NCBI RefSeq assembly: GCF_001705035.1
Contig: NZ_MCIG01000031.1
Coordinates: 1 to 33,179 of the forward strand
DNA from: Curtobacterium sp. UCD-KPL2560
Lineage (GTDB): Bacteria; Actinomycetota; Actinomycetes; Actinomycetales; Microbacteriaceae
Reading direction: 5' to 3'
DNA length: 33,179 nucleotides
The translations under genes were made by a program, and so were the position numbers. Shown here in pieces: positions 1 to 33,179 of this stretch. How positions within the stretch are numbered: position 1 is the first letter of the stretch; every line of letters starts with the position of its first letter. Below the pieces are notes generated by a model. The model was given only the letters and a program-made list of their open reading frames with translations, searched no databases and had not been told where the DNA came from.

Positions 1-188
1 GCCTTGGCGACGTGAGCCTGGGCTGCTGGGGCCGCGGGGGCGGGTGCCTGGGCCGCGGGAGCCGTCGAGCGGGTCCGGCGTGCGGGCTTCCGGGCTGCGG
101 CGCGCTCGGCCTCGAGGGCAGCGCGACGGGACAGGTGCACGACCGGGGTCCCCGGCTGCTGCTGGTGGTGGTCGTGTGTCGTCGTCAT
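1..188 (-). CDS. 5' end of an unknown gene, cut by the left edge
   Basis: Reading leftwards from ATG at 188-186, the frame stays open to the window edge (62 full codons). The visible peptide starts MTTTHDHHQQQPGTPVVHLS, continues with an Arg/Ala/Glu-rich stretch (LSRRAALEAERAAARK), and becomes an Ala/Pro/Gln-rich linker. The pattern of a charged head followed by a low-complexity Ala/Pro stretch is common at the N-terminus of secreted or membrane-anchored actinobacterial cell-wall proteins such as M23 or NlpC/P60 peptidases, but no domain is visible, so the function is unknown. A plausible promoter lies upstream at 200-227. The gene is divergent from the one at 351. The reading frame is well supported by codon use; the product is not. 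Confidence 0.6.
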   Translation of the reverse strand, partial: MTTTHDHHQQQPGTPVVHLSRRAALEAERAAARKPARRTRSTAPAAQAPAPAAPAAQAHVAK

Positions 189-199
189 GGCCGTCGACC

Positions 200-256
200 A
201 TTCTGCACGAGTCTGACGCTTTGTACAGGCCTCGTCGTGATCTCACCGTTACCGAC
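200..256 (-). promoter_or_regulatory. Promoter of the left-edge gene with an upstream GTAACG-type repeat
   Basis: On the minus strand, TGTACA (227-222) and CAGAAT (205-200) are separated by 16 nt and fit a -35/-10 pair, giving only about 5 nt of leader before ATG 188. Just upstream, at 237-256, is GGTAACGGTGAGATCACGAC, in which GTAACG and ATCACG are spaced by 5 nt like a tandem activator half-site. The box assignments are by eye. Confidence 0.35.
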
Positions 257-350
257 CAGCTGGGAGGCTCCTGACCCGGAGTGCCGTCTGCGTGCCGCCT
301 GGACGTCGGGTCGGTAGTGTCCGAGACCAGCGACCGGAAGGACCTGCACC

Positions 351-839
351 ATGGCCCGAACGCCGCGGGAACGGCACGAACCCGTCGACCTCGCCACCGC
401 CGAGGTCGTCCTCACGGGCACCCAGGACCTGCTGCCCGTGCTCCGCGCGGCGGCCGTGCGCGCCGGTGTGGACGCCGGTCGGATGCGCGTCGTCCACCTC
501 GACGACCTGCCCGATCCGGACGACCGACCGGACGCCGAGCTCGCCGTCATCGCCATCCGCCGTCGCGGCGACGGTCCGGCGTTCCACCGTGCGCAGGAGG
601 CCGCCGAGCGCATCGAACCGCTGCTCGCGCCGAACGCCGTCCGGGTCGTGGTCACGGTCTCCGGCGTCACCCGGCTCGCGCCCAAGGTCGAACGGACCCT
701 GACGTCCGAGGTCCTGCACCAGATCGGTGCCGCATCGGCCACGTCCGGCTTCCGACGCCCGTTCCGCGACCTCCGCTCCCGGCTCGGCCTCGCCGGGCTG
801 CGCGCCTCGGGCGTCCGCGTCTTCCGGATCACCCTGTAG
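351..839 (+). CDS. Unknown 162-aa protein
   Basis: I do not recognise this protein. It starts [20 protein letters not shown] and has no signal peptide or membrane segment. The middle alternates hydrophobic strands with charged helices ([21 protein letters not shown], then a VVHLDDLPD segment), suggesting a small soluble alpha/beta protein. The tail (residues about 130-162) is Arg-rich ([20 protein letters not shown]), which could contact nucleic acid; that is inference. The start is supported by GGAAGGA at 335-341, about 9 nt before ATG, and by a TAGTGT -10 box at 315-320. It is followed by idh, which has its own promoter, so the two are probably transcribed separately. Confidence 0.75.
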
Positions 840-893
840 CGGTCGGCGCGTCACCGACCGGCGCCCGCTGGCCCCGCCGCCTGCGGCCGGGTA

Positions 894-929
894 TCTTGAC
901 GTCGAGACATCCCGAGCCCCGAGTAGCGT
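894..929 (+). promoter_or_regulatory. idh promoter with an imperfect palindrome at the -35 position
   Basis: A -10 box TAGCGT lies at 924-929, predicting a leader of about 35 nt before ATG 969. Instead of a -35 box there is a 14-bp near-palindrome, TCTTGACGTCGAGA (894-907; one mismatched pair). It ends 16 nt before the -10 box, where an operator or activator site would sit. The regulator is not identified. Confidence 0.45.
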
Positions 930-968
930 GGGGCGGACCGACGGCTGAACAAGGGAGTACCCGCCAGC

Positions 969-3179
<2,211 letters not shown>

Positions 3180-3195
3180 GCGCGACCGCCCACAC

Positions 3196-3235
3196 GACGG
3201 GAGGCGCGGTGCCGGCCGGCACCGCGCCTCCCGTC
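3196..3235. terminator. Perfect 40-bp inverted repeat, bidirectional terminator
   Basis: Two 20-nt arms beginning GACGGGAGGCGCGG are exactly complementary, with no U-tract. The repeat lies between convergent idh and the DUF3817 gene, so it probably ends both transcripts. The same arm sequence recurs at 13508, 17736, 29467 and 29525. Confidence 0.8.
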
Positions 3236-3251
3236 CGTCCAGGCGGGTCCG

Positions 3252-3716
3252 TCAGCTCCGCGACGGGACCGGCGGGCCGACCACGAGCAGGGCGGTGAAC
3301 ACGAGCGCCACCGCGACCACGCCGACGGCGACCGCCAGCCCGGGCCGACGGACCACGACGAAGAGCAGCCGGTCCCACGCGCCCGAGCGCTCGTCGGCCT
3401 CGCGGCGCCACGGACCCTCGAGCATCCCGCGGCGCGCGACGGCGACCTCGAACGGCACGGTGGCGTACGGCACGACCGCGCTCGCCCAGCCGAGCACGAG
3501 CGCCCCGACCGACCAGCGCTGGTTCACCGCGACGACCGTGGTGACGACGAGGTAGGCGAGGAAGACGAACCCGTGCACCCCGCCGCCGATCCGGACGCCC
3601 CAGTCCCCCGCGTGCAGCCCGTACTTCAGCACCATCCCGGCGATCAGCAGCGTCCAGGTCACGAGTTCGGCCACCGCTGCGGCGCGGAACAGGGAGCGAG
3701 GGGTCATGCACGACAT
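3252..3716 (-). CDS. DUF3817 membrane protein
   Basis: A 154-aa integral membrane protein of unknown role. The N-terminal two thirds match the DUF3817 pattern: FRxxAVAELVTW, GMVLKYG, then GGGVHGFVFLAYLVV. Four hydrophobic helices are visible at about residues 10-30, 41-61, 68-90 and 122-146; a charged loop (MLEGPWRREADERSG) separates the last two. The chosen start is the first of two in-frame ATGs (3716 and 3707); it lies 12 nt after AGGAG, so the second would be too far from the ribosome site. It is convergent with idh and divergent from the ThuA-like gene. No function can be inferred from the neighbours. Confidence 0.8.
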   Translation of the reverse strand: MSCMTPRSLFRAAAVAELVTWTLLIAGMVLKYGLHAGDWGVRIGGGVHGFVFLAYLVVTTVVAVNQRWSVGALVLGWASAVVPYATVPFEVAVARRGMLEGPWRREADERSGAWDRLLFVVVRRPGLAVAVGVVAVALVFTALLVVGPPVPSRS

Positions 3717-3852
3717 GGTCGCGGACCGCTCCTGGAGAACAGCCGGAACGCCGAGCGGCGGGCGACACGGCGGTGCCCGCGACGGGACGGCTCCTCCCGA
3801 CACGGCGCTCGCTCGTATCGATTCGACACTGCCAGCGGGTAGCGTCGACCCC

Positions 3853-4617
3853 ATGTCAGCGCCGACCCCGAACCGCCCACTGGACATCGTCGTCTGGAAC
3901 GAGAACGTGCACGAGAGCCGCGGCGACGCGACCGTGCTCGGCCACTACCCCGACGGCATCCACACCGTCGTCGCCGATGCCCTGCGCGAGCTGCACCCCG
4001 ACGCCACGGTCGGCACGGCGACCCTGCAGGACCCGGAGCACGGGCTGACCGAGGAGCGCCTGGCCGGCACCGACGTCCTGTTCTGGTGGGGACACGTGGC
4101 GCACGACCAGGTCGCGGACGAGGTCGTCGACCGCGTCGTGCGTGCCGTGCACGCCGGCATGGGCCTGGTCGTCCTGCACTCCGGGCACTACTCGAAACCG
4201 TTCACCCGCCTGATGGGCACGACGTGCTCGCTGAAGTGGCGGAACGACGGGGAGCGCGAGCTCGTCTGGACGATCGCCCCGGAGCACCCGATCGCCGCGG
4301 GCGTCCCGCACCCGATCGTGATCGACCGGCAGGAGATGTACGGCGAGTACTTCGACATCCCGCGCCCCGACGAGGAGGTCTTCCTGTCCACCTTCGCGGG
4401 CGGCGAGGTCTTCCGGTCGGGTGTCGCCTACCGCCGGGGCCTCGGCCGGGTGTTCTACTTCTCGCCCGGCGACCAGGAGTACCCGGTGTACCACCACCCC
4501 GACGTCCGACGGGTGCTCGCGAACGCCGCCGCCTGGGCCGCGCCGACCTCCGAACGGCGCACGCTGACCGCCGACCCCCACCCGCGGGACTGGTTCCTCG
4601 GGGGTGACTCCCGGTAG
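3853..4617 (+). CDS. ThuA-like domain protein
   Basis: A 254-aa soluble protein of the ThuA family (class I glutamine-amidotransferase-like fold), named after a trehalose-utilisation protein of rhizobia; the biochemical role of most members is unknown. Family landmarks are WNENVHE near the N-terminus, YPDGIHTVVADAL (about 33-45), DVLFWWGHVAHDQV (about 75-88), GMGLVVLHSGHYSKPF (about 103-118), GTTCSLKWRNDGERE and a late RVFYFSPGDQEYPVYHH segment. The start was chosen because TAGCGT (3840-3845) lies 7 nt before ATG, as in leaderless actinobacterial genes; no Shine-Dalgarno is visible. No sugar transporter or dehydrogenase lies nearby, so a trehalose role is not supported here. Its TAG stop lies inside the -10 box of the next gene. 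Confidence 0.85.
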   Translation: MSAPTPNRPLDIVVWNENVHESRGDATVLGHYPDGIHTVVADALRELHPDATVGTATLQDPEHGLTEERLAGTDVLFWWGHVAHDQVADEVVDRVVRAVHAGMGLVVLHSGHYSKPFTRLMGTTCSLKWRNDGERELVWTIAPEHPIAAGVPHPIVIDRQEMYGEYFDIPRPDEEVFLSTFAGGEVFRSGVAYRRGLGRVFYFSPGDQEYPVYHHPDVRRVLANAAAWAAPTSERRTLTADPHPRDWFLGGDSR

Positions 4618-4620
4618 AAC
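4615..4620 (+). promoter_or_regulatory. -10 box of the GAF gene, containing the upstream stop codon
   Basis: TAGAAC lies 6 nt before the GTG start at 4627. Its first three bases are the stop codon of the ThuA-like gene. This predicts a leaderless transcript that begins while upstream translation terminates at the same site. Confidence 0.45.
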
Positions 4621-4626
4621 GGTGGG

Positions 4627-5790
4627 GTGGACACCCCCAACGACGACGGCGCCGCGCGTCGCACCGCGGTCATCGAGGCACTCGACGTGCTCGGTGCCGG
4701 TCCGGAGGAGCGGTTCGACCGCATCACCCGGATGACCCACGAGGCGTTCGGCGTCCCGCTGACCTTCCTCAACCTCGTGCACCACGACCTGGTCACGACG
4801 CAGTCGACGTTCGGGTGGCAGCAGGGGACGAGCGTGCCCGCGAGCGAGCAGTTCTGCGCGACGACGGTGCTCACCCCGGAGCCGATGGTCATCCCCGACA
4901 CGACGCTCGACCCGCGCTTCGCGCACACCGCCGCGGTCGCGGAGCACGGCATCCGGTTCTACGCGGGCGCACCGCTCAGCACGGTCGACGGCATCCGGGT
5001 CGGGACGCTGTGCGTGATGGACGCGCAGCCGCGGGTCTTCGCCGACGAGGACGTCGCCCTGCTCCGCGACCTCGCGCGCTGGGCGGAGCGGGAGCTCGGG
5101 CACTCGATCGAGCGGGGTCGCGTGCAGCGTGTCCTCGCGGGGCTCGTCCCCGACGCCGTCGCGGTGCCGGGTGCCGCCGTCGAGGGCCTGGTCCTGCCGC
5201 ACGAGCGCGGTGGTGACGTCGTCGACTGGCGCGTCGCCGCGGACGGGTCGGTCCACGCGACGGTCGGCACGGTCGCCGCGGGGCGCGCCTCCGCCTTGCT
5301 CGCCGCATCGGTGCGGTCCGCGGTGGTCGCCAGGACGGACGTCGCGTTCGACGACGCGGTCGCCGGTCTGGAGGCGCAGCTCGGCCCCGACCTGACCGCT
5401 GCGGACGCCGTCGGGTCGCTCCTGCACCTGCGGCTCGACCCGTCGTCGGGTCACCTCGCGTGGACGGGCGCGGGCCCGGGCACGGCACTGCTGCTCCGCG
5501 CGGACGGCGACGGCACGGGCGAGGTGGTCCCGCTGCGCTCGGCCGACCTGCCGATCGGTCTGCAGCCCGCCGGACACCCCCGCACCACCGGGACGACCAC
5601 CCTGGCGCCGGGCGACCGCGTGGTGCTGGCGACACCGGGTGCGCTGGCGCTCGGCGGGGTCGGCGGCGAGGACGGCTTGGCGGCGCTCGCGGCGGCGCAC
5701 CCCGACGACCTGCTCGAGTGGCTCCGCACGGTCGCGTCCGACGACACCGCGGACCGGAGCATCGCCGTGGTGGTGCTCACCCGCCGCTGA
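4627..5790 (+). CDS. GAF-domain protein with a decayed PP2C/SpoIIE-like C-terminal half
   Basis: A 387-aa soluble signalling-type protein. Residues about 12-155 form a GAF sensor domain, with FCATTV (76-81), DTTLDPRF (91-98) and GIRFYAGAPL followed by GTLCVMDAQPR. Residues about 175-387 follow the layout of SpoIIE/RsbU PP2C phosphatases: GGDVVDW at 195-201 for the family GGDxYD, then a beta/alpha block and LDPSSGHLAWTGAGPGTALLL. The metal-binding positions are largely lost: VGDVxGHG is VGTVAAG (213-219, Thr215 for Asp), the late TDG is TPG, and no terminal DD pair precedes SIAVVVL. The phosphatase is therefore probably inactive. The start is GTG with TAGAAC 6 nt upstream. No anti-sigma kinase or STAS partner is nearby. 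Confidence 0.8.
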   Translation: MDTPNDDGAARRTAVIEALDVLGAGPEERFDRITRMTHEAFGVPLTFLNLVHHDLVTTQSTFGWQQGTSVPASEQFCATTVLTPEPMVIPDTTLDPRFAHTAAVAEHGIRFYAGAPLSTVDGIRVGTLCVMDAQPRVFADEDVALLRDLARWAERELGHSIERGRVQRVLAGLVPDAVAVPGAAVEGLVLPHERGGDVVDWRVAADGSVHATVGTVAAGRASALLAASVRSAVVARTDVAFDDAVAGLEAQLGPDLTAADAVGSLLHLRLDPSSGHLAWTGAGPGTALLLRADGDGTGEVVPLRSADLPIGLQPAGHPRTTGTTTLAPGDRVVLATPGALALGGVGGEDGLAALAAAHPDDLLEWLRTVASDDTADRSIAVVVLTRR

Positions 5791-5812
5791 CCCCGCGCGG
5801 GCCCGGTCGGGG
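5791..5812. terminator. Weak hairpin between convergent genes
   Basis: CCCCG (5791-5795) pairs with CGGGG (5808-5812) in the 22-bp gap between the convergent GAF gene and membrane-protein gene. There is no U-tract and the stem is short, so the assignment rests mainly on position. Confidence 0.35.
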
Positions 5813-6256
5813 CTAGCGGACGGTTTCGTGCCGGCGGCGCTCCGGGTGCCCGGTGAGCGCGGCGACGAGGAGCGTGGCGAGCAGGACGAAGCCGGCGAGC
5901 TCGATCCCGAGTCCGGCGGTCTTCCAGTACGCGCTGCCGACGACCTGCGGCTGCGTGACGGCATCGGGCCACCAGGCGTCGAGGGTCGGCACCGTCCCGG
6001 GGAACGGGTCGAGCCCGAGAACGACGAGGCCACCGAGCAGCAGGGCGACCCCGACGGCTGCCATCGCGCCGCGGGACCGGTGCAGCATCCGGACGACGAG
6101 CGCCGCCGCCATCCCGGCGAAGCCGACGACGGCGAGCAGGAACGCCACCACGACGACCGGCTGCGGGGCGAGGGCCACCCAGTCGAGCACCGCGATCGGC
6201 AGCAGCAGCCACCGTCCCGTCAGCGCCCAGGTGCGCGGGCTCCGCCATCCGTCCAT
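5813..6256 (-). CDS. Small four-helix membrane protein, unknown
   Basis: A 147-aa protein with four predicted membrane helices: about 12-34 (ALTGRWLLLPIAVLDWVALA), 36-58, 66-86 and 112-135. The tail is basic (TGHPERRRHETVR). The loop before the last helix contains DPFPGTVPTLDAWWPD. I do not recognise the family. An upstream in-frame start exists, but ATG 6256 was chosen because TACCGT lies exactly 6 nt before it on the minus strand, predicting a leaderless mRNA. It is divergent from the TetR gene (start 6337); the 80-bp gap holds both promoters, so it is a candidate target of that regulator by position only. Confidence 0.7.
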   Translation of the reverse strand: MDGWRSPRTWALTGRWLLLPIAVLDWVALAPQPVVVVAFLLAVVGFAGMAAALVVRMLHRSRGAMAAVGVALLLGGLVVLGLDPFPGTVPTLDAWWPDAVTQPQVVGSAYWKTAGLGIELAGFVLLATLLVAALTGHPERRRHETVR

Positions 6257-6336
6257 GCGGTCACGGTACGACAGGCCGTCGGGGGGTCCCCTGGGGGCCA
6301 CCCTCGCGCAGGGTGCACCTGGCTACGATCGTCGGC

Positions 6337-7137
6337 ATGGCGCAGGAGGGCAGGGGCCGGCAGCAGCGGGCGGTGGCGACGCGGGCGGCCCTGGTCGAGG
6401 CCGCGGCCCACGAGTTCGACGAACGCGGCTACCTCGGCACGTCGGTCGACGGCGTGGCCGAACGCGCCGGGCTGACGAAGGGCGCCGTCTACTTCCACTT
6501 CCGGTCGAAGGCGGACATGGCCGCCGCGGTCGTCGCCGCACAGAACGAGGTCTCCCGCCGCTACGCCGCCGCCGTGCGGGAGCGGTGCCTGTCGCCGCTC
6601 GAGTCGCTCATGTGGATGTCGCAGGGCGTCGCGACGCAGATGGTGCACGAGGTCGTGGTGAGCGCGGGCATCCGGCTCGCGACCGACGAGCACGCCGCGG
6701 CCGTGGTCCGGCGCGACCCGGACGCCGACTGGGTGCAGCACACCGCGTCGGTCGTGCGGCAGGCGATCGACGCGGGCGAGGTCGACCCCGCCTGGGACCC
6801 GGTGATGGTCGGCCGCGTGGTCGGTCCGGCGTTCGCCGGGGTGCAGATGACGTCCGACCGGCTGCACGACCGCGCCGACCTGTACGAACGGCTGCGCGAA
6901 CTGTGGACGGTGCTGCTCGCGGCGATCGTCACGGAGCGGATGCGCCCGGAGATCCCCCGGCTCGTCGCGATCATCGACGCCGACACCGCCACGGACGCCG
7001 GGGCGGATCCGGATGCCGGTGACACCGCGTCGGACGACCCGCGCGACCGGGCGGCGGGGAACGGGCCCGCGGTCGTGGCGACGCGGGTCCCCCCAGGGAC
7101 ACCCACGTCGCCTCGCACAGAGGATACCAAGGAGTAG
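6337..7137 (+). CDS. TetR-family regulator of the ArpA/ScbR (gamma-butyrolactone receptor-like) type
   Basis: A 266-aa DNA-binding repressor-type protein. The N-terminal helix-turn-helix (about residues 10-60: ATRAALVEAAAHEFDERGY, then GLTKGAVYFHFRSKADM) closely resembles A-factor receptor ArpA/ScbR proteins. The ligand domain also follows that subfamily: AGIRLATDEH, DPDADWVQH, GEVDPAW, then FAGVQMTSDRLHDRADLYERLRELW. Residues about 210-266 are an extra Asp/Ala/Pro/Thr-rich tail of unknown role. In Streptomyces these proteins sense gamma-butyrolactone-type autoregulators, but no AfsA-like synthase is in the window, so the ligand is unknown. ATG 6337 was chosen over upstream GTG 6313 because TACGAT lies 7 nt before it. 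The divergent membrane gene or itself may be targets. Confidence 0.85.
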   Translation: MAQEGRGRQQRAVATRAALVEAAAHEFDERGYLGTSVDGVAERAGLTKGAVYFHFRSKADMAAAVVAAQNEVSRRYAAAVRERCLSPLESLMWMSQGVATQMVHEVVVSAGIRLATDEHAAAVVRRDPDADWVQHTASVVRQAIDAGEVDPAWDPVMVGRVVGPAFAGVQMTSDRLHDRADLYERLRELWTVLLAAIVTERMRPEIPRLVAIIDADTATDAGADPDAGDTASDDPRDRAAGNGPAVVATRVPPGTPTSPRTEDTKE

Positions 7138-7207
7138 GTTTTTCGCCTCGCCCCCGTTCGCGGGCCTGTGACGGCGCTCAGCCGTGCGGTCCGACTACCC
7201 TGACCGG

Positions 7208-8086
7208 ATGCCCACGCCCGCCGCCGAGCACGAGGTCGACGCCGACCTCGTGGCCGCGCTGCTCCGCGACCAGCACCCCGACCTCGCCGACCTGCCGCTG
7301 CGCGTCGTCGCGAACGGCTGGGACAACGTGATCGTCCGGGTGGGTGCCGACCTGGCCGTCCGACTCCCCCGCCGGTCCGCCGCGGCCGAGCTCGTCGCGC
7401 ACGAACAGCGCTGGCTGCCCGGCATCGCCGCACGCGTGGCCGCGGTCGCACCCGTGCCCGCCCCGGTCCGCACCGGGCGCCCGGCACACGGGTACCCGTG
7501 GTCGTGGAGCATCGTGCCGTGGCTGGCCGGTCGACCGGCGGACGCGGTGCCGCAGGGCCGACCGGTCGCCGAGGACCTCGCCGCCTTCCTGAGGTGCCTG
7601 CACGTGCCCGCTGCGGCGGACGCACCACGCAACCCCTTCCGCGCCGTGCCGCTCGCCGAGCGGGACGCGGCGGTGACGACGCGACTGACGACGACGGACG
7701 TGCCCCGTGCCGTGGAGGCGGCCGCGCTCTGGCGGACCGCGATCGACGCGCCCGCGCACACCGGGCCTCCCGTCTGGGTGCACGGCGACCTGCACCCGTC
7801 CAACGTGCTCGTCGACGACCGCCCCGACGGAGCGGTCCGCCTGTCGGCGGTCGTCGACTTCGGCGACGTGACCGCGGGGGACCCGGCCGTCGACCTCGCC
7901 ACCCGGTGGCTCACCCTCGACCGGGAGGCGCGGACCGCCTTCGCGACGCGGGTCGCGGCCGACGACGCGACCTGGACGCGCGCCCGCGGCTGGGCGGTCG
8001 CGATCGCCTCGGCGCTCGCGACGAGCGACGAGCCGGGCCACCGGGACGTCGCGGTCCGGGCGCTCGACGCCGTGCTCGACGACTGA
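7208..8086 (+). CDS. Aminoglycoside phosphotransferase-family (APH) kinase
   Basis: A 292-aa soluble protein with the APH/choline-kinase fold. The catalytic loop HGDLHPSN is at residues 192-199 (Asp194 likely base, Asn199 metal ligand), and the Mg-binding DFG-like motif VVDFGDVTAGDPAVDLA is at 215-231 (Asp217). An N-terminal ATP-binding segment (NGWDNVIVRVGADLAVRLPRR) is also present. This superfamily phosphorylates many small molecules such as antibiotics, sugars, choline and amino acids; nothing here identifies the substrate, and a resistance role should not be assumed. ATG 7208 was preferred to an upstream ATG at 7184 because TACCCT lies 6 nt before it, predicting a leaderless mRNA. The gene stands alone between the TetR gene and an unknown gene with its own promoter. 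Confidence 0.85.
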   Translation: MPTPAAEHEVDADLVAALLRDQHPDLADLPLRVVANGWDNVIVRVGADLAVRLPRRSAAAELVAHEQRWLPGIAARVAAVAPVPAPVRTGRPAHGYPWSWSIVPWLAGRPADAVPQGRPVAEDLAAFLRCLHVPAAADAPRNPFRAVPLAERDAAVTTRLTTTDVPRAVEAAALWRTAIDAPAHTGPPVWVHGDLHPSNVLVDDRPDGAVRLSAVVDFGDVTAGDPAVDLATRWLTLDREARTAFATRVAADDATWTRARGWAVAIASALATSDEPGHRDVAVRALDAVLDD

Positions 8087-8175
8087 GACCGGTCCGCGCA
8101 CACCCCTGGACGGCCGTCGGTCCCGGGCGTACGCTTCCTCGCACCTGACCGTGCACTGGAGATCGGAGGGGCCTG

Positions 8176-8808
8176 ATGACCCTCGAGTTCCGCGTCCCGC
8201 ACGACGTCGACACCGACGCCTCCCCCGCCGCAGTCCGCCGCGACACCGCACCGCCCGCCCCGGGACCGTCGGGGCTGCGCGGACTCCTCGACCGGTGGGC
8301 CGCACACCGCGCCGCCGCCCGCGACCGCCGCCTGGCCGCCCACGTGCAGGAGCTCGGCGAGCTGCAGCGGCTCCTCACCGACGCCCGCGGGGTCGTCGAG
8401 CGCGGCTGGGTGCAGCACGCCTGGTTCACCTACCTCGACGAGCACGGTCGGCAGCGCACCGCGTCGAGCGCCGCCGCGACCGAGGCGCAGGGGCGCCCGC
8501 TCGTCGGCGCGTGCCTCGTCGGCGCGGTGGTCTCGGCCGCCGGCGGTCCGCAGGCCGTGCACACCCAACCCGTGCAGCGCGCCCTCGACCTGGTGTGGCA
8601 CGCGCTCGCCGCCGACGAGGGCCGGCCCGTGCTGTGGACGCCGGCGCCCGACGTCCGCACCGCCCGTGTGCGCGACCTGACCCGGTGGAACGACGGACCG
8701 GACCGGACGCAGGAGCAGGTCGCCTCCCTCCTGCTCACGGCCGAGCGGGTCGCCGTGCACGAGTCGGCGCGCGTGACCGCCCGCCGGGTGGCAGCATCGG
8801 CGACGTGA
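8176..8808 (+). CDS. DUF6197-like protein, unknown function
   Basis: A 210-aa soluble protein. Residues about 55-200 follow the pattern I associate with DUF6197: a helix LQRLLTDARGVVERGWVQHAWF, a GACLVGAVVSAAG block (about 112-124), then RWNDGPDRTQEQVASLLLTAE (about 175-195), the WND...RT motif being most characteristic. The N-terminal 40 residues are Pro/Ala/Arg-rich and disordered-looking. The start is supported by GGAGG at 8165-8169; a TACGCT -10 box at 8130-8135 implies a leader of about 34 nt, unlike many leaderless neighbours. Its TGA stop overlaps the GTG start of the DinB gene (GTGA), so the two are probably co-translated. The family assignment is from memory of the motif pattern. Confidence 0.65.
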   Translation: MTLEFRVPHDVDTDASPAAVRRDTAPPAPGPSGLRGLLDRWAAHRAAARDRRLAAHVQELGELQRLLTDARGVVERGWVQHAWFTYLDEHGRQRTASSAAATEAQGRPLVGACLVGAVVSAAGGPQAVHTQPVQRALDLVWHALAADEGRPVLWTPAPDVRTARVRDLTRWNDGPDRTQEQVASLLLTAERVAVHESARVTARRVAASAT

Positions 8809-9497
8809 CGAACACCGACCCGGTCCCCGCCGTGACCCCGGCACCGCCCGCCGACGCGATCGTGTCGAGCAGGCTGTCCACGCTGTCCGACGAGGGGACC
8901 TCGCCGACCACGGACGCCGCGATGCTGAAGGACACGCTGCACCGGTACCTGCGCAAGCACCGGGCCGCGCTGCTGGCGAAGCTCGACGGCCTCGCGGAGC
9001 GGCAGGCCCGGTGGCCGCTCACCCCGACGGGCACGAACGTCCTCGGACTCGTCAAGCACGTCGCCGGCGTGCAGGCCGGGTACCTCGGCACGGTGTTCGG
9101 CCGACCGCTGCCCGACCCGCCCGCCTGGCTCGAGTCGTGGGACGGCGCCGACATGTACGCCTCGCTCGACGAGTCGACGGCCGACGTCGTCGCGTTCCAC
9201 CACCGCAGTGCCGCGCACGCCGACGCGACCATCGAGGCGCTCGACCTCGACGCCCGCGGGGTCGTCCCGTGGTGGCCGGAGGGGCACCGCGAGGTGACGC
9301 TGCACCGGATCCTCGTGCACATGGCGTACGAGACCGCCCGGCACGCGGGGCACGCGGACATCGTGCGCGAGATGCTCGACGGCCTGGCGGGCGACGGGGA
9401 CGGCAACCTCGCCGCCAAGAGTCCGGCGGAGTGGGCGGCGTGGCGGGAGCACCTGGTCGACATCGCCGAGCGTGCGGGACTGCCGGACCGCGCCTGA
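8805..9497 (+). CDS. DinB/DUF664-family protein
   Basis: A 230-aa protein whose core (about residues 40-215) matches the DinB-like four-helix-bundle DUF664 group: LHRYLRKHRAALLAKLDGLAERQARWPLTPTGTNVLGLVKHV, FGRPLPDPP and VTLHRILVHMAYETARHAGHADIVREMLDG. Members include metal-dependent thiol S-transferases; the histidines of VKHV, FHHRSAAH and HAGHADI are candidate metal ligands. The role is unknown. GTG 8805 was chosen because it forms a 4-nt overlap with the upstream stop, which gives translational coupling. It adds a 39-aa low-complexity head; ATG 8922 (191 aa) would give a more typical N-terminus but has no ribosome site. The start is therefore uncertain. Confidence 0.8.
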   Translation: MTNTDPVPAVTPAPPADAIVSSRLSTLSDEGTSPTTDAAMLKDTLHRYLRKHRAALLAKLDGLAERQARWPLTPTGTNVLGLVKHVAGVQAGYLGTVFGRPLPDPPAWLESWDGADMYASLDESTADVVAFHHRSAAHADATIEALDLDARGVVPWWPEGHREVTLHRILVHMAYETARHAGHADIVREMLDGLAGDGDGNLAAKSPAEWAAWREHLVDIAERAGLPDRA

Positions 9498-9705
9498 TAC
9501 CCGACCGTCGGTCGGCATCGTTACCGTTCTCCCAGGAAGTGACCGCTCACCATTCGCTGATCAGGGATTTCCCTGTGGTCGAACACGCAGGATCCGCGCG
9601 GGACCGTCCGTCGCCGTTGTACAAGCGCGGGGTGCCCGCCGTACGGTCGGTCGGGTTCGAGCCCCGTCCTGTGGGGCGTTCGGCCGACCAGGGAGGAACC
9701 CCCAC
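9498..9705 (+). promoter_or_regulatory. Leader region of the osmoprotectant operon
   Basis: This 208-bp gap has several signals. CAGGGATTTCCCTG (9562-9575) has 6-nt inverted arms. A possible promoter is TTGTAC (9617-9622) with TACGGT (9642-9647), though the 19-nt spacing is long. GGTCGGTC (9645-9652) can pair with GGCCGACC (9682-9689), enclosing a GCCCC/GGGGC hairpin (9661-9665 with 9673-9677), just before the Shine-Dalgarno GGGAGGA (9691-9697). I do not recognise a known riboswitch. The hairpin may affect ribosome access, which is inference. Confidence 0.35.
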
Positions 9706-10353
9706 GTGTTCCAGTACGTCGTCGAGCGGTGGGACCAGATCTGGTTCGCGTCGTGGCAGCACTTCTCACTGGTGGTCCAGTGCACGGTGCTCGCCGCGGT
9801 CATCGCCGTGGTGCTCGCCACGCTCGTCTACCGCAGTCCGCGGCTGAGCTCCGTCGCCAACGCGGTGTCCGCGATCGGCCTCACCCTGCCGTCGTTCGCG
9901 GTGATCGGTCTGCTCATCGTGCCGCTCGGCTTCGGCGTGCTGCCGTCCGTCGTGACGGTCGTGTTCTTCGCCGCGCTGCCCATCCTGCGCAACGCGGTGG
10001 TCGGGCTCGCCGAGATCCCGCCGACGGTCGTCGAGTCCGCGCGGGGGATCGGGATGAGCCGCATCCGCACCCTGCTGCAGGTCGAGCTGCCGATGGCGTG
10101 GCCGATCATCCTCAGCGGTGTCCGCGTCTCGGCGCAGATGGTGATGGGCATCGCCGCGATCGCCGCGTACGCGCTCGGTCCCGGCCTCGGTGGCTTCATC
10201 TTCTCCGGCCTGTCCCGCCTCGGCGGCGCGAACGCCCTGAACGCCGTGGTCGTGGGCGTCGTCGGCGTCGTGCTGCTCGCCCTCGTCCTCGACCTGCTCC
10301 TCATCGGCCTCGGCCGTCTGACCACCCCGAGAGGTATCCGTGTCCAGCACTGA
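9706..10353 (+). CDS. Osmoprotectant ABC transporter permease (OpuCB/OpuBB-like)
   Basis: A 215-aa inner-membrane permease (BPD_transp_1 family) with about five to six helices. The cytoplasmic coupling loop carries the family EAA-type motif: GLAEIPPTVVESARGIGMSRIRTLLQVELPMAWPIILSGVR (about residues 100-140), which contacts the ATPase. It belongs to the glycine betaine/carnitine/choline uptake class with split permeases. The GTG start is preceded by GGGAGGA with 8-nt spacing. It is first in a four-gene operon, and its 3' end overlaps the ATPase gene by 14 nt. No osmosensing domain is fused to it. Confidence 0.92.
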   Translation: MFQYVVERWDQIWFASWQHFSLVVQCTVLAAVIAVVLATLVYRSPRLSSVANAVSAIGLTLPSFAVIGLLIVPLGFGVLPSVVTVVFFAALPILRNAVVGLAEIPPTVVESARGIGMSRIRTLLQVELPMAWPIILSGVRVSAQMVMGIAAIAAYALGPGLGGFIFSGLSRLGGANALNAVVVGVVGVVLLALVLDLLLIGLGRLTTPRGIRVQH

Positions 10354-11647
10354 CTCCGCCACCACCGCCCCCGCCGGTGACGTCACCGGCCGCAGCATCC
10401 TGCTCGACGAGGTCACCAAGCGGTACCCCGGGCAGCAGAAGCCCGCGGTCGACGGCATCACGCTCGAGATCCCGGCCGGCAAGGTCGTCATGCTCGTCGG
10501 GCCGTCCGGCTGTGGCAAGACGACGACGCTGAAGATGATCAACCGCCTGATCGAGCCCACCGAGGGCCGGATCGTCGTCGGCGACGAGGACGTCACGGGC
10601 ATCGACGGCGACGAGCTGCGCCGCCGCATGGGCTACGTCATCCAGGCCGGGGGGCTCTTCCCGCACATGACGGTCGCCGCGAACATCGCGATCGTGCCGA
10701 AGATTCTCGGCTGGTCGAAGGAGAAGATCGCCGCCCGTGTCGACGAGCTGCTCGACCTCGTCTCGCTCGACCCCGACACCTACCGCGACCGGTTCCCCCG
10801 CGAGCTGTCCGGCGGGCAGCAGCAGCGCGTCGGCGTCGCCCGGGCGCTCGCGGCGGACCCGCCCGTCCTGCTCATGGACGAGCCGTTCGGCGCCGTCGAC
10901 CCGATCACCCGGCAGCGCCTGCAGGACGAGCTCCTGCGCATCCAGGAGGAGCTGCACAAGACGATCGTCATCGTCACGCACGACTTCGACGAGGCCGTGA
11001 AGCTCGGCGACTGGATCGTGATCTTCACCGAGGGCGCGCACATCGTGCAGTACGACACCCCGGAGCGCATCCTGGCCGAGCCGGCGAACGAGTTCGTCGA
11101 GAACTTCATCGGCTCCGGTGCCGGCCTGAAGCAGCTCACCCTGAACCGGGTGCGCGACGTCGAGCTCGCCCCGGCCGTCACCTGCTCGCCCGGCGAGGAG
11201 ACCCGGGCCGTCCTGCAGCGCATGGACGAGGCCGGTGGACACCAGCACGCCGTGGTCGTCGACCGGCGGCAGCGGCCGATCGGGTGGCCGACCCGTCGCC
11301 AGCTCGAGCGCCTGACCCGCGTGCCCGAGGGCATCGAGCCCGAGCTGCCCGTGGTCGGCGAGGCCGCGACGCTCAACGACGCGCTCGACACCATGCTCGT
11401 CTCGAGCGCCGGCGCCGCACTGGTGACCGGTCGCGGCGAGTCCTTCCGCGGCGTCATCACCGTCGAGACCGTGATGGACGCCATCACCCGGTCCCGCGCG
11501 GCCGCCGCCTCCGACCAGGCGTACGCCCCGGTCGGCACGAACACGAACCCGATCGAGACGCTGCCGTCGTCGCCCGCCGTCGTCGAGGAGCGGAACGACG
11601 AGCAGCAGGCCCGTGACGGCGACGCGTCCCGCGAGGGGGACCGGTGA
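10340..11647 (+). CDS. Osmoprotectant ABC transporter ATP-binding protein with CBS domains (OpuCA-like)
   Basis: A 435-aa ATPase that energises quaternary-amine uptake. Walker A is GPSGCGKT at 54-61 (Lys60), the signature LSGGQ is at 156-160, Walker B VLLMDEP has Asp180/Glu181, and the switch is IVTHDFDEAVKLGD. After the ABC domain (about 18-250), residues about 285-390 look like a CBS pair (AVVVDRRQRPIGWPTRR and GAALVTGRGESFRGVITVETVMDAI). In OpuA-type systems the CBS module senses ionic strength, so it probably gates this transporter too. The last 45 residues are Glu/Asp-rich and disordered-looking. GTG 10340 starts inside the upstream permease gene; the TGA stop overlaps the next GTG (GTGA). 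Confidence 0.95.
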   Translation: MSSTDSATTAPAGDVTGRSILLDEVTKRYPGQQKPAVDGITLEIPAGKVVMLVGPSGCGKTTTLKMINRLIEPTEGRIVVGDEDVTGIDGDELRRRMGYVIQAGGLFPHMTVAANIAIVPKILGWSKEKIAARVDELLDLVSLDPDTYRDRFPRELSGGQQQRVGVARALAADPPVLLMDEPFGAVDPITRQRLQDELLRIQEELHKTIVIVTHDFDEAVKLGDWIVIFTEGAHIVQYDTPERILAEPANEFVENFIGSGAGLKQLTLNRVRDVELAPAVTCSPGEETRAVLQRMDEAGGHQHAVVVDRRQRPIGWPTRRQLERLTRVPEGIEPELPVVGEAATLNDALDTMLVSSAGAALVTGRGESFRGVITVETVMDAITRSRAAAASDQAYAPVGTNTNPIETLPSSPAVVEERNDEQQARDGDASREGDR

Positions 11648-12405
11648 GCACCGCCGTCGCCGGCCCGGCCACCGGTGAGCGGACGCCCTGGAAGGGGCTC
11701 CTCGTGCAGCCGATCGCGATCCTGGTCGTCCTCGCCGGGTTCGTCGTCTGGCTCGCCACCGCCGACCTGTCCGCCACCGAGCGCTCGACCCTGAACCCGA
11801 GCGGCATCCTCGACCTGACCGGGCAGCACCTCGTCCTCACCCTGCAGGCCACCGTGCTCGTGCTCGTGATCGGCATCCCGCTCGGGGTCCTGCTCACCCG
11901 CGGGCCCCTGCGCCGCGCGAGCACCGCCGTCATCGCGGTCGCGAACTTCGGCCAGGCGGCCCCGGCGGTCGGCCTCATCGTGCTGCTCGCGGCGTGGCTC
12001 GGCCTGAACAGCTGGTCGGCGGTCGTCGCCCTCGTGCTGTACGCGATCCTGCCGGTGCTCCGGAACACCATGCTCGGGGTGCAGAGCGTCGACGAGCGCC
12101 TCGTCGAGGCCGGCCGGGGCATGGGCATGAGCGCGTTCGCCGTCCTGCTCAAGGTGGAGCTCCCGCTCGCCGTGCCGGTCATGCTCTCCGGCATCCGCAC
12201 CGCGCTCGTGCTCCTCGTCGGGACCGCGAGCCTGGCGACCTTCGTCGGCGCGGGCGGCCTCGGCCTGCTCATCACCACGGGCGTGAACCTGTTCCTGCCG
12301 AAGGTGCTCGTCTCGGGCGCGCTCCTCGTCGCCCTGCTCGCCCTGACCATCGACTGGATCGGCCGCGTGGTCGAGACGGTCGCACGACCGAAGGGACTCC
12401 GATGA
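11644..12405 (+). CDS. Osmoprotectant ABC transporter permease (OpuCD/OpuBD-like)
   Basis: A 253-aa second permease of the same family, with about six helices; the first is at residues 20-40 (IAILVVLAGFVVWLATA). The coupling loop is QSVDERLVEAGRGMGMSAFAVLLKVELPLAVPVMLSGIR, parallel to that of the first permease. The block TASLATFVGAGGLGLLITTGVN is typical of the larger Opu permease. It starts at GTG within GTGA shared with the ATPase stop and ends with ATGA shared with the binding-protein start, so the operon is tightly coupled. The two permeases probably form a heterodimeric channel. Confidence 0.94.
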   Translation: MSTAVAGPATGERTPWKGLLVQPIAILVVLAGFVVWLATADLSATERSTLNPSGILDLTGQHLVLTLQATVLVLVIGIPLGVLLTRGPLRRASTAVIAVANFGQAAPAVGLIVLLAAWLGLNSWSAVVALVLYAILPVLRNTMLGVQSVDERLVEAGRGMGMSAFAVLLKVELPLAVPVMLSGIRTALVLLVGTASLATFVGAGGLGLLITTGVNLFLPKVLVSGALLVALLALTIDWIGRVVETVARPKGLR

Positions 12406-13475
12406 CGGACCACAGCCGTACGCAGGAGCGCACGACGCGAGCCGACGTGCCGGACGTGCGCCGCGCCTCCCGGCCGTCCGCCCGCCGCCGTGTGCTCGCC
12501 GCAGCCGCCGTGGCGGGCGCGAGCGCCCTCGTGCTGGCGGGCTGCGGCCTGCAGCCCGCCGCGTCCTTCGTGCCGGGTGCAGCCCCCGGGTCGATCCACC
12601 GGATCGACGACCTGCCGGAGGCTGCGTCCATCACCGTGACGTCGAAGAACTTCACGGAGCAGCTCGTCCTCGGCAAGATCGCCGTGCTCGCCGCCAAGGC
12701 CGCGGGCTTCGACGTCACCGACGAGACGAACGTGCCGGGTTCCGTCGCGGTGCGCGAGCTGATGACCTCGCACGACGCCGACGTCACCTGGGAGTACACG
12801 GGCACCGCCTGGCTGACCTTCATGGCGCACGAGCAGGGGATCCCGGACAAGACCGAGCAGTGGCAGGCCGTCAAGCAGGAGGACGCGCGCAACGGGCTGA
12901 CCTGGCTCGAGCCGGCGCCGATGAACAACACGTACGCGTTCGCGGTCCGCGACGAGGCCGTCGCCGAGCTCGGGAACGTGAAGACCCTGTCGGACATCAC
13001 GAAGCTGCCGGTCGACCAGCGCACGTTCTGCGTCGAGTCGGAGTTCAACTCCCGTGCGGACGGCTTCAAGCCGATGCTCGAGAAGTACGGGCTGGAGCTC
13101 GGTGGATCGGGGGAGAACGCCGTGCCGAACGGCAACGTCAGCATCCTCGACACCGGCACGGTCTACACCGCGACCGACCGTGGCAAGTGCAACTTCGGCG
13201 AGGTGTTCACGACCGACGGCCGCATCAAGTCGCTCGGGCTGACCGTGCTCCAGGACGACCGGGCGTTCTTCCCGGCGTACAACGTCGCACCCGTGATCGA
13301 CTCGGCGACGCTGCGCGAGTACCCGCAGCTCCGGGGCGTGTACGACCAGATCTCGCCGAAGCTCACGGACGCCGTGCTGCAGGAGCTGAACCGGCAGGTG
13401 GACGTCGAGGGCCGCGAGCCGGCGGACGTCGCGTTCGACTGGATGGTGCGGGAGGGCTTCATCACGAAGCCGTGA
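12402..13475 (+). CDS. Osmoprotectant-binding lipoprotein (OpuCC/OpuBC-like)
   Basis: A 357-aa extracellular substrate-binding lipoprotein. A long basic N-terminal region precedes a hydrophobic segment and the lipobox LAGC with Cys48. The mature part starts its first lobe with ITVTSKNFTEQLVLGKI, the SKNFTEQ signature of glycine betaine/carnitine/choline-binding proteins. DVTWEYTGTAW is the next conserved ligand-site block, and PVIDSATLREYPQLRGVYDQISPKL follows the family C-terminal lobe. The ligand is probably a quaternary amine, but choline, carnitine, ergothioneine and betaine cannot be told apart by eye. ATG 12402 overlaps the upstream stop (ATGA). The gene ends the operon, followed by the inverted repeat at 13508-13547. 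Confidence 0.94.
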   Translation: MTDHSRTQERTTRADVPDVRRASRPSARRRVLAAAAVAGASALVLAGCGLQPAASFVPGAAPGSIHRIDDLPEAASITVTSKNFTEQLVLGKIAVLAAKAAGFDVTDETNVPGSVAVRELMTSHDADVTWEYTGTAWLTFMAHEQGIPDKTEQWQAVKQEDARNGLTWLEPAPMNNTYAFAVRDEAVAELGNVKTLSDITKLPVDQRTFCVESEFNSRADGFKPMLEKYGLELGGSGENAVPNGNVSILDTGTVYTATDRGKCNFGEVFTTDGRIKSLGLTVLQDDRAFFPAYNVAPVIDSATLREYPQLRGVYDQISPKLTDAVLQELNRQVDVEGREPADVAFDWMVREGFITKP

Positions 13476-13507
13476 CCCGCGGGCCGCGTCGCGACGTGGA
13501 CGGGACG

Positions 13508-13547
13508 GACGGGAGGCGCGGTGCCGGTGGGTGCCGCGCCTCCCGTC
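13508..13547. terminator. Inverted-repeat terminator after the osmoprotectant operon
   Basis: GACGGGAGGCGCGG pairs with CCGCGCCTCCCGTC across a 12-nt loop. It belongs to the same hairpin family as 3196-3235 and lies between this operon and the convergent TetR gene. No U-tract is present. Confidence 0.8.
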
Positions 13548-13591
13548 CTGCACGGGGTCGCGTCGGGCGCGGTGCGCGTGTCCCGCCGGTG

Positions 13592-13643
13592 CGGCGTCGG
13601 GTCGCGGGCGGCGCTCGGCGGGTCCGGCGTCGGGTCGCGGGCG
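13592..13643. repeat. Two 19-bp direct repeats in an intergenic gap
   Basis: CGGCGTCGGGTCGCGGGCG occurs at 13592-13610 and exactly again at 13625-13643 (33-bp period). It lies between the terminator and the 3' end of the TetR gene. The role is unknown; it may be simple slippage or duplication in GC-rich DNA. Confidence 0.7.
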
Positions 13644-13656
13644 CGCGTCCCGCCCG

Positions 13657-14280
13657 TCAGGCGGAGGCGAGCCGGGCTGCCGTGTCGCTGATCGTCGTGA
13701 CGAGCCGCTCGCGCACCTCGGCGGGCTCGGACCCGTCGTGCCGGGCGGCGCTCCGCAGTCCGGTCATGCACATGCCGAGCAGCATCTCGGCCGCCTCGGG
13801 CGTCGCCGCCTCCGGGCCCCAGGCCGGGTCGCGCGCGAGGATCGTGCGGACCGCGCCGGTCATCGCCTCGGCCACCGTCGTCATCCGGGTGACCTGCCGC
13901 CGGACCAGCTGTGGGAAGCGCACGATCACCTCCTTGCGGTGCTCGCGCTCGCGTTCGTCGCCGAAGGAGTCGCCGAACACCAGGAACGCCAGGTCGACGA
14001 CGGCCTCGACGACCGGGCGGCCGGAGACCTCGGCGAGGTGCGCGTCGAGGGTCGCGGGGGACAGGTCGAGCTCGGTGTGCCCGAGGACCGCGTCCTCCTT
14101 GCTCTCGAAGTAGTTGAAGAACGTCCGCGGCGAGACGTCGGCCCGCGCCGCGATCTGCTCGATCGTGGTGCGGTCGAGGTCCTGCTCGAGGGCCAGGGAG
14201 CGCGCGGCGTCGGCGATGCGCCGGCGGGTCTCGCGGCGCTTGCGGTCGCGCAGACCCATCGTCGGTGCGGGGTCGGACAT
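13657..14280 (-). CDS. TetR-family regulator with an acyl-CoA-type ligand domain
   Basis: A 207-aa DNA-binding regulator. The helix-turn-helix covers about residues 12-60 (RRETRRRIADAARSLALEQ, then ISPRTFF-type recognition DVSPRTFFNYFESKEDAVLG). The wording SPRTFFNYFxSKEDAVL and the C-terminal helices (RFPQLVRRQVTRMTTVAEAM) resemble TetR proteins with the MftR/acyl-CoA-like C-terminal domain; the effector is unknown. ATG 14280 was chosen because TACAGT lies exactly 7 nt before it, predicting a leaderless mRNA. It is divergent from the 228-aa gene, with 94 bp holding both promoters, so autoregulation and control of that neighbour are the simplest guesses. Confidence 0.88.
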   Translation of the reverse strand: MSDPAPTMGLRDRKRRETRRRIADAARSLALEQDLDRTTIEQIAARADVSPRTFFNYFESKEDAVLGHTELDLSPATLDAHLAEVSGRPVVEAVVDLAFLVFGDSFGDEREREHRKEVIVRFPQLVRRQVTRMTTVAEAMTGAVRTILARDPAWGPEAATPEAAEMLLGMCMTGLRSAARHDGSEPAEVRERLVTTISDTAARLASA

Positions 14281-14287
14281 GGGTCGT

Positions 14288-14368
14288 ACTGTAACCGTCC
14301 CGCCGGTGACCCCGGGGCACGCCCGCCCGCGCACCCCCGGACGGACCGGGGGTGGTCGCCGGTATCGT
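14288..14368. promoter_or_regulatory. Divergent leaderless promoters, TetR gene and unknown gene
   Basis: The minus-strand -10 box TACAGT is at 14293-14288, 7 nt before the TetR start. The plus-strand -10 box TATCGT is at 14363-14368, 6 nt before ATG 14375. No Shine-Dalgarno is evident for either gene. No clear TetR palindrome was found between them. Confidence 0.5.
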
Positions 14369-14374
14369 CGGAGC

Positions 14375-15061
14375 ATGGCCCTGTTCGGACGACGCAGCAA
14401 GCACGACGTGCGCGACCGCCCCGTCAGCCAGGTCGAGCTGAAGCGCGCGGTCGACGAGGGGTTCCTCATCGCCAAGGCCGCGGTCGTCGTGGCCGTCGCG
14501 AACCGCGTCATCACGAACTCGCTGCGCGACCAGGGGTACTTCGACCACGCGGTCGTCGCCGAGTCCGTGCGTGAGGAACTGCACCGGCTCGCCGAGGAAC
14601 AGCGCGGTGACGCCGCCCGGATGCGCGAGATCCGGTCGCGGTCGAGCAAGCAGACCGGGCGCTCCCGGCACCAGCACGACTACCGCCGCGGGGACGACCT
14701 CAAGCTCCGCACGCGCGAGGCCACGTACGAGCAGCTCGCCACCATGCTCGACCGCCGCCGCGAGGACCAGGGGTTCGTCGATGGCATCGTCCTGCAGGCC
14801 CGGGCACGTGCGTGGGACGACATCGGCACGACGGTCGTGGGACGGCTCGGCTGGGCGCAGCGACCGACGGAGGACTACGAGATCGGCCGCGACGAGCGCC
14901 TGCAGCAGATGCTCGACGAGGACTTCGCCGAGCTGCTCGCGGCGCACCCGGTCGGCTCCGGGACGCCCGAGACCGTGGCAGCGGACGCCGACGAGCCGGA
15001 CGAGGGCGACGGGCCCGAGGACGGCACGGACCCGGCGGACGCGGACGCGGCGCGGCCCTGA
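14375..15061 (+). CDS. Unknown 228-aa protein
   Basis: I do not recognise a domain. The protein starts MALFGRRSKHDVRDRP, has a moderately hydrophobic helix at about residues 26-45 (EGFLIAKAAVVVAVANRVIT) that is probably not a membrane segment, and then a long charged region rich in Arg/Glu/Asp helices (EELHRLAEEQRGDAARMREI; LATMLDRRREDQGF). The last 35 residues are an acidic tail of Asp/Glu/Gly/Pro. Similar proteins in this family have, as I recall, sometimes been labelled asparagine synthase, which the sequence does not support. TATCGT lies 6 nt before ATG, favouring this start and a leaderless mRNA. The gene is divergent from the TetR gene. Confidence 0.75.
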   Translation: MALFGRRSKHDVRDRPVSQVELKRAVDEGFLIAKAAVVVAVANRVITNSLRDQGYFDHAVVAESVREELHRLAEEQRGDAARMREIRSRSSKQTGRSRHQHDYRRGDDLKLRTREATYEQLATMLDRRREDQGFVDGIVLQARARAWDDIGTTVVGRLGWAQRPTEDYEIGRDERLQQMLDEDFAELLAAHPVGSGTPETVAADADEPDEGDGPEDGTDPADADAARP

Positions 15062-15064
15062 CCG

Positions 15065-15099
15065 TGGAACTTGATGTTCCAGTACCGGTCCGGTACCCT
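15065..15099 (+). promoter_or_regulatory. Promoter with two perfect palindromes, upstream of the Abi-like gene
   Basis: TTGATG (15071-15076) and TACCCT (15094-15099) are spaced by exactly 17 nt, the best -35/-10 pair in the window. The -35 box sits in the centre of TGGAACTTGATGTTCCA (15065-15081, 6-nt arms). The spacer and first half of the -10 box are GTACCGGTCCGGTAC (15082-15096, 7-nt arms). These adjoining palindromes look like operators. Transcription is predicted to start near 15105-15107. Confidence 0.65.
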
Positions 15100-15104
15100 G
15101 GACA

Positions 15105-15158
15105 GGTAACGCCCCAGGACCATTCGGCACCGTCGGACTCCTGGGGCAACTGCGTTCC
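15105..15158 (+). ncRNA. Candidate structured RNA upstream of the Abi_2/HEPN gene (abiF-RNA-like position)
   Basis: The predicted transcript begins at the foot of a compact fold. An outer helix pairs GG-AACG (15105-15106 and 15108-15111, U15107 bulged) with CGUU-CC (15153-15158). An inner 8-bp helix pairs CCCCAGGA (15112-15119) with TCCTGGGG (15139-15146), with a 19-nt apical loop and a CAACT(G) bulge on the 3' side. The fold ends just before the ribosome site GGGGAAGG. Structured RNAs called the abiF motif have been described upstream of AbiF/Abi_2 genes; whether this matches that consensus was not tested. It could act as an RNA in its own right or as a leader that controls translation. Confidence 0.5.
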
Positions 15159-15175
15159 GGGGGGAAGGTGCAGGC

Positions 15176-15733
15176 GTGGTCGACATCTCCGAGCTCGAGC
15201 GACTCCCTGCGGTGGTGAGTGCGCCGCGGCTCGCCCGGTACGAACAGCGCTACCGCGGCAGGACCGATCTCGACAGTGTCCGCCTGCTGGAACGGGAGCG
15301 TCGCGCCGTCGACGATGCCCTCGCGACGCTCCGGAGGCGCGGTGTCGCGGATCCGAGCGCGGGCCAGGTCGTCGCGGCGTCGAACTTCGGTCTCGGGGTC
15401 GGCCTGACGGACGCGGGTGTGCCACGGCACCCCACGCTGAGCTACGAGACCGCACTCTGGCAGCCCCGCATCGTCCGAGCGTTCCCGAACCTGGGCACCA
15501 CCCGGCGGAAGCAGCTGCACCGGCAGCTCGACGACCTGCGCCGCTTCCGCAACCGTCTCGCCCACCACGAGCCGGTCTTCGACGCACCGCTCGAACGGAT
15601 CCGCGCGGACCTCGTCGCGGTCGCCCGGGCGGTCGACCTCGACGCAGCGACGCTGATCGGGTCCGCTCAGCGCATCGACGCCGTGCTCGCGCGGAAGCGG
15701 GATGCGATCGAACGGGGCTGCACGGTCATCTGA
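15176..15733 (+). CDS. Abi_2-like HEPN protein (abortive-infection family)
   Basis: A 185-aa soluble protein. The C-terminal half has the Abi_2/AbiD-AbiF-type block: YETALWQPRIVRAFPN (about 86-101), then LRRFRNRLAHHEPVF (about 121-135). Within it R125-N126-x3-H130 is the RNxxxH HEPN ribonuclease motif. In lactococcal Abi systems related proteins stop phage development; HEPN members are typically RNases, so an RNA-cleaving toxin-like role is inferred, not shown. At 185 aa it is shorter than many Abi_2 proteins, and the N-terminal part (VDISELERLPAVVSAPRLARY) looks reduced. GTG 15176 follows GGGGAAGG by 7 nt. It is preceded by a regulated-looking promoter and a foldable RNA and has no other defence neighbour. 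Confidence 0.8.
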   Translation: MVDISELERLPAVVSAPRLARYEQRYRGRTDLDSVRLLERERRAVDDALATLRRRGVADPSAGQVVAASNFGLGVGLTDAGVPRHPTLSYETALWQPRIVRAFPNLGTTRRKQLHRQLDDLRRFRNRLAHHEPVFDAPLERIRADLVAVARAVDLDAATLIGSAQRIDAVLARKRDAIERGCTVI

Positions 15734-15785
15734 CCGGGCCGCAGGACGAGAGCCCGCGCAGCCGCCGGTCCCTAGGCTCGTACCC

Positions 15786-17231
15786 ATGGTTGATGCGGTG
15801 GTCGTCGGAGCCGGACCGAACGGACTCGCGGCGGCGGTGACACTCGCCCGCGCGGGCTTGTCGGTCGAGGTCGTCGAGCGGAACGACACGATCGGCGGGG
15901 GAGCGCGCACCGCCGAGCTCACGCTGCCCGGGTTCCACCACGACGTCTGCTCCGCGGTGCACCCGATGGCGCTGCAGTCGGAGTTCTTCCGGCTGTTCCG
16001 CCTGGAGGACCGGATCGAGCTCCGCCTGCCCGAGGTTCAGTACGGCCACCCGCTCGACCGCGGCGACGCCGGCATCGCGTACCAGGACGTCGAGCGGACC
16101 GCGGCGGAGCTCGGCGTGGACGGCCCGGCCTTCCGGAACCTCATGGCGCCGCTCGCCCGCAGTGCCGACCAGGTGGCCGACTTCGCCACCGACGCCCTGC
16201 TGCACGTGCCGCGGCACCCGCTCACCGTGCTGCGCTTCGGACTGCGCGCGCTCGAGCAGGGGTCCGCGGCCTGGAACGTGCGGTTCCGCGAGCAGGTCGC
16301 CCCGGCGATGGTCTCCGGGGTCGCGGCGCACTCGATCCAGCACCTGCCGTCCCTGGCCACCGCCGCCGCGGCCCTGTCGCTCGGCTCGTACGCGCACGCC
16401 CGGGGCTGGCCGGTGCCGATCGGCGGCAGCCAGGCGATCGTCGACGCGCTCGCCGCGGACCTCGTCGCGCACGGCGGGACGATCGAGACCGGCCGCGAGG
16501 TCCGGTCGCTCGGCGACCTCACCCCCGCCAAGGCGGTGCTCTTCGACACGAGCGTCCCCGGCATGCTCCGGATCGCCGGGAAGCAGATCCCGACGCCGAA
16601 GCGCGGCGCCCTCCGCCGCTTCCGGTTCGGCAACGCGGCGGCGAAGGTCGACTTCGCGCTGTCCGACCCGGTGCCGTGGACGAACGAGGCGCTCCGGAAG
16701 GCCGGCACGGTGCACATCGGCGGCACACGCGCCGAGATCGCCGGGGCCGAGCACGCCGTCGCGCACGGTCGGCACGCGGAGCGACCGTACGTGCTCGGGT
16801 CGGAGCCGACCGTGGTCGACCGGAGCCGGGCTCCGCGCGGCAAGCACGTCTTCTGGGCGTACGCGCACGTGCCCGCTGGCTCGGACGTCGACCCGACCGA
16901 GGCGGTCGTGCGGCAGATCGAGCGCTTCGCGCCGGGCTTCCGCGACACCGTCCTGCAGTCGGCCAGCCGCACCGCGGTGCAGATGGCCGAGTACAACCCG
17001 AACTACGAGGGCGGGGACATCGCCGCGGGCGCCGCGAGCTTCTGGCAGCTGGTGAAGCGACCGGTGCTGTCGAGCGACCCGTGGCGGATGGGCGGCGGCA
17101 TGTACCTGTGCTCCGAGGCGTCCGCCCCGGGGCCCGGCGTGCACGGCATGGCGGGCTGGCACGCCGCGAAGAGCGCCCTGCGCCACACGTTCGGGCTCCC
17201 CGACGACGTCGATCTCGCACCGGAGGAATGA
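15786..17231 (+). CDS. FAD-dependent oxidoreductase, phytoene-desaturase/CrtI-like
   Basis: A 481-aa flavoprotein. The N-terminal dinucleotide-binding motif is VVVGAGPNGLAAAVTLARAG (about 5-24), followed by VEVVERNDTIGGGARTAEL, which carries the acidic ribose-binding residue and the GG motif. The late FAD block is about 440-465 (GMYLCSEASAPGPGVHGMAGWHAA). This matches the NAD(P)/FAD-dependent oxidoreductase group related to CrtI and retinol saturases; no phytoene synthase or other carotenoid gene is nearby, so a carotenoid substrate is not supported. ATG 15786 was chosen because TAGGCT (15773-15778) is 7 nt upstream. The gene ends at GGAGGAATGA, which contains the ribosome site of the next gene, so the two form an operon. 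Confidence 0.88.
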   Translation: MVDAVVVGAGPNGLAAAVTLARAGLSVEVVERNDTIGGGARTAELTLPGFHHDVCSAVHPMALQSEFFRLFRLEDRIELRLPEVQYGHPLDRGDAGIAYQDVERTAAELGVDGPAFRNLMAPLARSADQVADFATDALLHVPRHPLTVLRFGLRALEQGSAAWNVRFREQVAPAMVSGVAAHSIQHLPSLATAAAALSLGSYAHARGWPVPIGGSQAIVDALAADLVAHGGTIETGREVRSLGDLTPAKAVLFDTSVPGMLRIAGKQIPTPKRGALRRFRFGNAAAKVDFALSDPVPWTNEALRKAGTVHIGGTRAEIAGAEHAVAHGRHAERPYVLGSEPTVVDRSRAPRGKHVFWAYAHVPAGSDVDPTEAVVRQIERFAPGFRDTVLQSASRTAVQMAEYNPNYEGGDIAAGAASFWQLVKRPVLSSDPWRMGGGMYLCSEASAPGPGVHGMAGWHAAKSALRHTFGLPDDVDLAPEE

Positions 17232-17233
17232 CC

Positions 17234-17677
17234 ATGGCGAAGAACGTCCGCAACCTGCGCTGCACCCCGGAGGACGTGTTCGACGTGCTCCGCGACGGTT
17301 GGCTCTACCCCACGTGGGTGGTCGGTGCGTCGCGGATGCGCGGTGAGGAACGCGGTTGGCCGGCGGTCGGCACGAAGATCCACCACTCGTTCGGCGTCTG
17401 GCCGTTCGTGATCGACGACACCACGACGGTGCTCGAGTACGACGAGCCCCGTCGGATGGTCATCCAGGCGCGCGGCTGGCCGGTGGGGGAGGCCCGCGTC
17501 GAGATCGAGGTCGCCGAGCACCCCCGCGGTTGCCGGGTGACGATGCGCGAGAACCCCGTCGCGGGTCCGGGCACGCTCGTCCCCGGGTTCATCGCGCAGC
17601 CGGGCATCTGGATCCGGAACCACGAGAGCGTCCGCCGGCTCGGCTGGGTCGCGGCGGGTCGCGCGCAGAGCCGCTGA
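17234..17677 (+). CDS. SRPBCC-family (polyketide cyclase/START-like) protein
   Basis: A 147-aa protein with the SRPBCC helix-grip pattern: RCTPEDVFDVLRDGWLYPTWVVGASRMRG at the N-terminus, GTKIHHSFGVWPFVIDDTTTVLEYDEPRRMVIQARGWP for the central strands, and VTMRENPVAGPG before the long C-terminal helix. Such proteins bind hydrophobic ligands in a deep pocket, and some are cyclases or dehydratases; no catalytic role can be assigned. Two in-frame ATGs exist (17228, overlapping the upstream stop, and 17234). The second was chosen because GGAGGA at 17222-17227 is 6 nt before it and touches the first. Co-transcription with the oxidoreductase suggests it binds that enzyme's lipid-like substrate or product (inference). 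Confidence 0.85.
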   Translation: MAKNVRNLRCTPEDVFDVLRDGWLYPTWVVGASRMRGEERGWPAVGTKIHHSFGVWPFVIDDTTTVLEYDEPRRMVIQARGWPVGEARVEIEVAEHPRGCRVTMRENPVAGPGTLVPGFIAQPGIWIRNHESVRRLGWVAAGRAQSR

Positions 17678-17735
17678 CGGCGGTCGTCCGCGGCGGCGGC
17701 TGCGTCGCCACCGGCGCGGGGTCGCCGACACGGCG

Positions 17736-17775
17736 GACGGGAGGCCCGTGGCGGCGCCGCCACGCGCCTCCCGTC
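17736..17775. terminator. Imperfect inverted-repeat terminator
   Basis: This 40-bp hairpin has arms beginning GACGGGAGG and ending CCTCCCGTC and a GGCGGCGCCGCC apex. It lies between the convergent SRPBCC gene and shikimate-dehydrogenase-like gene and is a divergent copy of the family seen at 3196 and 13508. Confidence 0.75.
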
Positions 17776-17791
17776 CGTCGCGGACCGGCGT

Positions 17792-18610
17792 CTACTGCTC
17801 CCGGCTGAACGCGCTCGCGCGCGCGACCTGGTCGTCGGTCAGGGCCACGCCCGTGTACCGCTCGAACTGCCGGGCGGCCTGGAGGGCGATGACCTCCGCC
17901 CCCGTGACCACGTGCGTGCCGGCGGCCCGTCCGGCGCGCACGAGCGGGGTCTCGGAGGGGAACGCGACGACGTCGAACACCGTGTGCGCGGCGTCGACGC
18001 GGTCCTGGGCGAACGCGAGGGTGTCGGCCTGGTCGCCGTCCATGCCGAGCGGCGTGACGTTGACGAGGACGTCCGCGTCGCCGGCGGCGTCCTCGGTGGC
18101 GACCCACCCGTAGCCGTACTGCTCGGCCAGGGCCGGCCCGGTCCGGTCGTTCCGCGCGACGACGGTCAGGTGGCCGAAACCAGCGCCGCGGAACGCCGCC
18201 GTGACGGCCTTCGCCATGCCGCCGGAGCCGCGCAGCAGGACCCGGGAGGCCGTGTCCACGCCGTGCGAGGCGAGCAGGGCGGCGACGGCCTCGTAGTCGG
18301 TGTTCGACGCGGTGAGCACGCCGTCGTCGTTCACGACCGTGTTGACCGACCGGATCGCCGCGGCGGAGTCCTCCACGACGTCGACGAGGGGGATGATCGC
18401 CTCCTTGAAGGGCATCGACACCGAGCAGCCGCGGATGCCGAGGGCCCGCACGCCGGCGACCGCGCCGGGGAGGTCGGTCGTCGTGAACGCCTTGTAGACG
18501 GCGTTGATGCCGAGCTCGTCGTACAGGAAGTTGTGGAAGCGGGTGCCGATGTTGCTCGGGCGTGCGGCGAGCGAGATGCTGACCTGCATGTCCTTGTTCA
18601 GGATGGGCAT
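17792..18610 (-). CDS. Shikimate dehydrogenase-like protein (HI0607/SdhL type)
   Basis: A 272-aa cytosolic NAD(P)-dependent dehydrogenase of the AroE superfamily. It begins MPILNKDMQVSISLAARPSN and follows the Haemophilus HI0607 (SDH-L) pattern: FHNFLYDELG, YKAFTTTDL and ALGIRGCSVSMPFKEAIIPLVD. The catalytic Lys is K69 in SMPFKE and the paired Asp is D105 in NTDYEA, where housekeeping AroE has NTDxxG. The nucleotide loop is GSGGMA at 128-133 in place of GAGGAA/S. HI0607-type enzymes reduce shikimate poorly and their true substrate is unsettled, so this is unlikely to be the housekeeping aroE. GAGACT, a weak -10, lies 7 nt before ATG. It is divergent from sdaA. Confidence 0.85.
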   Translation of the reverse strand: MPILNKDMQVSISLAARPSNIGTRFHNFLYDELGINAVYKAFTTTDLPGAVAGVRALGIRGCSVSMPFKEAIIPLVDVVEDSAAAIRSVNTVVNDDGVLTASNTDYEAVAALLASHGVDTASRVLLRGSGGMAKAVTAAFRGAGFGHLTVVARNDRTGPALAEQYGYGWVATEDAAGDADVLVNVTPLGMDGDQADTLAFAQDRVDAAHTVFDVVAFPSETPLVRAGRAAGTHVVTGAEVIALQAARQFERYTGVALTDDQVARASAFSREQ

Positions 18611-18725
18611 GCCGGAGAGTCTCGCACGTCCGGGCGTCCCCCGCTCCCGTGCCGATGGAGCGGTCCACCATCCGCGTCGTCGAGCGTGCACGTCGACCGC
18701 TGACCGGCGTCCCGTCCGGACGGGT

Positions 18726-18731
18726 TAGTGT
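18726..18731 (+). promoter_or_regulatory. -10 box of sdaA
   Basis: TAGTGT ends 6 nt before ATG 18738, so the serine deaminase mRNA is probably leaderless; no Shine-Dalgarno is visible. The rest of the 127-bp gap to the divergent gene shows no repeat or box that I recognise. Confidence 0.5.
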
Positions 18732-18737
18732 GACGGG

Positions 18738-20129
18738 ATGCCCGTCTCCGTGTTCGACCTGTTCAGCGTCGGGATCGGCCCGTCGAGCTCCCACACCGTC
18801 GGGCCGATGCGTGCCGGTGCGTCGTTCGCCGCACGGGTCGCCGGAGCGCCGGTGGCCGCGGTGGACGTGCACCTGTACGGGTCCCTCGCGTCGACGGGGC
18901 ACGGGCACGGCACGCTCGGTGCGGTCCTCGCGGGGCTGACGGGGTCCGACCCGGAGACGGTCGACCCGGACGAGATGGCAGCGTCACTCGCCGAGACCGA
19001 GCGCACGGGGCAGCTCCGGCTGGCCGGTGGCACGGTCGTGCCGTTGCGGCAGGCCGACATCGTCCTCCACCCGCTGACCATGCTGCCGCGGCACCCGAAC
19101 GCGATGCGCCTCGTCGCGCGCGACGCCGCCGGGACCGTGCTGGACGAGGAGACGTACTACTCGATCGGCGGCGGGTTCGTGACGAGCGACGGCGACGCCG
19201 CGCCGGCCGACACCGCTGCCGTCGCGGAGGCCGCCATCCCGGTGGACGACGCCGTCCCGTACCCGTTCTCGAGCGGCGCCGAGCTGCTCGCCGCGTGTGC
19301 CGCGTCCGGCCTGCCGGTGAGCGGCGTGGCCCTGGCGAACGAGACCGTCACGCGCACCGCCGACGAGGTCCGCGCCGGCCTGCTGCACGTGCACGACGTG
19401 ATGCGCGAGAGCGTCGAGCGCAGCATCCGGCGCACCGGCACCCTGCCCGGCGGGCTCGAGGTCCGGCGCCGGGCGGCGAACTGGTACGAGCAGCTGCTCC
19501 GGGACGACCCGCACCACGACCCGCTGTTCGCGATGGAGTGGGTGAACCTGACGGCGATGGCCGTGAACGAGGAGAACGCCTCTGGGGGCCGGGTCGTCAC
19601 CGCGCCGACGAACGGTGCCGCCGGGATCATCCCCGCGGTGCTCTCCTACGCCCTGACCTACGCGTCCGAGGTCGCCCCGGACGAGCGGGACGACGCCGTG
19701 GTGCGGTTCCTGCTCACCGCCGGTGCCGTCGGGTCGATCTACAAGGAGCGCGCCTCGATCTCCGGGGCCGAGGTCGGCTGCCAGGGCGAGGTCGGCTCCG
19801 CGGCGTCGATGGCCGCGGCCGGGCTCGCCGAGGTCCTCGGTGGCACCCCCGAGCAGGTCGAGAACGCCGCCGAGATCGCGATGGAGCACAACCTCGGGCT
19901 GACCTGCGACCCGATCGGCGGCCTCGTGCAGATCCCGTGCATCGAGCGGAACGCGATCGCGGCGAACAAGGCGATCAACGCGGCGCGGATGGCCCTGCGC
20001 GGCGACGGCGTGCACCACGTGTCGCTCGACCAGGTCGTCGAGACGATGCGGCAGACCGGCGCCGACATGTCGACGAAGTACAAGGAGACCGCGATGGGCG
20101 GTCTGGCGGTGAACGTCCCGCTCTGCTGA
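18738..20129 (+). CDS. sdaA: L-serine ammonia-lyase, iron-sulfur dependent, single chain
   Basis: Deaminates L-serine to pyruvate and ammonia in the cytosol using a [4Fe-4S] cluster. It is 463 aa, the usual length of the fused (type 2) enzyme. The beta domain covers about 3-158, starting with [22 protein letters not shown]; the alpha domain covers about 190-455, with [25 protein letters not shown]. The cluster cysteines are C348 (GCQGE), C390 (LTCDPIGG) and C401 (IPCIERN). The chain ends in NVPLC, and the terminal Cys463 matches the tail-in-mouth fourth ligand seen in the Legionella enzyme. Leaderless start with TAGTGT 6 nt upstream. The convergent 73-aa gene ends 15 nt away with no hairpin between them. 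Confidence 0.96.
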
Positions 20130-20144
20130 GGAGCGGACGGCGGG

Positions 20145-20366
20145 TCAGCCCTCCTGCATCTCCAGCGAGCAGGACTCCGGCGCGACGTGGTGCTGACCGT
20201 CCTCGGCCCGGACCACCAGGAGCGGTCGGCTGTTGCCGTCGAGGACGTCGACGGCCGTGCCCTCGACGAGCAGCCCGCGGTCGTGGAACCGCACCACGGC
20301 GTGCATCGGGACGTCGTCGGTGGTGACCGGACGCCAGCGTGCGGGACGTGTGAGTTCGGTTTCCAT
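20145..20366 (-). CDS. Small unknown protein, 73 aa
   Basis: A small soluble protein beginning METELTRPARWRPVTT. The centre alternates short strands and turns (HAVVRFHDRGLLVEGTAVDV, then RPLLVVRAEDGQHHVAP), suggesting a small beta-barrel, but I do not recognise a family. ATG 20366 was chosen over a longer frame because CATGAT lies exactly 6 nt before it on the minus strand, the same leaderless spacing as its neighbours. It is convergent with sdaA and divergent from the 82-aa gene, whose -10 box is 89 bp away. Confidence 0.6.
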   Translation of the reverse strand: METELTRPARWRPVTTDDVPMHAVVRFHDRGLLVEGTAVDVLDGNSRPLLVVRAEDGQHHVAPESCSLEMQEG

Positions 20367-20467
20367 CCGCCCATCATGCGGGATGTCCACTTCGCGCACC
20401 GAATCGGCGAGGCCCGCTCACCCGTCGCCGCGGACGCTCCCGGACGCTCCCGGGTAGCGTCCGGCCC

Positions 20468-20716
20468 ATGAGCGAGCCCGACCGCGACCACCTCGACGAC
20501 GGTGTCGACATGACCTTCGACGAGCGACGGCAGGACACCCTGCGGCGCATGTCCGGCTCGGACGCGCACGACGCCGACCCCCGCGTCGAGGTCTCCGAGG
20601 CGCAGGACGGCACCGTGCGGATCGACGTCGCGGACACCGCGGCGGTCCGCCCGGGCGACGCGACCGCGAGCGACCCGCGGACCGACGAGCAGCAGGACAC
20701 GACGCACCGGCACTGA
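20468..20716 (+). CDS. Small acidic unknown protein, 82 aa
   Basis: A highly polar protein (MSEPDRDHLDDGVDMTFDER...) rich in Asp, Arg and Thr with no hydrophobic core, so probably disordered. No domain is recognised. TAGCGT at 20455-20460 lies 7 nt before ATG, which supports both the start and expression as a leaderless single-gene mRNA. It ends 24 bp before the convergent end of the iron-transport operon, with no hairpin between. Confidence 0.55.
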   Translation: MSEPDRDHLDDGVDMTFDERRQDTLRRMSGSDAHDADPRVEVSEAQDGTVRIDVADTAAVRPGDATASDPRTDEQQDTTHRH

Positions 20717-20740
20717 CCCCGGCCAGTCGGCGCCCGTCGG

Positions 20741-21505
20741 TCAGAGCGTGTCGAACAGGAGCGCCAGTCGACCGGTGTCGGGCCGCCGCACCCGGATCGC
20801 GCGCACGCCGTAGACCTCGGCGACGAGCTCCTCGGTGAGCACGTCCTCAGGGGTGCCGGCAGCGACCGCGCGACCGGCCGCGAGCACCACGACCGCGTCG
20901 CAGTGCGCGGCGGCGAGGTTGAGGTCGTGCAGGGCCACCACGGTCGTCACCGGCAGGTCGGCGACCAACCGCAGCAGGTCGAGTTGGTGCCGGACGTCCA
21001 GGTGGTTCGTCGGCTCGTCCATGAGCAGCTCGGTCGGCTCCTGCGCGAGCGCCCGGGCGATCTGGGCGCGCTGGCGTTCCCCGCCGGACAGCCGGTGCCA
21101 CGACGCGTCGGCGCGGTCGGCCAACCCGACCTGACGGAGGGCGGCGTCCACCGCGGTGGCGTCCCGTGCGCGGTCCCCGCCGAGGACCGTCCGGTGCGGG
21201 ATGCGCCCGAGCTCGACGACGTCGCGGACCGTGAGCGCGGCGTCGGTCTCGGCGTGCTGCGTGACGGTGGCGATGCGCCGGGCGACGTCGCGGCGGGAGC
21301 GACCGGTGACCGGTGCACCGTCGAGCTCGACCTGCCCGGCGTCGGGTCGAGCGGCCCCCTGGAGCAGGCGGATGAGCGAGGACTTGCCGGAGCCGTTCGG
21401 GCCGAGCAGCCCGACCGTCGTGCCCGGCTCGGGGTGCAGGGAGACGCCGTCGACGACGATGCGGCCGCCGCGGCTCCAGACGACCTCGCGCGCGGTGACG
21501 GTCAC
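20741..21505 (-). CDS. Ferric-siderophore ABC transporter ATP-binding protein (FecE/FhuC-like)
   Basis: A 254-aa ATPase that powers Fe(III)-siderophore (or haem/cobalamin) import. Walker A is GPNGSGKS at 35-42 (Lys41), followed by the Q-loop TVTQHAETD, the signature LSGGE at 139-143, Walker B ELLMDEP (Asp163/Glu164) with TNHLDVRHQ, and the switch VVALHDLNLAAAHCD. This ALHDLNLA wording is typical of the FepC/BtuD group. The GTG start sits in a GTGA overlap with the permease stop, so it is translated by coupling. It is the last gene of the operon, and no clear terminator is visible after it. Iron regulation is implied by the box at 23631-23649. Confidence 0.93.
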   Translation of the reverse strand: MTVTAREVVWSRGGRIVVDGVSLHPEPGTTVGLLGPNGSGKSSLIRLLQGAARPDAGQVELDGAPVTGRSRRDVARRIATVTQHAETDAALTVRDVVELGRIPHRTVLGGDRARDATAVDAALRQVGLADRADASWHRLSGGERQRAQIARALAQEPTELLMDEPTNHLDVRHQLDLLRLVADLPVTTVVALHDLNLAAAHCDAVVVLAAGRAVAAGTPEDVLTEELVAEVYGVRAIRVRRPDTGRLALLFDTL

Positions 21506-22566
21506 GAGCGCGACCGCCGGTGCACGAGCAGGGCGACGAAGGCCGGGACGCCCACGAGCGCGGTGCCGACCCCGACCGGCAGCGCGGTCGGCTGGAACGC
21601 CACGCGGGACACGGTGTCGACCCAGGTCATGAAGAGCGCGCCGAGCAGGATCGTGACGGGGACCACGCGTCGGTGCCGTTCCCCGACGAGCAGGCGGGCG
21701 GCGTGCGGCAGGACGAGCCCGACGAAGCCGATCGCCCCGGCGATGCTGACCAGGACCGCGGTGAGCAGGGCGGTCGCGACGAGCAGCAGCACGCGGGTGC
21801 GCTGCACGTGCACGCCGAGCGAGGCCGCGACGTCGTCGCCGAACGCGAACGCGTCGAGGCTGCGCGCCGCGACGAGAGTGACGACGGCGCCCACCGTGAC
21901 CGTGCCGACCGCGAGCCAGACCTGCGGCCACCGCATGCCCTCGAGCGAGCCGAGCAGCCAGAACATCACGCCCCGGGTGGCGTCGGCGTCCGCGAAGGCG
22001 AACACCACGAACGAGGTCACCGCCGAGAACAGGTGCGTCCCGGCGACCCCGGCGAGGACGATGCCCTGCGAGCCGTTCGAGGTGTACCGCGCGAGCAGCA
22101 GGACGAGTCCGAACGCGAGCAGCGCCCCGAAGAAGGCGCCCGACGACAGCCCGAGCGCCCCGCCACCGACCCCGAGGACGCCGATCAGCACCGCACCGGT
22201 CGACGCCCCGGACGAGACGCCGAGGACGAACGGGTCCGCGAGCGGGTTCCGGAGCAGCGCCTGCAGGACGACGCCGCACAGACCGAGCCCGGCTCCGCTG
22301 GCGGCCGCGACGAGTGCCCGGGGCAGTCGCTCCTGCCAGACGATCGCGTCGTCGGTCTCGGTGACCGGGATCTGCGCGGACGCGAGGTGGTTGAGCAGGA
22401 CGTCGCGCACGTTGACGAGCGACACGTCGGCCGGCCCGAGCGTCGCCGCGGCGCCGACGGACAGCGCGACCGCGACGACGCCGACCAGCACCGCGCCCGT
22501 CACGACCAGCGAGCGGGCCAGGGGCGACGGCCGCCACCCGACACCGCGTCGGAGCGCCGTGCTCAC
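21502..22566 (-). CDS. Ferric-siderophore ABC transporter permease (FecCD family)
   Basis: A 354-aa inner-membrane permease with about ten helices, normal for FecCD/BtuC. Landmarks are VWQERLPRALVAAASGAGLGLCGVVLQALLRNPLADPFVLGVSSGASTG (the RLPR and NPLADPxxLGVSSGA signatures), GIVLAGVAG, MFWLLGSLEGMRWPQVW and AGAIGFVGLVLPHAARLLVG, the last containing the GFVGLxxPH loop that docks on the ATPase. A single permease gene suggests a homodimer. The GTG start lies in a GTGA overlap with the binding-protein stop, and its own stop overlaps the ATPase start in the same way. Confidence 0.94.
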   Translation of the reverse strand: MSTALRRGVGWRPSPLARSLVVTGAVLVGVVAVALSVGAAATLGPADVSLVNVRDVLLNHLASAQIPVTETDDAIVWQERLPRALVAAASGAGLGLCGVVLQALLRNPLADPFVLGVSSGASTGAVLIGVLGVGGGALGLSSGAFFGALLAFGLVLLLARYTSNGSQGIVLAGVAGTHLFSAVTSFVVFAFADADATRGVMFWLLGSLEGMRWPQVWLAVGTVTVGAVVTLVAARSLDAFAFGDDVAASLGVHVQRTRVLLLVATALLTAVLVSIAGAIGFVGLVLPHAARLLVGERHRRVVPVTILLGALFMTWVDTVSRVAFQPTALPVGVGTALVGVPAFVALLVHRRSRS

Positions 22567-23630
22567 CGGTCGTCCCCGTGCTCGGCGGACCAGTGCGCGA
22601 TCTTCTCGAGGCCGTCGACGAACCGGATGGACGGGTTGAGCTCGGCGCCGTGCAGCGCGACGAACCGGTGGTTCCGGACCGCGTCGAGGTCCTTCGTCAG
22701 CGGGTCGTGCTCGAGGAAGGCGATCTTGTCGTCGAGCCGGTCGCCGGGGAACCGGTCGCGCTGGAGGTCGCCGAGCACGATCACCTGCGGGTCGGCGGCG
22801 ACCACCTGCTCCCACCCGACCGCGGGCCAGTCGTCGCGCGACGACCGGAACACGTTGTCGAGTCCGGTCTCGTCGGCCAGGAGCTGCCCCGACCCGAGAC
22901 CGCCCGCGACGTAGGGCGTCTTCGTGTCGGCGAACCAGAAGAACGCCCGCTGGCCGTCGAGGTCGGTGCGCGCGGTGGCGGCCTCGGCGCGGGCGCGCAG
23001 CTCGGCGACCAGGGCGGCGCCGCGGCGCTGCACGTCGAACACCACGGCGAGGTCGTGGATCTCGCGGTAGAGCTGCTCGGTGGTGAGGGCCTGCGTGCGC
23101 TTGCCGCCGCCGTTGATGCTGACGTCGCCCTCGCAGTCGGTCGGGGACAGGTACGAGCCGATGCCGGTCTCGGCGAGGCGCTCACGGCTCGCGACACCGC
23201 CCTGCCCGTAGTGGCGGCCGAACGACGCGGTCACGAAGTCGGGCCGTGCGTCGAGCAGCACCTCGTAGGTGGGGGCGTTGTCGGACAGCCGGGGGACCCG
23301 CTCGTTCGCGGCGGCCAGGCTCGGCAGGACCGGGTCGGTCCACGAGGCGGTGCCCACCATCCGGTCCGCGAGGCCGAGGGACAGCAGGATCTCGGTGGAG
23401 TTCTGGTCGAGCGACACGATGCGCTGCGGGGCGGACTCGACGGTGACCCGCCGACCACAGTCCTCGATCGTGAGCGGGTAGGACGTGGTGCCCTCGCCGG
23501 CCGTCGCGGTGCCGGTCGCCTGCGGGACCGCCTCGGAGGCACCGCAGCCGGTGAGCGCGAGGAGCGCGAGGGCGACGACGCCGGCGACGAGTGGTGGGCG
23601 GGCAGCGTGGGACCGGAGCACGTGGAGCAC
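22563..23630 (-). CDS. Ferric-siderophore-binding lipoprotein (FecB/FepB-like)
   Basis: A 355-aa extracellular binding protein. The signal peptide spans residues 1-28 with lipobox LTGC and lipidated Cys29. The Peripla_BP_2 fold is shown by APQRIVSLDQNSTEILLSLGLADRMVGTASW (about 67-97), DARPDFVTASFG, and the C-terminal lobe with WEQVVAADPQVIVLGD and IRFVDGLEKIAHW. The ligand cannot be named, but the DtxR/IdeR-type box over the promoter argues for an iron chelate. The GTG start has TAGCCT 7 nt before it, inside that operator, so the operon mRNA is probably leaderless. First gene of a coupled three-gene operon, divergent from the polymerase-like gene. Confidence 0.92.
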   Translation of the reverse strand: MLHVLRSHAARPPLVAGVVALALLALTGCGASEAVPQATGTATAGEGTTSYPLTIEDCGRRVTVESAPQRIVSLDQNSTEILLSLGLADRMVGTASWTDPVLPSLAAANERVPRLSDNAPTYEVLLDARPDFVTASFGRHYGQGGVASRERLAETGIGSYLSPTDCEGDVSINGGGKRTQALTTEQLYREIHDLAVVFDVQRRGAALVAELRARAEAATARTDLDGQRAFFWFADTKTPYVAGGLGSGQLLADETGLDNVFRSSRDDWPAVGWEQVVAADPQVIVLGDLQRDRFPGDRLDDKIAFLEHDPLTKDLDAVRNHRFVALHGAELNPSIRFVDGLEKIAHWSAEHGDDR

Positions 23631-23649
23631 GAAGGAGAGGCTAACCTAA
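23631..23649 (-). promoter_or_regulatory. DtxR/IdeR-type iron box overlapping the -10 of the iron-uptake operon
   Basis: On the minus strand TTAGGTTAGCCTCTCCTTC matches the iron-box consensus TTAGGTTAGSCTAACCTAA at 15 of 19 positions (left half perfect). The -10 TAGCCT is inside the box, and the box abuts the GTG start. Fe-loaded repressor binding would block the promoter. Confidence 0.75.
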
Positions 23650-23721
23650 CCTCGCGCTCGACGACACGTCACCGATCGGCCCCCGCACGCCGGGGACGGT
23701 GGCGCACGGCATGATCGTCGG

Positions 23722-25407
23722 GTGCACCTCGTCCTCCACCGCGTCGACGGCGGCGTCACCGCGACGCCCCTGACCGACGCGGGGGAGTCGGCCGGTGCGC
23801 CGACCCGCCTGGACGAGCCGCGCCTCCCGGCCTTCGTCGCGGCCCACGACGGACCGGACGTGCGCTGGGTCTGGGACGACACCGCGCGCTGGTACCCGGC
23901 CGTCCTCGCGGCCGGCGGCCGCGTCGGCCGCTGCACCGACCTGCGGCTGACCCGCCGCATCCTGCGGCACGCGCTCGCGACGCGGGGCACGGCGCTCGCC
24001 GCGGCTCCCGAGGACACCTGGGACGGACCCGGTCTGGAGGCGCGGGTCACCCGCCCGACGCAGGCCCGGCTGTTCGACGACGCGCTCTTCACCGTCGCGC
24101 CCCCCGACGACGACGCCGATCCGGTCGTCGAGCTGCGCGCGCAGCTCGACGCGGTGGCCGCGTCGACGACGCCCGGAGCGCTCCGGCTGCTCACGACGGC
24201 GGAGTCCGCGGGCGCGCTCGTCGCCGCCGAGGTGCTGCACGCCGGCCTGCCGTGGCGGCGGGACGTGCACGAGCGGCTGCTCGAGGACGCGCTCGGACCG
24301 CGGGTGCCGCCCGGGGTGCGGCCGCGCCGGCTCGAGGAGCTCGCGGTCGAGCTGCGGGAAGCCCTGGGCGACCCCGCGCTCAACCCGGACTCGCCCACCG
24401 ACGTGCTCCGGGCGCTGCGGGCGGCCGGGCTCGCGGTGACGAGCACGCGCAAGTGGGAGCTGCAGGAGCTCGACCACCCGGTGATCGCCCCGCTGCTCGA
24501 GTACAAGCGGCTGTCCCGGCTGCTGACCGCCAACGGGTGGGCGTGGCTCGACGAGTGGGTCCAGGACGGCCGGTTCCACCCGCGGTACGTCGTCGGCGGG
24601 GTCGTCACCGGGCGCTGGGCGGCGGACGGTGGCGGAGCGATGCAGCTGCCGCGGACCGTCCGCGCCGCCGTGGTCGCCGACGAGGGCTGGGCGTTCGTCG
24701 TCGCCGACGCCGCCCAGCTCGAACCGCGCGTCCTCGCCGCGATGGCCGGCGACCGGGCGATGGCGACCGCCGGGGACGGACGCGACCTGTACGACGGCGT
24801 CGTCGCCTCGGGGGCCGTCGAGACGCGGCAGCAGGCCAAGGGTGCGATGCTCGGCGCGATGTACGGCGCGACGCAGGGCGACGCGGGACGGCTCGTGCCC
24901 CGTCTGGCGCGGGCGTTCCCGGCGGCGCTCGGCCTGGTCGACCGCGCGGCCCGGGCGGGGGAGCGCGGCGAGCCCGTGACGACGCTGCTCGGCCGGACGT
25001 CGCCCGTCCCCGACGAGGCCTGGTTCGCCGCGCGCAACCGGGCGTGGTCGGTCGAGGGCACCACGGCGCAGCAGCGGGCCGTCGAGTCGCGGTCGCGGAG
25101 CTGGGGCCGGTTCACCCGCAACTTCGTGGTGCAGGGCACGGCGGCGGAGTGGGCGCTCGCGTGGATGGGGTCGCTGCGGGCACGGCTCGCCGCGCGGTTC
25201 CCCGGGCCGGTGACGGCCGGGCCGCACCTGGTGTTCTTCGTGCACGACGAGATCGTGGTGCACACGCCGGTCGAGCACGCCGCGTGGGTGGCCGAGCAGG
25301 TCCGGGCCGCGGCGGAGGAGGCCGGGCGGCTGCTGTTCCGGGACTTCCCGATCGTGTTCCCGCTGTCGGTGTCGACCGTGCGGGACTACGGCTCGGCCAA
25401 GGACTGA
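23722..25407 (+). CDS. Family-A DNA polymerase-like protein without a recognisable 3'-5' exonuclease motif
   Basis: A 561-aa protein of the actinobacterial group usually labelled bifunctional 3'-5' exonuclease/DNA polymerase. The polymerase half has motif A VVADAAQLEPRVLA (Asp329 for the Pol I DYSQIELR Asp), motif B RQQAKGAMLGAMYG (Arg369, Lys373, Tyr381) and motif C FFVHDEIVVH (His508, Asp509, Glu510). Both metal-binding aspartates are therefore present and polymerase activity is plausible. The first 200 residues lie where Pol I has its exonuclease, but I find no DxE Exo I motif, so proofreading is doubtful. GTG 23722 is preceded 6 nt upstream by CATGAT. It is divergent from the iron operon. 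Its role (repair or gap filling) is inferred. Confidence 0.88.
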   Translation: MHLVLHRVDGGVTATPLTDAGESAGAPTRLDEPRLPAFVAAHDGPDVRWVWDDTARWYPAVLAAGGRVGRCTDLRLTRRILRHALATRGTALAAAPEDTWDGPGLEARVTRPTQARLFDDALFTVAPPDDDADPVVELRAQLDAVAASTTPGALRLLTTAESAGALVAAEVLHAGLPWRRDVHERLLEDALGPRVPPGVRPRRLEELAVELREALGDPALNPDSPTDVLRALRAAGLAVTSTRKWELQELDHPVIAPLLEYKRLSRLLTANGWAWLDEWVQDGRFHPRYVVGGVVTGRWAADGGGAMQLPRTVRAAVVADEGWAFVVADAAQLEPRVLAAMAGDRAMATAGDGRDLYDGVVASGAVETRQQAKGAMLGAMYGATQGDAGRLVPRLARAFPAALGLVDRAARAGERGEPVTTLLGRTSPVPDEAWFAARNRAWSVEGTTAQQRAVESRSRSWGRFTRNFVVQGTAAEWALAWMGSLRARLAARFPGPVTAGPHLVFFVHDEIVVHTPVEHAAWVAEQVRAAAEEAGRLLFRDFPIVFPLSVSTVRDYGSAKD

Positions 25408-25445
25408 CGGCCGGTCCGAGCGATCGCGGTTGCGGACGGCGGGTC

Positions 25446-25495
25446 GTGCCCGTGCGCTCGCGGGTGCGTCGTGCCCGAGCGCTCGCAGGTGCGTG
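25446..25495. repeat. Two tandem 25-bp repeats
   Basis: Two adjacent units (25446-25470 and 25471-25495) begin GTGCCCG and contain GCGCTCGC and GGTGCGT. They differ at 3 of 25 positions. They fill most of the gap between the polymerase-like gene and the PAP2 gene, immediately upstream of the PAP2 start, so they may include its promoter. Confidence 0.75.
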
Positions 25496-25511
25496 CGTGC
25501 AGGGTGGGGCG

Positions 25512-26375
25512 ATGCAGCGAGCGGAGCACGAGGAGCCGGACCGGCCCGTCCGCGCGGTCGCCCGGCAGGCCGAGCAGGCGGAGCGGGCCTCGGCGGACGT
25601 CGACCGGCACGTCGGCACGGTCGACCTGACGTCCTGGCGGTCCCGCGCCGGCCACGCCACCGCCGAGGCCTGGGCCGCTGCCGGACGCCGCTACGGCGCG
25701 CTCCCGGTGCTCGTCCTCACGCTGCTCGTCGGGATCGGCGTCGCCGTGACCGCGACGTGGGCGGCCTCCGAGGTCTACGACGCCGTCCGCGCCTCCGACG
25801 ACGTCGCCGTGCTCGACCGGCCGGTGCTCGACTGGATGCTCACGCTGCGCTCCCCGTTCGCCGACCGCGCGGTCACGTGGTGGACCGACATCGCGGGGAC
25901 GATCGGGATGCCGATCGTCGCCGTCGGCTTCCTCGTCGGGTTCACCGTGCAGCGCCGCGCCTGGACGCCGTTCGTGCTGCTCGTCGCCGCGAGCGGAGGA
26001 TCGCTCCTCATGACGATCGCCGGCAAGGACCTCATCGGGCGGGCACGTCCCCCGCTGTCCGACGCCGTGCCGCCGTACGAGCACTCGCCGTCGTTCCCGT
26101 CCGGGCACACGCTCAACGCCACCGTGGTGGTCGGCACGATCGTCTACCTGCTCATCCTGCGCCAGTCCCGCACCGTGACCCGGGTGCGGACGATCGTCGT
26201 CGGCACCCTGTTCGTGCTGTCCGTCGGCGTCTCGCGGGTGTTCCTCGGGCACCACTGGACCACCGACGTCCTGGCGGCGTGGGCACTCGGCCTCGCCTGG
26301 CTGGCCCTCGTGGTGACCGCCCACCGGCTCTACCTGACCGCCCTGCACCGCGGCGCGGACCCGGTCCGCCGCTGA
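25512..26375 (+). CDS. PAP2-family membrane phosphatase
   Basis: A 287-aa integral membrane phosphatase of the type-2 phosphatidic acid phosphatase family, which acts on lipid phosphates such as undecaprenyl or phosphatidyl phosphates. All three motifs are intact: KDLIGRARP (Lys172; KX6RP), PSGH with Ser197-Gly198-His199, and SRVFLGHHWTTD (Ser241-Arg242, nucleophile His248, Asp252; SRX5HX3D). About six helices follow a charged 70-residue cytoplasmic head rich in Glu/Arg/Ala; the first helix is at about 74-95. The substrate cannot be named. ATG 25512 is the only well-placed start; CAGGGT 6 nt upstream is a weak -10. Tandem repeats lie just before it. The kinase gene downstream has its own promoter. 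Confidence 0.9.
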   Translation: MQRAEHEEPDRPVRAVARQAEQAERASADVDRHVGTVDLTSWRSRAGHATAEAWAAAGRRYGALPVLVLTLLVGIGVAVTATWAASEVYDAVRASDDVAVLDRPVLDWMLTLRSPFADRAVTWWTDIAGTIGMPIVAVGFLVGFTVQRRAWTPFVLLVAASGGSLLMTIAGKDLIGRARPPLSDAVPPYEHSPSFPSGHTLNATVVVGTIVYLLILRQSRTVTRVRTIVVGTLFVLSVGVSRVFLGHHWTTDVLAAWALGLAWLALVVTAHRLYLTALHRGADPVRR

Positions 26376-26395
26376 GCGTGGTCAGGCGGCCACGG

Positions 26396-26401
26396 TAGGT
26401 T
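26396..26401 (+). promoter_or_regulatory. -10 box of the Ser/Thr kinase gene
   Basis: TAGGTT ends 7 nt before ATG 26409, predicting a leaderless mRNA. It lies 20 bp after the PAP2 stop, so the kinase can be expressed separately from the upstream gene. Confidence 0.5.
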
Positions 26402-26408
26402 CCGAGGC

Positions 26409-28127
26409 ATGGCAGATCGGCTCTTCGGCGGCAGGTACCGCGTCACGGGAACCCTCGGACACGGGGGCATGGCATCGGTGTACCGGGCCGTCGACGAGCA
26501 GCTCGGACGCGAGGTCGCCGTCAAGGTGTTCCGCATCGGCGCGGTGGACCACGGCGAACGGGCACGCGCCGAGGCCGAGATGCACACCCTCGCCGCACTC
26601 CGCAGCCCCGCGCTCGTGACCCTGTACGACGCCGCGCTCGACGACGTCGACGGCGACTCGTACCTGGTGATGGAGCTCGTCCCCGGCAGCGACCTCGACA
26701 CCCGCCTGCGCGAGGGGCCGCTCGACCCGGGGACGACCGCCCGCGTCGGGTCCCAGGTGGCCGACGGCCTGGCGGCGGTGCACGCGCAGGGCATCGTCCA
26801 CCGCGACGTGAAGCCTGCGAACGTGCTGCTCGAGAGCGACGGGGAGCACGTCAAGCTCGCCGACTTCGGCATCGCCCTGCTCCGCGACGCCGCCCGGGTC
26901 ACCGGCACCGGCACCGTGATCGGCACGGCCGCCTACATCTCGCCCGAGCAGGTCACGGGCCGCGAGGTCACCGGCAAGGCCGACGTGTACGCCCTCGGCC
27001 TCGTGCTGCTCCAGTGCCTGACCGGGGAGCGGCCCTTCCCCGGTAGTGCGGTGGAGTCGGCGACCGCACGGCTGACCCGCGGGCCGGAGATCGACCAGCA
27101 CCTGCCGACGGCGTGGCGCACGCTGCTGCACGTGATGACGGCGCAGGACCCCGCCGAGCGGCCCACCGCGGCCGAGGCGGCCCAGCGGCTCCGTGCCCTC
27201 GGCCGTGACGACGCCGCTCCGGCGACGCAGCTGCTGCCCGGCGGACCCGGGACCATGACGCGCGCCGCCGCCGGAGCCGCCGGTGCCGCTGCCGGTGCCG
27301 CACTCGGATTCGGCGCAGACCCCGCCCACGGCGACGCGGCGACCCAGGCGATGGCGACGCCCGGTGCGCCGGACACCGCGACGCGCGCGTACGACCGCAC
27401 GGCGGTGCTCGGGCAGAGCGGTGCCGGTCGTCCGGCCGGTGCGGGCTCGGGCGGGCAGGACGACGTCGCCACGACGATCCTCGGGACGCAGGGGAGCCGG
27501 GGCGGTGCAGCTGCTGCCGGTGCGGGCGCCGGTGCCGGTGCCGCGGGCGGTGCTGCCGGGGGACGCGGCGCGGGCGGCGCGGGCCGGGACACGGACGGCT
27601 CCGGCCGCCGACGTGGCCTCGTGATCGCGGCCGTCGTGGTCGGGCTCCTCGTGCTCGCGGGCATCGGGTTCGCCCTGTTCGCGTCGGGTCGGGACGGCAG
27701 CACCCCTGCCCCGACCGAGTCGAGCCAGCCCGCCAGCCCGTCCTCGGAGCCCACGAGCGGCACCGACGACGAGCCGAGCGAGCCCGCCGAGCAGCAGCCG
27801 AGCGAGCCCGAGGAGCAGCCCAGCGAGCCGGCGCAGCAGGAACCGAGCGAGCCCGCGCAGCAGGAGCCGAGCCAGCCCGCCGACGACCCGACCGTGGGCC
27901 CGCAGCCCGGCGGTCCGGCGTCGAACCCCGTGCAGGCACCGCAGGGCGGCACCGGGACCGGACCCGGCAGCGGCGGACCCGGGGCGACCGGCGGCAAGGG
28001 CAAGGACAAGGGCGCGGGTGCCGTGGACACCACGAGCGACAAGCGCACACGGACGGGCACCGACACGGGCGCTGTCACCGGTACGGAGAGCGTCGCGGTG
28101 CCGACGACGGCGCCCGCCATCGGCTGA
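26409..28127 (+). CDS. Membrane Ser/Thr protein kinase (PknB-type catalytic domain, no PASTA)
   Basis: A 572-aa receptor-like kinase. The catalytic domain covers about 9-265: glycine loop GTLGHGGMASVY (14-25), ATP lysine K39 in AVKVF, catalytic loop HRDVKPAN (131-138, Asp133), DFG at 152-154, and GTAAYISPEQ as the activation-segment end. All catalytic residues are present. Residues about 280-395 are an Ala/Gly-rich linker. One membrane helix lies at about 402-424 (GLVIAAVVVGLLVLAGIGFALF). The outside part is a low-complexity SEPAQQEP-type repeat (about 440-495) followed by a Gly/Pro/Thr tail; there are no PASTA or other sensor domains. Its target and signal are unknown, and no phosphatase or FHA partner is adjacent. 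Confidence 0.93.
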   Translation: MADRLFGGRYRVTGTLGHGGMASVYRAVDEQLGREVAVKVFRIGAVDHGERARAEAEMHTLAALRSPALVTLYDAALDDVDGDSYLVMELVPGSDLDTRLREGPLDPGTTARVGSQVADGLAAVHAQGIVHRDVKPANVLLESDGEHVKLADFGIALLRDAARVTGTGTVIGTAAYISPEQVTGREVTGKADVYALGLVLLQCLTGERPFPGSAVESATARLTRGPEIDQHLPTAWRTLLHVMTAQDPAERPTAAEAAQRLRALGRDDAAPATQLLPGGPGTMTRAAAGAAGAAAGAALGFGADPAHGDAATQAMATPGAPDTATRAYDRTAVLGQSGAGRPAGAGSGGQDDVATTILGTQGSRGGAAAAGAGAGAGAAGGAAGGRGAGGAGRDTDGSGRRRGLVIAAVVVGLLVLAGIGFALFASGRDGSTPAPTESSQPASPSSEPTSGTDDEPSEPAEQQPSEPEEQPSEPAQQEPSEPAQQEPSQPADDPTVGPQPGGPASNPVQAPQGGTGTGPGSGGPGATGGKGKDKGAGAVDTTSDKRTRTGTDTGAVTGTESVAVPTTAPAIG

Positions 28128-28182
28128 GACGCGACGGCGACCTCCCGGCGTCCACCAAGCGACCACGGGCATGCTCGTCCGC

Positions 28183-28383
28183 ATGTCGTTCGCGAACTCC
28201 TTCGACCCGTCCGGTGGCCGCGCGATCCCGGAGGACGAGGTGACGGAGGACGGCCTCGAGCTCGACGCGGACACCGCGGCCGCGCTGGGGATCTCGTTCG
28301 ACGTCGTCGACGGCGCCACGGCGGACCCGACCCGGGTGTCCCCGGTGGACGTCGACGTGCCGAGCGCGCCCACCGAGGACTGA
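28183..28383 (+). CDS. Small acidic unknown protein, 66 aa
   Basis: A short acidic protein starting MSFANSFDPSGGRAIPEDEV, with one predicted helix (DADTAAALGISFDVVDG) and a Pro/Val/Asp tail. No family is recognised. Two in-frame ATGs exist (28171 and 28183). The second was chosen because CATGCT lies 7 nt before it, the spacing seen at most starts here; the first ATG is part of that box. It follows the kinase gene by 55 nt and could also be read through from it. Confidence 0.5.
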   Translation: MSFANSFDPSGGRAIPEDEVTEDGLELDADTAAALGISFDVVDGATADPTRVSPVDVDVPSAPTED

Positions 28384-28391
28384 GCGGGCGA

Positions 28392-28412
28392 CGCCGGCCA
28401 CCCCGACCGGCG
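28392..28412. terminator. Weak hairpin between convergent genes
   Basis: CGCCGG (28392-28397) pairs with CCGGCG (28407-28412) around a 9-nt loop in the 60-bp gap between the 66-aa gene and the convergent aldo/keto reductase. There is no U-tract and the assignment is positional. Confidence 0.35.
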
Positions 28413-28443
28413 CCCCACCGAGCGCCTCGGGGAGCTCAGCGGC

Positions 28444-29370
28444 TCAGGGGACGGTGTGCCCCGCCGCCGTGAAGATCCGGTACCACTCCTCGCGTGACAG
28501 CACGACGTCCGACCCGGCCGCGGCGTCCCGGACGCGCTGGGGGTTCGTCGTGCCGAGCACCACCTGGAAGTGCGCGGGGTGCCGGGTGATCCACGCCACC
28601 GCGATGCCGGTCGGGGTCACCCCGTGGGCGGCGGCGACCTCGTCGAGCACGTCGTTCAGCTCGGCGTAGTGCTCCCGGTCGCCCAGGAACACCCCGTCGA
28701 AGAAGCCCTTCTGGAACGGCGACCAGGCCTGCAGCGTGATCCCGTTCATCCGCGCGTGGTTGAGGACGTCGTTGTCCCGGTCGACGGACTGGTCGAGCCC
28801 GCCCATGTTCGCGGCGACGCCCTGCGCGATGACGTTCGCGTGCGTGATGCTCAGCTGCACCTGGTTGAACGCGAGCGGCTGCCGGACCGACCGCTTCAGC
28901 AGCTCGACCTGGCCGGGGGTGTGGTTCGAGACGCCGAAGTGGTGCACCTTGCCGGCGGCGTGCAGCTCGTCGAACGCGCGGGCGACCTCTTCCGGCTCGA
29001 CCAGGGCGTCGGGGCGGTGCAGGAGCAGGACGTCGACGTAGTCCGTGCGCAGGGCCTCGAGCGAGTCGTGCACCGACTCGACGATGTGCTCGTACGAGAA
29101 GTCGAAGTACCCCTGCCGGATGCCGACCTTGGTCTGCAGCTGGATCGCCCCGCGCTCGGAGGACGACAGCGTGACGGCCTCGCCGAAGCGGGCCTCGCAG
29201 CCGTGCCAGCCGCCGTAGATCGCGGCGTGGTCGAACATCGTGACGCCGGCGTCCCGGGAGGCGGCGTAGAGCGACCGGATCTCCTCGTCGCTCATGTCGG
29301 TGATCCGCATGAGCCCGACGACGACGTCGGACGCGGTGAGGTCGGTCTGTGGCAACTCCAGTGTCTTCAC
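28444..29370 (-). CDS. Aldo/keto reductase (YdhF-like)
   Basis: A 308-aa cytosolic NADPH-dependent reductase of the AKR (beta/alpha)8 family, closest in pattern to E. coli YdhF (DAGVTMFDHAAIYGG matches its GVTTVDHADIYGG). The catalytic tetrad is intact: Asp47, Tyr52, Lys81 (in QTKVGI) and His118 (in LLLHRPD). Cofactor-binding segments include HHFGVSNHTPGQVELL, NQVQLSITH and LGTTNPQRVRDAA. The physiological carbonyl substrate is unknown; the carboxylic acid reductase next to it makes aldehydes, so further reduction to alcohols is conceivable (inference). The GTG start at 29370 has CAGGAT 7 nt upstream. It lies downstream of the CAR gene on the same strand but is separated by two terminator hairpins, so it is not an operon partner. 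Confidence 0.92.
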   Translation of the reverse strand: MKTLELPQTDLTASDVVVGLMRITDMSDEEIRSLYAASRDAGVTMFDHAAIYGGWHGCEARFGEAVTLSSSERGAIQLQTKVGIRQGYFDFSYEHIVESVHDSLEALRTDYVDVLLLHRPDALVEPEEVARAFDELHAAGKVHHFGVSNHTPGQVELLKRSVRQPLAFNQVQLSITHANVIAQGVAANMGGLDQSVDRDNDVLNHARMNGITLQAWSPFQKGFFDGVFLGDREHYAELNDVLDEVAAAHGVTPTGIAVAWITRHPAHFQVVLGTTNPQRVRDAAAGSDVVLSREEWYRIFTAAGHTVP

Positions 29371-29466
29371 GCGCCCGATCCTGCCAGGGGCGCACCGGGC
29401 CAGGCAGGCCCTGTCGGTGCCACCGACGTCGCGGGGACACCGGGCGCCCCGGCGCGACCAGGGGGC

Positions 29467-29568
29467 GGACAGGAGGCGCGTGGCGGACGGGCGCCGCGCC
29501 TCCCGTCCGACGGGTGGCCAGGGGCGGACGGGAGGCGCGTGGCGGTCGGGCGCCGCGCCTCCCGTCCG
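29467..29568. terminator. Tandemly duplicated hairpin terminator after the carboxylic acid reductase gene
   Basis: Two hairpins (29467-29508 and 29525-29568) are copies in a 59-bp tandem duplication starting at 29462 and 29521. Each has GGACRGGAGGCGCG and CGCGCCTCCCGTCC arms around a GC-rich loop. Copy one has a mismatch (A for G) in its left arm. Both follow the CAR stop on the minus strand. Confidence 0.75.
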
Positions 29569-29584
29569 ACGCGTCAGCGGTCCG

Positions 29585-32500
29585 TCAGCGCGCCCCGACG
29601 TGCGCCGGGGCGAGCAGGCCCAGGTACGTCAGGTCGTCCGCGACCTTGCTGATGAGCGCGTGGTCGAGCGGCGGGATCTCCGGCGAGCCGAGCGGCCGGA
29701 CGTCGCGGACCGCGGCGGCGAAGTCGTCGGCGGGGATCGACGAGCCGGCGTGCGGCGCCTCCGGTGCGGCGAACGCGTGCAGGAGGGGCAGGACCGAGCG
29801 TGCACGGTCCTCCTCCGGCAGTGCCGTGAGGGCGTCCCGGAACCGCGTGACCCACTCGGCGTGGTCGGCGACCCGCTCGACCGGGTGCCCGTCCTCGACG
29901 AGCCAGTCGACGAAGGTGTCGAGCGAGACGCCGTCGTCGTGCGGGTTCACGACGTTGAAGGTCCGGTACCCCTCGGTGACCGCGGCGCCGATCGCGTCGA
30001 TCGCGGCGGCCGTGAAGTCCGCCGGCAGCCCGTCGTAGTGCGAGCGCTGCCGACCGCCGTCCGGGCCGGGCTGCACGAACGACGCCGGGGCGAGCCCGGT
30101 CGCGAGCACGCTCCAGACCAGCCGGGTGAAGACGTCGGGCAGGTTCACCTGGCCGCGCCACCGCGGGTGTGCCAGGACCATGTCCGAGCGGAACACCGCG
30201 ACCGGCACGCCGTACCGCTCGTGCGCGTCGTGGAGCAGCACCTCGCTCGCCCACTTGCTCGCGCCGTAGCCGTTCGCGTACTCGTCGGCGATCGTCCACG
30301 TCGGGATCGTCGTCCGGACGTCGGCGCGTTCGAGCAGCGCCGCGGGGACGTCGGGTGCGACGTCCTCGGTGGCGCTCGGGCGGGCACCGCCGGCGACCGC
30401 GACGCTCGACACGAACGTCACGGGCACGCTCCCGGCGGCGATCGCGAGGCGCAGGACCTCGGCGGTGCCGACGACGTTCGGGCCGAACAGCGCCGTGTAG
30501 GGCAGCACGTGGTTCACGAGCGCGGCGACGTGCGCGACGAGGTCCACCCGCGCCGCGAGGTCGTGCCACCGGCCCTCGTCGAGTCCGAGCAGGTGCTCGC
30601 TGACGTCGCCGGCGACGACCTCGAGCGCACCGCCGAGCTCCGCGAAGCGCGCGGCGAACGCGGGGTCGGCGGTGAACGCGGCCTCGAGTCGGCGGCGGGC
30701 GTCGGCGTCGTCGGCACCGCGGACCAGGCAGACCAGCGTGCCGCCGACGGGGGCCAGCCGCTCCAGCCAGTCGATCGCGGTGAAGCGGCCGAGGTAGCCG
30801 TTCGCGCCGGTGAGCAGGACCGTGCGGGGCGTGGTGCCGGCGCCGGTGCCCGCGCTGGTGTCTGGGTCGGTGCTGGTGCTGGTGCGGCCCTGTCCTTCGT
30901 TCGTGGCCCGGGTGACCGGTTCGGGCACCGTGCCGAGCAGGCGGTCGAGGCGCAGGTCCTCCGCGCGCAGCACGGTCGGGTCGGCACCGTGCACGCGCGT
31001 CACGGTCGGTCGGTCCTCGGCGGCGGTGCGCTCGACGTACGCGGCCACGGCGGCGAGGTCGTTCGTCGGGTCGGTGATGACGCCGACGGGGACCTCGGCC
31101 TCGAACACGTCCTCGAGGATCCCCGAGAACGTCAGCGCGGACAGCGAGTCCCCGCCGAGGTCCGAGAAGCGTGCGGCCGCGGCGGTCTCGGTGGACACCT
31201 CGGCGCCGAGGAACTCGCGGGCGGCCCGGACCACGGTGTCGACCGTCGGCTCGTCCGCCACGTGTTCCCGGAGCGCGGCGACGAGGGTGCCGCTCTGCTG
31301 CTCGGCGACGGCGTCGTACACGGCGGCGAAGCGCTCGCCGTACCGCTCGGTGAAGCGCGGGCGGAGGAGCTTCCGGGCGTCGGAGAGCATGCCGTTCTCG
31401 ACCGTGAAGGGGTCCGGCTCGACGATCACGCCGCGGGGGACCTCGTACGGGGCGAGACCGTGCTCGCGCGCGGTGCGCTGCAGGGCGGCGAGGACGTCGT
31501 GCTCGGTCGCGGCCGGGTCCTCGGGGACGACCACGGCGAGCAGGAACGCGTGCCGGCTGTCGCCGTGCAGGGCGACCTGGCGGACCTCGGGCGTGCCGCC
31601 GTACACCGCCTCGAGCGCGGCGACGGCGACGAACTCGCCCTGCGACAGCTTGATGACGTTGTTCCGGCGGTCGAGGTACTCGTAGGTGTCCGGGCCGGTC
31701 TGTGCCATGACGTCGCCGGTCCGGTAGAAGCCGTCCTCGTCGAACACCGCGGCGGTGACGTCCGGGCGACGGAAGTAGCCGGGGATCACGGCCGTGCTCT
31801 TCACGAGCAGCTCGCCGCGGGGGTGCGGCCGGTCGGTGACCCGGTAGCCGAGCTCGGGGACGTCGACGAGCTTGTGCTCGGTGACGGGCGGCTGCTGGAC
31901 GACGCCGTCGCGGAGGATGCTGCCGGCCTCGGTCGAGCCGTACAGGTCGTGCAGGGTCGTGCCGAGGCACCCCTCGATGTACGCGCGCAGCTCGGGGGTG
32001 AGCGGGGCGCTCGCGCAGATCGCCTGACGCACCCGACCGCCGAGGGCACGGACCCGCAGGTCGGCCTGCACGGCGGCGCGGACTGCCGCGGGGTCGGAGT
32101 CGGCGCCGGCCGCGGCCGTCCGTCGCTGCTCCTCGCGCTCGCCCTCCTGCCGGATCATCTCGGCCACGCGCGGCACGAGGACCAGCTCGGTCGGGGTGTA
32201 CACGCGCAGGTCGTCGAACAGGGTCGACAGGTCGGTCGAGGTCGCGAGGGCCACCGTCCCGCCCCGGCCGAGGGTCGCGAGCACGGCGGCGCGGCCGGTC
32301 AGGTGGCTCAACGGCAGGTAGGCGTAGCCGACGACATCGGCGGCCGGGGCGGCCTCGGCCGGGGCGGTCGTCGCGTCGGGGGCCGCGGAGTCGGGGCGCA
32401 GCGCGTGCCACAGCCGCTCGACCATGGCGCGGGTGTACATCGCGCCCTTCGGGGTGCCGGTGCTGCCCGACGTGTAGAGCAGGAGCGCGAGCGGGTCCTC

Positions 32501-33100
32501 GCCCGGCGCGGGCTGCCACGGGGTCGGACGGGGGAGCCCGGCACCGCGGCGCACGAGCGCCTCCAGGGTCGCGGGGGCGGCAGCGGCGTCGCTGCCGTCG
32601 CCGTCCTCGCTGCCGGCGCTGTCTCCGCTGCCGTCACCGTCCTCGCTGCCGGTGCCGTCGAGCAGCACCGTCCGCACGTCGGCGTCCGTCCCCTCGGTCA
32701 CCGCCCGGGCCGTCGCCGCGTGCTCCGCCGTGACGCCGAGCCACACGGGCTCGGTCTCGTCGACGATCGCGCGGAGCGCCCCGACGGGTGCGCTCGCCTG
32801 CAGCGGCACGCTCACCGCGCCGAGGATCCACGCGGCCAGGTCGAGCGTCAGGAGGTCGGCGGTCGGGGCACCGAGCACCGCGATCCGGTCCCCGGGCGTG
32901 ACGGTCTCACCGAGGGCCGCCGCCACCGCGCCCGCCCGCTCCCACAGCTCCCGGTAGCTCGTGTCCGTGACGGTCGCGCCGTCCCGGTGCCGCAGGGCGG
33001 GTCGGTCGGCGTGCTGTGCGAACACCGCCTCGACCGAGGTGTCCACGAGCCCCTGCTCGTCCCGTCCCTGCACGTCGTGTGCCTGCACTGCCTGCTCCAT
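29585..33100 (-). CDS. car: Carboxylic acid reductase (CAR), adenylation-carrier-reductase
   Basis: A 1171-aa single-chain enzyme reducing carboxylic acids to aldehydes with ATP and NADPH, the normal length of Nocardia/Mycobacterium CARs (FadD9-like). The adenylation domain (about 15-640) has LLYTSGSTGTPKGAMY with Thr210, AICASAPLTPELRAYIEG, DLYGSTEAG and YRTGDVMA. The carrier domain has LGGDSLSAL with phosphopantetheinyl Ser652. The reductase domain (about 760-1171) has the NADPH loop TGANGYLG (764-771) and catalytic Tyr945/Lys949 in YGASK. The acid substrate cannot be predicted. Activation needs a phosphopantetheinyl transferase, which is not in the window. ATG 33100 has AAGGGG 6 nt upstream. 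Oddities are an Asp/Gly/Ser repeat insert (about 146-170) and a Thr/Ser/Gly linker before the reductase domain. Confidence 0.95.
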   Translation of the reverse strand: MEQAVQAHDVQGRDEQGLVDTSVEAVFAQHADRPALRHRDGATVTDTSYRELWERAGAVAAALGETVTPGDRIAVLGAPTADLLTLDLAAWILGAVSVPLQASAPVGALRAIVDETEPVWLGVTAEHAATARAVTEGTDADVRTVLLDGTGSEDGDGSGDSAGSEDGDGSDAAAAPATLEALVRRGAGLPRPTPWQPAPGEDPLALLLYTSGSTGTPKGAMYTRAMVERLWHALRPDSAAPDATTAPAEAAPAADVVGYAYLPLSHLTGRAAVLATLGRGGTVALATSTDLSTLFDDLRVYTPTELVLVPRVAEMIRQEGEREEQRRTAAAGADSDPAAVRAAVQADLRVRALGGRVRQAICASAPLTPELRAYIEGCLGTTLHDLYGSTEAGSILRDGVVQQPPVTEHKLVDVPELGYRVTDRPHPRGELLVKSTAVIPGYFRRPDVTAAVFDEDGFYRTGDVMAQTGPDTYEYLDRRNNVIKLSQGEFVAVAALEAVYGGTPEVRQVALHGDSRHAFLLAVVVPEDPAATEHDVLAALQRTAREHGLAPYEVPRGVIVEPDPFTVENGMLSDARKLLRPRFTERYGERFAAVYDAVAEQQSGTLVAALREHVADEPTVDTVVRAAREFLGAEVSTETAAAARFSDLGGDSLSALTFSGILEDVFEAEVPVGVITDPTNDLAAVAAYVERTAAEDRPTVTRVHGADPTVLRAEDLRLDRLLGTVPEPVTRATNEGQGRTSTSTDPDTSAGTGAGTTPRTVLLTGANGYLGRFTAIDWLERLAPVGGTLVCLVRGADDADARRRLEAAFTADPAFAARFAELGGALEVVAGDVSEHLLGLDEGRWHDLAARVDLVAHVAALVNHVLPYTALFGPNVVGTAEVLRLAIAAGSVPVTFVSSVAVAGGARPSATEDVAPDVPAALLERADVRTTIPTWTIADEYANGYGASKWASEVLLHDAHERYGVPVAVFRSDMVLAHPRWRGQVNLPDVFTRLVWSVLATGLAPASFVQPGPDGGRQRSHYDGLPADFTAAAIDAIGAAVTEGYRTFNVVNPHDDGVSLDTFVDWLVEDGHPVERVADHAEWVTRFRDALTALPEEDRARSVLPLLHAFAAPEAPHAGSSIPADDFAAAVRDVRPLGSPEIPPLDHALISKVADDLTYLGLLAPAHVGAR

Positions 33101-33179
33101 CGTTCGCCCCTTCGTCGTTCCGTCGAGCGCGCCCCTGCGCACCCGTCCCGGCGCTCAGCGAGCGCCGCCCCCGCCCCCG

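Follow-up and report, generated by a model that had tools for sequence, protein, structure and literature searches.

The closest characterised relative of the locus described here is the AbiF/RCd22 system of Clostridioides difficile, in which, according to the available sections of PMC12373285, the RNA is co-transcribed with the gene and transcription mostly stops 5' of it; the RCd22 RNA binds and neutralises AbiF both in cis and in trans (PMC12373285, same sections). AbiF is considered ancestral to Cas13 in the accessible part of PMC12737573, and PD-T4-5, an abortive-infection gene from an E. coli plasmid, is termed a distant relative of AbiF/D in the part of PMC9519451 that was available. 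Within a window of 33,179 nt (the whole stretch of Curtobacterium DNA that was analysed) we found what we read, with a probability of roughly 70%, as an accessory AbiF-type, type III-like toxin-antitoxin defence cassette of ~700 bp, of which the RNA is the antitoxin and the toxin is disabled in this copy. This is a kind of system which is already known, the AbiF-type RNA toxin-antitoxin; these actinobacterial RNAs were not found to be described in the literature searched or in our Rfam scans, which is not proof of novelty. The whole cassette, comprising promoter, RNA and gene, spans 698 bp (15066..15763; window features are on the + strand, except for a palindrome with no strand) of a 3.48 Mb draft assembly in 156 contigs. 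It is missing from G027, the only other genome of the same species which was searched, where the flanks lie 10 nt apart compared to 698 bp in the window (BLAST ends).

The promoter consists of a -35 element TTGATG (15071..15076), a 17-nt spacer and a -10 element TACCCT (15094..15099), as the earlier note on this DNA had claimed. The -10 element ends 6 nt 5' of the G of a GTAACG motif (15106), and from this distance and the conservation of GTAACG transcription is predicted to start at 15105..15107; the leader 3' of the -10 element reads GTAACGCCCCAGGACCATTCGGCACCGTCGGACTCCTGGGGC. A TTGA- or TCGA-type -35 and a TAnnnT -10 were found at the same place in 14 of the 18 leaders which carry the type of RNA found here (type I) and precede a whole or broken Abi gene, the other four (L012, L036, L042 and L047) not showing both. 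A strict promoter scanner found no site in the window, as TACCCT has 3 of the 6 consensus letters and the scanner demands 4, so the case for a promoter rests on the conserved layout. The -35 element is spanned by a perfect, operator-like palindrome (TGGAAC TTGAT GTTCCA, 15065..15081), the arms of which read TGGTAC..GTACCA in other Curtobacterium leaders, meaning that both arms have changed jointly in the window. Palindromes with arms of at least 5 were present in 7 of the 19 leaders examined, all of them among the 13 Curtobacterium leaders and all centred 33 nt 5' of the RNA's G, against a background of 0.4% per centre. The jointly changed arms suggest that a DNA-bound repressor acts besides the RNA.

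The conserved RNA hairpin lies at 15111..15147 and is made up of an outer helix (15111-15119 with 15139-15147), an inner helix (15123-15128 with 15132-15137) and an internal loop of CCA opposite C. The 8-bp helix CCCCAGGA/TCCTGGGG of the earlier note was borne out and is lengthened by the pair G15111-C15147, and the CAACTG stretch was likewise upheld; the second helix, within the loop, had been overlooked. The minimum-energy fold of 15105-15175 has -35 kcal/mol and a z of -2.58 (-1.91 for the shorter 15105-15162); folding energy by itself is modest evidence and covariation is better. Across 23 type I leaders (22 distinct), 98.8% of cells in the outer and inner helices are paired, with compensatory changes in both helices: 3 pairs have changed on both sides, in 7 such cells. 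When the alignment was shuffled, which does not take out the effect of kinship among the rows, the covariation score was matched by 0 of 500 shuffles and the count of double-sided pairs by 2 of 500, and slid versions of the two-helix structure did not come close; the number of further pair types is less telling, with 52 of 500 shuffles as high. A second type of RNA (type II), which belongs to the same protein family and has a different internal-loop sequence, gave 98.6% paired cells and 3 double-sided pairs over 22 rows (20 distinct). The covariation expected of the helices was found for the two of the hairpin, but not for the outermost 6-bp bulged helix proposed earlier, which is not conserved and which we rejected, its pairing (65.2% of cells) being no better than that of slid versions (65-67%).

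We compared these leaders to the Rfam abiF motif (RF03085), a match to which might have been expected from the earlier note. There was none in the window at the gathering score (37 bits), none up to E 10 in 14950-15350, none at E 0.001 in the source genome (control genomes likewise gave none) and none at the gathering score when the loci of 17 relatives were scanned; no other Rfam family reached its gathering score on the leaders of the 17 loci either. A match to Ms_AS-4 (18.2 bits vs 50, E 1.5) was put down to chance. The hairpin is followed by a tail (15148..15158) in which U-richness is weak, several relatives having a U-rich tract at this place (e.g. AATTGTTTTCCC), and by a likely ribosome-binding site, GGGGGGAAGG (15159..15168), judged by its sequence. 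A terminator scan of the window, including the stretch between RNA and gene, gave no terminator-like site.

The gene (15176..15733) encodes a shortened AbiF/PD-T4-5-like HEPN protein of 185 aa with a GTG start. Its RNxxxH motif, R-N-R-L-A-H (R125-H130, 15548..15565, placed by alignment columns), stands as claimed, with R125, N126 and H130 in columns which are invariant over the 35 rows of alignment A4. The assignment to an Abi_2/AbiF-type protein fared less evenly: the Pfam Abi_2 profile gave 13.2 bits (E 0.11) where the cut-off is 25.6, and PADLOC PD-T4-5 gave E 5.6e-6, over residues 90-135 only (46 residues, judged by E-value). Five intact relatives likewise scored 13.0-23.1 bits with Abi_2 (PF07751) against the same cut-off, and E 8e-12 to 5e-17 with PD-T4-5 (again judged by E-value); PD-T4-5 was the best PADLOC match of all five scanned relatives and of the window protein alike. 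Solved structures searched by sequence yielded no credible relative and no profile match to PbAbiF, and with Foldseek by itself neither the intact-relative model nor the window model had a match at E ≤ 0.001. The predicted fold of one intact relative is AbiF-like: its match to PbAbiF (PDB 8VZ6) came solely from a second aligner, with which PbAbiF was absent among the rows listed for the window model.

Relative to its relatives the window protein has lost 45 codons, a deletion of 135 nt exactly in frame which had been overlooked. The junction falls at 15271..15272, residues 33-77 of the relatives being gone, and its exact place depends on the alignment. Four of the ten residues which are invariant in 45 relatives fall within the deleted part, and a fifth, the Trp which is invariant in the 45 relatives of alignment A3 (W119 of L048), is Gly here (15395..15397); there are few extra changes outside the deletion. 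AlphaFold2 modelled the window protein with a pLDDT of 86.5. In the intact model a long helix spans residues 30-67; most of this helix is gone from the window protein, and the toxin is probably inactive. The locus would then likely be one in which the toxin is disabled while promoter and antitoxin RNA are intact.

Relatives were sampled solely from genomes, plasmids and phage records. Those picked up through their protein alone have a similar hairpin upstream, which we described by a C-rich/G-rich pattern (CCCCAG..CTGGGG, CCCCGG..CCGGGG or CTCCGG..CCGGAG, 14-50 nt apart). This pattern fits 39 of 49 source loci (sets A and B) compared to 20 of 898 control windows, but as it was derived from these loci after inspection only the fresh set C is a test. 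For set C, a class-wide search with a Nocardia relative matched 31 of 296 genomes at the threshold used and 30 loci were taken; the fixed pattern was found in 25 of the 30 loci vs 11 of 552 control windows, none of these hairpins being type I. The pattern was missed at L011, L017, L019, L022, L024 and L026 (set A), L097, L106, L108 and L109 (set B) and L126, L129, L139, L141 and L146 (set C); at some of these a variant hairpin is visible by eye, and at L022 and L024 the pattern is present but further away than the test window. A generic stem search (8 perfect pairs, loop of 20-48) gave no separation (12 of 49 leaders vs 232 of 898 control windows); neither the short loops of type I nor the 7-bp stems of type II fell within its limits, and the C-rich/G-rich pattern took its place. 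At L142 there is a match to the c-di-GMP-II-GAG riboswitch (2570-2682), on the opposite strand and ~470 nt upstream of the start of the Abi-like gene.

The internal-loop sequence differs between protein clades, each clade keeping its own. When RNA types, assigned by hand to 43 of 45 rows, were placed on the protein tree, six changes sufficed for six groups (minimum five) compared to a shuffled mean of 22.2, with 0 of 200 shuffles as low; the tree is a quick one in which 19 of 42 inner branches are weak, and near-copies inflate this clustering of types by clade. Type I forms one side of a branch with a support of 99. Four plasmids, chosen from 524 matching plasmid records, were inspected: that of Mycolicibacterium aubagnense carries a type I RNA, those of the alphaproteobacteria Bosea and Ancylobacter (L159 and L160) have a CCCCGG..GCAGAGGC-type hairpin just upstream of an Abi gene, and an Acetobacter plasmid was ambiguous. 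Judging by the hairpins of L159 and L160, the RNA architecture may extend beyond Actinobacteria.

To follow the fate of the gene we searched 66 Curtobacterium genomes with a model of the RNA and found 14 strong matches (E 7.2e-15 or better). A full-length open Abi frame follows the RNA in nine (G002, G003, G008, G009, G023, G029, G041, G050 and G063), the gene is frameshifted in two (G033 and G059), one is the window, G007 has a stub and a C-terminal remnant and G032 has no Abi gene left at the locus. The Abi start of G008 (L003) is ATA where its closest relative has ATG, an in-frame GTG lying a few codons upstream. The converse, a protein remnant without RNA and without the N-terminal part, was seen in one case (G058). 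Weak matches in the genus (12 of 26 among the places listed) were dismissed as ordinary terminators or unrelated. It should be noted that ordinary terminators of the genus, AACGCCCC..GGGGCGTTCGTCGTT (L073, L075, L076, L079 and L083), resemble the outer part of the leader RNA. A pattern search of 398 genomes of the family gave 17 matches, of which 12 have the full hairpin and 5 were dropped for having none; four of the 12 are Curtobacterium genomes already counted (G000, G002, G009 and G033). The gene is intact in G098 and G413 and broken in G091 (stop), G151 (frameshift pieces) and G072 (L047; an in-frame internal loss which sits elsewhere than the deletion of the window), and G172, G319 and G387 have no Abi match anywhere in the genome. 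The RNA of these last three lies directly before a gene, taken by us to be endonuclease/exonuclease/phosphatase-like, which comes after Abi in G098 and G413; they are therefore the same locus without Abi. Together with a genome of another family, G657 (L092), which has a type I RNA and an intact gene, this makes 23 bacterial type I RNAs, next to which the gene is intact in 12 cases, broken in 6 and missing or nearly so in 5, so the RNA can outlive the toxin gene, in counts from RNA-first searches, which favour intact RNAs. A recognisable promoter has been lost in four of the five loci without an Abi gene, and only G007 keeps both promoter and RNA.

The earlier note's idea that promoter, structured RNA and AbiF-like HEPN protein form one compact unit is well supported by the covariation, the linkage in fresh loci, the tracking of protein clades by RNA types and the predicted match of one intact relative to PbAbiF bound to its ncRNA. 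It has to be amended in that our searches did not identify the RNA as the Rfam abiF motif, the Abi_2 score is under the cut-off, the outermost helix is unconserved and 45 residues are missing, so that the copy in the window may have ceased to act in defence. In such a unit a single promoter would give rise to a short hairpin RNA and, by read-through, to the mRNA of a HEPN RNase. By analogy with AbiF/RCd22 the RNA is most likely an antitoxin which binds the RNase and holds it inactive, and possibly an attenuator, since the hairpin may also restrict how often transcription continues into the gene. Were the RNA lost when a phage infects, the toxic RNase would be set free and growth would stop. 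A purely cis-acting attenuator or terminator, lowering read-through without binding the protein, seems unlikely to us. It would account for the U-rich stretch that follows the hairpin of several relatives, for the genus terminators, which share the outer shape and score weakly with the RNA model, and for the want of a promoter at four of five toxin-less bacterial type I RNAs. However, a terminator would not require the degree of conservation seen in the internal loop and inner helix, protein clades keep distinct internal-loop sequences, toxin-less copies occur in viral records and the RNA of the closest characterised relative acts as an antitoxin in trans (PMC12373285, available sections). Even less probable is a guide or sensor RNA which leads the nuclease to its target in the manner of a Cas13 crRNA; despite the proposed descent of Cas13 from AbiF (PMC12737573, accessible part), the hairpin has no variable spacer and the type I sequence hardly varies outside its apical loop and a small number of paired positions, and we give this reading next to no credence.

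The remaining alternatives concern the shortened protein. It could be functional, as a minimal toxin or as a dominant-negative or immunity form which uses the RNA: the frame is open with start, ribosome-binding site and RNxxxH kept, promoter and RNA are intact, further changes are few, the AlphaFold2 model has a pLDDT of 86.5 and G072 has also lost an internal stretch in frame at a different place. We hold this to be quite improbable, given the four deleted invariant residues, the replacement of the invariant Trp by Gly, the loss of most of the helix at 30-67 and the frequency of frameshifted, stopped and deleted copies in the same set. That the deletion is an artefact of sequencing or assembly and the unit intact is a very slight prospect, in that an exact in-frame loss of 135 nt is unusual for an assembly error and the protein also departs from 45 relatives at the Trp; in its favour, the assembly is a draft of 156 contigs and the only other genome of the species that was searched lacks the cassette and so gives no confirmation of the deletion. 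Our conclusion for the window is that promoter and RNA are intact and that the toxin has probably been disabled.

Viral contigs were scanned by pattern in five rounds, and from the mixed matches 13 records with a complete hairpin were chosen for a search of the whole record. A relative of the window protein was present in 3 of the 13 (L165, L167 and L173). L155 has two different RNA types in tandem (6891-7011) beside two canonical Abi_2 genes and no relative of the window-type toxin. Abi_2 was searched for in L155 and in the other nine records, and these 9 of the 13, which may be fragments, yielded neither a relative of the window protein nor Abi_2. Complete hairpins with no detectable Abi gene lie at L161:519-563, L162:1248-1285, L166:7223-7260, L168:62-88, L170:807-834, L172:616-647 and L174:2116-2143. 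L170 and L174 look like one phage type, and in L170 the RNA lies between the genes for the major head protein and a tail protein; L163, a short record, and L164, which lacks a U-rich tail, carry less conviction. Left out of the 13 were L169, L171, L175 and L176, which lack a matching outer helix, L177-L194, put down to a different RNA type or to chance, and the hits by exact match, L152-L154 and L156. A near-identical hairpin, CCCCGGTGGA..CTCGCCGGGGC, occurs in 11 viral records, and in L180, L181, L184, L185, L188, L189, L190 and L192 it lies ~230 nt before an open stretch of 330 codons which matches an Abi profile; a Pfam Abi_2 protein is present in both records tested (L180 and L185), and the RNA of L180 was not detected by Rfam abiF. 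The toxin-less hairpins of phages may be decoy antitoxins which switch off AbiF-like nucleases of the host, a form of RNA counter-defence; we regard this as a tentative idea with the odds against it, a lead and not a result. A cyanophage with an abiF RNA is reported in the available part of PMC9964418, and RNA anti-CRISPRs, as far as the accessible text of PMC10651486 goes, are a precedent for decoy RNAs.

If our reading is true, widespread actinobacterial HEPN defence nucleases are controlled by small hairpin RNAs which Rfam models did not detect in the scanned loci. Because protein clades retain their own RNA types, these loci offer naturally matched and mismatched RNA-toxin pairs for the study of specificity, a question near to the origin of RNA-guided Cas13 from AbiF. 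Intact RNAs whose neighbouring toxin is broken or deleted are numerous and provide a natural test of a role for the RNA alone, and phage decoy RNAs, if true, would be analogous to RNA anti-CRISPRs.

ToxIN and the other type III toxin-antitoxin systems have a different toxin fold and repeated RNA units, and are drawn on here as an analogy only. They are like the proposed cassette in that an RNA antitoxin neutralises an RNase toxin (PMC5772629, available part). For PD-T4-5 the part of PMC9519451 that was available mentions no RNA, whereas the cassette has one. PbAbiF-AbiFr (PDB 8VZ6) shares 15% identity with the intact relative in the structural alignment, is 297 vs 229 in length and has a different RNA. 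In AbiF/RCd22, from the C. difficile prophage phi027, the RNA carries two abiF motifs (RF03085) and there is a terminator ahead of the gene (PMC12373285, available sections), whereas the cassette has one hairpin, undetected by RF03085, and unlike AbiF/RCd22 the cassette's protein scores under the Pfam Abi_2 cut-off. The two are alike in having a promoter, a 5' structured RNA and a HEPN RNxxxH protein, and in AbiF/RCd22 the protein is co-transcribed by read-through and the hairpin RNA is an antitoxin, which is the role we propose for the RNA here (PMC12373285, in the same sections).
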